Shown: positions 1-64,000, counted from the stretch's first letter. The stretch: 64,000 nucleotides of DNA from Lachnospiraceae bacterium (GCA_022794035.1 JAAWDX010000007.1:62001-126000); one strand, 5' to 3'. Notes: a model not told the origin generated them from the sequence alone. Numbers and translations are program-made.

Positions 1-1102
1 ACGCTGTTCCCCAGTAATTTCCAGCCTCGCTTTGAACTTTCTTTCTATTCATATAGTATACAGTAAACAGATCGCCGTTTGCCAGCTCTGTAGTGCAAGG
101 ATATCCCAGATCCGCTGTTTCTCCCTTGTCCCAGAGCGTATAGCCCTTAGTCCAGCTTCTTCCTTCATCCCAACTCACCATCGCTTCTAGCCCATAGGGC
201 GGTTTGCGTCTGCCATAAGAACAAATCACAGCGCCGGAAGAATGACGCAGCAAGTGAGGCGGCGCTCCTTCTGCTCCTGTCGGCGCCGGTATACTCCATG
301 TTTTTCCTCCATCCTCTGAGATGGATTGCAGTATTGAAAAAATACGCTCTTCATAAGGCTTTCCCGGCTCATCAATTCGGATATGTAATAGCAGCTTGCT
401 CGCTGCATCCCCCTTTGACGGCAGCTCAAGAATATGAGGCTCTGCATAATTACAAAATGAAAACTCAGGACATTTAGGAATATCAGCCAATTTATGAAAA
501 TGATATCCATCTTTGCTGTGATATACGGCAATCGGAAAATTCGGATCTTTTGGGCCCACCGGAGTCCCTGCATAGATCAAGGAACCATCTGCTAATAAAT
601 TGGGACCATGCGGAGCACTCACAGGCACCTTGATTGGCTCCTGCCACGAAAATCCATTATCGCTACTCACACTGATCAAGGATCCTAAATATTGCTGCTC
701 CATCTCATCTGTTACATTGGATACATAGGCCTTGACCATCTCTGTACGCTCTCGTGGACCATATACCCCTCTGTCAGCCTCTTTTTTCTGAAAGGCACGC
801 GAGTTATTGAATGTGGAAAGCAGCATTTTTTGGTTTCCCATATATAAAATACCGGCATCCCGATCATCCAGCGGTGTATCAATGCCAATGATCGGTGCTG
901 ACCAGGTCCTGCCTTCATCCCGGCTCTTTCTTAATAATACTTTACCGTATGGACAAACATGCATAATCCGATTGCCTGAAAAGGCAACCACCAGATCTCC
1001 CTCGGCATCCTTTGTCACAGAGGGCCATGCGGCATATCCCAGTACTCGATTGGGCTGTGCCATCACTGTTCCCTGTGCGATTACTTTCACGGATTGATTC
1101 AT
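1..1102 (-). CDS. Sialidase/BNR-repeat family protein, 3' end cut by window edge
   Basis: One uninterrupted frame runs from an ATG at 1102 (weak AGGGA Shine-Dalgarno) to the left edge, giving 367 visible residues. Four Asp-box motifs (S-x-D-x-G-x-[TS]-W) are visible: SRDEGRTW near 60, SSDNGFSW near 146, SEDGGKTW near 262 and SWDEGRSW near 310. They mark a six-bladed beta-propeller of the sialidase/BNR superfamily. No signal peptide or membrane segment is seen, so the protein is probably cytosolic. The family includes exo-sialidases but also enzymes on other glycans, so the substrate is not assigned. A possible extended -10 (TGATATACT, minus strand) lies near 1147-1155, just after the BofC-like gene. 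The C-terminus lies outside the window. Confidence 0.8.
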   Translation of the reverse strand, partial: MNQSVKVIAQGTVMAQPNRVLGYAAWPSVTKDAEGDLVVAFSGNRIMHVCPYGKVLLRKSRDEGRTWSAPIIGIDTPLDDRDAGILYMGNQKMLLSTFNNSRAFQKKEADRGVYGPRERTEMVKAYVSNVTDEMEQQYLGSLISVSSDNGFSWQEPIKVPVSAPHGPNLLADGSLIYAGTPVGPKDPNFPIAVYHSKDGYHFHKLADIPKCPEFSFCNYAEPHILELPSKGDAASKLLLHIRIDEPGKPYEERIFSILQSISEDGGKTWSIPAPTGAEGAPPHLLRHSSGAVICSYGRRKPPYGLEAMVSWDEGRSWTKGYTLWDKGETADLGYPCTTELANGDLFTVYYMNRKKVQSEAGNYWGTA

Positions 1103-1171
1103 GATATTCCCTGCTTTCTATCCTAAAATATTTCACATTTCGGCAAGTATATCACAGATCCAGGCTTTCTT

Positions 1172-1594
1172 CTACTGCAAATGATAACTTTCACATAAAA
1201 GAACTAACTCCTGTTTGTCCTCTGCCATAATTCCCTGAATCAGCTGAATCCGGTCCTGTTCATTCAAATACTCTGAAATCTGCCTCAGCTCCTGACATAG
1301 TACTCCTTCCTGATTATAAAGGCCAATCTTGCCATCCTTCATCTTCATCGTACAAGGAAAGGTAAGGGGCGGTGCCTCTGGTTCTAATTCAATCGGTTCT
1401 GTCATTTGCTGCGCAGCAGCAGCCACCTCCTCTGTCATAACAACCACCGCCTGCTCTTCTCTTAGGTCCTCTCGCTGTGCCTGCTCTGCCCATTGATTCA
1501 CATAGTAAAACCATACATAAGTAAGCAATACAAATAATACACTTAATCCCCAAACGCTTATCCAAAGCTTTTTAGAAAGTAACTGCCGGAACAT
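1172..1594 (-). CDS. BofC C-terminal-domain-like membrane-anchored protein
   Basis: The protein has 140 residues. A single N-terminal membrane helix (about residues 10-30) is followed by an Ala/Glu-rich linker and a C-terminal segment (about 80-140) beginning MKMKDGKIGLYNQEG and ending in a helix with LNEQDRIQLIQGI. This pattern resembles the C-terminal domain of BofC, which in Bacillus restrains the SpoIVB protease in sporulation signalling. The similarity is judged by eye. The gene follows a SpoVB-type flippase on the same strand, which fits a sporulation context. Its start codon sits inside a long hairpin whose loop displays the ribosome-binding site (1581-1632), suggesting translational control. 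Confidence 0.55.
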   Translation of the reverse strand: MFRQLLSKKLWISVWGLSVLFVLLTYVWFYYVNQWAEQAQREDLREEQAVVVMTEEVAAAAQQMTEPIELEPEAPPLTFPCTMKMKDGKIGLYNQEGVLCQELRQISEYLNEQDRIQLIQGIMAEDKQELVLLCESYHLQ

Positions 1595-1632
1595 ACTCTC
1601 GCCTCCTTTTGAGAAAGTATGTCCCGGCAGTT
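1581..1632 (-). promoter_or_regulatory. Hairpin presenting the RBS of the BofC-like gene in its loop
   Basis: Positions 1611-1632 and 1581-1600 form a near-perfect inverted repeat: about 20 pairs, one G-U pair and a 2-nt bulge. In the minus-strand transcript the 10-nt loop is AAAAGGAGGC, the Shine-Dalgarno sequence of the 1172-1594 gene, and its AUG (1594-1592) is in the 3' arm. No U-tract follows, so this is not a typical terminator. It may tune translation of the downstream gene relative to the flippase gene. Confidence 0.6.
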
Positions 1633-1646
1633 GATTATTTATACCT

Positions 1647-3233
1647 TTAAATCTTTAATAATCGCAGCATTCTTCCCATTGGCATATTTTCCATATCCTT
1701 TTCTGTAATCCCTCCCCAATTTACCATGAGTAGGAAGTAACAAATCACACCAAATAAAACGCTGCCGATCGTAGCGATGGCATTGGATCCTGCAATGGCA
1801 AAAAGCAAAATATAGCTAAAAAAGCAAATCACAGCCATGATACTGCTGCATACCAGCGGCAGCTTAGCCATCCGCAGCAGCCGGATTTTTACGCGGCAGT
1901 GCTGCATGGCCGCCCGCATATTGAGCAGCATCAACAGACCGCTAAAGGCAGCAGAATTAATGGGGAGCGAATAGATATTAAGATCGAAGACCCAGACGCA
2001 AATCACATTTAAAAGACTCGTCATCACTACACCAACAAAAGCATTTCGCATCGGAATCTGAGGCTTATTAAGCCCTTGTAAAATTCCGGTAGCGACATGA
2101 TTCACGCAATAAAAAATAACCGCTAAGCCACCAATCCAAAAAAGCTCCCCTCCCATATAGGAAGAGCTAAAGAGAAGCCTTAAAATGGGCTTTCCTAAAA
2201 TCCCCATTCCAAAAGCACAGGGAACCGCAATGATGAGTATGATCTTGACCACTGATCTGAGGCGTTCTTTTAGTTCGTGATATCGCCCTAATGCTAAACT
2301 GGCGGCCACACTTGGCACTGATGCTGCCCCCAAGGAATCTCCGATTGAAATTGGCAGATTGATCAGCACCATAAATTTCCCAGTATAGATTCCCCTCATG
2401 GCCACCACAACATCCTGTTCATAGCCTTTCGCCAGCATAAGCTTTCCAAATAAGCTGGCATCAATCATACTTTTAATTGAAAAAATAGTCGAAGCCAGCA
2501 CAATCGGAATCATCAGCCGCAGCATCTGCTGATAGATCTGCCTTGCGCTCTCTTGGGAGCGTTTTATGGATGCTCTGCCAAGCCGGCTCCCCCTTTGAAA
2601 AAGCGAATAACACAGCATGAGCAATAAAAGCCCGCCAATTGCGCCAATCGTAGTCCCCATGATCCCGCCGGCTACCGACCAATTTACCCCGAAGGAAAAC
2701 AGCAGAAAGGCCAGCACTACACTGAAAATAGCATGCAGAAGTCCCTCTGCAATTTCTGAAATAGCGGTAGGCTTCATATTATTCATCCCTTGAAAATATC
2801 CGCGAAGCACGCTCATGACTGAAACGACTAGAGTCGTAGGGCCTAAAAACCGAATTGAAAGTGCTGCATCCGGATTGTTATACAGCTTGACCGCAATCCA
2901 TTCATTGCCAAACCACATAATCAGCATGCAGACAAACCCGATTCCGCCTACCAACCGCAGCGCACAGTGAAATACCTTTTTGGCATCCGCATATCGCTTC
3001 ATCGCCAGCCGCTCTCCCATCATCTTGGACATCATAGCCGGAATGCTGAAAGAAGCAAATACCAAAAAAAAGCTGTATACCTGATAGGCATCGCCATAGG
3101 TCCCCAGCCCCTGATCCCCCCATAAGTTGGTGATTGGAATGCGGTAAAGCAGCCCCAGTACTCTTACGATCAGAGAAGAGGCAACCAAAATACTGCCCTG
3201 CTTAATTAGATTTTTCGTCGTATTTTTTTCCAT
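1647..3233 (-). CDS. SpoVB/MurJ-type polysaccharide flippase (MOP superfamily)
   Basis: A 528-residue polytopic membrane protein with about 14 predicted helices. The N-terminus carries the SpoVB/MurJ-like pattern SSLIVRVLGLLYRIPITNLWG followed by a conserved small-residue second helix (FASFSIPAMMSKMM). The family flips lipid-linked precursors across the membrane; SpoVB relatives act in spore cortex peptidoglycan synthesis. The gene begins 6 nt downstream of the ybeY stop and has no clear Shine-Dalgarno of its own, so translational coupling is likely. It could also be a general YtgP-like lipid II flippase, so no symbol is assigned. Confidence 0.8.
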   Translation of the reverse strand: MEKNTTKNLIKQGSILVASSLIVRVLGLLYRIPITNLWGDQGLGTYGDAYQVYSFFLVFASFSIPAMMSKMMGERLAMKRYADAKKVFHCALRLVGGIGFVCMLIMWFGNEWIAVKLYNNPDAALSIRFLGPTTLVVSVMSVLRGYFQGMNNMKPTAISEIAEGLLHAIFSVVLAFLLFSFGVNWSVAGGIMGTTIGAIGGLLLLMLCYSLFQRGSRLGRASIKRSQESARQIYQQMLRLMIPIVLASTIFSIKSMIDASLFGKLMLAKGYEQDVVVAMRGIYTGKFMVLINLPISIGDSLGAASVPSVAASLALGRYHELKERLRSVVKIILIIAVPCAFGMGILGKPILRLLFSSSYMGGELFWIGGLAVIFYCVNHVATGILQGLNKPQIPMRNAFVGVVMTSLLNVICVWVFDLNIYSLPINSAAFSGLLMLLNMRAAMQHCRVKIRLLRMAKLPLVCSSIMAVICFFSYILLFAIAGSNAIATIGSVLFGVICYFLLMVNWGGITEKDMENMPMGRMLRLLKI

Positions 3234-3239
3234 AAGATT

Positions 3240-3734
3240 TTATCGGGTAATGCCAATTCCCTCCAGAATTTTCTTTTGTTTCTCCAGCATCTGTGCTTCC
3301 TCTGCCGGTTCCATATGATCATATCCAAAAAGATGCAGCATGCTGTGCACCGTTAAAAAGGCAAGCTCTCTTTCCAGGCTATGTCCATATTCTGCTGCCT
3401 GCTGCATGGCTCTTGCATAGCAAATCATAATATCACCCAGACAAACCTCGTCGGTATCCGGATTCACCTCTCCCTGCTGTACCCCCTCTGCCGGCGTCTT
3501 ATCTCCATACTCAATCATCGGAAATGAAAGCACATCCGTAACCTGATCGATCTGTCTGAACTCATGATTCACCTGCCGGATGGTTTCCTCTGATACCACT
3601 GAAAGGCTGATTTCTACTGCCATTTCAATCTGTTCCTCGCGCAGCGCTGCCTCAATCGCCTGTTCCATCAAAGCATTGATCTTTTGTTTTTCTTCCTCCG
3701 GCAGCGGCACCTCCCATTGGATCCACACACTCAT
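3240..3734 (-). CDS. ybeY: Endoribonuclease YbeY (rRNA maturation)
   Basis: A 164-residue UPF0054 protein. The zinc-binding signature is visible near the C-terminus as HSMLHLFGYDH (three metal-ligating His), preceded by the conserved VLSFPMIEYG and CLGDIMICYARA stretches. YbeY processes 16S rRNA 3' ends and takes part in ribosome quality control. The start ATG has AGAGGAG upstream and overlaps the phoH stop by 4 nt (ATGA), indicating coupling. The phoH-ybeY pair is widely conserved. Confidence 0.96.
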   Translation of the reverse strand: MSVWIQWEVPLPEEEKQKINALMEQAIEAALREEQIEMAVEISLSVVSEETIRQVNHEFRQIDQVTDVLSFPMIEYGDKTPAEGVQQGEVNPDTDEVCLGDIMICYARAMQQAAEYGHSLERELAFLTVHSMLHLFGYDHMEPAEEAQMLEKQKKILEGIGITR

Positions 3735-4720
3735 CGCTGTCTCCTCTGCACATATTTGGCTTCATTTTTATGAGATGCCTCATTTTTCTCATAGGCCTCA
3801 ACAATCTTCTGAATCAGCGGATGACGCACCACATCCTGATTGGATAAACGACAGATTCCGATTTCTTCTACTTCCTTCAAAATATGTGTTGCCTGCTTGA
3901 GTCCTGATTTTTGTCCCTCCGGCAGGTCAATCTGCGTCAAATCTCCCGTGATGACTGCCTTAGACCCAAAACCCAGACGCGTCAGGAACATTTTCATCTG
4001 TGCCTGCGTTGTATTTTGCGCTTCATCTAAAACGATAAAGGAATTATCCAGCGTACGGCCGCGCATATAAGCCAGCGGCGCAACTTCAATAGCCCCTTTC
4101 TCCAGATTTTTCATAAAGCTATCCGCTCCCATGATCTCATACAGCGCGTCATAAAGCGGTCTCAAATATGGGTCAATTTTGCTCTGCAAATCTCCCGGCA
4201 AAAATCCCAGCCTCTCTCCTGCCTCTATCGCCGGCCTAGTTAAAATGATCCGGCTCACCTCTCCGCTTTTAAAGGCCTGAATGGCCATGGCCATAGCCAA
4301 ATACGTCTTTCCGGTTCCTGCCGGACCAATTCCAAACGTAAGCATATGTCCCCGAATCGAATTTACATATCGTTTTTGACCAAAGGTTTTCGGACGAATC
4401 GGCTTGCCTGCTTTTGTAAAACAAACAATATCTGACAGGAGCTCTCCCACGTCCTGCTGCTTTTCTTCTTCTGATAGAGAAGCCAGATAATTTACATGCT
4501 GCACATCCAAGCTTTCGCCCTTCGCTGCAATCCGGATCAGATTTTTAATCACATCAGCCGCCTTTTTTACAGCTACCTCTGTCCCTGTAAGCTTTACATC
4601 ATCCCCTCGATTGATTACAGTGATATCCAGCATCTTTTCCAATGTTTTTATATTCTCATCATAATTTCCAAACACATCGCCAATATACTCAGCCGGTATG
4701 GAAACAACCTGTTCACTCAT
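3731..4720 (-). CDS. phoH: PhoH family ATPase
   Basis: A 329-residue PhoH/YbeZ-type P-loop ATPase. An N-terminal KH-like/RNA-binding portion (DVKLTGTEVAVKKAADVI) precedes Walker A GPAGTGKT near residue 136 and Walker B FIVLDEAQN near 228. YbeZ-type proteins partner with YbeY in RNA metabolism, matching the overlapping ybeY downstream. The start has a strong TTAGGAGG ribosome-binding site. A good sigma-A promoter lies directly upstream (4756-4784), making this the first gene of a phoH-ybeY-flippase-BofC-like unit. Confidence 0.95.
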   Translation of the reverse strand: MSEQVVSIPAEYIGDVFGNYDENIKTLEKMLDITVINRGDDVKLTGTEVAVKKAADVIKNLIRIAAKGESLDVQHVNYLASLSEEEKQQDVGELLSDIVCFTKAGKPIRPKTFGQKRYVNSIRGHMLTFGIGPAGTGKTYLAMAMAIQAFKSGEVSRIILTRPAIEAGERLGFLPGDLQSKIDPYLRPLYDALYEIMGADSFMKNLEKGAIEVAPLAYMRGRTLDNSFIVLDEAQNTTQAQMKMFLTRLGFGSKAVITGDLTQIDLPEGQKSGLKQATHILKEVEEIGICRLSNQDVVRHPLIQKIVEAYEKNEASHKNEAKYVQRRQR

Positions 4721-4755
4721 ACAAAGCCTCCTAATCTAACTAATAACCCAAGTTT

Positions 4756-4784
4756 ATGTTACTTTCTTCCTTTGGCTTTGTCAA
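4756..4784 (-). promoter_or_regulatory. Sigma-A-type promoter for phoH
   Basis: On the minus strand TTGACA (4784-4779) is followed after 17 nt by TAACAT (4761-4756). It lies between the yqfD end and the phoH start. Confidence 0.65.
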
Positions 4785-4795
4785 GCATTTTCTGT

Positions 4796-5968
4796 CTATC
4801 GCTGCACAGGTGTCCCAATCTGCTCCATCACAGTCAGCTCCAAAATCCCCTTCAGTCCTCCGGATGTTTCTTCAAAATACAAATCCTCCTGCAGGATTAC
4901 ACAGTTTCCATCCTCCAGCAGCTCTGCTTTTCTTTTTTCCAATCGTTCTCTTAATTTTATTTCCAATTCTTCTCTTGTATATTCAGCTGCTGCCAGCCCA
5001 TACGGAGCATGCTCCACGCGGCTTATACTCAGTCCATTTCCAAGCGGCAGCCGCAGAATTGTGCTTTCCATTTTGACCTCCTGCTCCGCATGACGAAATG
5101 GATTTTTTATCTCCCATGCTGTTTCTCCAAAACGAAATAAAATTCCCTGATAGCCTTTCTCTTCCCAGATCTGCTGTTCATAAGCATATTGCATTTCCTC
5201 TTCTGCACGCCATTCTCGCTTACCAAAAACCACTCCTGCTGCATGTGCCTCCTGCAGCGTTTCGTTTCCATCATCATCCTTCAGCAAGACCTCGCCGCAG
5301 ATCAGCACATCCCCTTCCTGCACGACATCCCCCTGCTTAACCTTAGGGGTGCCCCCTTCTGTGATAATGCTATAAATCACACATCTCTGATCCGCAATCA
5401 GATCACAGGGACTCGTCCGATCAATCATTTCCGGCGCCGCCACCGATTCTGCAGCCGCCACCTTCAGTACCGTCCCTTCTACACTGATAGAAAGCCAGCT
5501 AAGATCCTGATACGCCAGCAAAATGGCTTCCCTCACTGCAGCCCCGTCCATCTCACTTTTTCTCATTCCCTCATGAACGCCCTCCGCTTCCAATCTCCGC
5601 AGCATCTCCACCTGACTGATCTTTTGCAGTCCTTCTATTTCAATTGTCCAAATAAAGCGCGGCAGAATTCCGATTGCAATCACCAGCGGCAGAATCAATA
5701 GCAGCAGCCATTTTCTCCGGCGGTGCCGGAAAAAAAAGAAAGCGGCTCCCCTTCTTTTCTCGATCCGGATGCGGACACCTGCCTTCTTTGCGCAGGAAAC
5801 TGCCTGACGATACTGCTTGGCAGGCAAATCCAAAAATAAGCTATCGCCTTGATATTTTGCATTTTGATATAATATATTTCTGGCAAGCAGAAGAGCCAGA
5901 AAACGGGAAAGCTGCGTTCCCTGTGCCTTGATGCGGACGCTGTTTTGTACAAACTCCTTTACCTTCAC
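4796..5968 (-). CDS. yqfD: Sporulation protein YqfD
   Basis: A 390-residue protein with an N-terminal cytosolic part, one strong membrane helix near residues 88-108 (WLLLLILPLVIAIGILPRF) and a large C-terminal region likely outside the membrane. The arrangement matches YqfD, a mother-cell sporulation protein of Firmicutes. Its pairing with yqfC supports this. The start is GTG with AAGGGAGG at 7 nt and overlaps the yqfC stop as GTGA. The bulk of the protein contains acidic beta-rich sequence with no recognised catalytic motif. Confidence 0.9.
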   Translation of the reverse strand: MKVKEFVQNSVRIKAQGTQLSRFLALLLARNILYQNAKYQGDSLFLDLPAKQYRQAVSCAKKAGVRIRIEKRRGAAFFFFRHRRRKWLLLLILPLVIAIGILPRFIWTIEIEGLQKISQVEMLRRLEAEGVHEGMRKSEMDGAAVREAILLAYQDLSWLSISVEGTVLKVAAAESVAAPEMIDRTSPCDLIADQRCVIYSIITEGGTPKVKQGDVVQEGDVLICGEVLLKDDDGNETLQEAHAAGVVFGKREWRAEEEMQYAYEQQIWEEKGYQGILFRFGETAWEIKNPFRHAEQEVKMESTILRLPLGNGLSISRVEHAPYGLAAAEYTREELEIKLRERLEKRKAELLEDGNCVILQEDLYFEETSGGLKGILELTVMEQIGTPVQR

Positions 5969-6213
5969 AAATTTTCCTCCCTTTTCATCTGCAGCGCCCT
6001 AATCTGTCCTTCAATAAATATCTCTCGCTTTGTCACGCCGCGAATCAATAGATGCTCACCGATGATCTCATAGATCATGCCCTTCATCTGCAGCCGTAAT
6101 TTTGTTTCACTAAATTCTAAAATCGTTTGATAATTTTCTACTCGCATGAACCCATCTCCCTCTACATCCACCAGAGGCGCCTGGGTCCATATTTCCTTCG
6201 GAAGCATCGCCAT
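5965..6213 (-). CDS. yqfC: Sporulation protein YqfC
   Basis: An 82-residue protein. I chose the ATG at 6213 because AAGGAAGG sits 6 nt upstream and because a longer version would overlap the upstream spoIIM gene. The sequence (VENYQTILEFSETKLRLQMK, then a short basic tail) is typical of YqfC/YabP-family proteins: small, beta-rich, conserved in spore formers. YabP-family members act in spore coat or cortex assembly. It is coupled to yqfD by a 4-nt overlap. Confidence 0.88.
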   Translation of the reverse strand: MAMLPKEIWTQAPLVDVEGDGFMRVENYQTILEFSETKLRLQMKGMIYEIIGEHLLIRGVTKREIFIEGQIRALQMKREENL

Positions 6214-6224
6214 CCACACCTTCC

Positions 6225-6800
6225 TTACATAAAATATCGAAATAGAGCCGGTGCCGCATAGGCTTCTACTATAGCGAGAAGCGGAATCATGCAAATTGTG
6301 ACAACCGCCAGCTGCTTGGGCTTCATGCGTCCGGTTCGCGCTCGTGCGCGCATCATCCATTCCAGCCATGAAACCGTTACGATCCAGAGCAAATTATGTG
6401 GCCAATAGGCCATCAGCCCCAGCCAAAGCCCTCTGATTTGATAGGCGCTTAGCCAAGCAACCTGACCAAACCCATATAAAAAACCTCTTATCAGCAGCAA
6501 TACCCTCACCCCGATATATCCATACGTAAAGTACTCTAAGGCCCAAACTAATAAAAGAAGCTGCGTATATGTTAAGCACCGTTTTAAAAAATAGGTAAAC
6601 TGAGCTGGATTTTCACCCATCAGATATCCTACTCCTGTTTCCAGATGCTGACCTAGCGCGCTTTGCATCTCCTGACTGAGCGCAATGGCAAACAAAAGGC
6701 CAATGCCGGCTCCGATCACCCACCATAATAAACAATTTAAAAGACCCTTGCGAAACCGGCCCCATTCTTCTAAATGATTTTTAAAATTCATTCGGCGCAT
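6225..6800 (-). CDS. spoIIM: Stage II sporulation protein M-like membrane protein
   Basis: A 191-residue polytopic protein with about five membrane helices and a SpoIIM-like layout: an N-terminal amphipathic segment, a first helix (LLWWVIGAGIGLLFAIAL), and a final helix ending at the C-terminus. SpoIIM is part of the SpoIID/M/P complex that remodels septal peptidoglycan during engulfment. Its position next to a nudF-type Nudix gene and upstream of yqfC/yqfD is a common clostridial order. The ribosome-binding site (AGAGGAGG) lies inside the 3' arm of a terminator-like hairpin. Confidence 0.75.
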   Translation of the reverse strand: MRRMNFKNHLEEWGRFRKGLLNCLLWWVIGAGIGLLFAIALSQEMQSALGQHLETGVGYLMGENPAQFTYFLKRCLTYTQLLLLVWALEYFTYGYIGVRVLLLIRGFLYGFGQVAWLSAYQIRGLWLGLMAYWPHNLLWIVTVSWLEWMMRARARTGRMKPKQLAVVTICMIPLLAIVEAYAAPALFRYFM

Positions 6801-6843
6801 TAAAAAAACCTCCTCTTATGATACTTCATCATATGAGAAGGTT
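6801..6843 (-). terminator. Intrinsic terminator after nudF overlapping the spoIIM RBS
   Basis: Arms 6828-6843 and 6807-6822 pair over 16 positions (one G-U, one mismatch) around a 5-nt loop, followed on the minus strand by a run of seven T. The 3' arm contains the Shine-Dalgarno sequence of spoIIM, so termination or read-through and ribosome access are linked. Confidence 0.8.
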
Positions 6844-6850
6844 TGAAAGT

Positions 6851-7387
6851 TTAGTCCATCTTGAAGCGAGCTTTTGCTGCAAAAATTCCCGCAATTGTCA
6901 TTCCATTTGTAATGGCTCCGCTGCGAATCATTTCTATGGCTTCTTCTACAGAATACCGATGAATCGTTAAAAATTCGTCTTCGTCCAGCTGCTGCTGCGT
7001 ATGAGTAAGCTGCTGGGCCAAAAAGAAGGTTACTTTTTCTGTACAATATCCCGGACTGGCATAATACTCAAAGAGCTTTGTCAAACGCCCTGCGCTAAAC
7101 CCTGTTTCTTCCTCCAGCTCTCTTTTGGCACAGGCCTCATCGGTCTCTCCCTCATCTTTTAGACCGGCTGGAAGCTCCAGCATTTCCTTGCCGGCGCCAT
7201 ACCGATACTGCTTTACAAAAATAAGCCGCTCTGCTTCATCCAGAGCAACGATGACCGCTGCCTCATGGTGTTTTTCTACCAGCTCCCGGTCCGCCTGCAA
7301 TCCGTTTTCAAATTCAATGCGGTCCTGCCGTACGTCCAAAATCTTTCCCTGAAATGCCGTATGGCTTTTAATCCGTTTAAACTGCAT
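6851..7387 (-). CDS. nudF: ADP-ribose pyrophosphatase-like Nudix hydrolase
   Basis: A 178-residue protein with a complete Nudix box G-x5-E-x7-RE-L-x-EE-x-G: starts at GLKDEGE and continues CAKRELEEETGF, residues about 81-103. The upstream strand containing LIFVKQYRYGAG and LELPAG is typical of the NudF/ADPRase subgroup, which hydrolyses ADP-ribose to AMP and ribose-5-phosphate. The start has a GAAGGAG ribosome-binding site. It is followed by an intrinsic terminator before spoIIM. Confidence 0.92.
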   Translation of the reverse strand: MQFKRIKSHTAFQGKILDVRQDRIEFENGLQADRELVEKHHEAAVIVALDEAERLIFVKQYRYGAGKEMLELPAGLKDEGETDEACAKRELEEETGFSAGRLTKLFEYYASPGYCTEKVTFFLAQQLTHTQQQLDEDEFLTIHRYSVEEAIEMIRSGAITNGMTIAGIFAAKARFKMD

Positions 7388-7402
7388 GCCTTTGCTCTCC
7401 TT

Positions 7403-8206
7403 CTACTCCTTCCGCACACGCTCGATAGTAGCGGCAACTGCCTGCTGCACGGTGCCTCTAAAGGCTCCCTTTTCCAGCGCCATGACTCCTTGAATCGTAG
7501 TGCCACCAGGCGAGCATACCGCATCCTTCAGCGCCCCCGGATGCTCTCCCGTCTCTAGCACCATCTTAGCGGCTCCCAGCACGGTCTGTGCTGCCAGCTC
7601 ATAGGCCTGAGGACGAAAAAGCCCTTCTGCCACTCCTGCATCTGCTAAAGCCTCAATAAACATGTATACAAATGCTGGACCGCATCCGGCTACGCCCATG
7701 GCTGCATCCATCAAATTCTCTCTGATCTCCATCACTCTGCCAGTATGCTGCAGCAGCGCCACCACCTGCGCTGCGCTTTTCATGGCCTGCGAGAAGCAGA
7801 CTGTATTCATAGCCTCTCCTACAAAAGCTGGTGTATTCGGCATGATCCGGGCAATCTGTGCCTGTTCTCCCAATACGCCTTCCCAAAAGACAGTGGATTT
7901 GCCGGCCACGATACTGGCCAGCACCTTTTGTTTTGTCCAATTCTCTTTTAATTCCGGGAGTATCTCTTCTAAAAACTGAGGCTTCACCGCCACCCAGATC
8001 ATGTCAGCTTCTTTTACCAAAGCCGAAATAGAAGACTTAGCTTCAGCTCCGAACTTCCGGTATGCCTTTTCACACGCCTGAGGTACAATATCGTAGCATA
8101 TTAGCTGAATCGGCTGCTCCATACACTTTTTCCCAGCCATACTGCGCATAAGCGCCGTTCCCATATTGCCGGCTCCGATAAATCCTATCGTTATATGCTG
8201 CATCAT
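7403..8206 (-). CDS. proC: Pyrroline-5-carboxylate reductase
   Basis: A 267-residue enzyme that makes L-proline from pyrroline-5-carboxylate. The N-terminal dinucleotide-binding motif GFIGAGNMGTAL is at residues 9-20. The proC signature region near the C-terminus (LKDAVCSPGGTTIQGVMALE) is intact, as is IARIMPNTPAFVGEA. Length is normal. The start overlaps the purB stop (ATGA), indicating coupling although the pathways differ. Confidence 0.96.
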   Translation of the reverse strand: MMQHITIGFIGAGNMGTALMRSMAGKKCMEQPIQLICYDIVPQACEKAYRKFGAEAKSSISALVKEADMIWVAVKPQFLEEILPELKENWTKQKVLASIVAGKSTVFWEGVLGEQAQIARIMPNTPAFVGEAMNTVCFSQAMKSAAQVVALLQHTGRVMEIRENLMDAAMGVAGCGPAFVYMFIEALADAGVAEGLFRPQAYELAAQTVLGAAKMVLETGEHPGALKDAVCSPGGTTIQGVMALEKGAFRGTVQQAVAATIERVRKE

Positions 8207-9636
8207 ACGCTTAACTGAGCCTGCATGCCAAGCTCTGCCCGGTGCGCTGATAAAATAGGATCAATGCATTCTTTTAAGAAATCCTCTACCTGCTGCGGCG
8301 CACGGCCTACAAAATTCTCTGGTTTCACTGCGCTCATCAGCTCTTCCTCTGACATCTTAAAATAGTCATCCGCAATGATTCTCTCCAGTAAATCATTTGC
8401 TTTCCCTTCTTGCTTTACCTGAGCTGCGGCCGCCATAGAATGCACACGTACCCGCTCATGCAGCTCTTGCCTGTCGCCGCCGCGCTTTACTTCTTCCATC
8501 AAAATCATTTCCGTTGCCATAAAGGGAAGCTCACTCATAACACGGGCGCGGATGGTTTTAGGATATACCACCATATTTCCAGTTACGTTAATCATAATCT
8601 GCAGGATGCCGTCCATAGCCAAAAAGCTCTCGGATACAGCCACGCGCTTATTGGCGCTGTCATCCAGCGTCCTTTCAAACCACTGCGTAGAAGCCGTCAT
8701 AGCAGGATTCAAAGCATTGCACATTACCAGTCTGGAGAGCGCACAGATACGCTCACTGCGCATCGGATTACGCTTATAGGCCATTGCCGAGGAACCAATC
8801 TGATTTTTTTCAAACGGCTCTTCCATCTCCTTCAGGTTCTGCAGAAGGCGCAGATCTCCTGCAAATTTATAACAGGATTGTGCAATCAGGCTCAGTACAT
8901 TTAAGCAGATCGTATCAAATTTTCGCGGATAGGTCTGTCCTGTTACCGGATAAGTGTCTGTATAGCCCAGCTTTTGAGCTACCATATGATCCAGTTGCTT
9001 TACCTTATCCCCATCATTTTCAAACAGCTCCATAAAGCTAGCCTGCGTTCCTGTTGTTCCTTTAGCGCCGCGCAGCCGTTTTACCTTCAGAATATTTTCC
9101 AGCTGCTCATAATCCATCCAAAGCTCCTGCAGCCATAAGCAGGCTCTTTTCCCTACGGTCGTTAATTGAGCCGGCTGATAATGCGTAAATCCAAGCGTAG
9201 GCATATCCTTGTATTCTCTGGCAAACTTAGCCAGATTGTCCATCACATTGATCAGTTTTTTCTTTAACAGCTCCAGCGCTTCATACAAGATAATCAGATC
9301 TGTATTATCTCCCACATAGCAGCTCGTTGCTCCTAAATGAATAATAGGCTTAGCCTTTGCTGCCTGCTCTCCGTATGCATACACATGTGCCATAACATCA
9401 TGGCGCACCAGCTTTTCACGTGCCTCTGCCACTTCGTAATTGATATCTTCGGCATGAGCTTTTAAATCCTCAATCTGCTCATCCGTAATAGCCAGTCCCA
9501 GCTCCTTCTCTGCTTCTGCTAAAGCAATCCATAGCTTACGCCATGTTTTGAATTTTTTATCCGGCGAGAACAGATACTGCATCTCTGGACTCGCATAGCG
9601 AGAATTAAAAGGGGTTTCATAACGATCATGCTGCAT
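8203..9636 (-). CDS. purB: Adenylosuccinate lyase
   Basis: A 477-residue fumarase/aspartase superfamily lyase acting at two steps of purine synthesis, on SAICAR and adenylosuccinate. The flexible signature loop with catalytic serine is visible as GSSAMAYKRNPMRSE near residue 288, with the TSCYVGDNTD and HYQPAQLTTVGKR regions upstream. Length matches the clostridial/eukaryotic-type PurB. The ribosome-binding site is GGGAGG. It lies downstream of the spoVS terminator, so it probably has its own promoter, which I could not place. Confidence 0.96.
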   Translation of the reverse strand: MQHDRYETPFNSRYASPEMQYLFSPDKKFKTWRKLWIALAEAEKELGLAITDEQIEDLKAHAEDINYEVAEAREKLVRHDVMAHVYAYGEQAAKAKPIIHLGATSCYVGDNTDLIILYEALELLKKKLINVMDNLAKFAREYKDMPTLGFTHYQPAQLTTVGKRACLWLQELWMDYEQLENILKVKRLRGAKGTTGTQASFMELFENDGDKVKQLDHMVAQKLGYTDTYPVTGQTYPRKFDTICLNVLSLIAQSCYKFAGDLRLLQNLKEMEEPFEKNQIGSSAMAYKRNPMRSERICALSRLVMCNALNPAMTASTQWFERTLDDSANKRVAVSESFLAMDGILQIMINVTGNMVVYPKTIRARVMSELPFMATEMILMEEVKRGGDRQELHERVRVHSMAAAAQVKQEGKANDLLERIIADDYFKMSEEELMSAVKPENFVGRAPQQVEDFLKECIDPILSAHRAELGMQAQLSV

Positions 9637-9672
9637 GTTTGCTTCCTCCCATCTGTATGTTCCATATATTCT

Positions 9673-9721
9673 TAAAATAAAACGGACTTTCCACTGCTCT
9701 TACAAGTCTGCGAAAAGTCCG
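9673..9721 (-). terminator. Intrinsic terminator downstream of spoVS
   Basis: On the minus strand CGGACTTTT (9721-9713) pairs with AAAGTCCG (9690-9683) around a 22-nt loop, followed by TTTTATTTTA. Confidence 0.7.
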
Positions 9722-9735
9722 AGTTGACATATGAT

Positions 9736-10002
9736 TCACTTTGATTCTACGATCAATCGAATGGCCGTCCGCTTATCTCCATTGATGGCAATCTCAGTGA
9801 ACGCCGGTGTACAGACCAGATCCATTCCAGCCGGAGCTACATAACCGCGCGCAATAATCACAGCTTTTATTCCCTGATTAAGCGCTCCCGCTCCTACTAC
9901 CTGAACTTCAGCCTGTCCTTTTTCACGAATCACGTTGGCAATAGCCCCCGCTACGGCATTCACGCTGGAATGAGCAGACACTTTGATGATATCTATCTCC
10001 AT
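9736..10002 (-). CDS. spoVS: Stage V sporulation protein S
   Basis: An 88-residue Alba-like protein. I use the ATG at 10002, with AAGGGAG 8 nt upstream, because it gives the family's usual N-terminus MEIDIIKVSAHSSVNAVAG. The conserved GAGALNQGIKAVIIARGY and CTPAFTEIAINGDKRTAI blocks are intact. SpoVS affects spore coat and cortex development and septation. It lies 25 nt after rny, a common pairing in Firmicutes, and is followed by a terminator. Confidence 0.96.
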   Translation of the reverse strand: MEIDIIKVSAHSSVNAVAGAIANVIREKGQAEVQVVGAGALNQGIKAVIIARGYVAPAGMDLVCTPAFTEIAINGDKRTAIRLIVESK

Positions 10003-10027
10003 ATCGGTATCTCCCTTCGATTGCTCC

Positions 10028-11584
10028 TTATTTAGCATAGTCTACGACTCTGGTCTCCCGAATGACATTCACCTTAATTTGTCCCGGATATTCCATCTCC
10101 TGTTCGATCCGCTTGGCAACTTCTCTTGCCAAAATACGCATCTCATCATCATTGACTTGTTCCGGTACTACAACCAGACGCAGCTCACGTCCAGCCTGAA
10201 TTGCATAGCTCTTGCTTACGCCCGAGAAATCATTCGCAATCCCTTCTAGTTTTTCCAGCCGACTAATGTAATTTTCAAGTGTTTCACGTCTTGCACCAGG
10301 CCGTGCTGCCGAAATAGAATCCGCAGCTTGTACAATCACAGCTACAAGGCTTTCCGGCTCAACATCGCCATGATGTGCCTCCAGTGCATTGATCACTGTC
10401 TTGGACTCATGATACTTTTTCAAAAGCTGCGCTCCCAAGGATACATGAGAACCTTCCATTTCGTGGTCCACTGCTTTTCCAATGTCATGCAGCAAGCCGG
10501 CACGTTTGGCAACCCGTACATCCAATCCAAGCTCACCGGCAATCAAACCGGAAAGGTGCGCCACTTCAACAGAATGCTTCAGTACATTTTGTCCATAACT
10601 GGTACGATATTTTAATTTACCAAGCAAGCGTACAAGCTCCGGATGAAGGCCATGTACATTCGTTTCAAATGTAGCAGCCTCGCCCTCCTCGCGAATCTTA
10701 TTTTCTACTTCCTTGGTTGCCTTATTTACCATTTCCTCAATACGAGCCGGATGAATTCGTCCATCCACAATCAATTTTTCCAGCGTAATCCTGGCAATTT
10801 CCCTGCGAATTGGATCAAATCCGGATAGAATCACTGCCTCCGGCGTATCATCAATAATTAAATCAATGCCGGTAAGCGTCTCCAATGCACGTATGTTACG
10901 GCCTTCACGACCAATAATGCGTCCCTTCATCTCATCACTGGGAAGCGGAACGACGGATACGGTAGATTCTGCCACATGATCAGCGGCACAGCGCTGAATG
11001 GCGTCAGTAATAATCTCCTTCGCCTTTTTGGTGGCTTCTTCTTTTGTTCTTACCTCATTCTCTTTTAAAATGCTGGCCATTTCATGCTTTACATCCTCCT
11101 CTACCGATTGCAGTAAAGCTGCCTTAGCCTGATCAGAAGTCATGCCGGAAACTTTTTCCAGTTCTGCCAGCTGCTCTTCATGAATCTTAGATATTTCCTT
11201 GTTTTTCTTCTCTAAATCTTCTGACCGCTTGTTCATCTGCGTCTCTCTCTTTTCAAGCGCTTCTCCCTTACGATCCAAAGATTCTTCTTTTTGAATCAAA
11301 CGTTTTTCTTGACGCTGCACTTCTAAACGCCGTTCCTTGACCTCATGGTCCAGTTCATTTTTGGTTTTTAAAGCCTCTTCTTTTGCTTCCAGAAGAATTT
11401 CCCGCTTTTTCCCATCTGCGGATTTCAGTGCATCATCAATGATCTCTCTTGCTTTTGTCTCTGCAGCGCCAATCTGAGCCTCCCCTACCTTTTTACGATA
11501 TTGGATGCCAATAAAAAATGAAGCGACTACAAGACCAACTGCCAGCAAGATCAAAATGATAAGAATAAATACTGGTATCTCCAA
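10028..11584 (-). CDS. rny: Ribonuclease Y
   Basis: A 518-residue membrane-anchored endoribonuclease that initiates mRNA decay. Domains in order: an N-terminal helix (about 3-25), a long coiled coil (about 35-170), a KH domain with [15 protein letters not shown] (about 220-234), and an HD domain with the metal-binding HD pair in [15 protein letters not shown] (about 365). The start appears to be TTG with AAGGAGG about 10 nt upstream. A sigma-A promoter with a dyad over its -10 lies directly upstream. spoVS follows in the same unit. Confidence 0.97.
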
Positions 11585-11648
11585 GACAATAACACCTCCT
11601 TATTTAGTTTTCATAGTACAATATTCATATTTCTTGTGAATAAATTTC

Positions 11649-11670
11649 AACGTAATTATTTTATTACGTT
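11649..11670 (-). promoter_or_regulatory. Dyad overlapping the -10 of the rny promoter
   Basis: A perfect 8-bp inverted repeat, AACGTAAT - 6 nt - ATTACGTT, covers the -10 hexamer of the rny promoter. The position fits a repressor operator, but the cognate protein is unknown. Confidence 0.45.
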
Positions 11671-11686
11671 TTATATAAAATGTCAA
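11658..11686 (-). promoter_or_regulatory. Sigma-A promoter for rny-spoVS
   Basis: Minus strand: TTGACA (11686-11681), 17-nt spacer, TAAAAT (11663-11658). Confidence 0.8.
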
Positions 11687-11692
11687 GAGCTC

Positions 11693-12094
11693 TCAGCCGT
11701 CTTGCCTCTGCTCTTCTCTGCACTGCGGGCAAATTCCTTCAAAAATAATACTATGGGACATGATTTGAAAACCGGAAATTTGCGAGGCTTTTCTTTCCAA
11801 AGCATTCATCCTTTCCAGTGGAATATCAAATACTTCTCCGCATTTCACACAGTGCGCATGATAATGCGGCTTTTTATTATAATCAAATCGATCGGCTGTG
11901 GCTGGCATCTGCACTTTATAAACCTCCCCTTGCTGCGAAAGCTGATTTAAAATACGATACACCGTAGAACGACTAATGCTGGGATATTGATTTTTAACCC
12001 TTTCATATACCCGATCTGCCGTTGGATGATCCTGCATTCCCCGGAGCATCTCAAATACAACTGATTTTTGGAATGTGTTCCTCGTCTCTTTCAC
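11693..12094 (-). CDS. Fur family metalloregulator, PerR-like
   Basis: A 133-residue winged-helix repressor. The DNA-binding part (STVYRILNQLSQQGEVYKV, about 41-59) precedes the regulatory metal site HYHAHCVKCGEVFDI and a second CPQC pair; the four Cys form a structural zinc site. The pattern is closer to PerR than to classical Fur, suggesting peroxide or metal sensing, but the sensing residues cannot be proven by eye. The start is GTG with AAGGAG 6 nt upstream. The promoter contains a palindrome over the -10, consistent with autoregulation. Confidence 0.85.
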   Translation of the reverse strand: MKETRNTFQKSVVFEMLRGMQDHPTADRVYERVKNQYPSISRSTVYRILNQLSQQGEVYKVQMPATADRFDYNKKPHYHAHCVKCGEVFDIPLERMNALERKASQISGFQIMSHSIIFEGICPQCREEQRQDG

Positions 12095-12126
12095 AATGAA
12101 CTCCTTTTATTAGGATTTTTTATCTA

Positions 12127-12143
12127 ATAGGATATTATCCTAA
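12127..12143 (-). promoter_or_regulatory. Per/Fur-box-like palindrome
   Basis: The 17-bp sequence TTAGGATAATATCCTAT is a near-perfect dyad overlapping the -10 of the regulator's own promoter. A partial second copy of the half-site (ATCCTAATA) lies between it and the start codon. Confidence 0.6.
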
Positions 12144-12160
12144 GAATGGGAGTTTGTCAA
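12132..12160 (-). promoter_or_regulatory. Sigma-A promoter for the Fur-family gene
   Basis: Minus strand: TTGACA (12160-12155), 17-nt spacer, TAATAT (12137-12132). Confidence 0.75.
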
Positions 12161-12171
12161 GCTATGCTCTT

Positions 12172-13071
12172 TCAGCGTACCGCTTCAATCCCTAATCCCT
12201 GAAATACCTTTCCGATAATCCCTTCATTTTTAGCCAAAAGCTGTCTAGCCAAATCCTCATCCACTCCTGCCTTCAGCATCACGATGGCTACCTTAACATC
12301 CTGACATGTTTTCAGCGTTTCAGCTGCTTCCTTCTGTGATACTTCGGCAATCATCGCTACGATCCGTTCTCCGCGGTCTACCAATTTCTCATTAGATATT
12401 TTAAGATCAACCATTAAATTGGAATAAACCTTTCCCAGCCGAATCATCGCTGCTGTTGAAAGCATATTCAGTATCATTTTCTGAGCTGAGCCTGCCTTCA
12501 TTCTGGTAGAGCCGGTGACTACCTCAGGTCCTACCACGGCTGCAATCGTAACATCCGCTACTTCGCTCACCTTAGCCCCCTTATTATTGGTAACAACAAT
12601 CGCCTGCGTCCCCAGCTCATGCGCATATTCCATCGCTCCTATCACATATGGCGTACGGCCGCTAGCAGCGATTCCACATAAAATATCCTGCTGACAAAAG
12701 CCAATCTCATCCAGTTCCTTACGGGCTAGTTCTTTAGAATCCTCTGCTCCTTCCTGGGCATAGAACATAGCTTTTTCACCGCCTGCCAAAATCCCCTGTA
12801 CACATTCCGCACTATATGTTGGACGGCATTCTACCGCATCTAATACACCTAAGCGTCCTGAGGTTCCTGCTCCTGCATAAATCAGACGCCCTCCCTCTCG
12901 CAGCTTCTCTACAATCATATCCACGGCTTTTGCAATTTGCGGCAGCTCTTCTTTGATCGCCTCTGCTACTTTATGGTCTTCTTCATTGATTACCCTTACA
13001 ATCTCTTCTGTACTCATCAAATCAATGTTGACTGTATTGGGATTTCTTGTCTCTGTTGTTCCAATCTGCAT
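12172..13071 (-). CDS. murQ: N-acetylmuramic acid 6-phosphate etherase
   Basis: A 299-residue SIS-domain enzyme that splits MurNAc-6-phosphate into GlcNAc-6-phosphate and D-lactate. The signature blocks [24 protein letters not shown] and [12 protein letters not shown] are all visible. I use the ATG at 13071, with AAAGGAA upstream, which removes a 26-nt overlap with the kinase gene and matches the usual MurQ length. It is the last step of the salvage operon, after the kinase murK. No clear terminator follows. Confidence 0.96.
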
Positions 13072-13075
13072 ATTC

Positions 13076-14029
13076 TTACATTCCTTTCGTATCTGTTTCA
13101 TTATTGATTGCCTGCAGGCAGCTTAAAACAGCCCCAACGGCCGCTTCCTGCTTAGGATATATACAAGCTACCTCAGGATACTGGCATTTAATTTTCTTCT
13201 GCAGCCGCTTAGCTAAGCTTTCATTTTTGAGAAGTACACTACCGCAAAATGCGAGCTCTGCCGTTTTCAGCCCTAGCTGCCGCAGTACGGCAAAAACCAT
13301 TTCTGCCAGCTGCTCTGCCGCTTTATCTAAAATACGTTCTGCCACTGCCTCATGCGCGTCTATGCCTTTCATCACACAGGGCGCCAGCGCTGCAATTTCC
13401 TTTTTACTGGTTTGCGGACTGTATACATATCGAATCAGCTCTGCAGTGCTTGTCAGATTCAGCTGATGCAGCACTGCTTCCTTCATACAGGTTGGCGCCT
13501 GCCGGCCATCCTCTGCCCTCACAATTGCTCCCAGCACATCCCGGCCTATCGCATACCCGCTTCCTTCATCATCGATCAAATGGCCGAATCCGCCGGCTCG
13601 TGCCTGCTTGCCAGCACCATCCATGCCATAGCACACCGACCCTGTACCGGCAATTAAAATAAGACCTTTACCACAGCCATGCGCGCCATACAGAGCAATT
13701 TCATGATCTCCTAAAATAAGGGGCTCTCTCGTGATGCCAGCCGCCAGTACGCAGTCCTTTAGCGTTTGCCGCGCAAGCGGGTTGCTGATTCCGGCGGCGC
13801 CTAGACAAATTCCTTTTAAAAGCGCCCAATCAGCTCCTTTTTGCCGAAGCTCTTCAAATATGAAAGCAAGGTTCTGACGCACGCCGTCTACGCCTTGGCT
13901 GTTGATATTCATACTGCCGCCCAAAAAGCTGTCAAAAATATGCCCGTTTAGATCAGCAGCGCAGACCTTTGTTTTGGTGCCTCCACCGTCCATTCCGATT
14001 ACATACGGCTCTTGATATGATTTAATCAT
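13076..14029 (-). CDS. murK: N-acetylmuramic acid/N-acetylglucosamine kinase (BadF/BadG family)
   Basis: A 317-residue ASKHA-fold kinase of the BadF/BadG/BcrA/BcrD family. The N-terminal phosphate loop [10 protein letters not shown] is at residues 12-21, adenosine-binding glycine motifs GTGSVCYG and [14 protein letters not shown] follow near 140-165. Between murQ and namZ, the natural role is phosphorylation of cytosolic MurNAc and GlcNAc at C6, as for MurK of Clostridium. The symbol rests on this context. It overlaps namZ by 8 nt. Confidence 0.88.
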
Positions 14030-15161
14030 AGATGCGCATCTCTCTTACTTCATTTTCAAAATCTGCAGCCTGCTCTTCCCAATCTGTAAGCAGCTCTGCC
14101 AGTGAAAGCTTATCATTTAGATATTCATTGGCCGATCCGTCTCCCGAAAGCTGAGCCAGTCGCCCGACATCTGCATATGAGCGAAATTCAAATTGCTCAG
14201 GATATAATTCTTTAATGGTTTTCATCGTTACTAAAGCAGCGGGCATAAAATCCAAATTTTCATTTAGCGGAATGAATTCAACTCCAAAACAGGTTTCCCC
14301 CGCATGCTTTGACCAAAATGGGGTAAACGCCCGCTTGCGGAAGGTTAAATTCGGATCCTGAATCCGCTGCTTTAATTCTTCGACCAGCTTGTCCATATCA
14401 ATAAAGGGCGCGCCATATATCTGAAATGGCTCGGCAGTGCCTCTTCCTTCACTGATATTGGTCCCCTCAAAGAAACAGCCTCCATAATAGCAAAGTGCTG
14501 ACTGGAAAGTATGGATAGAGGGAGAGGGCAGATTCCAAAGCTGCCCTGTCTGCGGCCAGCGCATTTCTTTTTGATAGCCCTTCATCGGGATCACATCATA
14601 CTGTGTCTCGAGGCCCAGATGGTGCTTAAAATAATATCCCAGCTCCCCCGGTGTCAGTCCGTATCGGGTTGCTAGCTCATGATCCCCTACAAAGGTGTGA
14701 AGATCAGCTGCCATCCGATTGCCGCCTACTATGCTCCCCAGCGGATTGGGGCGGTCTAAAACAACCAATCCCACATGATTTTCAGCTGCGGCCTCCATAC
14801 AATTTGCCAGTGTATAGATATACGTATAGTATCGAAGCCCTACATCCTGTATATCATAAATCAAAAGATCCAATCCTTTTAGATCCTCTGCACTCGGCTT
14901 CTTTTTCTGACCGTATAAGGAGATCATTGGAATATGATATTTAGGGTGCACATTATTATCTACTGCCGCACCGTCCATGGCTCCATATAGCCCATGCTCT
15001 GGCGTAAACAGACGATCAACGTAATATCCTGCCTCTGCAAAAACATCCAAATCCTCTTCCAGCCTGCTGTCCACTCCTGAATAATTGGTAATCAGCCCCA
15101 GTTTCTTGCCCTTTAGCAAAGAAGCGTATTCGCCAATTCTATCGATTCCCAGCGTAACCAT
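14022..15161 (-). CDS. namZ: DUF1343/NamZ-type exo-beta-N-acetylmuramidase
   Basis: A 379-residue DUF1343 (NamZ, GH171) protein. Characterised members release MurNAc from the non-reducing end of peptidoglycan fragments. Visible conserved blocks include LFTPEHGLYG, DLLIYDIQDVGLRYYTYIYT, LDRPNPLGS and NISEGRGTAEPF. The protein starts MVTLGIDRIG with no signal peptide, unlike secreted NamZ of Bacillus, so it probably acts in the cytosol. It feeds MurNAc directly to the overlapping murK and then murQ. The ribosome-binding site is GAAAGGA. Confidence 0.88.
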   Translation of the reverse strand: MVTLGIDRIGEYASLLKGKKLGLITNYSGVDSRLEEDLDVFAEAGYYVDRLFTPEHGLYGAMDGAAVDNNVHPKYHIPMISLYGQKKKPSAEDLKGLDLLIYDIQDVGLRYYTYIYTLANCMEAAAENHVGLVVLDRPNPLGSIVGGNRMAADLHTFVGDHELATRYGLTPGELGYYFKHHLGLETQYDVIPMKGYQKEMRWPQTGQLWNLPSPSIHTFQSALCYYGGCFFEGTNISEGRGTAEPFQIYGAPFIDMDKLVEELKQRIQDPNLTFRKRAFTPFWSKHAGETCFGVEFIPLNENLDFMPAALVTMKTIKELYPEQFEFRSYADVGRLAQLSGDGSANEYLNDKLSLAELLTDWEEQAADFENEVREMRIYD

Positions 15162-15179
15162 ATCGTTTCCTTTCTACTC

Positions 15180-16586
15180 TTATGCACACAGATCAATGAT
15201 CACCTGTGCAAAGATTTTAGCACTTATGATCAGTTCTTCAATGACTGCAAATTCATCTGCACCATGCATTTTATTATCTGTTCCCGGCATAGAGCAGCCA
15301 AAAGCCACACCATTTTTCAAATGATGCACATAGGTTCCTCCGCCGATTGCAATACATTCTCCCTTTTGCCCAGTATACTTCTCATATACCTTCAGAAGCT
15401 CCTTCACAAATGCCGAATCCCCTGGGACATGATGCGGCGCCGACATATCGTCATGATCCATTATAATCCCTTCGGCAGCCAGATTTTTTTCTGCCACATC
15501 CCGCATATTTTCGTTATTAGCACATAGCGGCGCTCTGCAGTCGAACTGCCCGACAAAACCCGTCAGACCAAAATCCAGCATACTGAAGCACAGCGTCAAG
15601 GCTCCGGATACCTCATCGCGCATAGCAACCCCCAGCGCCTTTCCCTGACTGTCTCCATGCGGATACAGCTTTTTAAGGCTTTCAAGCTTACGCACCGCTT
15701 CCGATTCTGCCAGCGGCAGTGCCAATAGATATTCGATCAAACCGGTCAGCGCATTATTGCCTTCCTCCGGACTTGCCGCATGCGCTCCTTTTCCAACCGC
15801 TGTAATACGCACTAAGCCTCCGTCCTGTTCAAGCTCATAGTGCATCTTCGTTTTTTCCCCTATTTCCTGCGCTATCTCCTCCATCGCTTTCAGCGAAAGT
15901 CCCTCTACGGCTGCACGCGCCTTTCCCGGCAGCACATTAACCTTCAGGCTTCCATGAATCTCGGTAACGCGCGGAAGCGCAGATTCTTCCGGCCAGCTCG
16001 CTCTAAACTGAGGATGAATACTGCCTTTTTCAATATTGATCACCGGATATTCTGCATCTGGTGAAAAAGTCATCGGTGCCTCCTCTTCCACTGCATAATA
16101 ATGCGGAATATCACCGCTGCCACACTCTTCATCCGTTCCCACGATCAAACGGGCATTCTTTTTAAGCTCTATTCCTAGATCCCGCACGCACTGCATAGCA
16201 TACATTGCCACTACGGCCGGTCCCTTATCATCCGCCGTTCCTCTGCCATAAATTTTTCCATCCTTAATGATCGCTTCAAAAGGATCCGTTACCGTCCATC
16301 CTTCTCCTGCCGGTACCACGTCCAGATGCGCCAGAATATCCAGCTGCTTCTCTTTGTCATTCAGATCAATCGCCCCTACATAATTATCATAATTCTTCGG
16401 CGAAAATCCATGCTCCTTGGCCATCTCCAAAAATTCTTGCAGGGCCTCATAAGGGCCCTTGCCAAATGGCATTCCCTCTTCGGCCGGCATTTTTTCGCTA
16501 TTGATAGCCACCATACGTGCAATGTCCCGCATCATTTCAAACCAGTGCTTGTCAAAATACTTGTCAATCTGTTCCCGATAGTTCAT
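15180..16586 (-). CDS. pepV: M20 family dipeptidase PepV/Sapep-like
   Basis: A 468-residue di-zinc aminopeptidase. Metal-binding regions are visible: LAHLDVVPAGEGW (His/Asp, about 87), GRGTADDKGP (Asp, about 118) and TDEECGSGD (Glu pair, about 152). The lid domain falls near 190-310. PepV hydrolyses dipeptides, including some with unusual or D residues. Its place between deoD and namZ suggests breakdown of imported or recycled small peptides and muropeptide pieces. The ribosome-binding site is TAGGAGG. Confidence 0.92.
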   Translation of the reverse strand: MNYREQIDKYFDKHWFEMMRDIARMVAINSEKMPAEEGMPFGKGPYEALQEFLEMAKEHGFSPKNYDNYVGAIDLNDKEKQLDILAHLDVVPAGEGWTVTDPFEAIIKDGKIYGRGTADDKGPAVVAMYAMQCVRDLGIELKKNARLIVGTDEECGSGDIPHYYAVEEEAPMTFSPDAEYPVINIEKGSIHPQFRASWPEESALPRVTEIHGSLKVNVLPGKARAAVEGLSLKAMEEIAQEIGEKTKMHYELEQDGGLVRITAVGKGAHAASPEEGNNALTGLIEYLLALPLAESEAVRKLESLKKLYPHGDSQGKALGVAMRDEVSGALTLCFSMLDFGLTGFVGQFDCRAPLCANNENMRDVAEKNLAAEGIIMDHDDMSAPHHVPGDSAFVKELLKVYEKYTGQKGECIAIGGGTYVHHLKNGVAFGCSMPGTDNKMHGADEFAVIEELIISAKIFAQVIIDLCA

Positions 16587-16633
16587 GAATGAAACCTCCT
16601 AAAATAGAATATGATATAGAATAAATAAAACCT

Positions 16634-17359
16634 CTACAGCAGATTTTTCGCTGCACATACGCCCGTCTGCAGCCCCAGCTCCATCATCTGCCGAAATCCG
16701 GTCTGTCTTTCCTCACTGCCCAGCGCCTCACCTGTCAGCAAATGATCCGACACTGTACAGATTGCCAATGCACGCCGGCCCGCTTTTGCAGCGTTCATAT
16801 ATAGGGCCGCTGTTTCCATCTCCACAGCAAGCACTCCCATATCGCTCCAGCGCCGACTAACCTCTGGCCTTTCTTCATAAAACACATCCGATGTCAGCAA
16901 ATTTCCCACGTGAAACCTCAGCTTCTGTTCTTCCGCAGCCTTTGCTGCCATTTTTAAAAGCTCATAATCCGCCAAAGGCGCAAAGCTGCCTGGCAGCTCA
17001 TACTGACGCCCATAATTGGAGTCCGTTGAAGCGCCCATTCCTAAAATGATATCTTTCACCCTGACCTTTTCGGACAAACCGCCCGCTGATCCAATGCGAA
17101 TAATCACCTGCACATCATATAGATTATATAGTTCATAAGAATAGATCCCCATAGAAGGTATTCCCATCCCATGCCCCATAACAGAAACAGGAATCCCGTG
17201 GTATATGCCCGTATACCCCAGCATTCCTCGCACACGGTTAAAGCAAACCGCCTTTTCCAAATATTCTTTTGCAATAAACTCAGCTCGCAGTGGATCACCA
17301 GGCATAAGTACAACCGGCGCTATCTCTCCCTGCCGTGCTTCATTATGAGGTGTTGCCAT
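16634..17359 (-). CDS. deoD: Purine nucleoside phosphorylase, DeoD type
   Basis: A 241-residue trimeric/hexameric-type phosphorylase that splits purine nucleosides to base and ribose-1-phosphate. Conserved blocks: MPGDPLRAEFIA near the start, VMGHGMGIPSMGIYSYEL, RIGSAGG and EMETAALY. I choose the ATG at 17359, spaced 7 nt from GGGGAGG, over a GTG one codon upstream. It is the first gene of the deoD-pepV-namZ-murK-murQ operon with a strong promoter at 17417-17445. Confidence 0.95.
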   Translation of the reverse strand: MATPHNEARQGEIAPVVLMPGDPLRAEFIAKEYLEKAVCFNRVRGMLGYTGIYHGIPVSVMGHGMGIPSMGIYSYELYNLYDVQVIIRIGSAGGLSEKVRVKDIILGMGASTDSNYGRQYELPGSFAPLADYELLKMAAKAAEEQKLRFHVGNLLTSDVFYEERPEVSRRWSDMGVLAVEMETAALYMNAAKAGRRALAICTVSDHLLTGEALGSEERQTGFRQMMELGLQTGVCAAKNLL

Positions 17360-17416
17360 CACAATTCCTCCCCATTCATATGCGTTTCTTTCTCAACCAC
17401 GCTTTAAATTATGCTT

Positions 17417-17445
17417 ATTATACTGCATCTTCCAAAATATCACAA
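17417..17445 (-). promoter_or_regulatory. Sigma-A promoter of the deoD-murQ salvage operon
   Basis: Minus strand: TTGTGA (17445-17440), 17-nt spacer, perfect TATAAT (17422-17417). It lies back to back with the yihY promoter. Confidence 0.8.
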
Positions 17446-17452
17446 GAGAGGC

Positions 17453-17481
17453 TTGCTAGTATTCTTTAAAAATGATAAGAT
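17453..17481 (+). promoter_or_regulatory. Promoter for the YihY-family gene
   Basis: TTGCTA (17453-17458), 17-nt spacer, TAAGAT (17476-17481), placed suitably for the ATG at 17507. Confidence 0.6.
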
Positions 17482-17506
17482 AGAATGCAAATCCAAGGAG
17501 GCTTAT

Positions 17507-18343
17507 ATGTTTAAGCAATTAATATTCAAATTGATTCCCCGTTTTCGTTTTGATGATATCACCGCCTATGCGGCGCAGATTTCATTCTATCTTTTGCTAT
17601 CTCTATTCCCTTTTTTTATTTTGCTAGTAAGTGTATTAACCCATACTAATCTCATCGATATCAATCAACTGATGGAAATGATGCGTTCTTCTAATATTTT
17701 TCCGGAAATTGCACTGCGTCTAATTGAGGATACCTTTTCCGGCGTTACGCTCCCCAGTGCTTCCATCTCTTTCTATATCATCGTTGTTTTATGGTCAGCT
17801 TCCCGTGGGATCCGCGCTGTTATGAATGGTATCCATATGGCCTTTCGTACCAGAGAGGCCCATAATTTGATTGTTCGTTTTCTTCTTTCTTTTTTTTATA
17901 CGCTTTGTTTCGTTTTAATGGTTGTACTTTTTATTGCTCTAGTCGTATTTGGTGATGCACTTTTTTCTTGGCTCAGTTCCACATTCCATCTTTTCTTTTT
18001 AATCTCCACTCTGATGCATTTTATTCGATATTTGATTCCGCTTGTTTTTATGCTTCTTTTATATACACTGCTATATAAGGTAATTCCCGGCAAAGAGCTG
18101 CGTATTCGTGATGTACTGCCTGGTTCCCTTTTTGCTGCGCTAAGCAGCTTTTTAATCAGTCAGGGATTCTCCATTTATACTAGTCACTTTGCTAATTATT
18201 CGCTCATGTACGGCAGTATTTCCGGTATTATTGTCATCTGCACATGGATGTATCTCTTTAGTTTGATGATGGTGCTCGGTGCCGAGATCAATGCCTGTTT
18301 GTATGAAATTACGCACAACACCTCCTTATTAAAAATCCGTTAA
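17507..18343 (+). CDS. YihY/BrkB family membrane protein
   Basis: A 278-residue membrane protein with about six helices. The start at 17507 is chosen for AAGGAGG at 5 nt. The family pattern is visible: an N-terminal AAQISFYLLLSLFPF block, WSASRGIRAVMNGI in the middle, and the C-terminal GSISGIIVICTWMYL... GAEINA. Older databases called it ribonuclease BN, which is incorrect. Its function is uncertain, possibly transport or envelope homeostasis. It is convergent with, and overlaps by 15 bp, the SpoIID-like gene. Confidence 0.88.
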   Translation: MFKQLIFKLIPRFRFDDITAYAAQISFYLLLSLFPFFILLVSVLTHTNLIDINQLMEMMRSSNIFPEIALRLIEDTFSGVTLPSASISFYIIVVLWSASRGIRAVMNGIHMAFRTREAHNLIVRFLLSFFYTLCFVLMVVLFIALVVFGDALFSWLSSTFHLFFLISTLMHFIRYLIPLVFMLLLYTLLYKVIPGKELRIRDVLPGSLFAALSSFLISQGFSIYTSHFANYSLMYGSISGIIVICTWMYLFSLMMVLGAEINACLYEITHNTSLLKIR

Positions 18344-19945
18344 TTTTGTTTCCGGATAATAATGCAGCAAAATCTGTTCATACGTATATCCAGCATCAAT
18401 CATACCTTTTACCCCATTTTGACTCATGCCAACACCATGCCCATAGCCTCCTCCGCAAATTTTTACAGACACCAGATTTTCCTCGGTGTCTTTTACTTTT
18501 TCTAAAGAAATAAAGGCACTGGGTAAAAGCTCTCTCACCCCTGCGCTCTCTCCGTTAGACAGCCACACCTGCGTATTGCCAAAAAACTGCCGAATCAGCT
18601 GCGGCCCTTCTAGTACCACACTTTTTTCTGATCCGATCAGCAATAAAGAGCATGCCATCCCTGTATTGGCTCTTTCATATATAAAAATATCCTCTAGCTC
18701 CCCAATTCCTCCACTGATGGAAGTCTCAATTAACTGCTCTCCCTGCACCTCTTTCACCATTTTTTCTGTTGAAAAGAACTGATCCGTTTGTTCCTGAAGC
18801 CACTGCCTTTCTACGGATGTATTCCATCTGAACCATGCGCTATGACTATCAAATGCCTTTACCTCCAAATCTGTAATAAACGTATGAAAATTCTTTTCAT
18901 CAGAAAGGTCGCCATATTCTCCTTCTGTATACTGCGCCATTCCCCGCTGATATGGTCGTTCCTCTGCGCCCCCCCATACCTGAGTCCCATTGGCTGTATA
19001 TCCACACGAGGTAGAAAAATAATTCGTAGAAATCAATTGCCCCTCATAGGTCAATACCTTTCCCCAGGTAGCCTCTACTCCCTCTGAAGATGCCCCATAT
19101 TCTACTGCACCTCCATATACCTGACATTGTGTACTGTCATCAACCTGTGCTCCAAGCTCTATATATTTTTCAGAGGCCATCCACTGACTGTAGGCATAGC
19201 TTCTTGCACAAACAGCCTGTACCTTTGCGGCCTCCACTCCATAGCTGCCTGGCATTTCAGAAGGTACAACTCCCATTAAATAAGTTTCTACTGCTACTTC
19301 ATTGATAACGATATATCCGCTTTCTTCACGTGTCACCTCCAATTGCCCATGATATGGAACCGTTCCTTTCTCTGTTGTCAGAACCAGATTTGCCTTTTCT
19401 TGAGCTGGATAAAAAACGGCCCTTCTTTCAATATTTTCTACTTGAATCTGTGAATCAGGCGTGTAAGCTCTGATCTCTCCATCCCATATGCCCCAAAAAG
19501 CTTCTTCACAGCTAATCATGACGCTCTCATGCACATAATCGCTGCCCGCTGCTGATAATACAATGCGCATTCTCGCCGGCGTTGTTAGTTCCTCTGCCGT
19601 CTCAATTTTCACTGCTTTCCCCTCTTGATTTAATTCATATCGGATTTGTTGTCCTAAAAACCCTCCTTTTCCTCCTGCTCTTTCTTTTCCACCTGCCATC
19701 CATTTGACCTCTTCAGCCAATGGGATCCACCCCTCGCTTGTTTCAATCCTGCCTTCTTCAATCCGATATAACCATGTTCCTTCTAACTTTCCGGCCGACT
19801 GCCATCTTTCTCTCTCTCCTTGTAGCAGGCTCATCTCCGACTGTTCCTGCACGGAATCATGCCCTAAAGGTAAAGAAAGATAAATTATCCCTGCCCCAAT
19901 CATACATATTGCTAAGATTAAATATGTTTTTACCCATGTCTTCAC
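18329..19945 (-). CDS. SpoIID/LytB domain protein
   Basis: A 538-residue protein with an N-terminal signal anchor (TYLILAICMIGAGIIYLSL). The start is a GTG at 19945, 8 nt after AAGGAGG; an upstream ATG would place this site inside the gene. The SpoIID/LytB domain shows VPSEMPGSYGVEAAKVQAVCARSY near the middle and GHGVGMSQNGVKGMIDAG near the end. SpoIID proteins are lytic transglycosylases acting on denuded glycan strands during engulfment; LytB-type relatives enhance amidases in vegetative cells. The length exceeds that of classical SpoIID, so a LytB-like role is equally possible. Confidence 0.85.
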   Translation of the reverse strand: MKTWVKTYLILAICMIGAGIIYLSLPLGHDSVQEQSEMSLLQGERERWQSAGKLEGTWLYRIEEGRIETSEGWIPLAEEVKWMAGGKERAGGKGGFLGQQIRYELNQEGKAVKIETAEELTTPARMRIVLSAAGSDYVHESVMISCEEAFWGIWDGEIRAYTPDSQIQVENIERRAVFYPAQEKANLVLTTEKGTVPYHGQLEVTREESGYIVINEVAVETYLMGVVPSEMPGSYGVEAAKVQAVCARSYAYSQWMASEKYIELGAQVDDSTQCQVYGGAVEYGASSEGVEATWGKVLTYEGQLISTNYFSTSCGYTANGTQVWGGAEERPYQRGMAQYTEGEYGDLSDEKNFHTFITDLEVKAFDSHSAWFRWNTSVERQWLQEQTDQFFSTEKMVKEVQGEQLIETSISGGIGELEDIFIYERANTGMACSLLLIGSEKSVVLEGPQLIRQFFGNTQVWLSNGESAGVRELLPSAFISLEKVKDTEENLVSVKICGGGYGHGVGMSQNGVKGMIDAGYTYEQILLHYYPETKLTDF

Positions 19946-19981
19946 CCTGTTTTCCTCCTTCAATGCAATCGATCATCTACT

Positions 19982-20010
19982 TTTCTACTATATGACATCT
20001 TGTCCGTCAA
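19982..20010 (-). promoter_or_regulatory. Possible promoter for the SpoIID-like gene
   Basis: Minus strand: TTGACG (20010-20005), 17-nt spacer, TAGAAA (19987-19982). The -10 is weak. I see no clear sporulation-sigma alternative. Confidence 0.35.
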
Positions 20011-20055
20011 AAGAACTGCTCTTCTCTATATTCCTTTAATATAATACTATTTAGC

Positions 20056-20084
20056 TTGCAGCCTTGCCTGTTTTATGATATACT
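20056..20084 (+). promoter_or_regulatory. Promoter of the THF riboswitch-folT unit
   Basis: TTGCAG (20056-20061), 17-nt spacer, TATACT (20079-20084), about 30 nt upstream of the riboswitch. Confidence 0.6.
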
Positions 20085-20113
20085 TTTTTACGCTTACTGT
20101 TATAGTAGGCATT

Positions 20114-20230
20114 CGATAGCAGAGTAGAAAATCAGGCGTTAAGTGTTTGGCAGACGGGGAGTTGCTGCTGAAACGAAGAAATATATTTTATTTCGCGGTC
20201 TGACTTTCGCATCCCGCTGTTACACTATCG
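20114..20230 (+). ncRNA. Tetrahydrofolate (THF) riboswitch
   Basis: The leader matches the THF riboswitch consensus in order: AGAGTAGA, GCGTTAAGTG, a GGGGAGTTG segment, AACGAAG, CGCGGTC and CGCATCCCGCTG. The outer stem is closed by CGATAG (20114) and CTATCG (20225-20230). Ligand binding is expected to reduce folate transporter expression. A small hairpin (GATTTGT/ACAAATC) lies between it and the AAGGAGG at 20271, so control is likely translational, though this platform is inferred. Confidence 0.9.
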
Positions 20231-20285
20231 AAGAGGCTTCCTCATCGATTTGTGCAACAAATCTTATCATAAGGAGGTCTTTGCT

Positions 20286-20843
20286 ATGAATCTACTTTTA
20301 TCTAAATTCTCAAACTCGTTTCGTGAATTTCGAAACGTCCGTTCCCTCACTGGCTTAGCTATGCTAATGGCGATTGCACTGGTCCTTAATTTAATCGGCT
20401 CTTTTCAGATTACAGAATCTCTGCGTCTTGGGTTTGGCTTCCTAGCCACAGCCGTTATGGGCATGCTGTATGGTCCCTTTTGTGCAGGCTTAGCCGCCGG
20501 CCTAGTTGATATTCTCCAAATTTTTTTAAAGCCTACCGGTGAATTTTTTCCGGGTTTTACACTCACCGCAATTTTAGGAGGTATCTTGTATGGGCTTTTC
20601 TTATACAAAAATCAATACTCCTTGCCTCGTCTTATTGCCGTGAAATCCATCATCAATGTTTTTCTCCATTTATTTCTTAACAGCTATTGGTTAACCTTTC
20701 TTTATGGTTATGCCTTTTGGACTAAGATTCCCGGACGCTTGATAAAAAATCTTGGTCTTTTACCTCTTGAAATTTTATTATTAGCATTGCTTTTACCTAA
20801 AATTTCAAAGATGATATATCCCGTCATACAAAAACCGCAATGA
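20286..20843 (+). CDS. folT: Folate ECF transporter S component FolT
   Basis: A 185-residue membrane protein of the ECF substrate-binding type with about six helices. The start at 20286 has AAGGAGG at 8 nt. Features of folate-family S components are visible: an early TGLAMLMAIALVLNL helix, the loop GFGFLATAVMGMLYGPFCAGL, and GGILYGLFLY. It captures folates and docks to the shared EcfA/A'/T module encoded elsewhere. The THF riboswitch immediately upstream is strong independent support for folate as substrate. Confidence 0.93.
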   Translation: MNLLLSKFSNSFREFRNVRSLTGLAMLMAIALVLNLIGSFQITESLRLGFGFLATAVMGMLYGPFCAGLAAGLVDILQIFLKPTGEFFPGFTLTAILGGILYGLFLYKNQYSLPRLIAVKSIINVFLHLFLNSYWLTFLYGYAFWTKIPGRLIKNLGLLPLEILLLALLLPKISKMIYPVIQKPQ

Positions 20844-20870
20844 AGAAAATCTTCATTGCGGTTTTTATTT
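20831..20870. terminator. Bidirectional terminator between folT and the XRE gene
   Basis: A perfect 16-bp stem (AAAACCGCAATGAAGA with its complement, 3-nt loop) is flanked by A and T runs, so it can serve both convergent genes. Confidence 0.9.
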
Positions 20871-21137
20871 TATATCTTTTCTCAATTCTTCCAGTAGCTC
20901 TCTTACATTTTTTAAAAACTTAATTGAGTCATCGCATTCATATGCCAGAAATAAGATAAAAGACACTGTACCACACATATTTTCTCCCTTCTCAATATTG
21001 CAATATGTTCTTCTCTCAATCGCTAACTTCTCAGCCATCGCTTCTTGTGTCAGGGATCTTTCCTTTCTTGTCATTTTAATCTCTTCACTTAAGTACTGCT
21101 TGAGCAAGCTTACATATAAATCTCTTATTTCTTTCAT
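20865..21137 (-). CDS. XRE-type helix-turn-helix regulator
   Basis: A 90-residue protein. The central HTH is RSLTQEAMAEKLAIERRTYCNIEKG (split here: recognition helix around IERRTYCNIEKG), typical of Cro/CI-type regulators. I choose the ATG at 21137, 6 nt from AGAGGTG. The C-terminal part is a short helix-rich tail. It is monocistronic, between a terminator and a 54-bp dyad (21143-21196) that overlaps both its leader and its ribosome-binding site. The target is unknown; autoregulation is a reasonable inference. Confidence 0.8.
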   Translation of the reverse strand: MKEIRDLYVSLLKQYLSEEIKMTRKERSLTQEAMAEKLAIERRTYCNIEKGENMCGTVSFILFLAYECDDSIKFLKNVRELLEELRKDIK

Positions 21138-21142
21138 TACAA

Positions 21143-21196
21143 ACACCTCTCATTCTGAATAAAATTTAATTAAATTTTACTCAAAACAAGAGGTGT
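21143..21196 (-). promoter_or_regulatory. 54-bp dyad upstream of the XRE gene
   Basis: An inner perfect 18-bp palindrome (21161-21178, AAAATTTAATTAAATTTT) and outer arms ACACCTCT (21143-21150) / AGAGGTGT (21189-21196) share exactly the same centre. The outer arm includes the gene's AGAGGTG ribosome-binding site. It may be an operator, an RNA hairpin sequestering the RBS, or both. Confidence 0.55.
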
Positions 21197-21231
21197 GCAC
21201 CATGAAATTTTCTTCATATTTCGAATAAATA

Positions 21232-22449
21232 TTACTGAATCTGTCGACATTCCAAATAATATCGTTTTTCCTGCGCCTTGCCCATGGAAAATGTTTTCCT
21301 TGGCAATACTCCATCTTTCTCTATTCCTTTAAATAGCTGCTTTTTCTCCATTGCCGGCAATATAAATCCAATTGCATTTCTTTGATCAGCAAGTAACTTC
21401 AGCTCATAATCTCCATGAATATATTCCAATCTTCCTTTGTGATGGTTCAAATATTCATCCAGAAATTTTTGTAAAATTCCCACCGCAAGCTCTCCCATAG
21501 ATGGATCCAAGTAAAGCGTCCCTTTTTTTCCTTGGACATGCCATTCAATCGGATATCCCTCCTTAGCACTGCATTGTATTGTAAGCATTTCTAAAAGCTG
21601 CATCGCCTCCGTATCAAATACAATTCGATGAATCGGTTCAAACACCTGTGTCTCGTCATGAATATTTTCTAGCTCCACCATGGCATATCTTGCCGGATGC
21701 GCAGATAAATCCTCTTTTGGATGCTCTTTCTTCAATCTTTCATAGCAGGCCTTTGCTGTTGCCAGAGAATGGTTGCCATCCCCCACGGCAAAAACTACAG
21801 AGCTTTTTCTTTCTTCTTGATAGCGCCTTAATGCCTCTTCAAATTCTTTCAAAACACTACCTTCTACAAGCCAGCCGGCAAGCTCTCCGCCCTCTTCCAT
21901 TAAGGAAAAATGATAAAGCTGCTTTAACAGTTCTTTTTGCGCTGCAATAGGCTCTATCAACGTTTTTTTCTTATCATCACACAGTAAAAGAACATGCGGA
22001 AGCTCCAGTTCTGCATTCCATCTCACTTTCATTCTCGGCGGAATACGCTCTACCACAGTTTTCTCTGTACAACGAATAGGCGCTAGCGCCCCTTCCATGT
22101 ATTCATATTGTTCCAGATCAATCTTCCCGATAATTCCTTTTCGAATTTCCCCATTCATCAGTGTTCTTTCCACATAGATAAGGCAATTCTCATACTTAGC
22201 AAACAGCCCTTCCTGCAAATATTCTTTCATTTTCGCATGAATACCTGCAATTTTTTCCTCTTCTCCGGCCTGACCAAGCTCTGCTTCAGGCAAAATCATA
22301 TGCAGCGTTGACGGTGCATCCGCTACTTTTTCTCTGACTCTTCTCCAATATTCTGGCTGCGCTGAAAACTGATCACAAGCAATCACTGACCATCTCTCTA
22401 GATCGTGCACTTGAGGCAACAAAATTGTTGCTGGTAAAAATAGATCCAT
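21232..22449 (-). CDS. DUF1015 family protein
   Basis: A 405-residue protein of the DUF1015 family. The conserved FAVGDGNHSLATAKACYE motif (about 220-237) is visible, with ERWSVIACDQFSAQPEYW near the N-terminus. The function is not established. From memory, DUF1015 genes often sit beside serA/serC in clostridia, hinting at phosphoserine metabolism. Here it ends the LicD-containing unit, 18 nt after the opine-dehydrogenase-like gene, which makes it a candidate partner for the CobD-like fusion. The ribosome-binding site is GGGAG. Confidence 0.85.
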   Translation of the reverse strand: MDLFLPATILLPQVHDLERWSVIACDQFSAQPEYWRRVREKVADAPSTLHMILPEAELGQAGEEEKIAGIHAKMKEYLQEGLFAKYENCLIYVERTLMNGEIRKGIIGKIDLEQYEYMEGALAPIRCTEKTVVERIPPRMKVRWNAELELPHVLLLCDDKKKTLIEPIAAQKELLKQLYHFSLMEEGGELAGWLVEGSVLKEFEEALRRYQEERKSSVVFAVGDGNHSLATAKACYERLKKEHPKEDLSAHPARYAMVELENIHDETQVFEPIHRIVFDTEAMQLLEMLTIQCSAKEGYPIEWHVQGKKGTLYLDPSMGELAVGILQKFLDEYLNHHKGRLEYIHGDYELKLLADQRNAIGFILPAMEKKQLFKGIEKDGVLPRKTFSMGKAQEKRYYLECRQIQ

Positions 22450-22467
22450 CCTTAAACTCCCATTTTT

Positions 22468-23547
22468 TTACCGCAGGTAAAAGTTTTTAAAACTTTGATA
22501 ATCATAAATCCCATATTGAGAATACTGAAACTTTTGGGGATTTTGAGTTAATTGATAATACCATTGCAGAACCTTTGTCATATGAGGAACAAATATATCT
22601 ACAAAACATGCAATCTGATGTAAAATTTCCAGTCCATATGGAAAATCTGCTGTAAAATAACGCGACGAAAAATCCGGTATGAGCTGATGTTCTTTTCCTA
22701 CTGTTGGCGTAGGCAACCCCTTTAAACTATCAATACTTCTTAATTTTTTTGTTAATGCTTGTACCGTAGTGCTCTCATAATGCACCTTTAATGATTTAAC
22801 ATAAGAAAGATCAAACTCTTTCATATTCTTACAAAGCTGCTGCACCTCTTCATCGCATTTTAAAAGTAGCTCTGAAGATGCATCATCCCATTCTTCATAA
22901 AACAATGGGATATAATCATATTGTTTTCCCTGTTCATATTCCTTAAACAAGGTATACAGTCTTGTTGTATGCAAAATCGGATTGGAAGGGGTCAAGGTAA
23001 CATTTAAATAATTCGGTAACGGATTAGTAGGCATATCCAAAAGCTTTGTCATTATATGACAACATATCTTTGTTTTTTCCTGTGGAATTGCTGCAAGAAA
23101 TAATTCAGGCCGATATCCCGTCGCACATACTTTTTTCCCGTAAGTTACCAATCTTGCAACTGAAGGGACTCTTTGTAATCCAAATACAATACATCCCTTA
23201 TTTAAACATCCAATGAAACAACACTCTCCTCCGCCTGTTCCCGGAATTAAGCCAATCATTGCATCAGACTTACTATATCTTTCGATCTTCTTGGAAATTT
23301 CTTCCATACAGTATGCTGGAAGCGTAATCAAAATCATATCTGCCTCAGAAAATGCAATTTTCTCATCATTAGTTGCTAATTGAATTTTCCCCTCGCAGGT
23401 AATATTTCCGCTTTCATCTACAATACATAAATACTGTTCAAACTGACCGGGTTTCGAAGTGAATATAGTTACATCATGCTGTTTAGCCGCACAATGAACC
23501 GCTAATTGCGTTCCAATATTCCCTCCCCCCACAATTGTAATCTTCAT
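22468..23547 (-). CDS. NAD/NADP octopine/nopaline (opine) dehydrogenase family protein
   Basis: A 359-residue two-domain dehydrogenase. The N-terminal Rossmann motif is ITIVGGGNIGTQLAVH; the catalytic C-terminal domain contains NPILHTTRLYTLF, matching the NPxxH pattern of the opine dehydrogenase family. I use the ATG at 23547 with GGGAG 8 nt upstream. Family members reductively join an amino group with a 2-keto acid. It follows the nucleotidyltransferase/PLP fusion directly in a polysaccharide locus, so a role in building an unusual amino-acid-like decoration is plausible but unproven. Confidence 0.85.
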   Translation of the reverse strand: MKITIVGGGNIGTQLAVHCAAKQHDVTIFTSKPGQFEQYLCIVDESGNITCEGKIQLATNDEKIAFSEADMILITLPAYCMEEISKKIERYSKSDAMIGLIPGTGGGECCFIGCLNKGCIVFGLQRVPSVARLVTYGKKVCATGYRPELFLAAIPQEKTKICCHIMTKLLDMPTNPLPNYLNVTLTPSNPILHTTRLYTLFKEYEQGKQYDYIPLFYEEWDDASSELLLKCDEEVQQLCKNMKEFDLSYVKSLKVHYESTTVQALTKKLRSIDSLKGLPTPTVGKEHQLIPDFSSRYFTADFPYGLEILHQIACFVDIFVPHMTKVLQWYYQLTQNPQKFQYSQYGIYDYQSFKNFYLR

Positions 23548-23567
23548 CTTGAATACTCCCATATAAA

Positions 23568-25379
23568 TTAATGCAATATCTGCTTCAAAGCTCTATATAA
23601 CTGATCATTTTCCTCTGTGTTCCGAATAGCAATACGAATAAATTGCTTTCCTTGTTTGATTTTTGCAGACAAATCTTTAATAAACAGATTATGCTCTATT
23701 AGCAGCTTTTTAGTTAATGCTTTCGCTGTCATCCCATTCACTAATTCAATCATAATATAATTAGCTTGAGAGGGAATCAAACGTAGCGCATTTATTTCAC
23801 TCAGCTTTTTTTCAAACCGAACTCTCTCTTGACGAATCTTTTTAAGGCCTTCTTCATAATCCTTTTTGTATTTTTCCTCAATTTGCATGTAAAATTCTGC
23901 AAAGGAATTAATATTCCAAATTGCAACGTCCTTTTTCATTTTCAGAACCATATCTACATCGCCTGAAACTAAAACGCCAAGACGCAGTCCCGGAACACCA
24001 TATGATTTTGATATGCTTTTCATTACATATAGATATGGATTAGCCTCAATAAATTTCTGACATATCAACGTGCTATCTTCTTCATCTGCAAAATCAACAA
24101 AAGATTCATCTACAATCAACCGAATTTTTCTATTTTCTGCCCAGCTAACAAGCCGCTTCAAATCTGCTTTCGGGATATAATTCCCTGAAGGATTATCTGG
24201 ATTAATCAAGATTAAAGTCTCAATAGGTTTATCATCAAAGAAATCTATTAGATCCTGCGCGGTATAAGAATAATTCATATTTTGAGGCTCATACGTAATT
24301 AATTTTCCCTCGCAATAACGATTAGGATATTCTTCAAAGGTAGGCCGTACTACTCCAATATTTCCTTCCAAACGCTCCAATAAAGCTTTAATTAGCTCTG
24401 CTGCTCCATTGCCAATTACAATATTTTCCTGATGTACACCAAAATTTTTCGCTGCCAACAAAGAATTAACTCCCATCCCTGAGGGATACTGAGTCAGCAA
24501 TTTTTCAAAATTCGCTTTGATCTCATCCATCAATTTTTGCGGCGGATAATAGGGATTTACTAAATAACAAAAGTCCAGCAGCTTGGGATATCGCCAATAC
24601 CCTCCATATCGCTTCTGTAATAAAGACACCTTCTCCTCTTCATCGGGACTGAACATAGACGTAGCAATGTCCAAATCCTGTATATCATCAATTTCATACC
24701 AAAGCTGCCCGTTTAAGCGTTTAGCAAAAATTTCTGGATTATCTAACATAGTAATAACTCTTAATACCTGTTCGTAATACTCATTATCTCCCAGCGCCTT
24801 TGTATAAGCTTCTAAAAATGGTACGTAATGCGTCTCTGAAAAATGCTTGCTAAATTTATAAATATTGACAGTTTTATAATATGCCTTAATTTCATTAAAT
24901 TTAAACTTTTTCCCTGGTACAAAAGCTTCAATCGTATCATCGTCTCCTAATTTAACACAGGTACCATCCATCCAGCTTTCATATTTGTCAACCAAAGCTA
25001 ACGTTTCTCTTGGATCATTGACTAATGCTTCAATGACTGAATCTTCAAAAATTAAATCCGACTCAAATAAAAGCGTATCTTCTTCACAAAGATATTGCTT
25101 TGCCAAAGCAAGTGAATAAATATTATTTGTTTTATCATAAATTGGATTATTCACATACATAATCGGAGTCTGAATATCCAGTGTAGCAATATAATCTATT
25201 AGCTTTTTCCCTTCATAACCGACAACAATAATGATCCTTGTCAGATTTTGTTTTTCCAGTTGGTGCAGCATACGATCAATTAAAGTAACTCCATTTACTT
25301 GAACCATACATTTGGTATTGTTTTGCGTCAGCTCCTTTAATCTTTTCCCCATTCCCGCTGCTAATATAATTGCTTGCAT
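23568..25379 (-). CDS. Fusion: LicC-like nucleotidyltransferase + CobD/HisC-like PLP enzyme
   Basis: A 603-residue fusion. Residues 1-about 245 are a sugar/choline-phosphate nucleotidyltransferase: AIILAAGMGKRL at 3-14, then YVNNPIYDKTNNIYSLALAK and LWYEIDDIQDLDIA, as in LicC. Residues about 255-603 are a fold-type I PLP enzyme: NPDNPSG near 393, VDESF near 423, PLP lysine in SISKSYGVPGLRLG (K458) and RIAIR near 582. PGLRLG, IWNINSFAEF and RIAIR look closer to CobD-type phospho-amino-acid decarboxylases than to HisC. I start at the ATG at 25379 (AGAGG at 8 nt). I infer CDP-amino-alcohol synthesis. Confidence 0.85.
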   Translation of the reverse strand: MQAIILAAGMGKRLKELTQNNTKCMVQVNGVTLIDRMLHQLEKQNLTRIIIVVGYEGKKLIDYIATLDIQTPIMYVNNPIYDKTNNIYSLALAKQYLCEEDTLLFESDLIFEDSVIEALVNDPRETLALVDKYESWMDGTCVKLGDDDTIEAFVPGKKFKFNEIKAYYKTVNIYKFSKHFSETHYVPFLEAYTKALGDNEYYEQVLRVITMLDNPEIFAKRLNGQLWYEIDDIQDLDIATSMFSPDEEEKVSLLQKRYGGYWRYPKLLDFCYLVNPYYPPQKLMDEIKANFEKLLTQYPSGMGVNSLLAAKNFGVHQENIVIGNGAAELIKALLERLEGNIGVVRPTFEEYPNRYCEGKLITYEPQNMNYSYTAQDLIDFFDDKPIETLILINPDNPSGNYIPKADLKRLVSWAENRKIRLIVDESFVDFADEEDSTLICQKFIEANPYLYVMKSISKSYGVPGLRLGVLVSGDVDMVLKMKKDVAIWNINSFAEFYMQIEEKYKKDYEEGLKKIRQERVRFEKKLSEINALRLIPSQANYIMIELVNGMTAKALTKKLLIEHNLFIKDLSAKIKQGKQFIRIAIRNTEENDQLYRALKQILH

Positions 25380-25458
25380 GTTTTGATCCTCTCTATTTTC
25401 ACAAGTATTGTTCAATTATTTTTCTAAAATGCAAATTATATGTAACATCTGTTTCAAT

Positions 25459-25467
25459 ATTATATCA
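25459..25467 (-). promoter_or_regulatory. Extended -10 promoter element upstream of the fusion gene
   Basis: Minus strand TGATATAAT (25467-25459) lies in a 191-nt AT-rich gap between the flippase gene and the fusion gene. No good -35 is seen, but an extended -10 can suffice. The fusion, opine-dehydrogenase and DUF1015 genes could therefore be transcribed separately from licD. Confidence 0.45.
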
Positions 25468-25570
25468 TATATTCTCAACCGCCGTCTATTATAATTTAAA
25501 TAACTTTCTCCTTTTTAGCATCTTACACTTTTTAGCCAATTGATTTTTATCACGTAATCGATTTTCCTGC

Positions 25571-26803
25571 TCAATTAAAATTTCTTTTCAAAACACTTTT
25601 TAATGTAATCAATAGTAGCATAATATTAACTCCCGTTGCCAACAAAATCACATAATTTACCCCATTCATTCCAAAACTCTCAATAAAAATTCTTGAAAAA
25701 AATGCCACTAGCAATACTGATGTTAAATTAACCAAAACAATGGTTTTTAAGCATCTTGCTATCGTCAAGAGAGCACTCAAAAAATAAATACATGCCAATG
25801 ATAATGTAGTCAATAACACAGGTATTAGTAAATTTGAATACTGAACTATCTCCTCATTAAAAAGAATTGTCAACCCCCACTTGCCAAATATCTTGCTAAT
25901 AATAATTACCGTAACAAAAACTAGAAAAATCATTTTCCAGACTTTATGATATTGTTTCATATATTTTTCTTTTTCTTTTTCTACATAATATTTAGTAAAA
26001 AAGGTTATGAGAGGATTATATATCCAACTAGCCGCTGTTTGCACTATTACTGCAGGTGTAGCAATCGACGCATATATCCCTAGATAGTAATTACCATACA
26101 CCGCTTCTAATGTATTTCTCGGAATAGATACCAGACTACTTATTAAAAATGAATTCATCATTAACGGCAGACATTCCTGCATTAATCGTAGGCTTTGTTT
26201 ATAGCTAAAAATAATAGAAAAATTTTTTATTTTTTTACAAATATTATAATCATATATAAAAACTATAAGAGCTGATACACAAGTCATGCCAATAATTGCA
26301 AATATAAGTTTTTTGGTAAAATATAAAAATATGCAAAATACAAAAAAAGATAAAACTCCTCTACTAATAAAGGAATAACAGATATAATCCATCCTTTCTT
26401 GTTTTTGCTGTATTCCTTGTAAAACATCCACAAATGCTTCCATAAGCCTAAATAACATATATATAATTATACACAATATTTGATAACTTGTATAACTTCT
26501 ATTAGACACTACAAAAATAGTACATAAACTCAAAGCTAAGATACTAGTTATAATCCTCGTTGTAACGTAAATAGACACTGAATATTTCTCTTTATAATCT
26601 GAAACTTGAAAATTACGAATTCCAAATGTAGCTACCGTAAAAAACATATTTGTGATCGAGATTGCTAAAGACAAATTTCCCGCTTCTTCATATGATACAA
26701 TTTTTACAATAACAACTGTAATCAACCACTGGCACCCTAAATATACAGCAGCTCCAATTGAATTATAAATCGTATTTTTTTTAATCGATAATACCTTATC
26801 CAT
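25571..26803 (-). CDS. Wzx-type oligosaccharide flippase
   Basis: A 410-residue protein with about 12 membrane helices and the N-terminal pattern KKNTIYNSIGAAVYLGCQWL typical of Wzx/RfbX-like flippases. It would move an undecaprenyl-linked sugar or repeat unit outward. The gene is very AT-rich and overlaps the GT8 gene by 8 nt. The larger locus also has an ABC exporter, so this flippase may serve a side-chain donor or a separate glycan. Confidence 0.88.
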   Translation of the reverse strand: MDKVLSIKKNTIYNSIGAAVYLGCQWLITVVIVKIVSYEEAGNLSLAISITNMFFTVATFGIRNFQVSDYKEKYSVSIYVTTRIITSILALSLCTIFVVSNRSYTSYQILCIIIYMLFRLMEAFVDVLQGIQQKQERMDYICYSFISRGVLSFFVFCIFLYFTKKLIFAIIGMTCVSALIVFIYDYNICKKIKNFSIIFSYKQSLRLMQECLPLMMNSFLISSLVSIPRNTLEAVYGNYYLGIYASIATPAVIVQTAASWIYNPLITFFTKYYVEKEKEKYMKQYHKVWKMIFLVFVTVIIISKIFGKWGLTILFNEEIVQYSNLLIPVLLTTLSLACIYFLSALLTIARCLKTIVLVNLTSVLLVAFFSRIFIESFGMNGVNYVILLATGVNIMLLLITLKSVLKRNFN

Positions 26804-27797
26804 TTTCCTTGCTTCTTTCTTTTACTTTTTTAGCCCTAATCTTCATAAATAAAGGAATTAAAAAATCTATTATTTTATATCTTATATATGGAAATGGCTT
26901 TAAAATTACTAGAAACATCTTATATAAAACAAAATATAATTCCCAACCTGTTTCCAATTCAGTATTTTTCCATTCCGTCTTGTTTAAATATTTAAAATAA
27001 TCCTTCTTATACTTATGCGTGGTTCCCTTTCGCCAAGGTCTTTCTTCTCCTAAATAATGAACAATAATAGGATCCTTTTTGGCTATTTGATATTCTTCTT
27101 TAGAAATATATCCAGCAGGCTCATTTAATTTTTTTAAAAATCTATAGGGATAGTACCAGAAAATATTATATGCATTATATTTAGGCGAAAGAACATATAT
27201 ATTCCCTTCTAAAGCTCCATTAATAGCATCCTGATCCGGTGCAAAAAGTCTCCCCTGCTTATTACTGTAGTATTTTAAAATCTTCTTTCCAGTACCTTCC
27301 GCTCTCCATCTTTCCAAATTAATTAATAAAACCCCAGAATTAAAATATGATTTTCCTTTTAAGCCCAGGCTCTCTTTGCGTTTTTTATTAACAGTTGGTT
27401 CAATAGATGCTCCAAGTACGACATCCTCCATATCTATTTCCCAAAGTTCTTGCAGTGCCCCCCTTACAATAGTATCTCCATCCAAATAAATAACCTTGTT
27501 TACTTCTAAAGGTAATAAATCATCAATAAGTAATCTTGCTAAAACAACATTTTTCCACCCTAAAGTATCAAAATCAAACCCGATTTTATCTTTCAAATTA
27601 CTTATATCAACAAAAAACAACTGCCTTTTGTATTTAGAAGCTAAATCAAGTAATCTTATTTTATTTCCTTCAGATATATTATAAGCTCCAATATAAAAAC
27701 AAAGAACATCTAATTCTTTATTATTTTCACAAACAGAACATATCCCGGCAGCAATCTGTGGAACAAAATTATCATCTGAAGTATAAAAAATATTCAT
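26796..27797 (-). CDS. Glycosyltransferase family 8 protein
   Basis: A 333-residue GT-A-fold retaining glycosyltransferase. The DxD metal motif is in KVIYLDGDTIVRG (about 100), followed by YFNSGVLLINLERWR and DQDAINGAL, both GT8 hallmarks. Galactosyl- or glucosyl-transfer is usual for the family, but the sugar is not assigned. It has a strong AAAGGGAG ribosome-binding site, starts 12 nt after licD and overlaps the flippase gene. Confidence 0.92.
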   Translation of the reverse strand: MNIFYTSDDNFVPQIAAGICSVCENNKELDVLCFYIGAYNISEGNKIRLLDLASKYKRQLFFVDISNLKDKIGFDFDTLGWKNVVLARLLIDDLLPLEVNKVIYLDGDTIVRGALQELWEIDMEDVVLGASIEPTVNKKRKESLGLKGKSYFNSGVLLINLERWRAEGTGKKILKYYSNKQGRLFAPDQDAINGALEGNIYVLSPKYNAYNIFWYYPYRFLKKLNEPAGYISKEEYQIAKKDPIIVHYLGEERPWRKGTTHKYKKDYFKYLNKTEWKNTELETGWELYFVLYKMFLVILKPFPYIRYKIIDFLIPLFMKIRAKKVKERSKENG

Positions 27798-27808
27798 TTC
27801 TTCTCCCT

Positions 27809-28672
27809 TTATTCATCAAAATTTAAAACAGCTGGCGCATGTACATGTCTTTTTTCAACAGGCGGTAATTGCATATAGTCATTATATATTTTTTCCAAAT
27901 ATAAATGATAATTATTAGGAAGAGGAATTTTCGTATTCTCAAACTTTTTCCATACAACCGGAAATAATTCATCTTCGCCATGAGTTATTTTTTTGACACC
28001 CTCAAAGTTATTTTCTGAATATACTTTGGGTACTCCATTACACTCAACCATCTTTTCACATTTCTTAATTTCTTTCAGATACGCTTTGTACACTCTTGTT
28101 GTTGTAACATTAAATATTTTGAGAAAATAATAACTCAATCTGCATAAAATCTTCGTTATTTTTCTCTTCCATTCGCTCATCTGTCCTGGAAGTTTAGGCG
28201 ATTTATATGCGCTTAAAACACAAAGCCGAGTCAATATCCATTTTTTCCAAATCTGCATTTTCCTTTTATGTTCTTTTTGATATACTATGTCCAAAGGAAA
28301 AATGTCAATAAAGATACCTGATTTATATGTTCTGTCTTGGTCTGTAGCCTCTATAAAAGTTGTATTTGCTCGAGTCAGCTTTGCAAAAGTCATAACATAT
28401 CCCTTTGTTTCTCTAATCTCTAAAAGCTTAAAAGTATCTTTCAACTCTTTAGAAGCTAAGTCGACAAATTTTTCATAATCCCCTCTTGGCATTGCAACGT
28501 CCATATCATCATCCCAGGGAATAAAGCCCTCATGTCTCACAGCACCTAAGGCAGTCCCGTAGCATGCAAAAAAATTCAAATCATACTTTTCACATATTCT
28601 GACAAATTCTTGATATATTTCTAGCTCAACACTTTGCAATTTCTTCAAAGTTTTTTCATCATACGCTTCCAT
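27809..28672 (-). CDS. LicD family phosphotransferase
   Basis: A 287-residue LicD-family protein. The hallmark region is visible near residues 35-60: ACYGTALGAVRHEGFIPWDDDMDVAMPR, with the metal-binding acidic cluster (given here as key residues W-D-D-D-M-D). LicD enzymes transfer phosphocholine or similar groups from CDP carriers to glycans. It is the first gene of its unit, preceded by a long structured leader. No licA (choline kinase) or licB (permease) is seen nearby; the nucleotidyltransferase/PLP fusion downstream may supply its donor. Confidence 0.9.
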   Translation of the reverse strand: MEAYDEKTLKKLQSVELEIYQEFVRICEKYDLNFFACYGTALGAVRHEGFIPWDDDMDVAMPRGDYEKFVDLASKELKDTFKLLEIRETKGYVMTFAKLTRANTTFIEATDQDRTYKSGIFIDIFPLDIVYQKEHKRKMQIWKKWILTRLCVLSAYKSPKLPGQMSEWKRKITKILCRLSYYFLKIFNVTTTRVYKAYLKEIKKCEKMVECNGVPKVYSENNFEGVKKITHGEDELFPVVWKKFENTKIPLPNNYHLYLEKIYNDYMQLPPVEKRHVHAPAVLNFDE

Positions 28673-28714
28673 AATCCAGTCACTCCATTAATGATTTTAT
28701 TATTATCCCCGTTT

Positions 28715-28915
28715 TTCAAAGTCTAACTCAAAAAACGACTTAGATTTTTATATAGACGATATCGTAAGTTCGCCTTCGACAAACTCATAGCGCGCCGCAT
28801 TACTTGATTAACCAAAATATATTTGATTACGCTTATTATACCACAAGTTCGGCTCGTCCCTCACCGAACTTGGCAAAAAATCCCTGCGGGATTCTTGCAG
28901 TCGTTCTGTGTCTGT
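28715..28915 (-). other. Structured, GC-richer leader/possible repeat element upstream of licD
   Basis: This gap lies between licD and the divergent glycosyltransferase. It is GC-richer than the AT-rich genes around it. It holds a 9-bp hairpin CAAGTTCGG/CCGAACTTG (28844-28852, 28864-28872, 11-nt loop), a short hairpin AATCCC-GCA-GGGATT followed by six T on the minus strand (28872-28900), and a related AAGTTCG segment near 28767. It contains no convincing gene. It may be a remnant or a dispersed repeat. Confidence 0.45.
28835..28843 (-). promoter_or_regulatory. Extended -10 element proximal to licD
   Basis: Minus strand TGGTATAAT (28843-28835) has no good -35. It lies downstream of the attenuator-like hairpin. 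Confidence 0.4.
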
Positions 28916-28945
28916 ATTATACCATATTTAGTATCCTTCAATCAA
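28916..28945 (-). promoter_or_regulatory. Distal promoter of the licD unit
   Basis: Minus strand: TTGATT (28945-28940), 18-nt spacer, TATAAT (28921-28916), with an extended TGG before the -10. It would give a leader of about 235 nt. Confidence 0.6.
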
Positions 28946-28997
28946 TGCATTTTTAGTTTTAGCATCATATGCGCATGCGATTCTACAACTTTTAAGA

Positions 28998-29026
28998 TTG
29001 ACAAATCCTTTCAATTATAATAGTAT
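28998..29026 (+). promoter_or_regulatory. Promoter for the plus-strand glycosyltransferase
   Basis: TTGACA (28998-29003), 17-nt spacer, TAGTAT (29021-29026). Confidence 0.6.
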
Positions 29027-29071
29027 AGATGAGTTCTCATGAATCTTTCTAAACAGAAGGGAATTTTATTT

Positions 29072-29866
29072 ATGCTTTATTCATCTTTTGACCATACTTT
29101 TGTCATCTGTGCTTACAAAGAAAGCCCCTTTCTGCCTCTTTGTATTGATTCTTTATTAAATCAAAGCATTAAAAGTAATATTATCATATCGACTTCTACC
29201 CCTAATTCATACATTAAAAATATTGCATCACAGTATAATCTCCCATTATTCATTAATACCGGAAGAAAAAGTATTGCTGACGATTGGAATTTTGGCTATT
29301 CTCAAGCCAAAACTTCTCTTATTACTATCGCTCACCAAGATGACATATATCTACCCACATATTTTGAAGAAATTTTAAAGGCCGTTAATTCAAGTTCACA
29401 CCCGCTTATTCTTTTTACTAACTATAATGAACTAAGAAATGAGCAAGTTTCCTCGCCCAATTTTTTAGTACGCTATAAACGTATCATGTTAGCCCCGCTT
29501 AGTATTTCTTTTTTTCAGCATAGCAAATGGTTACGTCGCCGAATCCTTTCCTTTGGTTGCTCTATTTGTTGCCCCTCTGTTACTTATGTTAAGCCATTTT
29601 TACCCTTCCCCCTATTCAAATATGGATTTAAAAGCAACCTCGATTGGCAAACCTGGGAAACTCTTTCCTCACTATCTGGTGATTTTATTTATTTGTCTAC
29701 TTCCTTAATTTATCACCGTATTCATGCTGATTCTGAAACCTCAAATGTTATAAAAAGTAATATTCGCTCTAAAGAAGATTATGCATTATTCAAAAAGTTT
29801 TGGCCCTCCCCTGTTGCTAAATTATTTACTAAAATATATGCACTCAGTGAGAAAAGCAATAAATAA
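29072..29866 (+). CDS. Family 2 glycosyltransferase
   Basis: A 264-residue GT-A-fold enzyme. The N-terminus FVICAYKESPFLPLCIDSLLNQSI is a GT2 nucleotide-binding strand, and AHQDDIYLPTYFEEIL gives the metal-binding DD motif (about 87). I start at 29072, 9 nt after AAGGGA; the ATG at 29039 lies only a few nt after the likely transcription start. It is the only plus-strand gene in the polysaccharide region, has its own promoter and ends at a strong bidirectional terminator. It has no membrane helix. The acceptor is unknown. Confidence 0.85.
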   Translation: MLYSSFDHTFVICAYKESPFLPLCIDSLLNQSIKSNIIISTSTPNSYIKNIASQYNLPLFINTGRKSIADDWNFGYSQAKTSLITIAHQDDIYLPTYFEEILKAVNSSSHPLILFTNYNELRNEQVSSPNFLVRYKRIMLAPLSISFFQHSKWLRRRILSFGCSICCPSVTYVKPFLPFPLFKYGFKSNLDWQTWETLSSLSGDFIYLSTSLIYHRIHADSETSNVIKSNIRSKEDYALFKKFWPSPVAKLFTKIYALSEKSNK

Positions 29867-29892
29867 AGACTACAATAGATGAATATTGTTAA

Positions 29893-29942
29893 TAAAAAGG
29901 TAATGCTATTGTGCTTTCCGGCACAATAGCATTACCTTTTTA
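29893..29942. terminator. Bidirectional terminator between converging units
   Basis: A perfect stem of about 21 bp (AAAAAGGTAATGCTATTGTGC with its complement) has a short loop and A/T runs on both sides. Confidence 0.92.
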
Positions 29943-31019
29943 TTATTTTCTAAACCTATCCATATTTTGCATCGTACTTGCTTCTTCTAATGGTAATTTA
30001 ACCGGACAATGCTTTCGGGCTGACTCATATATTGCTAGAATCAATTCCAATGCCCTTTTTCCAGCATATCCATCTACTAACGGTTCTTTATTTTCTTCTA
30101 TAGATTCTATCATATTTTTATATAATGGAGTGTGCCCAAAACCATATACATTCTCAGGATCTTCATCGCATTGCTTTTGAAGCTCTACTAATTTTTCCTC
30201 TTCTCCTTTGACATTCCATACTTCAATATGGTTTACAGACATTCCCCCTGCTTTAACGGTTCCCTTTTCTCCAAAAATATGTAGTGTCTCTTCTAGTCCA
30301 TCAGGGTATACATTAGTACTGCCTTCAAAAATACCATATGCTCCATTTGCAAATTTAATGATAGCAAGCCCTATATCTTCTGCTTCAATATACGGATGAA
30401 TTAAATTATCACTGTAAGCAATCACTTCTTCAATTTCATCTCCCATCATCCAACGCAATAAATCTGCATCATGAATACATTGATTCATTAAAGCTCCACC
30501 ATCTTGTTTCCATGTTCCACGCCATGCATCTTGTGCATAATACGCTTCTCCTCTATACCATCTTACATGAGCAGTTCCATACAATAGCTTACCCAGCTTT
30601 CCCACGTTTATCGCTTCATGAATTGCTTTAATCGCTGGATTAAATCGATTTTGATGATTCGTACAAACCTTTACTTGATATTTTTCTGCCTCTTCGATGA
30701 TTTCATCTGCGTCTTGTATCGACAATGCAATTGGTTTTTCTATAATCACATGGTTTCTCTTTCTAATTGCTTCTAACGCTATTTTAGCATGTTCTCCGCT
30801 CCATGTAGCAATCGCTACTAAATCCAAATTTTCTTTTGTAAACATCTCAATATAATTTGTATATATTTTCACCGATTCATCTAAACCATTGTCTACTTTA
30901 AATTTTTCTGCTTTTTCTTGATCTAAATCACAAATCGCCACAATTTGCAAATTATTTTGCCTAGCAGCCACAACGTGATTAGGTGCCACTCTTCCACATC
31001 CAACTAATGCGTATCTCAT
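29943..31019 (-). CDS. Gfo/Idh/MocA family oxidoreductase
   Basis: A 358-residue NAD(P)-dependent sugar oxidoreductase. The N-terminal Rossmann motif is VGCGRVAPNH, the family EKP motif appears as HVIIEKPIALS (about 95), and the C-terminal domain contains GGALMNQCIHDADLLRW with its catalytic His. In polysaccharide loci such enzymes oxidise or isomerise nucleotide sugars at C3, for example in UDP-aminosugar or uronate pathways. The substrate here is not determined. It is the last gene of the unit and overlaps the DUF2304 gene by 4 nt. Confidence 0.9.
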   Translation of the reverse strand: MRYALVGCGRVAPNHVVAARQNNLQIVAICDLDQEKAEKFKVDNGLDESVKIYTNYIEMFTKENLDLVAIATWSGEHAKIALEAIRKRNHVIIEKPIALSIQDADEIIEEAEKYQVKVCTNHQNRFNPAIKAIHEAINVGKLGKLLYGTAHVRWYRGEAYYAQDAWRGTWKQDGGALMNQCIHDADLLRWMMGDEIEEVIAYSDNLIHPYIEAEDIGLAIIKFANGAYGIFEGSTNVYPDGLEETLHIFGEKGTVKAGGMSVNHIEVWNVKGEEEKLVELQKQCDEDPENVYGFGHTPLYKNMIESIEENKEPLVDGYAGKRALELILAIYESARKHCPVKLPLEEASTMQNMDRFRK

Positions 31020-31372
31020 TCTTTTTCCTCCTCCAATTTCTGCATGTCATTTTGATCAATCGCATATCTCTGCGTTAATCCTAAAATTTTATTTTCTAAT
31101 TGGGATACTTTAATACTCATACCAAAAATTTTCATAATCAACAAAAAAATGATAACTAAAAAAATGCAATTTACCGGACTTGCAATGCCCAACAAATTTT
31201 TAATCAAATCAACAGTTTGGGGAAAAATACTTAATAAAACTAGAACGACTGAAAATAAAATCCAATAAATAGAATCAGCAATCTGCATCTGCGATTTATT
31301 GATTCTTCTCATCACATATAAAAACGTAAAAACTGACACGATGATCAAAATGATTCGAAGCGTAATTGACAT
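31016..31372 (-). CDS. DUF2304 small membrane protein (GacJ-like)
   Basis: A 118-residue protein with three predicted membrane helices and a short polar C-terminal helix (KVSQLENKILGLTQRYAID). I start at the ATG at 31372 with AAAAGGAG upstream; it begins within 2 nt of the preceding stop. DUF2304 proteins pair with polyprenyl-phosphate glycosyltransferases. In group A Streptococcus the comparable small protein GacJ enhances GacI. The neighbouring DPM1-like GT2 fits this pairing. Confidence 0.82.
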   Translation of the reverse strand: MSITLRIILIIVSVFTFLYVMRRINKSQMQIADSIYWILFSVVLVLLSIFPQTVDLIKNLLGIASPVNCIFLVIIFLLIMKIFGMSIKVSQLENKILGLTQRYAIDQNDMQKLEEEKE

Positions 31373-31373
31373 T

Positions 31374-32066
31374 TTATACTCTCCTTTTTCTAAACCATTG
31401 TACAAAGAAAATCGAAATGGTCATACACAACATATACCAAAAGGATTTGGGAATATTTAGATAACTCTCTCCTGCTGTTCTTTCATGCATCTCTACCTGC
31501 ACTTCTGTTATTTTAGCTCCATTTCTTAATAAATAGCAAATAGTATCTGGTTCTGGTCCATAATTCATGGAAGATGCAAATTCAGATAATACCTTTTTGC
31601 TAAACAGTCTCATTCCAGAAGTAGGATCTGCAATCTTTTTACCTGTTGTGAGCCAAATTGCAAAATGAATAATACGGCTTCCAATCATTCTTGAGGTCCA
31701 TGGCTTTTTTTGCTCTACAAACCGGGACCCGATTACAATATCCGCTCCTTCCTTTTCCATAGCCTCTAATAGGTTTTGAATATAACGAGGATCATGCTGT
31801 CCATCCCCATCAAATTGTATAGCAGCATCGTAGCCATTAAGCTTTGCATACTTCATACCTGCCTGAAATCCGCCAGATAGTCCTACATTTATTGGTAAAT
31901 CTAAAAGATTGTATCCGTTTTCCCTACAAATCTGCGCCGTTTGATCTTTAGAACCATCATTAACGACTACATAATCATATTGCGGATATTGGTTTTTAAG
32001 TATCTCAACAACACTTTCAATATTCTCAGCCTCATTGTAAGCTGGAATAATCACCAGTACTTTCAT
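31374..32066 (-). CDS. DPM1/GtrB-like family 2 glycosyltransferase
   Basis: A 230-residue enzyme. I start at the ATG at 32066 after GAGGGAG; a longer frame would run into the upstream gene. VLVIIPAYNEAENIESVV begins the fold; QFDGDGQHDP is the metal motif (about 94), and GSRIIHFAIWLTTG plus DPTSGMRLF are typical of polyprenyl-phosphate sugar synthases. A hydrophobic C-terminal segment may touch the membrane. It is likely to make undecaprenyl-phosphate-sugar for the GT-C protein encoded upstream (32087-34054), with the DUF2304 protein as partner. Confidence 0.9.
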   Translation of the reverse strand: MKVLVIIPAYNEAENIESVVEILKNQYPQYDYVVVNDGSKDQTAQICRENGYNLLDLPINVGLSGGFQAGMKYAKLNGYDAAIQFDGDGQHDPRYIQNLLEAMEKEGADIVIGSRFVEQKKPWTSRMIGSRIIHFAIWLTTGKKIADPTSGMRLFSKKVLSEFASSMNYGPEPDTICYLLRNGAKITEVQVEMHERTAGESYLNIPKSFWYMLCMTISIFFVQWFRKRRV

Positions 32067-32086
32067 TATTTCTTCTCCCTCATCTA

Positions 32087-34054
32087 TCATCGGTGTATAA
32101 TTATATGAAAAACTTTCATAATTACCAACATATTTTGTATAATCATGCAAGTAACCCATCCTCTTTTTATTGATTTACGCTTTTCAACAAATGTGTTGAT
32201 GCCACATAACAAACAGATAGGCAGAATTGGTAGGAAATATCTTCCCTGCACTCCTATAATAACATTACTTGAATTAGGAGTCCACCCAAACAACATACTC
32301 GCGTACACTAAAATAACAATACTAAAAGAAATTAATAGGATCAATATTTTTTGCTTCATAGATAGAATCATCGGCTCTCCTGAATCTTCTATAATGGCCA
32401 TCACAATTAGAATGATAAATACATTCAACATGCTCCATGGTATATCTAATTCTAGCCACCCTAAACTTCCTCCCAAAAGTGTTTTAGGATAGGCATCTAT
32501 ATAAAGAAGAAATGTATTCCAATATATAGAAAGCAACCGTCTAGGATTATATAATAAATCTCCTAAAGTGTAAGTATGCCCTGTCCCGCCTGCATTGACA
32601 GCATTATTCGTTTCTCCTAATATCTTGAATATTGTACCAAAGTATACCGTCATAATGCATCCTGCTGCAATCAAAAAAATTAATAAAAGCTTCCATTTAG
32701 CTTTTTTAATGTATTCTTTTTCCTTTCCTTTAAAAACGAAAAATAGGAGCAGAAGCATAGGCATATATACTACCTTTTGGAAAGCAAATAAAATGCTAAG
32801 CCCAGCCAAAATTATCCAATCCCTCTTTATAAGTTGACTTTTTTGAACTGAAAGTTTAAAAATATATGATATAAAAAGAAATACTATCATTAAAAGTTCT
32901 GCATCATACGAAAAAGAGGATACTAGTTCTAATGTCATTGGTAATAATGCTACCGCAAGTATTGTAGTTTTTCCTTTTGGCATCCATTTAACTGCATAAT
33001 ACATACAAATAGCAAAACAGAGAATACTAAACATGCGTCCAAAAAATAAAATCGTAAACCACTCAAAACCTAATATCCTCGCAATTGTAACCCCCAAAAT
33101 TTGCGGCAAATAAGTAATAAATGGACTATCTACCACATTTTGTACGCCTACTTTATAATTCTCGTTTTTTGCTATTTCTAAACTCCCATATAATAATTTA
33201 TATGTTTGCATATTAGGTCTATAATAATCGCATCCATTTTCTATCGCTGTGTCTTCATATAAAATAACTTTTCCTTCATCATTTGTTGCCTCTTTCCCCA
33301 TTAATTGACTTGAATATTTATATGTTGTCATAATATGACGCTCTTCATCAGGAGCTGAATACGGAGGTAATATAAACATATATAGCATCCCCAAAAGAAG
33401 TATGGTAAAAAAAGCAATCTTTTCTAATGACTCATTATGCATTATACTCATAACAAGATAGCTGAATAACAACACCAACCCTATCCAGAAGATCCACCGA
33501 ATAATGGAAAATTGGCCCATTTTAAAAGTCTTTGATAATTTTCCATCATATACTTCAATGGAATCAAGACTATATTTAATTTCTTCCTTATCTCCAATAT
33601 CTATACGAAGAGATTGATACTGTTCATAAGGAATTACTGCAATTACTTCTTTATTTCCTCTCTGCAAAACGACAGTCGTTGAATTTTCTTCTGAAAATGC
33701 ATTTTCTGAAAAAGCCCAAAAAACTTGAATTCTTAAATTTTGTGAAACCTCCTCAGAAAACCTGATTCGAACCCCTCCGCTTTTATCATCCTTCATCTGA
33801 ATAATGATTTGGGGATCTGCTGTTACTGTACACATTTCATTTTTATTAACTTTACGCAAATTAACTAGCTCTAGTGCATAATCATTTTCTAAGATATTAA
33901 CAAAGGCTTCATTATCATAGTTTAAGGGTAATTCTATCCGAGAAACCCTATAGATATAAAACATCTCTAAAAAAACACTCAAAAAGAGTATTCCAAATAT
34001 AAATATAATTCTTTGTTTATTCAACTGCTTTTTCAAAAAGGCAAGGCTTTTCAC
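32087..34054 (-). CDS. DUF2142 polytopic membrane protein, probable GT-C glycosyltransferase
   Basis: A 655-residue protein with about 12 helices. A first helix (about 15-33) is followed by a beta-rich extracytoplasmic region (about 40-180), then a polytopic core. The DUF2142 hallmark YSAPDEERHI falls near residue 234; acidic residues in the first large loop are typical of GT-C catalysts that use polyprenyl-phosphate sugars. The start is GTG, 9 nt after GGGAG. With the GT2 and DUF2304 genes it forms a side-chain glycosylation triad resembling GacI/GacJ/GacL. Confidence 0.85.
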   Translation of the reverse strand: MKSLAFLKKQLNKQRIIFIFGILFLSVFLEMFYIYRVSRIELPLNYDNEAFVNILENDYALELVNLRKVNKNEMCTVTADPQIIIQMKDDKSGGVRIRFSEEVSQNLRIQVFWAFSENAFSEENSTTVVLQRGNKEVIAVIPYEQYQSLRIDIGDKEEIKYSLDSIEVYDGKLSKTFKMGQFSIIRWIFWIGLVLLFSYLVMSIMHNESLEKIAFFTILLLGMLYMFILPPYSAPDEERHIMTTYKYSSQLMGKEATNDEGKVILYEDTAIENGCDYYRPNMQTYKLLYGSLEIAKNENYKVGVQNVVDSPFITYLPQILGVTIARILGFEWFTILFFGRMFSILCFAICMYYAVKWMPKGKTTILAVALLPMTLELVSSFSYDAELLMIVFLFISYIFKLSVQKSQLIKRDWIILAGLSILFAFQKVVYMPMLLLLFFVFKGKEKEYIKKAKWKLLLIFLIAAGCIMTVYFGTIFKILGETNNAVNAGGTGHTYTLGDLLYNPRRLLSIYWNTFLLYIDAYPKTLLGGSLGWLELDIPWSMLNVFIILIVMAIIEDSGEPMILSMKQKILILLISFSIVILVYASMLFGWTPNSSNVIIGVQGRYFLPILPICLLCGINTFVEKRKSIKRGWVTCMIIQNMLVIMKVFHIIIHR

Positions 34055-34056
34055 TT

Positions 34057-37000
34057 TTATTTCTCCCCATTTCTTAATATATTTTTGACCTCACTCTCTA
34101 AACAATGCGAAGTATATTCTTCCATTGCTTTCTGATTTGCATTCTCCCCCACTTCTTTTACTAGTTTTCTATTTAAGATAAGCTCGTCCAATACCTTTAG
34201 CCACTCCTCTTTTGTCTTACACAAAAATCCCGTTTTACCATTTTCAATAATTCGTGCCAATTCTTCGTTGTAACTAGCTACTGTTGGCACCTTAACTAAA
34301 GCAGCTTCTAACCATTTATTTTCTGATTTACATGCATGAAATATTGTATCTTCTAATGGCATCAAATTAATATCTACTTTTGCAATTTCCGCTGGAAGTT
34401 CCCTCCAATTCTTAAATTCAAATACTTGAATTCTTGACTGATATTTAGCTAAAGTCTCCGGAACTCTTAATGCCCCCCCTATTACTAGCTCCAAAAAAGA
34501 ATAGCGATCAAACAACTCACTTAATATATCGGTTATTTTTTCAAAATCCTTATTGTGCGTCCATGATCCACTAAAATATCCTAATAAAATCTTCTCCTGC
34601 TTTTTATAGCTTTGTTTGCGTATAGCTTTCAAAGACAAGCCTATCATTTGATCACTTGCAATATTGCGATGAATTACTACTGGCTTATCTGGAAATCTTC
34701 TCTCTATAAAAGCTTTTAATACAGTTGTAGAAGTCAAAACCCCATCACACATTTCTAACACTTTCCTTACTCCACTACAGTATTCTTGATAATTTGTATC
34801 TCCTGAATTTTTCACAAATTCAAATTCTTTAATTAAACTATAATCAAAAATTAAATCATCAATTTCATACCACACTTGTTTTCCTCTCTCGTGAAAGGAA
34901 TTAATTAATTTAATAATACTCAAATCTGGCATGCAACGATAAATAATGACCCTCTCGTATTGATTGATATCTACCAGCGCTTGATCGCGCAATTGCTCAA
35001 GAGTAATAATATCTGATTTTTCTCCTATATACAAAAGCTGTTCTTGTAAATGCTCTATACGGTATCTAACCGCATATGAATATTCCAAAACAACGCATAA
35101 AGTTTTTTTCTTATTTTGAATCTTGATTTGTTTCTTCTGTTCTTGGTATGCTAAAGATAGCATCTTAGAAACAAGATACTCTTCATCTGCATTATCTAAA
35201 ATAATTCCTTTATCATAATTTTTAACTCTTTCGGCTGGTGCACCCATATCAAAAACTGCAATAGGCATATTTAATTTTATCACTTCTTCCGTGGTATATG
35301 AAAATGTCTCTGGCCAAATAGAAGAAATAAAAAAGAGATCAATATCATATTTTAAAATTAAAGTAGGTAACATTTCTGGAGTATATCTTCCTGAAACAAT
35401 TAAATGGGAATTTTGTATAGGTGTTTCTAAAACACCTAATAAAATAATATTAATGTTTAACTGATTATTCTCAATATAATCCAATAACTTTTTTACTATT
35501 TTTAAACCTTTATGCAATGACAAATTTCCTAATAACCCAATGTTGATACTTTCTGTCATTTTATACTGTTTATGAAATGGAATTATATAATCCACTACAT
35601 GAGGAACCACAGTAACATTCTCTAAATTTCCATACGCTTTTTCTAACTGCGATTTAGAATCATTTGAAAATGTTCTGATCTCATCGCAATGCTTTAAAAA
35701 ATCTTTCCAATTATCTCGCCATTCTTTTATTGTCCCATATTCGAGATAGTTATTAAACTTATTATTTTTCATGCATTGATCACAAATTGAAAGTTCAGGA
35801 ATTCGGCAAAATTCCCCCTGATCATTTAACAAATTAGTAGCAGGACAAATTGCAAAAAAATCATGAAGCAACATAATTAGTTTTGCATTTTTTTGTTTTG
35901 CCAATCTTTTTATTTTGTCTAAACACTGATACAACCTAGGATAAGTAACCAGTTCATTTATAATAATTTCATCAATTCGATATCTATCAAAAAATCTTAA
36001 CAGCTCTTCCCAATTCTCAAAATATATTAACGTAGTCTTATCTAAGTAGTCACATTTTAATAAATAAATCCCTTTTTTATAATCATACTCAATAATAAAA
36101 ACAAATTCTCTATTAGAAAGTGCTTCTTCTGTCTTTTTTATCAAATAAGAATCGGCTCCTCCTTTTAATTGGTGATTAAAGTATAATTTAACTTTTTCAC
36201 TAATAGAACAGATAAGACTCATATAGAGATACTCTCTTAGATCATATAAGGAATCTCTTTGAAAATATTCACTTACTTCTTTCAAATAATTTGGGTATTT
36301 GGATTTTAATTTATCCATATTAACATCTAATAGATGCTGCTTTTCTTTGCTGGCAAAACTTCCTCCATGATTATGAAATACATACAGATTCTCTACCATA
36401 ACATTCTTCATATTGCATAAAATGGCTCTTTGACACCAGTCATTTTCTTCCCCATATCCTTTACCAAAAGTAGCATCATCTAATAATCCCACTTTTTCTA
36501 TTGCTTTTTTATTCATAGCCATACAAAAACCAACCCCAGTTGGTAATTCAGTATACTGAGGTTTTACTCTTGCAAATTTTTCATCAATTATATGAACATC
36601 CAAGTCGTCAAATATATGATTATCCTTTCCAATCAAAGGAAAACTGCATATATTTCCACTATTTGTGTAGGGGGTTGCCGATGCCACTCTATCATTTATC
36701 CAGATTGGCCTCATAAGTCGCTCTAACCATTCATTAGGCACCTGAACATCCGTATTTAATAAAACAATATCATTTTTAGAATAAGCTAATCCCTTATTAA
36801 CCGTCTTTACAAAGCCTAAATTTTCCTCATTGCGCAATAAAGTTACATTTATATGATTTTGAGCATATTCCTGCAACCATTGAAATACTCTTTCATCTGG
36901 ACTACGATCATCGATAATAATTAAATTATATGGTACCCGTGTTTTTTCAATTCCTGCAAATAACTTATCAAAAAATTGTAATCCATTATAAACAGGTATA

Positions 37001-37749
37001 ATAATATCAACCTCTTTATAAATGCTTTTTTGCTCATTATTCGGATCCATACAGAAATATCTCTGTTCTAGATCCTTATAAAAAATATAATGTGCTTTCT
37101 CCTGTTCTGGCAACGAGGTGTGTAACAAAAAAAGCCTTATTAAATCCTTAATTTTTCCTTTTTTTATTAATAACAGGGCCTTCTTTATATTATTTTTACT
37201 AATTAATTTAGAATATATTTTAATTGTTTCATTTAATGATCGCTTTATACTGCCCAATTTCACCACATTTGTCTTTTGATTAACTTTATATTCTAAAAAT
37301 AGATGAATTCTACGTCGAGTTCCCAATTTTTGTTGCGATTGAAATCCACAATTTAATGCATTCTTAAAATCATATACTTTCAATAAATCTTTTCTTAATA
37401 TATTTTTTCTTAAGCTTAAATTAATACGTCTTTTCCCGACTTGTGCGTATAAACCTAATGAATCAATTTTTGCAACAGGCGAAAAAATCCACCCAATAAC
37501 AAGTAGTTCACTATTTTTATATTGAATTTGATCCGTTCTCCAATACACACTTGGATCTTGTTCTTTTTTTATGTGATGCCATAAATTTCGCAATGGCTTT
37601 ATAATACGCCACAAAAAAGAATACTCTATCTTCATTCTTTTGGCCTTTTCTTCTTCAAGTTGTTTATTTAACTCTTCTTTTTCTTGATTTAGCTGCACAA
37701 TTTCTTTTTCAAGTGATTCTAAACGGTTATCTTCCATATCTATAAACAC
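34057..37749 (-). CDS. Multi-module glycosyltransferase (GT2 + two GT4-like), AT-rich paralogue
   Basis: A 1230-residue cytosolic protein. Order: coiled coil (about 8-45), a beta-rich domain (about 60-155), GT2 (about 247-490) with DIIIPVYNG, NTD near 332 and GEENDWCQRA near 434, then two GT4-like regions (about 520-880 and 905-1230). The start is GTG, 6 nt after AAAGGA. It is closely similar to the 1050-residue protein at 39933-43085, sharing GVGFCMAMN and FGKGYGEENDWCQRAI, but has the N-terminal extension and a much more AT-rich sequence. Such proteins polymerise rhamnose-rich chains (RgpF-like); the linkage is not predictable. Confidence 0.88.
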   Translation of the reverse strand: MFIDMEDNRLESLEKEIVQLNQEKEELNKQLEEEKAKRMKIEYSFLWRIIKPLRNLWHHIKKEQDPSVYWRTDQIQYKNSELLVIGWIFSPVAKIDSLGLYAQVGKRRINLSLRKNILRKDLLKVYDFKNALNCGFQSQQKLGTRRRIHLFLEYKVNQKTNVVKLGSIKRSLNETIKIYSKLISKNNIKKALLLIKKGKIKDLIRLFLLHTSLPEQEKAHYIFYKDLEQRYFCMDPNNEQKSIYKEVDIIIPVYNGLQFFDKLFAGIEKTRVPYNLIIIDDRSPDERVFQWLQEYAQNHINVTLLRNEENLGFVKTVNKGLAYSKNDIVLLNTDVQVPNEWLERLMRPIWINDRVASATPYTNSGNICSFPLIGKDNHIFDDLDVHIIDEKFARVKPQYTELPTGVGFCMAMNKKAIEKVGLLDDATFGKGYGEENDWCQRAILCNMKNVMVENLYVFHNHGGSFASKEKQHLLDVNMDKLKSKYPNYLKEVSEYFQRDSLYDLREYLYMSLICSISEKVKLYFNHQLKGGADSYLIKKTEEALSNREFVFIIEYDYKKGIYLLKCDYLDKTTLIYFENWEELLRFFDRYRIDEIIINELVTYPRLYQCLDKIKRLAKQKNAKLIMLLHDFFAICPATNLLNDQGEFCRIPELSICDQCMKNNKFNNYLEYGTIKEWRDNWKDFLKHCDEIRTFSNDSKSQLEKAYGNLENVTVVPHVVDYIIPFHKQYKMTESINIGLLGNLSLHKGLKIVKKLLDYIENNQLNINIILLGVLETPIQNSHLIVSGRYTPEMLPTLILKYDIDLFFISSIWPETFSYTTEEVIKLNMPIAVFDMGAPAERVKNYDKGIILDNADEEYLVSKMLSLAYQEQKKQIKIQNKKKTLCVVLEYSYAVRYRIEHLQEQLLYIGEKSDIITLEQLRDQALVDINQYERVIIYRCMPDLSIIKLINSFHERGKQVWYEIDDLIFDYSLIKEFEFVKNSGDTNYQEYCSGVRKVLEMCDGVLTSTTVLKAFIERRFPDKPVVIHRNIASDQMIGLSLKAIRKQSYKKQEKILLGYFSGSWTHNKDFEKITDILSELFDRYSFLELVIGGALRVPETLAKYQSRIQVFEFKNWRELPAEIAKVDINLMPLEDTIFHACKSENKWLEAALVKVPTVASYNEELARIIENGKTGFLCKTKEEWLKVLDELILNRKLVKEVGENANQKAMEEYTSHCLESEVKNILRNGEK

Positions 37750-37763
37750 AAAGCATCCTTTCT

Positions 37764-38516
37764 TTACTGCATACTAATGTATTGTTCACAAATTTCCTTT
37801 GTTGGTCCATCCATCTTAATATGCCCTTTTTCCAACCAAACTACCCGGCTACAAAGACGTTCCACTTGTTCAAGTGAATGAGATACAATAATAACAGTTG
37901 TTCCGTTTGCCATCATGTCATTAATTCTCGCTTCACATTTTTGTTGAAATTTAAAATCACCCACTGATAAAATTTCATCTACAATTAATATTTCCGGTTT
38001 TGTCAAAGTTGCGATAGCAAATCCTAATCTAGCAACCATACCTGATGAAAAATTTTTGATTGCTACATCTACAAAATCATCAAGTTCCGCAAAACTGATA
38101 ATTTCCTGAAACTTTTCTTCCATAACTTTGCGGGAATAGCCCAACACCGCTCCATTTAAAAAAACGTTCTCTCTAGCCGTTAATTCAAAATCAAATCCTG
38201 CTCCCAACTCAATTAATGGTGAAATCGTTCCCTTAATTGAAGCAGAACCCATTGTTGGTTTTAATATCCCAGAAATTACTTTCAATAAAGTACTTTTTCC
38301 TGAACCATTCAAACCTACAATTCCAACCACTTCACCTGAACATACTTTCAAATCAACATGCTTCAATGCATAGAACTCCGAAAAATTTAATTGCCGCTTT
38401 AATAAACGAATAAAATATTCCTTTAGACTATCCACTCGTTCTTTTGCCATATTGAACTTCATAGAAACATCTTCTACACTTATTATGATATCTTTATCCA
38501 ATCTTGGATACCTCAC
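37764..38516 (-). CDS. ABC transporter ATP-binding protein, polysaccharide export (Wzt-like)
   Basis: A 250-residue ATPase. Walker A GLNGSGKST is near residue 69, the signature region reads NFSSGMVARLGFAIA and Walker B ILIVDEILSVGD. Pattern and length match Wzt/TagH/RgpD-type exporters. It lacks the C-terminal carbohydrate-binding domain of long Wzt proteins, so export probably does not depend on recognition of a chain-end modification. The start is GTG directly behind the permease gene, so coupling is likely. Confidence 0.93.
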   Translation of the reverse strand: MRYPRLDKDIIISVEDVSMKFNMAKERVDSLKEYFIRLLKRQLNFSEFYALKHVDLKVCSGEVVGIVGLNGSGKSTLLKVISGILKPTMGSASIKGTISPLIELGAGFDFELTARENVFLNGAVLGYSRKVMEEKFQEIISFAELDDFVDVAIKNFSSGMVARLGFAIATLTKPEILIVDEILSVGDFKFQQKCEARINDMMANGTTVIIVSHSLEQVERLCSRVVWLEKGHIKMDGPTKEICEQYISMQ

Positions 38517-39302
38517 TTAAATATGAAGAATAAAGCGATCCTGTAATTTCTTAAATATCCATATACCCAATAAAAAAGTACTTAGACTAATTCCTATGCA
38601 AATTAAATTCATCCGCATTCCTGGAACAATGCCTTCCATCACTACATTTCTGAAATATGAAACATAATAATATAATGGATTCAGCTTGACAATAATTGTG
38701 ATAAATTTAGATCTTTCTAAAACCGACAAAGGATAGATAATGGGCGTCAGATACATCCAAGCAGTTACCCACACTGAATATAAATGACCCAAATCCCGAA
38801 AAAATATATATAAAGCTGAAAGAATCAAACTTAGCCCAATGGAAAAAATCAATGTATATATCATTGGTATAGGAAACAGAAAAAAAGTCCATGAAAGACG
38901 AAACTTAAGAAAAAGAGTAATAATTAAAACTGCTACCATAGAAAATAACATATTAATAAATGAAAATAAACATTTTTCTAATGGGAAAATATATTTAGGA
39001 ATATATACTTTTTTTATCAACGAAGATGCACCTAGTATGGAAACCATTGAAGTATTCGTTGCCTCTGAAACAAAATTAAATATAAGAGAACCCGTCAAAT
39101 AATAAATAGGAAAATTTTCAATTTCAAACCTAAATACATTTTTAAAAACTGCTGTAATCACTACCATCATGAGTAATGGATTCAATACACTCCATACAAC
39201 ACCTAATACCGATCTCCGATATTTTACTTTTAGATCACGTGTAATCAATTCCGCCAATAAAAAACGATACCTTTTAATATTGACCCACTGTTCTTTTTTC
39301 AT
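38517..39302 (-). CDS. ABC transporter permease, polysaccharide export (Wzm-like)
   Basis: A 261-residue ABC-2 type permease with six predicted helices. The N-terminal DLKVKYRRSVLGVVWSVLNP motif is characteristic of Wzm/TagG/RgpC exporters. With the ATPase encoded next to it, it forms the exporter for the undecaprenyl-linked polysaccharide. It begins 1 nt after the rfbC stop. The AT content rises sharply from this gene downstream. Confidence 0.92.
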   Translation of the reverse strand: MKKEQWVNIKRYRFLLAELITRDLKVKYRRSVLGVVWSVLNPLLMMVVITAVFKNVFRFEIENFPIYYLTGSLIFNFVSEATNTSMVSILGASSLIKKVYIPKYIFPLEKCLFSFINMLFSMVAVLIITLFLKFRLSWTFFLFPIPMIYTLIFSIGLSLILSALYIFFRDLGHLYSVWVTAWMYLTPIIYPLSVLERSKFITIIVKLNPLYYYVSYFRNVVMEGIVPGMRMNLICIGISLSTFLLGIWIFKKLQDRFILHI

Positions 39303-39303
39303 T

Positions 39304-39861
39304 TCAAAATACCCAATCTATATCCTTCAGCAATGGATTTTTCTGATCCTTTTCACTCAGCAGTACATCGATTCCATCAATCAAGGGCCATTCTACTCCA
39401 ACCTGCGGGTCGTTCCAAAACAGAGCGCCCTCATCCTCCGGATGATATAGATTGGTCACCTGATATACAAATTCTGCTACCTCACTCGTCACATAAAACC
39501 CGTGCGCAAACCCCTCTGGCACATAGAACTGTCTCTTATTTTCCTCTGATAGATAGACTCCGCGCCACTGTCCAAAAGTACTGCTATTTCTTCTCAAATC
39601 TACAGCAACATCAAATACTTCTCCTTTAGTGACCCTCACAAGTTTTCCCTGCGGATACTTCTTTTGAAAATGAAGTCCTCGCAAAACTCCCCGGCAAGAA
39701 CGGGACTCATTGCTTTGCACAAAGCGCATATCAAGCCCTGCTTCATGGAAATCCTTTTCATTATATGTCTCCATAAAATACCCTCTGGCATCTCCAAAGC
39801 GCTTTGCTTCCACAATATATAGATCCTTAATGCCTGTATCGATAAAGGTAAAATTCCCCAT
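39304..39861 (-). CDS. rfbC: dTDP-4-dehydrorhamnose 3,5-epimerase
   Basis: A 185-residue cupin-fold epimerase, third step of dTDP-L-rhamnose synthesis. Conserved RGLHFQKKYPQGKLVRVTKG contains the catalytic His; VPEGFAHGFYVTSE is the second block. Its base composition resembles the rfbA/D/B genes, not the AT-rich genes downstream. It is separated from rfbA, rfbD and rfbB by the large GT gene and has its own strong promoter. Confidence 0.96.
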   Translation of the reverse strand: MGNFTFIDTGIKDLYIVEAKRFGDARGYFMETYNEKDFHEAGLDMRFVQSNESRSCRGVLRGLHFQKKYPQGKLVRVTKGEVFDVAVDLRRNSSTFGQWRGVYLSEENKRQFYVPEGFAHGFYVTSEVAEFVYQVTNLYHPEDEGALFWNDPQVGVEWPLIDGIDVLLSEKDQKNPLLKDIDWVF

Positions 39862-39898
39862 AATAACCCTTTCCTTCCATCCATTAGATAATATTCAA

Positions 39899-39927
39899 AT
39901 TATAAACGTATCATATATAAAAGTCAA
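39899..39927 (-). promoter_or_regulatory. Sigma-A promoter for rfbC and downstream export/GT genes
   Basis: Minus strand: TTGACT (39927-39922), 17-nt spacer, TATAAT (39904-39899), in the 71-nt gap before rfbC. Confidence 0.8.
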
Positions 39928-39932
39928 GATTA

Positions 39933-42900
39933 TTAGTCAAAAATCGACTTAACCGGCTCTGCCAGCTCCTTGGTTGTATGATACTTCATCACCTTTGTAT
40001 AGGCTTTTTCTCCCATGTCCCTTCTCACTGCCTCCTCCTGAATCAGCAGCATTAAAGCCTGCTTCCATTCTGCTTCTGAATCACATAATATCCCTGTTTC
40101 CCCTGCCTCTATCACTCCGGCAAGCTCTTCATTATAAGAAGCAATCGTCGGCACCTTTACTAAAGAAGCCTCCAGCCATTTGTTTTCTGACTTACATGCA
40201 TGAAAGGCCGTTTTCTGCAGCGGCATCAAATTGATATCCACTTCAGAAAGCATTTTCGGTAGCTCCTGCCAAGGCTGAAAAGCACATTGTTTAATTTGAT
40301 TTTTCACTGGCTCAAATGCCTCTGAGAGCATCAGAGCTCCTACAATCTTCAAGTGAACATGAGGGTTTTGCTTTAAGATATCTATAATCACCTCTTCAAT
40401 GACAGCAAAATCCTGATTATGCGTATTAGAGCCGCTGAAATATCCCAGCCAAAGCTCCTTTTCGACTTTCGTTTTCTCCTTTTTCTGCAATGCCTGCTGC
40501 GATAAAACTACCATTTCATAGCTTGCCACATTCCGTTGTACAATAACCGGCTTATCAGGGAATTCTTGTTCTGCCTTTCTTTTAAGGGTATTCGTAGAAA
40601 CCAATATGCCATCACACGCTTTCATACAGTCGTGAACCTTTTCACATCTCTCCGGAAAATTCTGATATTCCTTCTGTTTCAAGAAATCCAGCTCTTTAAT
40701 TTGCTGAAAATCGAAGACTAAATCATCAATTCCATACCATACGGCAATCCCTCTGCCTTTTGCCCAGGCTAAAATCTTCTTTATTTTACCAGAAATCTCA
40801 CAGCGATATAAAACGATGCAGGTATACCCTTCCCTTTTTCTATATTCTGAAACCTCAGCGCAATCTGAAGAGATGCCGTATTTCAAAAGCTGCTCCTGTA
40901 AATGCTCTACTCTATATCGACTGGCATAGGACGTCTCTTCGATTAAAAATAAAACTTTCTTTTGTGCCTGCTGTCTGCTATCCTTCTTCCATCGCTGTCC
41001 AAATTGAATCAGCTCCTTTAGGTTCTGTTCCGGCGAAGGCTCTGACAAAACCAGACCTTTTTCATATCTAAGGATCCGTTCTACAGGCGCCCCCAGAGGC
41101 AGGCAAGCAACCGGAATCCCCATCTCTATTACTTCCTGCGTTGTATAAGAAAAGGTCTCCGGACATATCGAGGAAATAAAAAACAAATCGATATCATTCT
41201 CCAAAACCAGCCGGGGCAGCATCTCAGGACGATATGCTCCTGTTTCATAATAGCCACTATGCCGGATCCGATTCGGCGAGCTCCCACATAAAACAAATCG
41301 TACCGACAGCTTTCTCTCCTCTGCGATATCTAGCATCCTTTCAACAAACCGTGCTCCTTTTAGCTCTGTTAATGTACCTATCAGACCGATCGTAAGCACT
41401 GAAGTTGATTTATATTGTTTCTCCAAGGGAATCATCACTGTATGCTGCTCCGGTAAAATACGCACTTGGTCTAATCCCCCATATGCTTTTTGAATCAAAT
41501 TAGCTGAATCCTGTGAAAAAACACGGACCTCATGGCATGCCTGCAAAAAGCTTCTCCATACGCCTCTCCACTCTCGTATGGTTGCAAGCTCATAATTATC
41601 ACAGTTTGCATTTTTTTGAAAACAAGCTTCACATTCTGTGCTTCCCGGAATATGGCAAAACTCAGATTGATGATTTAATAAATAAATGCTGGGACAAATT
41701 GCATAATAATCATGCAGCATAGCCGTAAGATGAAGGCAGTGCTCTTCAGAAAATTCACGGATTTTTTGCAAATGCTTTTCAACATGCGGATATCCTACCA
41801 GCTGATTTACTATTACCTGATTCACATCGATTCTGACAGCAAAATGAAATACTTCCTCTAACGTTAGTGCTGTTAAGAGAATCTTATATTGTTTCCACTG
41901 ATATTCAATTTGATAGCACTCTGTCTGTTTTTGATACTGCACCACGGCTGTGACAGCCCCTTCATTTCTCTGTTTCTCTGCGTAGCTCTGAATATATTGA
42001 TTTGCTCCTCCCCCCAGCGTATGATGAAAAATTAAATATCGATTATTCTCTAAAGAAGCTGTAAGGCGGCAAAAAGCATAAGCTCTCACGGCGCCCATAG
42101 GATCCTTGTCAATATATTCACCAACCAAATTAGCATAATGCGGATGTTTATGCGCCAGCTTCTCTTGATTGATCTTCATAAGCTCTTTCTTATCTTCACT
42201 GGTAAATGTTCCGCCATGATTATGGTATACATATAAATTTTCTACCATAACATTTCGAAAGCCCTTTTGGATAGCTCTTTGACACCAGTCATTTTCCTCT
42301 CCGTATCCTTTTCCAAAGGTCTTTTGATCCAATAATCCTACTTCTCTGATCGCTTTTTGATTCATGGCCATACAAAACCCAACTCCCGTTGGAATGGTAG
42401 TATACATAGAGCGAATTTCCTTAAAAAATGCGTCAATCTGATCTACCGCAAGCTTATTAAAAATTGTATTATCTTTCAAAAACTCCGGAAAACTACAAAT
42501 CGTACCGCTATTGGTAAAAGGGGTTGCTGATGCCACCGTAGGATCCTTTACAATGGGCGCAATCAGGCGTTCGAGCCATTTATTAGGTAATTCTATATCC
42601 GTGTTCAACAAAACCACATGATTACGAGCCATGGCCAGCCCTCTATTTACACTACCGACAAAGCCCATATTACGGGCATTTCTTATCAGCTCTGTATTCT
42701 CATGCTGCTCCGCATATTCTTTTATAAACTCTATCGTCGCTGCATCCTCACTGGCATCATCAATTAGCAGAAGTCGATAAGACATATTCGTTTTTTCAAT
42801 CCCCTGAAACAGCTTTACCAGATACGGTTTTCCATTATATATCGGCACAATAATATCTACAGTGACTCCCTGCATACTGCTCTCAATAGCATTATTTCTT

Positions 42901-43085
42901 CGCAGCCGTTTAGTCTGGATTTCATGATAAGAATAAGCAGGTTGTGCTTTAAGAGGTTTTGCCTTCAATTTTCGCTTTACTCCATGCAAGAGCACGCTCC
43001 ATTGCCCTTGTGCGATTAGTCGTTTTATTTTTCTCCAGTTTTTAAGAGTCAGCAGCTGTTTCCATTTTCCCATTTTACATTTCAC
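39933..43085 (-). CDS. Multi-module glycosyltransferase (GT2 + two GT4-like)
   Basis: A 1050-residue cytosolic protein. The GT2 module (about 75-310) begins VDIIVPIYNG with LLNTDIELPNKWL near 156 and GYGEENDWCQRAI near 260. Two GT4-like modules follow (about 340-700 and 720-1050), the second with YGIDDLVFDFQ and SYNEELAGVIEAGETG. It is the paralogue of 34057-37749 but lacks that protein's N-terminal 170-residue extension. Position amid dTDP-rhamnose genes suggests rhamnan backbone synthesis. The ribosome-binding site is GAGGAG. Confidence 0.88.
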   Translation of the reverse strand: MKCKMGKWKQLLTLKNWRKIKRLIAQGQWSVLLHGVKRKLKAKPLKAQPAYSYHEIQTKRLRRNNAIESSMQGVTVDIIVPIYNGKPYLVKLFQGIEKTNMSYRLLLIDDASEDAATIEFIKEYAEQHENTELIRNARNMGFVGSVNRGLAMARNHVVLLNTDIELPNKWLERLIAPIVKDPTVASATPFTNSGTICSFPEFLKDNTIFNKLAVDQIDAFFKEIRSMYTTIPTGVGFCMAMNQKAIREVGLLDQKTFGKGYGEENDWCQRAIQKGFRNVMVENLYVYHNHGGTFTSEDKKELMKINQEKLAHKHPHYANLVGEYIDKDPMGAVRAYAFCRLTASLENNRYLIFHHTLGGGANQYIQSYAEKQRNEGAVTAVVQYQKQTECYQIEYQWKQYKILLTALTLEEVFHFAVRIDVNQVIVNQLVGYPHVEKHLQKIREFSEEHCLHLTAMLHDYYAICPSIYLLNHQSEFCHIPGSTECEACFQKNANCDNYELATIREWRGVWRSFLQACHEVRVFSQDSANLIQKAYGGLDQVRILPEQHTVMIPLEKQYKSTSVLTIGLIGTLTELKGARFVERMLDIAEERKLSVRFVLCGSSPNRIRHSGYYETGAYRPEMLPRLVLENDIDLFFISSICPETFSYTTQEVIEMGIPVACLPLGAPVERILRYEKGLVLSEPSPEQNLKELIQFGQRWKKDSRQQAQKKVLFLIEETSYASRYRVEHLQEQLLKYGISSDCAEVSEYRKREGYTCIVLYRCEISGKIKKILAWAKGRGIAVWYGIDDLVFDFQQIKELDFLKQKEYQNFPERCEKVHDCMKACDGILVSTNTLKRKAEQEFPDKPVIVQRNVASYEMVVLSQQALQKKEKTKVEKELWLGYFSGSNTHNQDFAVIEEVIIDILKQNPHVHLKIVGALMLSEAFEPVKNQIKQCAFQPWQELPKMLSEVDINLMPLQKTAFHACKSENKWLEASLVKVPTIASYNEELAGVIEAGETGILCDSEAEWKQALMLLIQEEAVRRDMGEKAYTKVMKYHTTKELAEPVKSIFD

Positions 43086-43123
43086 TCCTCTACCGAAAAC
43101 ACATATTCCTTTATGATGGAAAC

Positions 43124-43153
43124 GGGGAGAATTGCCCTGCGGTAACTCTCCCC
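43124..43153 (-). other. Hairpin between rfbB and the large GT gene
   Basis: A 10-bp inverted repeat, GGGGAGAGTT/AATTCTCCCC, has a 10-nt loop. On the minus strand only GTTTCC follows, so termination there would be weak; it may attenuate or mark RNA processing. Confidence 0.4.
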
Positions 43154-43163
43154 TCGTTTTTCT

Positions 43164-44183
43164 TTAGCGATCTCCGTACATTTTTTGATAATATTCCTGA
43201 TACTCTCCGTTGATAATATTCTCCCACCATGTTTTATTATCGAGATACCAACGAATCGTTTTTTGTATTCCATCTGCAAACTTAGTCTCTGGCAGCCATC
43301 CCAGCTCTGCATGAATTTTTGCCGGATCAATGGCATACCGCAAATCATGCCCCGCCCTGTCCTTTACATACGTAATCAGGCTCTCACTCTTTCCCAGCGC
43401 TTCAATGATAATTTTAACAATATCAATATTGCGCATCTCATTATGCCCGCCGATATTATAAACTTCTCCTACCTTTCCATTTCTTAAGATCAAATCAATG
43501 GCTCGGCAATGATCCTCCACATACAGCCAGTCCCTAACGTTAAGTCCTTCTCCATATACAGGAAGCGGTTTATCGTTCAATGCGTTAGCAATCATCAATG
43601 GAATCAGCTTTTCCGGGAACTGGTATGGACCATAATTATTGGAGCAGCGACTGATCGTAACCGGGAGTCCAAAAGTCCGATGATATGCTCCGACCAAAAG
43701 ATCAGCGCCAGCCTTTGAAGCTGAATAAGGACTTGATGTGTGTAAAGGCGTATCCTCTGTGAAAAATAGATCCGGACGATCCAGCGGAAGATCGCCATAA
43801 ACCTCATCCGTAGATACCTGATGATACCGCTCGATCCCATACTTGCGGCAGGCATCCAGCAGCACCTGAGTACCTAATACATTGGTTTCCACAAAAATAC
43901 CCGGATTAGCAATGGCTCGATCTACATGACTTTCTGCTGCAAAATTGACAAGGACATCCGGTTTTTCTTCTTCAAAAAGCCGATACACGGCCTCTCGATC
44001 TGTGATGCTTTCCTTTACAAACCGAAAGTTCGGATTTTTCATCACATCCTTCAAATTTTCCAAATTGCCGGCATACGTAAGAGAATCCAAACAAACAATC
44101 TGATCTTCCGGATGCTCCTGCATCATATATAAAATAAAGTTGCTGCCAATAAATCCGGCTCCACCGGTTACAATCATTTTCAT
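43164..44183 (-). CDS. rfbB: dTDP-glucose 4,6-dehydratase
   Basis: A 339-residue extended SDR enzyme, second step of dTDP-L-rhamnose synthesis. The N-terminal NAD motif is TGGAGFIGSNF; the active-site YSASKAGAD (Tyr/Lys) and preceding STDEVYGDL (Thr/Asp/Glu) are intact, with NNYGPYQFPEKLIP downstream. The start has a GAGAGGTG ribosome-binding site. It lies in the order rfbA-rfbD-rfbB on the minus strand. Confidence 0.97.
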   Translation of the reverse strand: MKMIVTGGAGFIGSNFILYMMQEHPEDQIVCLDSLTYAGNLENLKDVMKNPNFRFVKESITDREAVYRLFEEEKPDVLVNFAAESHVDRAIANPGIFVETNVLGTQVLLDACRKYGIERYHQVSTDEVYGDLPLDRPDLFFTEDTPLHTSSPYSASKAGADLLVGAYHRTFGLPVTISRCSNNYGPYQFPEKLIPLMIANALNDKPLPVYGEGLNVRDWLYVEDHCRAIDLILRNGKVGEVYNIGGHNEMRNIDIVKIIIEALGKSESLITYVKDRAGHDLRYAIDPAKIHAELGWLPETKFADGIQKTIRWYLDNKTWWENIINGEYQEYYQKMYGDR

Positions 44184-44202
44184 CCTGGTTCACCTCTCCG
44201 TT

Positions 44203-45105
44203 TTAAACGGTCTCCTTTTCATTGGTTTCTAAATGCGATATAAAATAAGCGAGTGCTTCCTGCCAAGGCCTAAAAGAATATCCGACTGTTTTTATAAAAT
44301 GATCATGCGCCAGCGCTGAATAAGCCGGTCTCTTAGCTGGCGTCGGATACTCTTCTGTCGTACACGGCGAAACCTCAGCCGGAATCTGCGCATACTCCAT
44401 AATCTTTTTGGCAAACTCATACCAGCTGCAGATTCCCTCTCCAGTTCCATGATAAATACCATATTCCTCTGTGGTAACCAGCTGCAAAATATGATGCGCC
44501 AAATCTGCTGCATTCGTCGGATTGCCATATTGATCATTAACCACTTTGACATTTCCACGTTCCTTCCCCAGCCTCATCATAGTCTTTACAAAATTGTTTC
44601 CTGTATAGCCATAGAGCCAAGCGGTGCGTACGATGAAATACCTCTGACAATTTAAGATAACCGCTTTTTCTCCTGCATCCTTGGTGCGGCCATACGCGCT
44701 TTGCGGATTGGTCGCCTCCATTTCCATATAGGGCCTGTCTGCCTCTCCGCTAAATACATAATCCGTTGAAACATGGACCAGCTTACTGCCCAGCTTATCA
44801 GCTGCCAGCGCCAGATTCTCTGCTCCCACCCGGTTCACCTGATCAGCCAGTTCCTCTTTTTCCTCACACAAATTTACATTGGTAAAGGCTGCGCAATTGA
44901 TAATCACTGTATAGCCGCCGTTTGATACAAATGTCTCCACCGCTCTTCGATCTGTAATATCCAGCTCATCTACATCCACGGCACAAAATTCATACGCTTT
45001 TTCAAATAACGGAACCATCCCCAGCTCTGTATGCTTTCTTTTCAAACAACGAACAAGCTCTGCCCCCAGCTGTCCTTTTGCCCCAGTAATGAGAATTTTT
45101 TCCAT
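44203..45105 (-). CDS. rfbD: dTDP-4-dehydrorhamnose reductase
   Basis: A 300-residue SDR reductase, last step of dTDP-L-rhamnose synthesis. ITGAKGQLGAELVR is the nucleotide-binding motif, HVSTDYVFSGE and YGRTKDAGEKAV carry the catalytic Thr/Tyr/Lys, and RTAWLYG follows. It overlaps the rfbA stop by 1 nt (TAATG). Confidence 0.96.
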   Translation of the reverse strand: MEKILITGAKGQLGAELVRCLKRKHTELGMVPLFEKAYEFCAVDVDELDITDRRAVETFVSNGGYTVIINCAAFTNVNLCEEKEELADQVNRVGAENLALAADKLGSKLVHVSTDYVFSGEADRPYMEMEATNPQSAYGRTKDAGEKAVILNCQRYFIVRTAWLYGYTGNNFVKTMMRLGKERGNVKVVNDQYGNPTNAADLAHHILQLVTTEEYGIYHGTGEGICSWYEFAKKIMEYAQIPAEVSPCTTEEYPTPAKRPAYSALAHDHFIKTVGYSFRPWQEALAYFISHLETNEKETV

Positions 45106-45992
45106 TAATATCGAATCTTTCCTTCCGCTACTTTTTTTAAATGCTGACCATATGTGGATTTCCCATAAAGCTTAGCTGATTCTAACAGCATCTGCTGATC
45201 AATCCAACCGTTCTTATAAGCAATCTCTTCAATCGCTGATATCTTGATCCCCTGCCGTTTTTCTACCATACGGACAAAATCAGCAGCATCCACTAAGCTA
45301 TCCATCGTGCCAGTATCCAGCCATGCATAGCCGCGCCCTAAAAGCTTAACATCCAAATCTCCCTGTTCAAGGAATACCCTATTCAAATCGGTAATTTCCA
45401 GCTCGCCCCTTGCCGACGGCTTCATTTGTTTCGCATATTCTACCACTCTGTTATCATAGAAATACAGCCCTGTAATTGCATAATTCGATCTTGGATTCTG
45501 CGGCTTTTCTTCTACAGAAATGACTTTTCCCTTTTCATCAAATTCCACCACGCCAAACCTTTCAGGATCCTCTACATAATACCCAAATACGCTGGCTCTA
45601 TGGTTCTTCTCCGCATTCTCTACTGCTTCCTTCAGTATTTTTGAAAACCCATTCCCATAAAAAATGTTATCTCCTAAAACCATAGCGCAGGAATCCTCTC
45701 CAATAAACTCCTCGCCCAAAATGAACGCCTGCGCCAGTCCATCCGGAGAAGGCTGCACCTGATAGCTTAAATGAATTCCAAAATGGGATCCATCCCCTAA
45801 TAGCTTTTCGAAATTAGGCAGATCCTGCGGCGTCGAGATAATCAGGATATCCTTAATCCCCGCCAGCATCAATGTTGACAGCGGATAGTACACCATTGGC
45901 TTATCATATACCGGTAAAAGCTGCTTCGATGTCACCATCGTCAGCGGATACAGCCGTGTCCCCGATCCTCCGGCCAAAATAATTCCCTTCAT
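45105..45992 (-). CDS. rfbA: Glucose-1-phosphate thymidylyltransferase
   Basis: A 295-residue nucleotidyltransferase that makes dTDP-glucose. [18 protein letters not shown] is the signature loop; [27 protein letters not shown] and [17 protein letters not shown] are all conserved. The ribosome-binding site is AGGAGG. It begins the rfbA-rfbD-rfbB group that supplies dTDP-rhamnose to the glycosyltransferases here. Confidence 0.97.
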
Positions 45993-45995
45993 CGC

Positions 45996-46718
45996 TTACC
46001 TCCTTATACTTCTTTTTATATATTGAAATAACACAATCATACGCCATTTTATCATTTTATACAAATTGCTGTGATGATCCTGTGTGACGGACTGCTCATG
46101 CCTGCGATACCGCAGCATCGGCTCCTGCAGCAAAAAGACCTTGCCATACCGCTCTGCCATTAGGCCAATCCATTGATCATGCATGGGCAAATCAGATGGA
46201 ACCGGCAATAGATACGGCCGCAATTCTCGATTGAAAGCCATACAGCATCCCATATAAGAATTTTTCAACCAATTTTTCAAAAATCCCGTACGTACCTGAC
46301 GCCATTGGAACAGCGTATTAGAAAGCAGCCTTCCCTCTGCGTCCATGAAAACCGCATCATGCAGCACCAGCGCCGGCCCATTCTCTGCTCTCAATCTCTG
46401 ACAGACCGCCTTAACCTTGCCTGCCTCCCATACATCATCCTGATCAGCCAAAAATATATAATTTCCTCTTGCTCTTTCGATTCCTCTTGCAAAATTTTGT
46501 ACCACGCCACAATGCTTTTCTGTAAAAAGCTGTATCTGCGGCCATTTTTCCGCATAGGCGGAAATGAGCTCACGGCTACCATCGATAGAGCCATCGTCCA
46601 TAACCAGCAGCTCATCGTCTGCTGATAGCTGTACAAGAATACTGTCTAGCTGAGGTTTGAGATATCGGATTCCGTTATAAAGCGCAAGGACAACTGAAAC
46701 CTCCGGCTCATTCTTCAT
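45996..46718 (-). CDS. Family 2 glycosyltransferase, probable rhamnosyltransferase
   Basis: A 240-residue GT2 enzyme. VSVVLALYNGIRYLKPQLDS starts the fold; ADDELLVMDDGS and FLADQDDVW carry the metal-binding acidic residues. The overall pattern resembles RgpB-like rhamnosyltransferases, and the neighbouring dTDP-rhamnose genes agree. A basic C-terminal tail (KWRMIVLFQYIKRSIRR) may touch the membrane. It overlaps the upstream GT2 gene by 11 nt. Confidence 0.88.
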   Translation of the reverse strand: MKNEPEVSVVLALYNGIRYLKPQLDSILVQLSADDELLVMDDGSIDGSRELISAYAEKWPQIQLFTEKHCGVVQNFARGIERARGNYIFLADQDDVWEAGKVKAVCQRLRAENGPALVLHDAVFMDAEGRLLSNTLFQWRQVRTGFLKNWLKNSYMGCCMAFNRELRPYLLPVPSDLPMHDQWIGLMAERYGKVFLLQEPMLRYRRHEQSVTQDHHSNLYKMIKWRMIVLFQYIKRSIRR

Positions 46719-47502
46719 GGAGCCTTCCCCGCCATTTCCAAAAATATTTAAGCATGGACTGAATTTGAATGCAAAGATATTTCTTTTTTTTCATATAGGC
46801 TCTTTCCCATAGATGCACCACGGAAACAGACGGTATATAAACAGTGCGGCCAATTTCTTGCACGCTGCGCGTGAGATCAGCATCCTCATTATAAAGAAAA
46901 TAACGTGGATCAAACCCTCCAATCTCTCTAAAGGTTTCCGTACGGATGACCATAAAGCACCCACTGCAAAACCCTACGTCAATCGGTTCTTCAATGTTCT
47001 GCCCTCTTAACGTATATTCATCACGCCAGCGTTTAAAAGGACCCCCATATTTTTCCAGCCTGCCGCCCAACATGTACCTGAATTTTGGCGTAAGCTTAGG
47101 GGTAAATTGCTCACTGCCATCTGCATTTAAAAACCGGGGCACTGCCAGATGTACATCCGGATGTTGCTCCATATAAGAAACAATCTCTGTAATCGCATCC
47201 TCCTGCAGCAGAATATCAGGGTTGATAATCACATGATATTTCGAAGTCAGTTTAGGAATTACTTTATTATGCCCGCTGCCAAAGCCTCTATTTTTCTTGC
47301 TCTGCATGAGCCAGACCTGCTGAAATTCTTCTTTGATAACCTCTACAGTCCGATCTGTTGATGCATTATCATAGATATATAATTCTAAATCTACGCCCTT
47401 CGTATGATCTAATACAGAATGGACGGCCTGTGCAATGATCGCCTGATTATTATAACAAACGATGCATGCGGATACTGGAATCTTTTTCTCTGCGTTATTC
47501 AT
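46708..47502 (-). CDS. Family 2 glycosyltransferase, WbbL-like rhamnosyltransferase
   Basis: A 264-residue GT2 enzyme. SACIVCYNNQAIIAQAVHSV begins the domain; YDNASTD, INPDILLQ (DxD-equivalent) and GFDPRYFLYNEDADLTRSV match the WbbL/rhamnosyltransferase type. Such enzymes add the first rhamnose onto the lipid-linked sugar, which fits its place directly after the initiating transferase gene. It overlaps that gene by 8 nt. Confidence 0.9.
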   Translation of the reverse strand: MNNAEKKIPVSACIVCYNNQAIIAQAVHSVLDHTKGVDLELYIYDNASTDRTVEVIKEEFQQVWLMQSKKNRGFGSGHNKVIPKLTSKYHVIINPDILLQEDAITEIVSYMEQHPDVHLAVPRFLNADGSEQFTPKLTPKFRYMLGGRLEKYGGPFKRWRDEYTLRGQNIEEPIDVGFCSGCFMVIRTETFREIGGFDPRYFLYNEDADLTRSVQEIGRTVYIPSVSVVHLWERAYMKKKKYLCIQIQSMLKYFWKWRGRLHEE

Positions 47503-48829
47503 CTACACCCTCCGTCCGATCTTTAATAAAAAGCATCTTTGGCGTCATCATCATAATTTTTAAATCCAGTCGAATAGAATACTTAGAAATGTACATTAAA
47601 TCCATCTCTAATTTATCATATGGGCTTGTATTGTATTTTCCTACTACCTGAGCAAAACCGGTGAGTCCTGCTTTGACCTTTAAGCGATAGGAAAACTCTG
47701 GAATGTCCTGACTGATCATCTCCGCTAGCTCCGGTCTCTCCGGTCTCGGGCCTACTACTGCCATATCTCCTTTTAAAATATTGAGAAGCTGCGGAAGCTC
47801 ATCCAGGCGAAAACGGCGCAGAATCTTTCCAACCGGCGTAATACGGTCATCTTCCTTTCCCGCCAGCCTAGCTCCATCTTTCTCTGCATCCACAATCATA
47901 CTTCTGAATTTATAAATTTCAAACACGCGCCCTCCGCGCGTAAGCCGCTTTTGCTTATAGAGAACAGGACCCTTATCATATGCTTTAATCGCTATTGCGA
48001 TTACAAGATAAAACGGAGAGGCAATTAAAAGGCCTATTCCTGCAATCACAATATCCATAATCCGTTTTACGAGCCGCTGTTCAAATGTAAGGCCATAATT
48101 TCTGCATAGCAAAAGGGGAGAATCAAATAGATGAATTTCATCCGCCCCCCTCATAATCACATCAGAAATCCGAGGCGAAACATAGATTCGAATATCATTC
48201 TCAAAACAATATTTTGTAATTTCATTTCGGATCTTAATATTTAAGTCACAAATAATGACCGCATCATAATGCTTGAGTCGCGGAAGAATCTTTTCGATGC
48301 CCTCTTCCTCATCAATCCACTCTTTTACCTGATACTTATCTTCCCGTGCCGTGATTTTAGCCATGAGCGCATTGACATGACGGCCTCTTCCTGATACCAA
48401 TACCATCCTGCGGGGCGGATAGATTTTATGATACACCTTGTCCCCAAGCCAAGTCCAGATTGTCATAAAAGCCATCTGAATCAGAGTGATGCTGACCATC
48501 GGCCAAACCCATAGAAACTGCCTGCCAATCAGACTGATCTGTACATACATTAAAACATTGACAACCAATATCCCCAGAATTTGAGAAAATAAAGTTTGTC
48601 CATAGGTATAAAACCCAATTTTATTTCCTTCGTTAATATATAATCCTAGATATAAAATAAACGCATACACGGCAATCACCATCCAGTTTCCTTTTCGGAA
48701 AAATGGATAGATGATCGTCAGCGCATAATATCGATACCAGACAAGCGCAAACATAACGACTAAAACAGCAATTGCCAGCAGCATAAAAGCAAAGCTGATG
48801 ACCCGCTTAACCGGTTCATAATTCTTCAT
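47495..48829 (-). CDS. Undecaprenyl-phosphate sugar phosphotransferase (polyprenyl glycosylphosphotransferase)
   Basis: A 444-residue WbaP/CpsE-type initiating enzyme. Four to five N-terminal helices (about 10-130) are followed by a Rossmann-like domain (about 135-240) and the C-terminal catalytic domain: KRIMDIVIAGIGLLIASPFY helix, KSRM-type block in FEIYKFRSMIVDAEKDG, RRFRLDELPQLLNIL and GDMAVVGPRPERPE. It transfers a sugar-1-phosphate to undecaprenyl phosphate and so starts glycan assembly. It is the first gene of Unit A with a strong promoter. Confidence 0.94.
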   Translation of the reverse strand: MKNYEPVKRVISFAFMLLAIAVLVVMFALVWYRYYALTIIYPFFRKGNWMVIAVYAFILYLGLYINEGNKIGFYTYGQTLFSQILGILVVNVLMYVQISLIGRQFLWVWPMVSITLIQMAFMTIWTWLGDKVYHKIYPPRRMVLVSGRGRHVNALMAKITAREDKYQVKEWIDEEEGIEKILPRLKHYDAVIICDLNIKIRNEITKYCFENDIRIYVSPRISDVIMRGADEIHLFDSPLLLCRNYGLTFEQRLVKRIMDIVIAGIGLLIASPFYLVIAIAIKAYDKGPVLYKQKRLTRGGRVFEIYKFRSMIVDAEKDGARLAGKEDDRITPVGKILRRFRLDELPQLLNILKGDMAVVGPRPERPELAEMISQDIPEFSYRLKVKAGLTGFAQVVGKYNTSPYDKLEMDLMYISKYSIRLDLKIMMMTPKMLFIKDRTEGVDE

Positions 48830-48849
48830 AGTATCTCCCGTTGTCTATC

Positions 48850-48890
48850 TTTCATAGCATTTTCTTTTGTATATTCCTATTGCTATGAAA
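48850..48890 (-). promoter_or_regulatory. Leader hairpin of the polysaccharide operon
   Basis: A perfect 10-bp inverted repeat, TTTCATAGCA/TGCTATGAAA, with a 21-nt loop lies about +13 to +54 of the predicted transcript, upstream of the initiating transferase gene. No U-tract follows. Its position is where antitermination or stabilising elements of long polysaccharide operons can be found. Confidence 0.5.
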
Positions 48891-48909
48891 TGTCTGATTT
48901 ACTTAGCAA

Positions 48910-48938
48910 ATTATACCATTTTTACATATGCACGTCAA
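48910..48938 (-). promoter_or_regulatory. Sigma-A promoter of polysaccharide Unit A
   Basis: Minus strand: TTGACG (48938-48933), 17-nt spacer with TGG before the -10, TATAAT (48915-48910). Confidence 0.85.
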
Positions 48939-48966
48939 CGCCTGCACCCATTCTGTTACAAAAGTG

Positions 48967-50196
48967 TTACATCTGCTTTTTTTTCGCCAAAATACTCCCT
49001 ACGGCAGCTTCCTGAGGAAGCTTAACCCATAGCTTCTGCTGCGCATGCGGAGCACTGGCCTGCCTTACGCCTGCTTCATCCAAGATCTGATCGATGCGAA
49101 AGCAAATTTCTGGTCCTTTAGGCGGTAATAGCAGCAGCTCTTCTCCCTCTGAAAACTTACCGCGCTGCTCCACCAAAAACAGACCCTCTGGCTCCTGCGG
49201 CAGCGCTAAAACCTTTCCCACAAAATCAATTTTTTTAATATAATCAGCGGTATCATATACCTGCTGCTCTGCTCCGGGTGCTTCTATATAAAATCCTGTT
49301 GTGTAGCCGCGATGACTCACTTTCCCCAGCATTTCCTTATAGTATTGCTTCTTAGATGCATACAAGGCTGGATCTTTTTTTAGATCATCCAGTGCTTCTC
49401 TATATATTTTAGTCACCATGGCTACATATAGCGGCGTTTTCATCCTTCCCTCTATCTTAATGCTGGAGACGCCAGCCTGTGCAAGCTCTGGCAGATACTC
49501 TATCATACAAAGATCCTTGGAATTAAATATATAAGTGCCCTCTTGTCCCTCTTCAACAGGGAAATATTCTCCCGGCCGGCTTTCCTCTACTAAGTGATAC
49601 CGCCATCTGCAGGGATGTGTACAGGCTCCCAGATTACTATCCCGTCCTGCCAGATAATTGCTTAACAGGCACCTGCCTGAAATAGAAATACACATAGCGC
49701 CATGTGCAAATGCTTCTATCTCCAATTCCTTTGGCGTATGCTGCCGGATTTCAGCCAGCTCCTTTAGAGATACCTCTCTGGCTGCCACCACTCTTTTAAT
49801 TCCTTGCTCATACCAAAATCCAAATGTAGCATAATTAGTCGCACTCGCCTGCGTACTTAAATGAATCTCCATTTGCGGGATTACCTTCCTTGCTACAGAG
49901 ATCATCCCGGCATCTGCCATAATTAAGGCATCTACTCCTATTTTTTCTAAGAATAAAAGATATTCCTCTAATCCCTCCAGATGCTGGTTATGCGCAATGA
50001 TATTGACAGTAACATGTACCCTCACACCATGCGCATGTGCATACATCACGCCTTCCTTCATCTGCTGCCTATCAAAATTTTTTGCCTTTGCCCTAAGCCC
50101 ATACATCTCTCCACCGACATAGACCGCGTCTGCTCCATAGAGCACCGCGGTCTTGAGGGCTTCCAAGCTGCCGGCCGGCGCCAATAACTCCATCAT
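48967..50196 (-). CDS. U32 family peptidase / tRNA-rRNA hydroxylation-type protein
   Basis: A 409-residue U32 protein. I start at the ATG pair at 50196 after AAGGAAAGG; a TTG at 50256 would overlap mltG. MELLAPAGSLEALKTAV and the U32 signature EAFAHGAMCISISGRCLLS are visible, with cysteines in GACTHPCRWRY suited to iron-sulfur binding. Relatives RlhA and TrhP act in rRNA/tRNA C5-hydroxylation and not as simple peptidases. The mltG-U32 order is common in clostridia. Confidence 0.9.
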   Translation of the reverse strand: MMELLAPAGSLEALKTAVLYGADAVYVGGEMYGLRAKAKNFDRQQMKEGVMYAHAHGVRVHVTVNIIAHNQHLEGLEEYLLFLEKIGVDALIMADAGMISVARKVIPQMEIHLSTQASATNYATFGFWYEQGIKRVVAAREVSLKELAEIRQHTPKELEIEAFAHGAMCISISGRCLLSNYLAGRDSNLGACTHPCRWRYHLVEESRPGEYFPVEEGQEGTYIFNSKDLCMIEYLPELAQAGVSSIKIEGRMKTPLYVAMVTKIYREALDDLKKDPALYASKKQYYKEMLGKVSHRGYTTGFYIEAPGAEQQVYDTADYIKKIDFVGKVLALPQEPEGLFLVEQRGKFSEGEELLLLPPKGPEICFRIDQILDEAGVRQASAPHAQQKLWVKLPQEAAVGSILAKKKQM

Positions 50197-50230
50197 TGCC
50201 TCATGCCTTTCCTTGTCTGCCAGTTCTATT

Positions 50231-51331
50231 TTATCTTTGATATGTGCCGTTCTCAACAGCTAAGAATTCATCGTAATCACTGGTAAACAGATGCTCATTG
50301 CTTCCGTCCTCATATCCAATGAAATACAGCCAATCGCCTTCTTCTGGATTCAAAGCAGCCTGAATTGCTTCCGCTCCGGGATTACAAATCGGACCGACCG
50401 GATATCCTGTGTGCTTATAGGTATTATATCCGGAATCGACCTCTAAGTCATCATAGCTCACAAAGTCATCTCCGCTGCCCTCTTTCTTTAAAGCATACAG
50501 CACCGTACAGTTTAATCCCCAGTTAAGCCCCTCGTTCATACGATTATACAAAACTCTGGCTACCTTAGGCCGCTCTGCACTCAGCATAGCTTCCTTTTCA
50601 ATTGCCGCCGCCATCGTAATCACCTGATCCATCGTCAAATTCATCGCTTCCATCTGCGACTTCCAGCCAGGATGCTGTTCCCATTTTCTTTCAAATTCTC
50701 TCAGCATTCGTTTTACGACGCCCTCTGCGCCATTTTTCGGGATAATATCATACGTATCTGGAAACAGATATCCCTCCAGCACATACTGCCGATCCTCCTG
50801 CTGCCCAAGCACACCGTAGTAATCAAAATTATAGTCAGTTTTATTGCATGCCTCTTCAAATTCAGACGCAAGACAGATGTTTTTTTCTTCCAAATATGCG
50901 CCAATCTGCCGCACGCTCCACCCCTCTGGAATAGTTATGGTGACGGAGTCTTCTTTGCCTCCTGTCTTTAATATTTCCATGATTTTGCTTTCCGGCATTC
51001 CTTTAATAAATTTATAAAGCCCATACTGAAATTCATTTTCCGCGCCTGTCAGCTTTGCCTTAATCTGAAAAAGCGTAACATTCTCAATCAGTCCCTCTTT
51101 TTCCAAAAGCTGCGCGATTTCTTTTGTATTCGCCCCTTCCGGAATATCCAAACTAATTTCCTCTCCGTTTGCGTCATATGTCTCATATTGATCGTCCTTG
51201 ATAAAATTATAAGTATAGGTATATGCCAGATAAGCGACTCCGGCTATACCCAAAACACAGGTGATGACAATAACGCCCTTTTTAAAATTCCTTGCAATAA
51301 ATCCCAAAATCAGGTTAATGATATCTGCCAT
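50231..51331 (-). CDS. mltG: Endolytic murein transglycosylase MltG
   Basis: A 366-residue YceG-family enzyme. One N-terminal membrane helix (about 16-38) is followed by a LysM-like region (IPEGANTKEIAQLLEKEGLI) and the catalytic domain with AAAIEKEAMLSAERPKVARVLYNRM (key Glu in IEKEA) and GYPVGPICNPG. MltG cuts nascent glycan strands to set their length. I choose the ATG at 51331, 6 nt after GGAGG. Confidence 0.95.
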   Translation of the reverse strand: MADIINLILGFIARNFKKGVIVITCVLGIAGVAYLAYTYTYNFIKDDQYETYDANGEEISLDIPEGANTKEIAQLLEKEGLIENVTLFQIKAKLTGAENEFQYGLYKFIKGMPESKIMEILKTGGKEDSVTITIPEGWSVRQIGAYLEEKNICLASEFEEACNKTDYNFDYYGVLGQQEDRQYVLEGYLFPDTYDIIPKNGAEGVVKRMLREFERKWEQHPGWKSQMEAMNLTMDQVITMAAAIEKEAMLSAERPKVARVLYNRMNEGLNWGLNCTVLYALKKEGSGDDFVSYDDLEVDSGYNTYKHTGYPVGPICNPGAEAIQAALNPEEGDWLYFIGYEDGSNEHLFTSDYDEFLAVENGTYQR

Positions 51332-51362
51332 TTTAACCTCCATTTCAAAGCGCAGCTACTAA

Positions 51363-53066
51363 TCAGCCCTTTACTTCCATAATAATTGGAAGAATCATAG
51401 GACTGCGCTTGATTTCTCTCCACAGGTGATCCCGAAGACTATCCCGAATGAGCGCCTTGATATTATTCCAGTCCATCACATTCAACGGTGCATTTCCAGC
51501 CAGCACATGAGAAACAACCGCCCGGCAGCTTTCCATCAGCACCTCTGACTCCTTCACATACACAAAGCCTCGGCTTACAATATCGGGACCTGCTACAACT
51601 TCTCCGCTGCCGCGGTGCAGACCAATCACTACAATCATGAGGCCATCCTGAGATAAAATTTTTCGGTCTCTCAAGACAATATTGCCAACATCTCCTACGC
51701 CAAGACCGTCGACCAAGACTGGCTCCACGTCAATATATCCGCTTACCTTTGCCGAGTAGCTGTCCAGCTCCAGCACATTGCCATTGCACATAATGATAGC
51801 GTTTCTCTCATCATGCCCCAGCCCTTTAATTAAATCGGCATGCGTTCTCAGATGACGGTATTCTCCATGCACGGGCAAAAAATATTTCGGCTTAACCAAG
51901 CTATAAATCATTTTCAGCTCTTCTTGGCTTGCATGACCGGATACATGCGCATCCTCATAGGTGACCTTAGCACCCTCTACCATTAAATCATTGATTACTC
52001 GGCTGACCATTTTTTCATTTCCCGGTACCGGTTTGCTGGAGAAAATGACTGTGTCACCCTCTTTGATTTCAATGGCCTTATGCTCTCCGCTGGCCATTCG
52101 GGATAAAGCGGCCATAGGCTCTCCCTGACTTCCGGTTGTAATGATCACCAGTTCATCATCATCGTAATTTTTCATATCCGAGATATCAATCAAAACACCA
52201 TCGGGTACTTCCAAATAATTAAGCTCCAGCGCTGTATTGATCACATTCACCATGCTACGTCCTACGCAGACCACTTTACGTCCATACTGAATGGCCGCAT
52301 TGATAATTTGCTGCACTCGGTCCACATTAGAAGCAAAGGTTGCTACCAAAATACGCCCCTGTGCCTGTGGAAACATTTCCGTAAACGTACTTCCCACTGT
52401 ACGCTCGCTCATCGTATAGCCCTTGCGCTCTGCATTCGTACTATCGCTCATGAGCGCTAATACTTTCTTATGACCCAGCTCTGCAAAACGCTGCAAATCA
52501 ATCATATCTCCATGAATCGGTGTATAATCCAGCTTAAAATCTCCGGTATGCACTAAAACACCGGCGGCTGTGCTAATCGCAAGCGCTACCGCATCCCCTA
52601 TGCTATGGTTGGTTCGGATAAATTCCACCTTCATATGTCCAAGCTCAACCACATCGCCCGGTTTTACCATCGTCAGCGTATAGCTCTTCAGATTAAACTC
52701 TTCCATTTTGTTGCGCACTAAGCCAAGTGTTAATCTAGTGCCATATACCGGCACTCTAAATTCACGCAAAAAATACGGCAGTGCGCCAATGTGATCCTCG
52801 TGACCATGCGTCAGTACAACCCCTTTGATCTTATCCTGATTCTGGCGCAGGTATTCAAAATTAGGAATAATCAAATCGATTCCCGGCATTTCATCTCCTG
52901 GAAATGCCAGTCCGCAGTCAATAATGACAATTTCATTTTCACATTCAATCAATGTCATATTTTGCCCGATCTGATCTAATCCTCCCAAGGGGATAATCTT
53001 AACAGACTTTCTGGGTCTCCTTGGTGCTGCTGTATTATTTTTTCTTCTATTCGTTGTCATCATCAT
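51363..53066 (-). CDS. rnj: Ribonuclease J
   Basis: A 567-residue metallo-beta-lactamase/beta-CASP nuclease with 5'-3' exo- and endonuclease activity in mRNA and rRNA processing. The zinc motif is LTHGHEDHIGALPYFL (about 84-99); HTGDFKLDYTPI, TNAERKGYTMSE and FSSKPVPGNE follow, and HVSGHA in the beta-CASP region is present. The basic N-terminus overlaps the DUF1292 gene by 20 nt. Confidence 0.96.
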   Translation of the reverse strand: MMMTTNRRKNNTAAPRRPRKSVKIIPLGGLDQIGQNMTLIECENEIVIIDCGLAFPGDEMPGIDLIIPNFEYLRQNQDKIKGVVLTHGHEDHIGALPYFLREFRVPVYGTRLTLGLVRNKMEEFNLKSYTLTMVKPGDVVELGHMKVEFIRTNHSIGDAVALAISTAAGVLVHTGDFKLDYTPIHGDMIDLQRFAELGHKKVLALMSDSTNAERKGYTMSERTVGSTFTEMFPQAQGRILVATFASNVDRVQQIINAAIQYGRKVVCVGRSMVNVINTALELNYLEVPDGVLIDISDMKNYDDDELVIITTGSQGEPMAALSRMASGEHKAIEIKEGDTVIFSSKPVPGNEKMVSRVINDLMVEGAKVTYEDAHVSGHASQEELKMIYSLVKPKYFLPVHGEYRHLRTHADLIKGLGHDERNAIIMCNGNVLELDSYSAKVSGYIDVEPVLVDGLGVGDVGNIVLRDRKILSQDGLMIVVIGLHRGSGEVVAGPDIVSRGFVYVKESEVLMESCRAVVSHVLAGNAPLNVMDWNNIKALIRDSLRDHLWREIKRSPMILPIIMEVKG

Positions 53067-53406
53067 TTTCTTCTACTTCCAAATCATAATTTTCTGAACT
53101 GCTAAATATTTCTGCTATCGTTTTAAATTCAGCTTCCGTCATCTCCGTTGTTACACCAAAAACAATTTCTGAATGCTCTACCGTGACAATAAACTCTGCC
53201 TGCTCTTTCTCACAGAGCTTAAAAATATAAGCAGCATCATCCTGTTCTTTCTCGTCTTCCTCGTCCTCTTCATAAGCCGGAATCGCTAAAATATAAGCAT
53301 TTTCTTTTTGCTGCATATAATCTACTACTTCCATATCCATCGAAACTTCTTCGAGCGGATCGGTAACAATAATCCAATCTAATTCCTGTAACTCAATATG
53401 ATTCAA
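53047..53406 (-). CDS. DUF1292 family protein
   Basis: A 119-residue acidic protein of the DUF1292/YrzB family, with runs such as EEDEEDEKEQDD and an acidic tail. The role is unknown; the gene is regularly found between ruvX and other housekeeping genes in Firmicutes. The start is a TTG preceded by GGAGGAGGAG. Its end overlaps the rnj start by 20 nt. Confidence 0.82.
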   Translation of the reverse strand: MNHIELQELDWIIVTDPLEEVSMDMEVVDYMQQKENAYILAIPAYEEDEEDEKEQDDAAYIFKLCEKEQAEFIVTVEHSEIVFGVTTEMTEAEFKTIAEIFSSSENYDLEVEENDDDNE

Positions 53407-53421
53407 ATTCTCCTCCTCCTT

Positions 53422-53850
53422 TTATTGATTTTGGTGAGCATCTAAATAAGACTGCAAAATCAAAACGGCAGCCAATTGATCTACAACCTGTTTTCTCTTT
53501 TTTCGATCCATACCTACTTCTATCATAGGTTGCTCTGCTTGTCTCGTTGTTAAACGCTCATCCCATAATAAAATTTCTATCTGGTACAGATCTCTCTGCA
53601 ATCGCTTTTGAAAGGCAAGTGTTTTCTCCGCTCTTTCCCCCAAGGATCCGTTCATATTTTTAGGTAGCCCTAAAACAATGGTACGCACTTCATTCTCTTC
53701 GCACAATGCGCGAATTCTGCGTACCGTTTGCTTTAAATTGACCTCTTCTTCTCTTTTAATCGTTTCAACAGGAGATGCCAAAAAACCGCTGGGGTCGCTC
53801 ATCGCAACACCCACCGTTTTACTGCCATAATCCAGCCCTATAATTCTCAC
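53422..53850 (-). CDS. ruvX: RuvX/YqgF family (Holliday junction resolvase-like / rRNA processing)
   Basis: A 142-residue RNase H-fold protein. The N-terminal GLDYGSKTVGVAMSDP holds the first catalytic Asp; VLGLPKNMNGSLGERAE and LLWDERLTTRQAE supply the others. YqgF is linked to 16S rRNA processing and possibly recombination. The start is GTG and overlaps the ireB stop as GTGA. Confidence 0.94.
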   Translation of the reverse strand: MRIIGLDYGSKTVGVAMSDPSGFLASPVETIKREEEVNLKQTVRRIRALCEENEVRTIVLGLPKNMNGSLGERAEKTLAFQKRLQRDLYQIEILLWDERLTTRQAEQPMIEVGMDRKKRKQVVDQLAAVLILQSYLDAHQNQ

Positions 53851-54131
53851 TGCCGCTTTCCCTTCTGATCCAGCTGATGATACGCAACAAAAGTACGCAC
53901 CAATTCCTCGATAATCTCATCTCGATTTAATTTGGCTATTTTGCTGCGGCTATTATTATAGCTTGTGATATAGGCCGGATCCTCTGACATAATATACCCT
54001 ACCATCTGATTCACTGGATTATATCCCTTTTGGACCAAAGAAGTATATACGTCAATCAATGTGCTTTGTACATAATCTTCCGATTCACCGACAATCTTAA
54101 AATATTGTGTATTGAAATTCTCTTCACTCAT
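53847..54131 (-). CDS. ireB: IreB family regulatory phosphoprotein (UPF0297)
   Basis: A 94-residue protein of the IreB/YrzL family, with conserved VYTSLVQKGYNPVNQMVGYI and SRSKIAKLNRDEIIEELVRTF blocks. In Enterococcus, IreB is a substrate of the PASTA kinase IreK and affects cephalosporin tolerance. The start ATG at 54131 has AGGGGGT upstream and overlaps mtaB by 8 nt. ireB-ruvX-DUF1292 is a standard Firmicutes cluster. Confidence 0.93.
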   Translation of the reverse strand: MSEENFNTQYFKIVGESEDYVQSTLIDVYTSLVQKGYNPVNQMVGYIMSEDPAYITSYNNSRSKIAKLNRDEIIEELVRTFVAYHQLDQKGKRQ

Positions 54132-55485
54132 CAATTGGTACCCCCTTTAATATTTTTTCCAATCCTGCTGCTTCATGATTGGTACTGTGCATCGCTTCAT
54201 AGCCCTGAATGAGAACCTCTATTTCCTCTCCGGGCTGCAGATTCTCTTTGCAGCCGCAAACTGCAACTTTCATATAGTTAGGCGTATATCCTGTCCAAGT
54301 TTCCGTTTGGGAATCCATCTCTTCCAATAAAACGGTCATATGTTTTCCCTGCATACGCTTCATAAATGCCTGGCTGCATTCTGCCACAGCCTGCAGCATT
54401 TCATCGCTGCGGATCTTTTTCATCTCAGGAGCAATCTGATCCTTCCGTCTTGCCGCAGCCGTACCTTCCATCTTTGAATAGCGAAATACATGTGCCTCTG
54501 CAAACCCTATTTCCCGCACAAAGGCGACCGACGCTGCATGCTCCTCCTGTGTCTCTCCCGGGAACCCTACAATGATATCCGTTGTGATGGCTACTTCCGG
54601 ATATGCGATCCGCAGTAACCGCACTGCTTCACGATACTCTTCGGCAGAATATTTACGGTTCATTGCCCGCAGGGTTGCATCACAGCCGCTTTGCAAAGAC
54701 AAGTGAAAATGAGGACATAGCTTTGCCGTCTTTTTTACCTTATGAATGAATTCTTCCGTGATCATCCTTGGCTCTAAGGAGCCAAGACGAATCCGTCTGA
54801 CCTGCGGAATCTCACTGACAGCCAGAATCAAGTCAGCTAAGTCATAGCTTTGCTCTGCATCCTGCCCGTAGGAAGACAGATGAATCCCTGTCAACACAAT
54901 CTCATGATATCCTCGCTGGGCTAACCCCCTTGCCTCCTCTTTACATTCAGCGATTGATCTGCTCTGCAAAGGCCCTCTCACAAAAGGGATGATACAATAC
55001 GTACAAAACTGCCGGCATCCATCCTGTACTTTTAAAAATGCCCGCGCCTTTTTCTCATTTTCAGTGATCCAGAGACTCCTTTTTTGATTCGCTTCCAAAG
55101 GCTTCCCCTTTTGAAAAGCTTCTATATACGCGAGCAAATCCCCCTTGTTTTGATTGGGAACAGCAATATCAATCACGCCCTCTTGGAGTAGGCTGTCATC
55201 ACGATCTACATAACACCCTGCAGCAATCACCAGTGCATTCGGATTTCTTTTTTTAGCCTGATGAATCATCTGCCTTGATTTTTTAGCGGCAATCTGCGTC
55301 ACAGTACAGGTATTGACTAAATATATATCGGCCCTTTCATGAAAATCTACAATTTGATATCCGGCTCCTGTCAATAGCTCTGCCATTGCCTGTGCTTCAT
55401 AACTATTTACTTTACAGCCCATATTGCAAATGGCGACTGTTTGTTTTTCTTGATTTTTCAAAGATACTGCTCCATAGATATCCAT
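54124..55485 (-). CDS. mtaB: tRNA (t6A37) methylthiotransferase MtaB
   Basis: A 453-residue radical-SAM methylthiotransferase that converts t6A37 to ms2t6A in tRNA. The N-terminal UPF0004 domain holds three Cys (CNMGCKVNSYEAQ, NTCTVT, GCYVDRD), the radical-SAM motif is CRQFCTYC (about 159-166) and a TRAM domain ends the protein. The ATG at 55485 has only a weak ribosome-binding site; a TTG at 55461, 7 nt after GGAG, is an alternative start. Confidence 0.93.
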   Translation of the reverse strand: MDIYGAVSLKNQEKQTVAICNMGCKVNSYEAQAMAELLTGAGYQIVDFHERADIYLVNTCTVTQIAAKKSRQMIHQAKKRNPNALVIAAGCYVDRDDSLLQEGVIDIAVPNQNKGDLLAYIEAFQKGKPLEANQKRSLWITENEKKARAFLKVQDGCRQFCTYCIIPFVRGPLQSRSIAECKEEARGLAQRGYHEIVLTGIHLSSYGQDAEQSYDLADLILAVSEIPQVRRIRLGSLEPRMITEEFIHKVKKTAKLCPHFHLSLQSGCDATLRAMNRKYSAEEYREAVRLLRIAYPEVAITTDIIVGFPGETQEEHAASVAFVREIGFAEAHVFRYSKMEGTAAARRKDQIAPEMKKIRSDEMLQAVAECSQAFMKRMQGKHMTVLLEEMDSQTETWTGYTPNYMKVAVCGCKENLQPGEEIEVLIQGYEAMHSTNHEAAGLEKILKGVPIDE

Positions 55486-55514
55486 ACTTCATAAATCTGC
55501 ACATTGATTCTTAT

Positions 55515-55543
55515 ATTATACCGAATATGCTGAAAAATTACAA
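55515..55543 (-). promoter_or_regulatory. Sigma-A promoter for mtaB-ireB-ruvX
   Basis: Minus strand: TTGTAA (55543-55538), 17-nt spacer, TATAAT (55520-55515). Confidence 0.75.
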
Positions 55544-55566
55544 TAGATTTTTGAGCGATTTGCGAA

Positions 55567-55595
55567 TTGACGGTTTTCCTCCCGACAGGTAAGAT
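55567..55595 (+). promoter_or_regulatory. Promoter for the HPr-like gene
   Basis: TTGACG (55567-55572), 17-nt spacer, TAAGAT (55590-55595). Confidence 0.65.
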
Positions 55596-55624
55596 AAAGG
55601 CAATGATTGAAAGGAGGCTAACAC

Positions 55625-55867
55625 ATGAGTTCTGTTAAAGTTTTAATCAATTCTTTTGCCAAAGCGCGGCGATTTCACCACATCATCTCTCAGTTTGACG
55701 GCGAGTTTGATCTGCTTCAAGATCGATATATCGTAAATGCTAAATCTCAGCTTGGCATATTCAGTCTTGATATCAGCCGTCCCTTGCGTCTGGATATTCA
55801 TTCAGAAGATAATCTGGATCATATTTTAGAAACTATTTCTTCTTTTCTGGTTCCTTCGACTCATTAA
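55625..55867 (+). CDS. HPr-like protein lacking the phosphoryl-transfer histidine (Crh-like)
   Basis: An 80-residue HPr-fold protein, ribosome-binding site AAAGGAGG. The C-terminal half aligns well with HPr: VNAKSQLGIFSL matches the Ser46 region, so the regulatory serine (Ser41 here) is kept. The usual HARP catalytic motif is replaced by KARR: Lys13 stands where His15 would be. It therefore cannot act as a normal PTS phosphocarrier. The combination recalls Bacillus Crh, which keeps Ser46 but lacks His15 and works with CcpA. The regulatory role here is inferred. Confidence 0.75.
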   Translation: MSSVKVLINSFAKARRFHHIISQFDGEFDLLQDRYIVNAKSQLGIFSLDISRPLRLDIHSEDNLDHILETISSFLVPSTH

Positions 55868-55882
55868 CGGTATTTTCACTCT

Positions 55883-55936
55883 AAAACAGCTCAGCAATCC
55901 TGCCTGTACCCGCAGAATGACTGAGCTGTTTTTATT
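55883..55936. terminator. Bidirectional terminator between the HPr-like gene and aspS
   Basis: AAAACAGCTCAG (55883-55894) pairs with CTGAGCTGTTTT (55921-55932), with T-rich flanks on both strands. Confidence 0.85.
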
Positions 55937-55944
55937 TAGAGGGA

Positions 55945-57741
55945 TTACTCTTGCTTTTTTTGAAGATGAATTTGCAGGCACAACTCTTCGAGCTGCTTTT
56001 CATCCACCTTTCCCGGCGCCTGGCTCATTGGACAGGAGGCATCTTTTATCTTAGGAAATGCAATCACATCCCGCAGATTCTCCTCTCCCGCCATCAACAT
56101 CACCATTCGGTCAAACCCATAGGCCAGTCCAGCATGCGGTGGCGCTCCATAGGTAAATGCATCAATAAAGAAACCAAACTTTTCATAGGCCTCCTCCATC
56201 GTAAAGCCAAGGCTTTTAAAAACCCGTTCCTGAATATCACGGCGATGGATTCGCACACTGCCGCCTCCCAGCTCTACGCCATTGAGCACAATATCATACG
56301 CCTTAGCACGTACACGTCCCGGCTCTGTTTCCAGATAGGGAAGATCCTCTTCCTTAGGCATGGTAAAAGGATGATGCATTGCCAAATACCGGTTTTCTTC
56401 TGCACTGTATTCAAACATCGGAAAATCTGTTACCCATAAAAACTCATGTCTCTGCTCATCCATAAGCCCCAGACGCTTTCCTAGCTCCAGACGCAGGTTT
56501 CCCAGCGCCGTAAGCGCAATCTCCTTTTGATCTGCTACAAAAAGCATCAAATCGCCTGCACCTGCCTTCAATCGCTGCTGCAGATCCACTATCGTCTCCT
56601 CTGTCAAAAACTTTGCAATAGGAGACTTAATCGTTCCATCCTGCTGAATCGCAATCCACGCCAGCCCCTTGGCTTTAAAGAGCTTAACAACCTCTGTCAG
56701 GCTATCGATTTGTTTTCTAGGCATTGATGCGCATCCCGGTGCGCAAATTCCCCGCACACTGCCGCCGCTGGCAACTGCATTTTCAAACACTGAAAAACCG
56801 CATTTTTTCGCTAGATCCTCTACATTTACAATCTCCATATCAAAGCGCAAATCCGGCTTATCTGAGCCATACCGCTCCATTGCCTCCTGCCACGTCATTC
56901 TGCGAAGCGGCAGCGGCACCTCCCAGCCTGCTACCTCTCTGCAAACCTGCGCAATCAAGCGTTCGTTGATCTCCATTACATCATCTTCCTCTGCGAAGGA
57001 AATCTCCATATCCACCTGTGTAAATTCAGGCTGCCGATCAGCTCTTAGATCCTCATCCCTAAAGCACCGCACGATCTGATAATAGCGATCCATCCCTGCC
57101 ACCATCAAAAGCTGTTTATACATCTGAGGCGACTGCGGCAGCGCATAAAAATTCCCCGGATGTACTCGGCTTGGCACCAAATAATCTCTGGCCCCCTCGG
57201 GTGTGCTCTTAATCAGCATAGGCGTCTCAATCTCCAAAAAATTCTCAGCATTTAAAAACTGCCGGATCGCCTGCGCCGTTTTATGCCTAAGCTCCATATT
57301 ACGAGCCAGCTTAGGCCGCCGCAAATCCAGATATCGGTATTTTAAACGCAACTCGTCCTTAACCTCCACCTCATCCAAAACCTGAAATGGCGTCGTCTTT
57401 GCTTCTGAAAGAATATGCAGATCCTGCACCTTGATCTCTACCTGTCCGGTTGCCAGTCTGTCATTAACCGCTCCTTCGCGCTTCACCACAACACCAGTAA
57501 TGGCCAGCACATATTCTGTACGCACCTGCGCTGCCGCATCAAAAATCCGTCCCGGCGTTTCCTCCTCGCTCAGCACAGCCTGCACAATCCCGGTTCTGTC
57601 TCTTAAGTCAATAAAAATCAGACTGCCCTTATTTCTCTGCTTCTGCACCCATCCCATCACCGTATGTACCTCGCCCACCTGCGCCTGCGTGATCTGTCCG
57701 CAGTAGCAGGTTCGTTTGAGGCCGTTCAATGATTCTTCCAT
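55945..57741 (-). CDS. aspS: Aspartyl-tRNA synthetase
   Basis: A 598-residue class II synthetase. The N-terminal OB-fold anticodon domain (VMGWVQKQRNKGSLIFIDLRD) is followed by motif 2 (FRDEDLRADRQPEFTQVDME), a bacterial insertion domain, and motif 3 (GLAYGFDRMVMLMAG). Length is normal for bacterial AspS. It follows hisS closely, as in most Firmicutes, and ends at a terminator. Confidence 0.97.
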   Translation of the reverse strand: MEESLNGLKRTCYCGQITQAQVGEVHTVMGWVQKQRNKGSLIFIDLRDRTGIVQAVLSEEETPGRIFDAAAQVRTEYVLAITGVVVKREGAVNDRLATGQVEIKVQDLHILSEAKTTPFQVLDEVEVKDELRLKYRYLDLRRPKLARNMELRHKTAQAIRQFLNAENFLEIETPMLIKSTPEGARDYLVPSRVHPGNFYALPQSPQMYKQLLMVAGMDRYYQIVRCFRDEDLRADRQPEFTQVDMEISFAEEDDVMEINERLIAQVCREVAGWEVPLPLRRMTWQEAMERYGSDKPDLRFDMEIVNVEDLAKKCGFSVFENAVASGGSVRGICAPGCASMPRKQIDSLTEVVKLFKAKGLAWIAIQQDGTIKSPIAKFLTEETIVDLQQRLKAGAGDLMLFVADQKEIALTALGNLRLELGKRLGLMDEQRHEFLWVTDFPMFEYSAEENRYLAMHHPFTMPKEEDLPYLETEPGRVRAKAYDIVLNGVELGGGSVRIHRRDIQERVFKSLGFTMEEAYEKFGFFIDAFTYGAPPHAGLAYGFDRMVMLMAGEENLRDVIAFPKIKDASCPMSQAPGKVDEKQLEELCLQIHLQKKQE

Positions 57742-57760
57742 CTGCGTTATCTCCTCTGCT

Positions 57761-59080
57761 TTAAGCCTTGTTGATTTTCACAATTGCTTCTTCTATCGAC
57801 AGAAGCTCCTGCGTGCCCTGCTGCATACCCTTAAGCGCCACCAGCTGCTGCTGTGCTTCCTCTTCGCCAATCAGCATGGTATAAGGCACTCCTAACCTCG
57901 CAGCATATTTCATTTTCTGCTTCATCCCCTTCTGCTGATAGTACACATCCGTTTTAATATCAGCCTGACGAAGCTGCTGCGCCGCTTTTAAAGCCTCCGG
58001 CAGCTGCTGCGTCCCCATCGGCACAACCAGAACCTCTGCTAAGCTCTTTCGGCCAGCCTGCAGAACCTGCACCTCCTTCAGCTGAGAAAACAATCGTGTA
58101 AGTCCAATTGAAATGCCAATTCCCGGCATCTTTTGCTTGGTATAATATCCCGTCAGGTTATCATATCGGCCTCCGGAGCATACGCTGCCCAGATTAGGAT
58201 ACTCATTCAGCGTAGTTTCATAGACGGTACCCGTATAATAATCAAGCCCTCTTGCAATCGTCAGATCAATATGAAATGCTTCTTCCGGCACACCCAGCAG
58301 CCGCATATATTGAATGACCTGCGCGAGCTCTTCCGCGCCGGCGCGGAAAAGGGGGTGCTGAATCCCCATCTGCTGCAGGCTATCCAGAATCTGATCATTG
58401 CTGCCTGCTATGTGAATCAGCTGCAGGATTGCATCAATGGCCTCAGAAGTCAGCTGCATCTCCTGAAGCTCCTTGACCACATTTTCCTCTCCGATCTTGG
58501 CCAGCTTATCGATAATGCGCAGTACCTCTGCTGCCTGCTCCTCCAGACCGAGCGCAGCAAAGAATCCATTTAATAATTTACGGTTATTGAGGTGAATTGT
58601 GAAGGCGCCGAACGCAAGCTCCTTAAACACATGATAAATGACAGCCGGCATCTCCGCATCGTAAACGATGTCCAGCTCATCGCTGCCAATAATATCAATA
58701 TCGCACTGATAAAACTCGCGGAAACGGCCCTTTTGCGGTCTTTCTCCCCGAAACACCTTACCGATCTGATACCGTTTAAACGGAAAGGTCAGCTCAGCTG
58801 CGTGCTGCGAAACATATCTTGCGAGCGGCACGGTGAGATCAAAACGCAGAGAAAGATCGTTATCTCCTCTTTGAAAACGATAAATCTGCTTTTCCGTCTC
58901 TCCGCCTGCTTTTGCCAGTAATACCTCTGACAACTCAATTGTTGGCGTATCCAGCGGCAAAAAACCAAATTTCTCATAGCCTGCCCGAATGATATCGACC
59001 ATCTGATTAAACCGGATCTGGTCCTCGGGCAAAAGCTCCATAAACCCCGATAATATACGAGGCTGCACTTGACTACTCAT
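57761..59080 (-). CDS. hisS: Histidyl-tRNA synthetase
   Basis: A 439-residue class II synthetase. I start at the ATG at 59080, right after the DUF4364 stop, with AAAGGAG 11 nt upstream; it gives the usual N-terminus. Motif 2 shows GKVFRGERPQKGRFREFYQCD, the HisA-type motifs read ARGLDYYTGTVYE and GGRYDNL, and a C-terminal anticodon domain follows (EVLVVPMG onward). It is upstream of aspS. Confidence 0.96.
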   Translation of the reverse strand: MSSQVQPRILSGFMELLPEDQIRFNQMVDIIRAGYEKFGFLPLDTPTIELSEVLLAKAGGETEKQIYRFQRGDNDLSLRFDLTVPLARYVSQHAAELTFPFKRYQIGKVFRGERPQKGRFREFYQCDIDIIGSDELDIVYDAEMPAVIYHVFKELAFGAFTIHLNNRKLLNGFFAALGLEEQAAEVLRIIDKLAKIGEENVVKELQEMQLTSEAIDAILQLIHIAGSNDQILDSLQQMGIQHPLFRAGAEELAQVIQYMRLLGVPEEAFHIDLTIARGLDYYTGTVYETTLNEYPNLGSVCSGGRYDNLTGYYTKQKMPGIGISIGLTRLFSQLKEVQVLQAGRKSLAEVLVVPMGTQQLPEALKAAQQLRQADIKTDVYYQQKGMKQKMKYAARLGVPYTMLIGEEEAQQQLVALKGMQQGTQELLSIEEAIVKINKA

Positions 59081-59082
59081 GA

Positions 59083-59592
59083 CTAATTCAACTCCTTTAA
59101 TAAATTCCAATATACGCTCATCCCTTTTTGCAGCCATTGATTGCGAATGCGGTAGGCTGCTTCCTCATCCATTGCCGTTTTAATAAAATCCAGCACCAGC
59201 CTGTCATAGTCCCGCACCTGACAACACACCTCATAACGCCCTTCGCTCAATTGATTGATTTTGGCATCCACCTCCATCAGCGGGGACTCCTCCAAGCAGG
59301 AATTTTTGGCGTAATCCCGAATCTCTTCTCGAATACTGTGAGGAATACGGGCCCGAAACAATTCAACGACCTCTTCTCCCTGCGGATGCAGGGTATAATA
59401 CAGCGTTTCCTGCACCATCATCTCCACAATCAGATTTCCCTCGCAAAGCTCCGCAATGTAATTCTGCATGGAAAAATAATCCATATAGTCTCGGAACAAT
59501 ACAAAATCACTTAGATCTGTTGCCTTGATATTCTCTTTTTCTCTAATAATGTATAAAAGAATCAGTTTATTTTCAGAAAGCTGTTGATCCAT
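59083..59592 (-). CDS. DUF4364 family protein
   Basis: A 169-residue protein. I start at the ATG at 59592, after GGAG, which gives the typical N-terminus [19 protein letters not shown]. The first 80 residues look like a winged-helix domain (TDLSDFVLFRDYMDYFSMQ). DUF4364 proteins are common in clostridia and may be transcription regulators, but no role is established. It overlaps engB by 20 nt and is coupled to hisS downstream. Confidence 0.85.
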   Translation of the reverse strand: MDQQLSENKLILLYIIREKENIKATDLSDFVLFRDYMDYFSMQNYIAELCEGNLIVEMMVQETLYYTLHPQGEEVVELFRARIPHSIREEIRDYAKNSCLEESPLMEVDAKINQLSEGRYEVCCQVRDYDRLVLDFIKTAMDEEAAYRIRNQWLQKGMSVYWNLLKELN

Positions 59593-60178
59593 CCGGCTCC
59601 GCTCCTTCCAAAATCCGCTCCCAAAGCGCCTCTGCACCTATCTTCGTCTCTGAGGAATATGCCAGCAGATCCGCCGGATTTTGAAGCCCCAGCGCCTCCC
59701 TAAGCATTTTCTTCTGCTTCTCCAGCTGACTCTTTTTAATTTTATCACTCTTAGTTGCCACAATCACAGTAGGCACCTGATAATACCGAAGCCACTCCAT
59801 CATCATCTGATCATCTGCGCTTGGTGCATGACGGATATCAATCAATAAAAGAACTTTTTTTAAAGATGCACGGTGCTGCAGATAATGCTCAATCACCTTT
59901 CCCCAGCGCTGCTGCTCTGTCTTGGAAACCTTGGCATATCCGTATCCCGGAAGATCCACAAAATACAATGTCCCGTCAATTTCATACCAGTTAATCGTTC
60001 TGGTTTTTCCCGGAGCAGAGCTAGTTCTGGCTAATGAACGGCGCCCCAGTAAAGAGTTGATTAACGAGGATTTGCCAACGTTAGATTTACCAATAAAAGC
60101 AATTTCCGGGAGACCTTCTTCCGGAAATTGCTTTATGCTGCCAGCCACTGTTTTTAAGGCTGCTTTTTGTCTATTCAT
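59573..60178 (-). CDS. engB: Ribosome biogenesis GTPase EngB/YsxC
   Basis: A 201-residue GTPase needed for 50S assembly. G1 is [13 protein letters not shown]3 is DLPGYGYA, and G4 is ATKSDK. The start has AAAGGA 8 nt upstream and overlaps the clpX stop by 4 nt. The clpX-engB order is widely conserved. Confidence 0.96.
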
Positions 60179-61479
60179 GCGGTCTGTCCTTTGCGGGCGG
60201 GCGCTTTTCCGATATTATCCCGTTTCGGCTTTTCTCTTTCTTCTCCATACTGATAAATCGGTTCTCCCTTATGATCCACCATATCTGCCGTGATCGTTAC
60301 CTTTTCCAGGTTATTCATGGACGGAATCTCATACATCAGATCATCCAGCACCTCTTCCATAATGGCTTTCAGTCCACGAGCCCCTGTTTTGCGTTCATTG
60401 GCTTTACGAGCAATGGCACGCAGTGCCTCATCTTCCATAACCAATTCCACATCATCCATCCCAAACAGCGTCTGATATTGCTTAAGCAATGAATTTTTAG
60501 GCTCCTTCAAAATGCGCATCAAGGCTTCCTCATCCAATAGGTCCAAGGCAACCTGCACGGGCAGGCGTCCCACAAATTCAGGAATGAGACCATACTTTAA
60601 AAGATCCTGCGGCAGCAGCTCATGAAAAATCTTTGCATCGATCTCTTGCTGCGTCTGCTGCGTACTGCCATCCAGATTAAAGCCGATCGTTTTCTGATTT
60701 GTCCTAGCCTTGATAATCTTATCCAGTCCGTCAAACGCACCGCCGCAAATAAACAGGATATTGCTGGTATCAATTTGAATAAATTCATGCTGCGGGTGCT
60801 TGCGCCCTCCATTCGGAGGCACATTGGCCACCGTGCTCTCTAAAATTTTCAGCAGTGCCTGCTGTACGCCCTCTCCGCTTACATCTCGCGTGATAGAGGG
60901 GTTCTCTGATTTACGTGCGATCTTATCGATTTCATCGATATAGATAATTCCATGCTCTGCCCGTTCAATATCATAGTCTGCGGCCTGAATGAGCTTCAAA
61001 AGTACGTTTTCTACGTCCTCGCCCACATAGCCGGCTTCCGTCAGCGTCGTCGCATCCGCTATTGCAAACGGTACATTGATAATTTTTGCCAAGGTCTGTG
61101 CCAGATACGTCTTTCCGGATCCGGTAGGACCAATCAAAAGAATATTGCTCTTTTGAAGCTCCACATCCTGAATCCGATCGCGCGCATGGATTCTCTTATA
61201 ATGATTATATACGGCAATCGCCAGCGCCTTCTTCGCACTCTCCTGTCCGATCACATAATCATCCAGATATCCCTTAATCTCCTTTGGCGTCAGAAAATCT
61301 CCTGCATAAAACTCTTCTTCATACTCGGAAAACTCTTTTTCAATAATATCAGCACACAGCTCCACGCATTCATCACAGATGTATACTCCATTCCCTGCAA
61401 TCAAACGCCGCACCTGTTCCTGACCTTTTCCACAAAAAGAACACGCTACTCTCTTCTTCTCATCGTTTTTTGAAGACAT
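60175..61479 (-). CDS. clpX: ATP-dependent Clp protease ATP-binding subunit ClpX
   Basis: A 434-residue AAA+ unfoldase. The N-terminal zinc domain shows CSFCGKGQ and [10 protein letters not shown]; Walker A is GPTGSGKT (about 116), Walker [12 protein letters not shown], and the IGF-type ClpP-docking region appears as TIGFNLDG. It works with the ClpP encoded just upstream. The ribosome-binding site is TGAGGT. Confidence 0.97.
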
Positions 61480-61493
61480 CCGTTTACCTCATA

Positions 61494-62081
61494 TTATTTT
61501 TTTGTAATGATCTGATCCACAAGCCCATACGCCACGGCCTGTTCTGCTGTCAGCCAGTTATCCCGCTCGGTATCCTGCGCAATCACCTCAATCGGCTTGC
61601 CCGTATTTTCAGCCAAGATCCGATTTAAGCGCTCTCTTGTTGCTAAAATATGATCGGCCGTAATTTTAATATCGCTGGCCTGACCCTGAGCGCCTCCGGA
61701 GGGCTGATGAATCATGACCTCTGCATTGGGCAGCACAAAGCGTTTTCCTTTTTTACCGCCTGCCAGCAGGAAAGCGCCCATACTGGCTGCCATTCCTAAG
61801 CAAATTGTGGATACGTCGGCTCTTACCAGCTGCATAGTATCATAAATAGCAAGTCCTGCCGTCACAGAACCGCCCGGGCTATTGATATAAAAATGAATAT
61901 CCTTATCCGGATCCTCTGAATCCAGAAAAAGCAGCTGAGCAACCACCAGACTGGCAGTAGCCTCATTGACCTCTTCTGACAGCATCACAATTCTTTCCTT
62001 TAAAAGTCTTGAATAGATATCAAAGGACCGTTCACCCCTGCTTGTTTCTTCAATGACATATGGCACTAATGCATTTCTCAT
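61494..62081 (-). CDS. clpP: ATP-dependent Clp protease proteolytic subunit ClpP
   Basis: A 195-residue serine protease. The catalytic Ser lies in [14 protein letters not shown], the His in [16 protein letters not shown], and the Asp in the C-terminal [14 protein letters not shown]. Length is typical for processed-type bacterial ClpP. The order tig-clpP-clpX is standard. No CtsR-type operator was recognised upstream. Confidence 0.97.
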
Positions 62082-62140
62082 ATTCTCTATTCCTTTCTTT
62101 TATCCTATAAAATACCGCTGCCGACATCTTCCTATATGCA

Positions 62141-62173
62141 CAAGAAACGACTTTAAGCCAAAGTCGTTTCTTG
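62141..62173 (-). other. Perfect hairpin between tig and clpP
   Basis: A 14-bp perfect stem, CAAGAAACGACTTT and its complement, has a 5-nt loop 33 nt after the tig stop. No U-tract follows on the minus strand, so it is not a typical intrinsic terminator. It may protect the tig mRNA 3' end or partly terminate. Confidence 0.55.
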
Positions 62174-62206
62174 TAATCATATCCTGCGCGGCTCTTTCCT
62201 TCTCTA

Positions 62207-63490
62207 TCAGGCCTTTGCGTTTTCTGCAATAAACTCCAAAGCCTTCTTTGTCTTTAGCTCAGCTTTCATACTCTCAATTTCTGCCTCGGTAATGGCGGCC
62301 TTCAGCTTGTCTGCCTCCATGCCGTACATCTTAGCCATAGACTCCACTTCTGCGTCCACATCCTCCTGTGTCGCCTCCAGATTCTCTGCCTTCGCGATCG
62401 CTTCCAGCACCAAGCTCTCTTTCAGACGACGCTCTGCTTCCGGACGAACCGATTGACGCATACCTTCTAAATTGCTGCCCGTCATCTCCATGTATTTCTG
62501 CATATCCATTCCCTGATAACGAAGCGTCTGCGCAAATTGATTGATCATTTGATCACACTGCTCCAACACCATGGGCTCTGGCATATCCATTTCCGATTTT
62601 TCTACTACCTTGCCAAGCAGCTTTGCTTTACGGGATTCCTCCACCTGCTTTGCTTTGCGCTCTTCCAATGTTTTTCTGGTATCAGCCTTGTATGCCTCCA
62701 GCGTATCAAACTCAGAAATTTCTTTTACAAGCGCATCATTGATCTCCGGCACTTCATTGTACTGAATTTTCTTTACCGTCACTTTAAACATAGCCGGCTT
62801 GCCTGCCAGATCCTTCTGATGATATTCCTCTGGGAATGTTACGTTGACCTCGCACTCATCCCCTATGTTCTTTCCTACCAGCTGATCCTCGAAGGTATCG
62901 ATAAAGCTATGAGAGCCTAATTTCAGATCATGGTTCTCTCCTTTGCCGCCCTCGAAAGGAGTTCCATCCATAAAGCCTTCAAAGTCAATCGTCACAATAT
63001 CATCCATTTGCGCAGCTCTGTCGGTAATCTCAACCATACGAGCATTGCGTTCGGCAGCTCTCTTAATTTCTGCCTCTACATCCTCATCCGATACAGAAGC
63101 ATCCTCTGCTTCTACCTCAAGGCCTTTATACTCGCCCAGCTTCACTTCCGGTTTAACCGCTACCTCACAGGTAACCTGAATCGGCTTTCCCTCTTCGATC
63201 GTATCTACATTCACTTCCGGTCTGGACATAACCTCCAGCTCCAGCTCTTTCACGGCCTCATCATATAATTCGGGCAGCACTGCATTGATTGCATCTTCAT
63301 AAAAGATCTCTTTGCCGTATGCCTTTTCGACCAGCTTACGGGGTGCTTTTCCCTTGCGGAAGCCGGGAAGCGAAATCTGCTTTTTCGCTTTATTATAAGC
63401 GACATCCATCGCCTTCTCAAACTGCTCCGGGCTAATTTCCAGAGTAAGCTTAACCATGCTGTTTTCCAGCTGCTCTACCTGATGATTCAT
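62207..63490 (-). CDS. tig: Trigger factor (ribosome-associated chaperone, PPIase)
   Basis: A 427-residue protein. The N-terminal ribosome-binding signature is ISLPGFRKGKAPRKLVEKAYG; the FKBP-type PPIase domain (about 160-245, DDIVTIDFEGFMDGTPFEGG) and the helical C-terminal chaperone domain follow. The ribosome-binding site is AGGAGG. A strong promoter overlaps the end of the SASP gene upstream. Confidence 0.97.
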   Translation of the reverse strand: MNHQVEQLENSMVKLTLEISPEQFEKAMDVAYNKAKKQISLPGFRKGKAPRKLVEKAYGKEIFYEDAINAVLPELYDEAVKELELEVMSRPEVNVDTIEEGKPIQVTCEVAVKPEVKLGEYKGLEVEAEDASVSDEDVEAEIKRAAERNARMVEITDRAAQMDDIVTIDFEGFMDGTPFEGGKGENHDLKLGSHSFIDTFEDQLVGKNIGDECEVNVTFPEEYHQKDLAGKPAMFKVTVKKIQYNEVPEINDALVKEISEFDTLEAYKADTRKTLEERKAKQVEESRKAKLLGKVVEKSEMDMPEPMVLEQCDQMINQFAQTLRYQGMDMQKYMEMTGSNLEGMRQSVRPEAERRLKESLVLEAIAKAENLEATQEDVDAEVESMAKMYGMEADKLKAAITEAEIESMKAELKTKKALEFIAENAKA

Positions 63491-63545
63491 TTCGATATCC
63501 TCCTGATGTATCTAATTGTACAATGACATTGATTCCTAAATTAGC

Positions 63546-63575
63546 ATTATACAGTATGACCCTGTTAAGTGTCAA
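63546..63575 (-). promoter_or_regulatory. Sigma-A promoter for tig
   Basis: Minus strand: TTGACA (63575-63570), 18-nt spacer, TATAAT (63551-63546). The -35 lies within the last codons of the SASP gene. Confidence 0.8.
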
Positions 63576-63780
63576 CATGTTTTTCTTCCGATATGAGTCG
63601 TTTTCGTTTAGCCAGAAGTCCGCCGATCCGTCCGGTCTCTTTGGCCGTCAGTCCCTTCCAGCCTACTGCCTGTACCTTTTCAAAGAGCCCCAGCTCCTGG
63701 GCAATCTCATATTTCATTTTTTCCTGCGGCCTAAGTCCCTCTACTTCCTTTTGCGTCTGCGGTATTTTCCGTTTTTTCAT
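63565..63780 (-). CDS. Small acid-soluble spore protein, alpha/beta type
   Basis: A 71-residue basic protein. The alpha/beta SASP signature is visible: EKMKYEIAQELGLFEKV, then GWKGLTAKETGRIGGLLAKR, which is the DNA-binding GxxGG-type motif. These proteins coat spore DNA and are degraded at germination. The ribosome-binding site AAAGGAG is at 7 nt. No clear sigma-G promoter was identified. Confidence 0.88.
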   Translation of the reverse strand: MKKRKIPQTQKEVEGLRPQEKMKYEIAQELGLFEKVQAVGWKGLTAKETGRIGGLLAKRKRLISEEKHVDT

Positions 63781-63893
63781 GGTAACTCTCCTTTTATAAA
63801 ACGTTTGGCCTTCCGTATTTCTTCTTGCCTCCGTGCAAAGTGTTCCACAAAAAAACCAAATTTATACAGCGTCCTGCCTGTTTTGCTAGTCAA
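63777..63893 (-). CDS. Possible 38-residue basic protein, low support
   Basis: A short frame begins at TTG 63893 and ends in TGA overlapping the SASP start (ATGA). It is Lys/Arg/Phe-rich (TLYKFGFFVEHFARRQEEIR) and looks protein-like, and its end would carry the SASP ribosome-binding site. There is no ATG and no good Shine-Dalgarno, so it may be chance. Confidence 0.25.
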   Translation of the reverse strand: MTSKTGRTLYKFGFFVEHFARRQEEIRKAKRFIKGELP

Positions 63894-63999
63894 CCGCCGT
63901 TTTTCCGCGCTTTAGCTCCTCCAAATTCAAAAATAGAATTGAAAGCGCAATATATCCGTATATATTCCAGACTGAAAGCAGCACTGAAAAAATCACCTG
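63886..63999 (-). CDS. C-terminal end of a possible small membrane protein, cut by window edge
   Basis: An open frame enters from the right edge and stops at TAG (63888-63886). It gives 37 visible residues: a hydrophobic helix (VIFSVLLSVWNIYGYIALSI) then a basic tail (LEELKRGKTAVD). It overlaps the next short frame by 8 nt. Function unknown; too little is visible. Confidence 0.3.
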   Translation of the reverse strand, partial: QVIFSVLLSVWNIYGYIALSILFLNLEELKRGKTAVD

Positions 64000-64000
64000 A

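Follow-up and report, generated by a model that had tools for sequence, protein, structure and literature searches.

A nucleotidyltransferase-PLP enzyme fusion at a Lachnospiraceae glycan locus and a candidate route to N-modified phosphoethanolamine decoration

The DNA examined in this study, referred to here as the window, is a stretch of 64,000 nt from Lachnospiraceae bacterium GCA_022794035.1 (JAAWDX010000007.1:62001-126000), and all positions are counted along it. Six genes occupy 21232-28672, all on the minus strand, encoding in reading order LicD, a GT8 glycosyltransferase, a flippase, a nucleotidyltransferase-PLP fusion, an opine-dehydrogenase-family protein (ODH) and a DUF1015 protein (Table 1). 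An earlier note, made from the sequence alone, had described this gene content, and all six genes were found in place with a Pfam match for each. The genome is 2.3 Mb and 98% complete, and the LicD at this locus is its only one. The fusion and ODH genes are separated by 5 bases and the ODH and DUF1015 genes by 18, and the gap between the flippase and fusion genes is 155 bases long and contains a promoter-like site (25488-25459). Because of this gap and site, the fusion, ODH and DUF1015 genes may form a transcription unit apart from LicD; promoter-like sites were not in excess across the region as a whole. The fusion ORF was called from a TTG at 25415, and the ATG at 25379 (codon 13), preceded by the ribosome-site-like GAGAGG, is the likely start codon.

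Table 1. Features of the glycan locus, in reading order along the minus strand
Feature	Position	Strand	Evidence and proposed role
LicD	27809..28672	-	Pfam LicD 8e-44, 150.8 bits; proposed phosphotransferase, CDP-activated group to glycan
GT8 glycosyltransferase	26796..27797	-	Pfam GT8 2e-43; proposed acceptor glycan assembly
Polysaccharide flippase (PF01943)	25571..26803	-	Pfam Polysacc_synt 2.5e-15
Promoter-like site	25459..25488	-	TAGACG-18-TATAAT, TG ahead of second hexamer; consensus match only
Nucleotidyltransferase-PLP fusion	23568..25415	-	One 615-aa ORF: NTP_transf_3 1.1e-10 and Aminotran_1_2 6.6e-32
Fusion N-terminal half, LicC/PntC-like nucleotidyltransferase (NTase)	about 24630-25379	-	
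Fusion C-terminal half, CobD-like PLP enzyme	about 23568-24632	-	
Opine-dehydrogenase-family protein (ODH, PF02317)	22468..23562	-	Octopine_DH 1.6e-27; proposed reductive N-alkylation, amine plus keto acid
DUF1015 protein, divergent subfamily	21232..22449	-	Pfam 5.5e-56; possibly phosphoserine supply or handling

Comparison among genomes indicated that the fusion is a real gene, since both domains were retained in homologues from other genera at 43-76% identity. Of 95 further genomes from the same genus, family and order, 6 encoded a full-length fusion, and 3 of the 398 genomes of a phylum-wide sample carried one at E 1e-60, the window's own genome counted. A scan of GTDB contigs returned 557 candidate relatives; the best 80 of the 557, which were kept, had 66-75% identity and came mostly from metagenome-assembled Clostridia of the gut and rumen. 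Isolates among the carriers included Butyrivibrio sp. AE3009, which has an OCD-family gene, and Schaedlerella arabinosiphila, in which no amine modifier was recognized. Residue numbers given below for the fusion follow its structure model and are one lower than those of the ORF.

The AlphaFold2 model of the fusion had a mean pLDDT of 90.9, and its PLP half matched Salmonella CobD (1lkc, Z 36.2) and SMUL_1544 (6oux, Z 36.0) in a tie. The fold of this half is also compatible with transamination. By sequence, the best solved match was SMUL_1544 (6OUX; E 4e-50, compared with 3e-27 for CobD), which we take to be a phosphoserine decarboxylase. The motifs CYLxNPY, YPS, KSxSK and WNIN were common to the fusion and SMUL_1544 in the alignment, and Salmonella CobD has SANINPLG, YPD, RSLTK and WSVN at the same positions. 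Across 82 fusions those positions varied little or not at all, and 81 of the 82 had the PLP-binding lysine K469. Among 23 stand-alone PLP homologues the four-motif set was not found, YPD being present and CYLxNPY absent, and the PLP domains of the fusions formed a separate clade from them. SMUL_1544 of Sulfurospirillum multivorans is reported to govern norcobamide synthesis (Keller et al. 2016). The linker of norcobamide is ethanolamine, not aminopropanol. The earlier note had offered either phosphoethanolamine or phospho-aminopropanol as the product of the PLP half; the SMUL_1544 motifs favored ethanolamine, predicted to arise from phosphoserine, and disfavored threonine and aminopropanol. 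Cj1436, from the capsule locus of Campylobacter jejuni, is an established decarboxylase of serine phosphate that yields ethanolamine phosphate (PMC12409886).

The N-terminal half scored 42.4 bits against a Pfam cut-off of 27, and its best solved relatives were LicC (1jyk) and PntC (6pd1), in agreement with the LicC-like domain initially recognized there. For the whole fusion, the top Foldseek match was PntC-AEPT, at a TM of 0.37 and with a different domain arrangement. The primary amine in PntC is close to Glu104 and Glu196, in whose place LicC has Asp (PMC6697681). The apparent counterparts in the fusions, E117 and E214, were invariant, and the pairwise alignments shift by one position. As the same pair was also found in neighboring LicC-HTH proteins, and given this shift, the glutamates are weak evidence; comparison with neighboring LicC-HTH, LicC-LicA and PEP-mutase-linked domains showed that the pair is not specific enough to prove the substrate. 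From the two halves, we consider it likely that the fusion is bifunctional and would make CDP-ethanolamine from its predicted substrate, phosphoserine.

The ODH scored 96.8 bits against PF02317 (cut-off 30), and its model (pLDDT 94) matched octopine dehydrogenase (Z 38.4) and N-(1-carboxyethyl)norvaline dehydrogenase (Z 37.5) in a tie. Residues H198, R301 and D306 were invariant in 27 sequences and aligned to H212, R324 and D329 of octopine dehydrogenase, the last of which is presumably the Asp of its His-Asp pair. In that enzyme, R324 is the NADH sensor, the His-Asp pair is a proton relay, and His212 contacts the amino-acid substrate at its carboxyl group (PMC2924402). Phosphoethanolamine has no carboxyl group for such a contact, a caution for the substrate of the ODH. 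The 27 fusion-adjacent ODHs grouped in one supported clade, whose only other member came from genome G428, where the locus encodes two LicD proteins, an OCD-family reductase, a PhnW-like transaminase and a TagD-type cytidylyltransferase.

Of the 80 scored loci, 25 (the window included) had an ODH gene on the same strand as the fusion and no more than two genes away, compared with about 0.05 expected from roughly 150 copies in 398 genomes and an assumed 2,500 genes per genome, and chance clustering was rejected on this count. The two genes adjoined directly, with gaps of a few bases. On a FastTree tree of the fusion, the ODH label required 16 changes, 11 of them forced by supported branches, which indicated that ODH beside the fusion is gained or lost repeatedly. 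Close fusion pairs had different neighbors: OCD in L061 and ODH in L087, GNAT in L055 and ODH in L088. The place of ODH was taken by an OCD-family protein in nine loci, a GNAT in four and a methyltransferase in four. Within three genes of the fusion, ODH occurred together with any of these in none of 71 loci (5.5 expected, P about 4e-4), a statistic that, like the other co-occurrence figures, ignores kinship, which the fusion tree alone allows for. Because ODH near the fusion excludes the other three, the simplest reading is that ODH, the OCD-family reductase, GNAT and the methyltransferase are alternative modifiers of one amine. Of the same 71 loci, 20 had LicD near the fusion and 13 had a CDP-glycerol-phosphotransferase-like protein there, and no locus combined the two.

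A different division of labor is suggested by the roughly 30 of 80 loci in which no recognized amine modifier lay within two genes of the fusion, and by the window's sister and nearest relative, L032, where LicD, fusion and DUF1015 occur and ODH is absent. In this reading, the fusion would make CDP-ethanolamine for plain phosphoethanolamine, and ODH, where present, would act on another part of the glycan, for example by converting an amino acid into an N-(1-carboxyethyl)amino acid amide, in line with the use of amino acids by relatives of octopine dehydrogenase. We regard this as unlikely, as ODH adjoins the fusion by only a few bases and excludes the other possible amine modifiers there.

Other assignments of the PLP half were weighed against family scores and the gene content of the genome. 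In NCBIfam, CobD (174.5 bits) ranked above HisC (TIGR01141, 144.9 bits, cut-off 276.55), both under their curated cut-offs; scored against CobD TIGR01140 (cut-off 290.55), the PLP half reached 176.7 bits. A HisC role was rejected on a score under that of CobD and under the HisC cut-off; ranking, structure match and motif comparison agreed with the CobD-like character first proposed. An aminotransferase belongs to the same fold family and could instead convert dihydroxyacetone phosphate to serinol phosphate, as does Cj1437 in its capsule locus (PMC12409886), with the fused domain making CDP-serinol; the CobD score above that of HisC and the closeness of SMUL_1544 in sequence and motifs make this quite improbable. 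Use of phosphothreonine to give CDP-aminopropanol would suit CobD as the best-scoring named family, but the motifs are those of the norcobamide enzyme SMUL_1544 and not of Salmonella CobD, and CbiB is absent (no PF03186 match in the 98% complete genome), so we give this very little credence. Least credible of all is a phosphonate version running from phosphonoalanine through aminoethylphosphonate to CMP-aminoethylphosphonate: PntC-AEPT is the closest known architecture and a PEP-mutase fusion lay near the fusion gene in five loci, but the window's 98% complete genome had no match to the PEP mutase family.

The choline kinase LicA, which the earlier note had also reported missing, was not found above cut-off anywhere in the genome, the best PF01633 match reaching 25.8 bits (cut-off 29). 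The lack of CbiB, PEP mutase and an above-cut-off choline kinase therefore disfavored cobamide, phosphonate and phosphocholine roles, and the first two were rejected.

Our preferred reading, in which phosphoserine is converted to an amine-capped phosphoethanolamine group, can be set out as a route, and we hold the whole of it, with its predicted substrates, products and step order, with moderate confidence. The PLP half would decarboxylate O-phospho-L-serine to phosphoethanolamine, and the NTase half would join this to CTP to form CDP-ethanolamine. Before or after this activation, ODH would reductively join a 2-keto acid, most likely pyruvate, to the free amine, yielding an N-(1-carboxyalkyl)ethanolamine phosphate group. 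LicD would then move the phospho-group from CMP onto a surface glycan built with the GT8 enzyme and moved by the flippase. As the amine cap at the window's locus is an opine dehydrogenase, the decoration there may be N-(carboxyalkyl)ethanolamine phosphate. In other lineages an OCD-family reductase, a GNAT or a methyltransferase would fill the ODH slot, and the amine is thus probably capped differently among lineages. A broader proposal is possible, and we put it forward tentatively: a modular system of gut Clostridia, in which the fusion would make CDP-ethanolamine from phosphoserine and an exchangeable enzyme would cap the amine, with no uptake of choline or ethanolamine. If so, exchange of the capping enzyme would let lineages change both what their glycan tag is chemically and how it is charged.

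The predicted product is of a known kind. N-[(R)-1-carboxyethyl]ethanolamine phosphate (R-Cet-EtnP) is a component of the O-polysaccharide of Proteus mirabilis (PMC9630907), a Gram-negative O-antigen, and the predicted type is therefore chemically plausible and not new. The earlier note had expected an unusual decoration from N-alkylation by the opine enzyme; the tie of ODH to the fusion loci favored the enzyme's proposed part in this, but the novelty of the product did not stand. In a literature search that reached few subscription papers, no description of the fused route with swappable partners was found, and no genes were found named for the biosynthesis of R-Cet-EtnP in Proteus.

Several characterized systems resemble parts of the route. 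PntC-AEPT Tde1415 (6PD1/6PD2) also has a LicC-like cytidylyltransferase in front of a PLP enzyme and activates a small phospho-amine, aminoethylphosphonate, with a proposed use at the cell surface (PMC6697681), a likeness to the role proposed for the fusion. However, its PLP enzyme is a class V transaminase (PF00266) of a phosphonate pathway, whereas that of the fusion is a CobD-like class I/II enzyme (PF00155) in a genome without PEP mutase. SMUL_1544, which among solved proteins is nearest in sequence to the PLP half and shares its motifs, acts in the synthesis of ethanolamine-linker cobamides, but it is a stand-alone protein of a cobamide locus, while the PLP half is fused, lies in a glycan locus and occurs in a genome without CbiB. 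Cj1436 is similar in its described function, producing ethanolamine phosphate for capsule; it differs in being unfused and in that its product is amide-joined to glucuronic acid with no CDP form for LicD (PMC12409886). The lic phosphocholine pathway (LicA, LicB, LicC, LicD) likewise combines LicC-like activation with LicD, but it uses imported choline, whereas the phospho-amine here is probably made in place. If the proposed route is correct, it would be self-contained, would lead to N-modified phosphoethanolamine groups, with hundreds of Clostridia from gut and rumen as carriers, and would provide a testable function for the ODH clade tied to glycan loci. Like phosphocholine, such groups would alter the charge of the cell surface and probably its antigenicity.

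The source of phosphoserine for this route would be SerC in most genomes that carry the fusion. Among 54 of these, SerC (TIGR01364) was present in 45, above cut-off in 43, and DUF1015 in 51. SerC was not found in the window's own genome, and DUF1015 was thus considered as a possible phosphoserine supplier there. It lay within 8 kb of SerC in about 15 of the 54 genomes, and the order in the sampled loci was SerC-SerA-DUF1015. The survey of co-occurrence suggested in the earlier note, which had counted an absence of co-occurrence as refuting its proposal, gave a strong tie between the fusion and ODH, with LicD often adjacent, but DUF1015 was a direct neighbor of the fusion at just 4 of about 87 loci (the window's genome, after ODH, and G001, G088 and G488), so its role is the weakest part of the scheme. 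This low count, and the unrelated genes that the window's DUF1015 subfamily adjoined elsewhere, led us to reject a constant partnership of DUF1015 with the fusion. Profile comparison did not recognize DUF1015 as a ParB-fold free serine kinase (SerK, SbnI), giving no match to solved structures or to Pfam ParB. SerC was missing from three of the four genomes with DUF1015 beside the fusion, as against 6 of the 50 others (Fisher p 0.012, with two of the four belonging to one genus). The window's protein belongs to a divergent subfamily with 17-20% identity to canonical DUF1015, and a member of this subfamily directly followed SerC and SerA in a genome of the same family (G015, L210). Because this order held in both subfamilies, DUF1015 possibly supplies or handles phosphoserine, and the idea raised in the earlier note survives to that extent, giving a lead on DUF1015 function.

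Two very different DUF1015 subfamilies each occurred directly after SerC-SerA, and this shared adjacency offered a lead towards a possible phosphoserine-related function of DUF1015. Phosphoserine transaminase (SerC, TIGR01364) was not found in the window's genome (G000) or in two genomes where DUF1015 adjoins the fusion of LicC/PntC-like nucleotidyltransferase and CobD-like PLP enzyme (G001 and G088), these genomes being 91-98% complete.

A glycan locus without the fusion was observed in genome G428 (L205). It encoded two LicD proteins, a PhnW-like transaminase, an OCD-family reductase, an opine-dehydrogenase-family protein of the same clade as those adjacent to the fusion, and a protein in which a TagD-type cytidylyltransferase is joined to a Gfo/Idh domain; this gene set may activate an amine by a parallel route. 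A homologue of the window's own Gfo/Idh/MocA oxidoreductase lay three genes upstream of the fusion in L032, L099, and L102.

Proteins joining an N-terminal winged helix to a LicC-like domain, some with an additional choline-kinase domain, were encoded near the fusion at seven loci (L034, L044, L074, L093, L111, L113, and L115), and at L038 and L039 an MptE-like protein and a CTP_transf_3 cytidylyltransferase immediately followed the fusion, with an OCD-family gene upstream. At L090, L097, L105, L106, L110, and L112, tandem 870-aa proteins, each combining a 60KD_IMP (YidC-like) match and a sulfatase-family domain in one chain, bracketed the fusion on both sides. These loci also carried a CDP-glycerol-phosphotransferase-like gene, and five of the six had a PEP-mutase fusion as well.

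Coordinates of features in the window and at loci from other assemblies
Feature	Position	Context
Small HTH gene	window 20865-21146	
20-bp inverted repeat	window 21146-21193	between DUF1015 and small HTH gene
Gfo/Idh/MocA oxidoreductase	window 29943-31019	
DUF1015 genes (examples)	L151:1492-2721; L138:1237-2484; L210:6635-7849	
Fusion-free glycan locus	L205:4883-11350	G428
Winged-helix-LicC-like proteins (examples)	L115:7301-9070; L093:12963-13868	
MptE-like protein + CTP_transf_3 cytidylyltransferase	L038:4499-6686	directly after fusion
60KD_IMP (YidC-like)-sulfatase protein (example)	L112:14527-17148	beside fusion

Assemblies bearing the labels Treponemataceae, Coriobacteriales, and Selenomonas also contained fusions at 68-73% identity (L063, L050, L101, and L107), which reflect either binning error or gene transfer.
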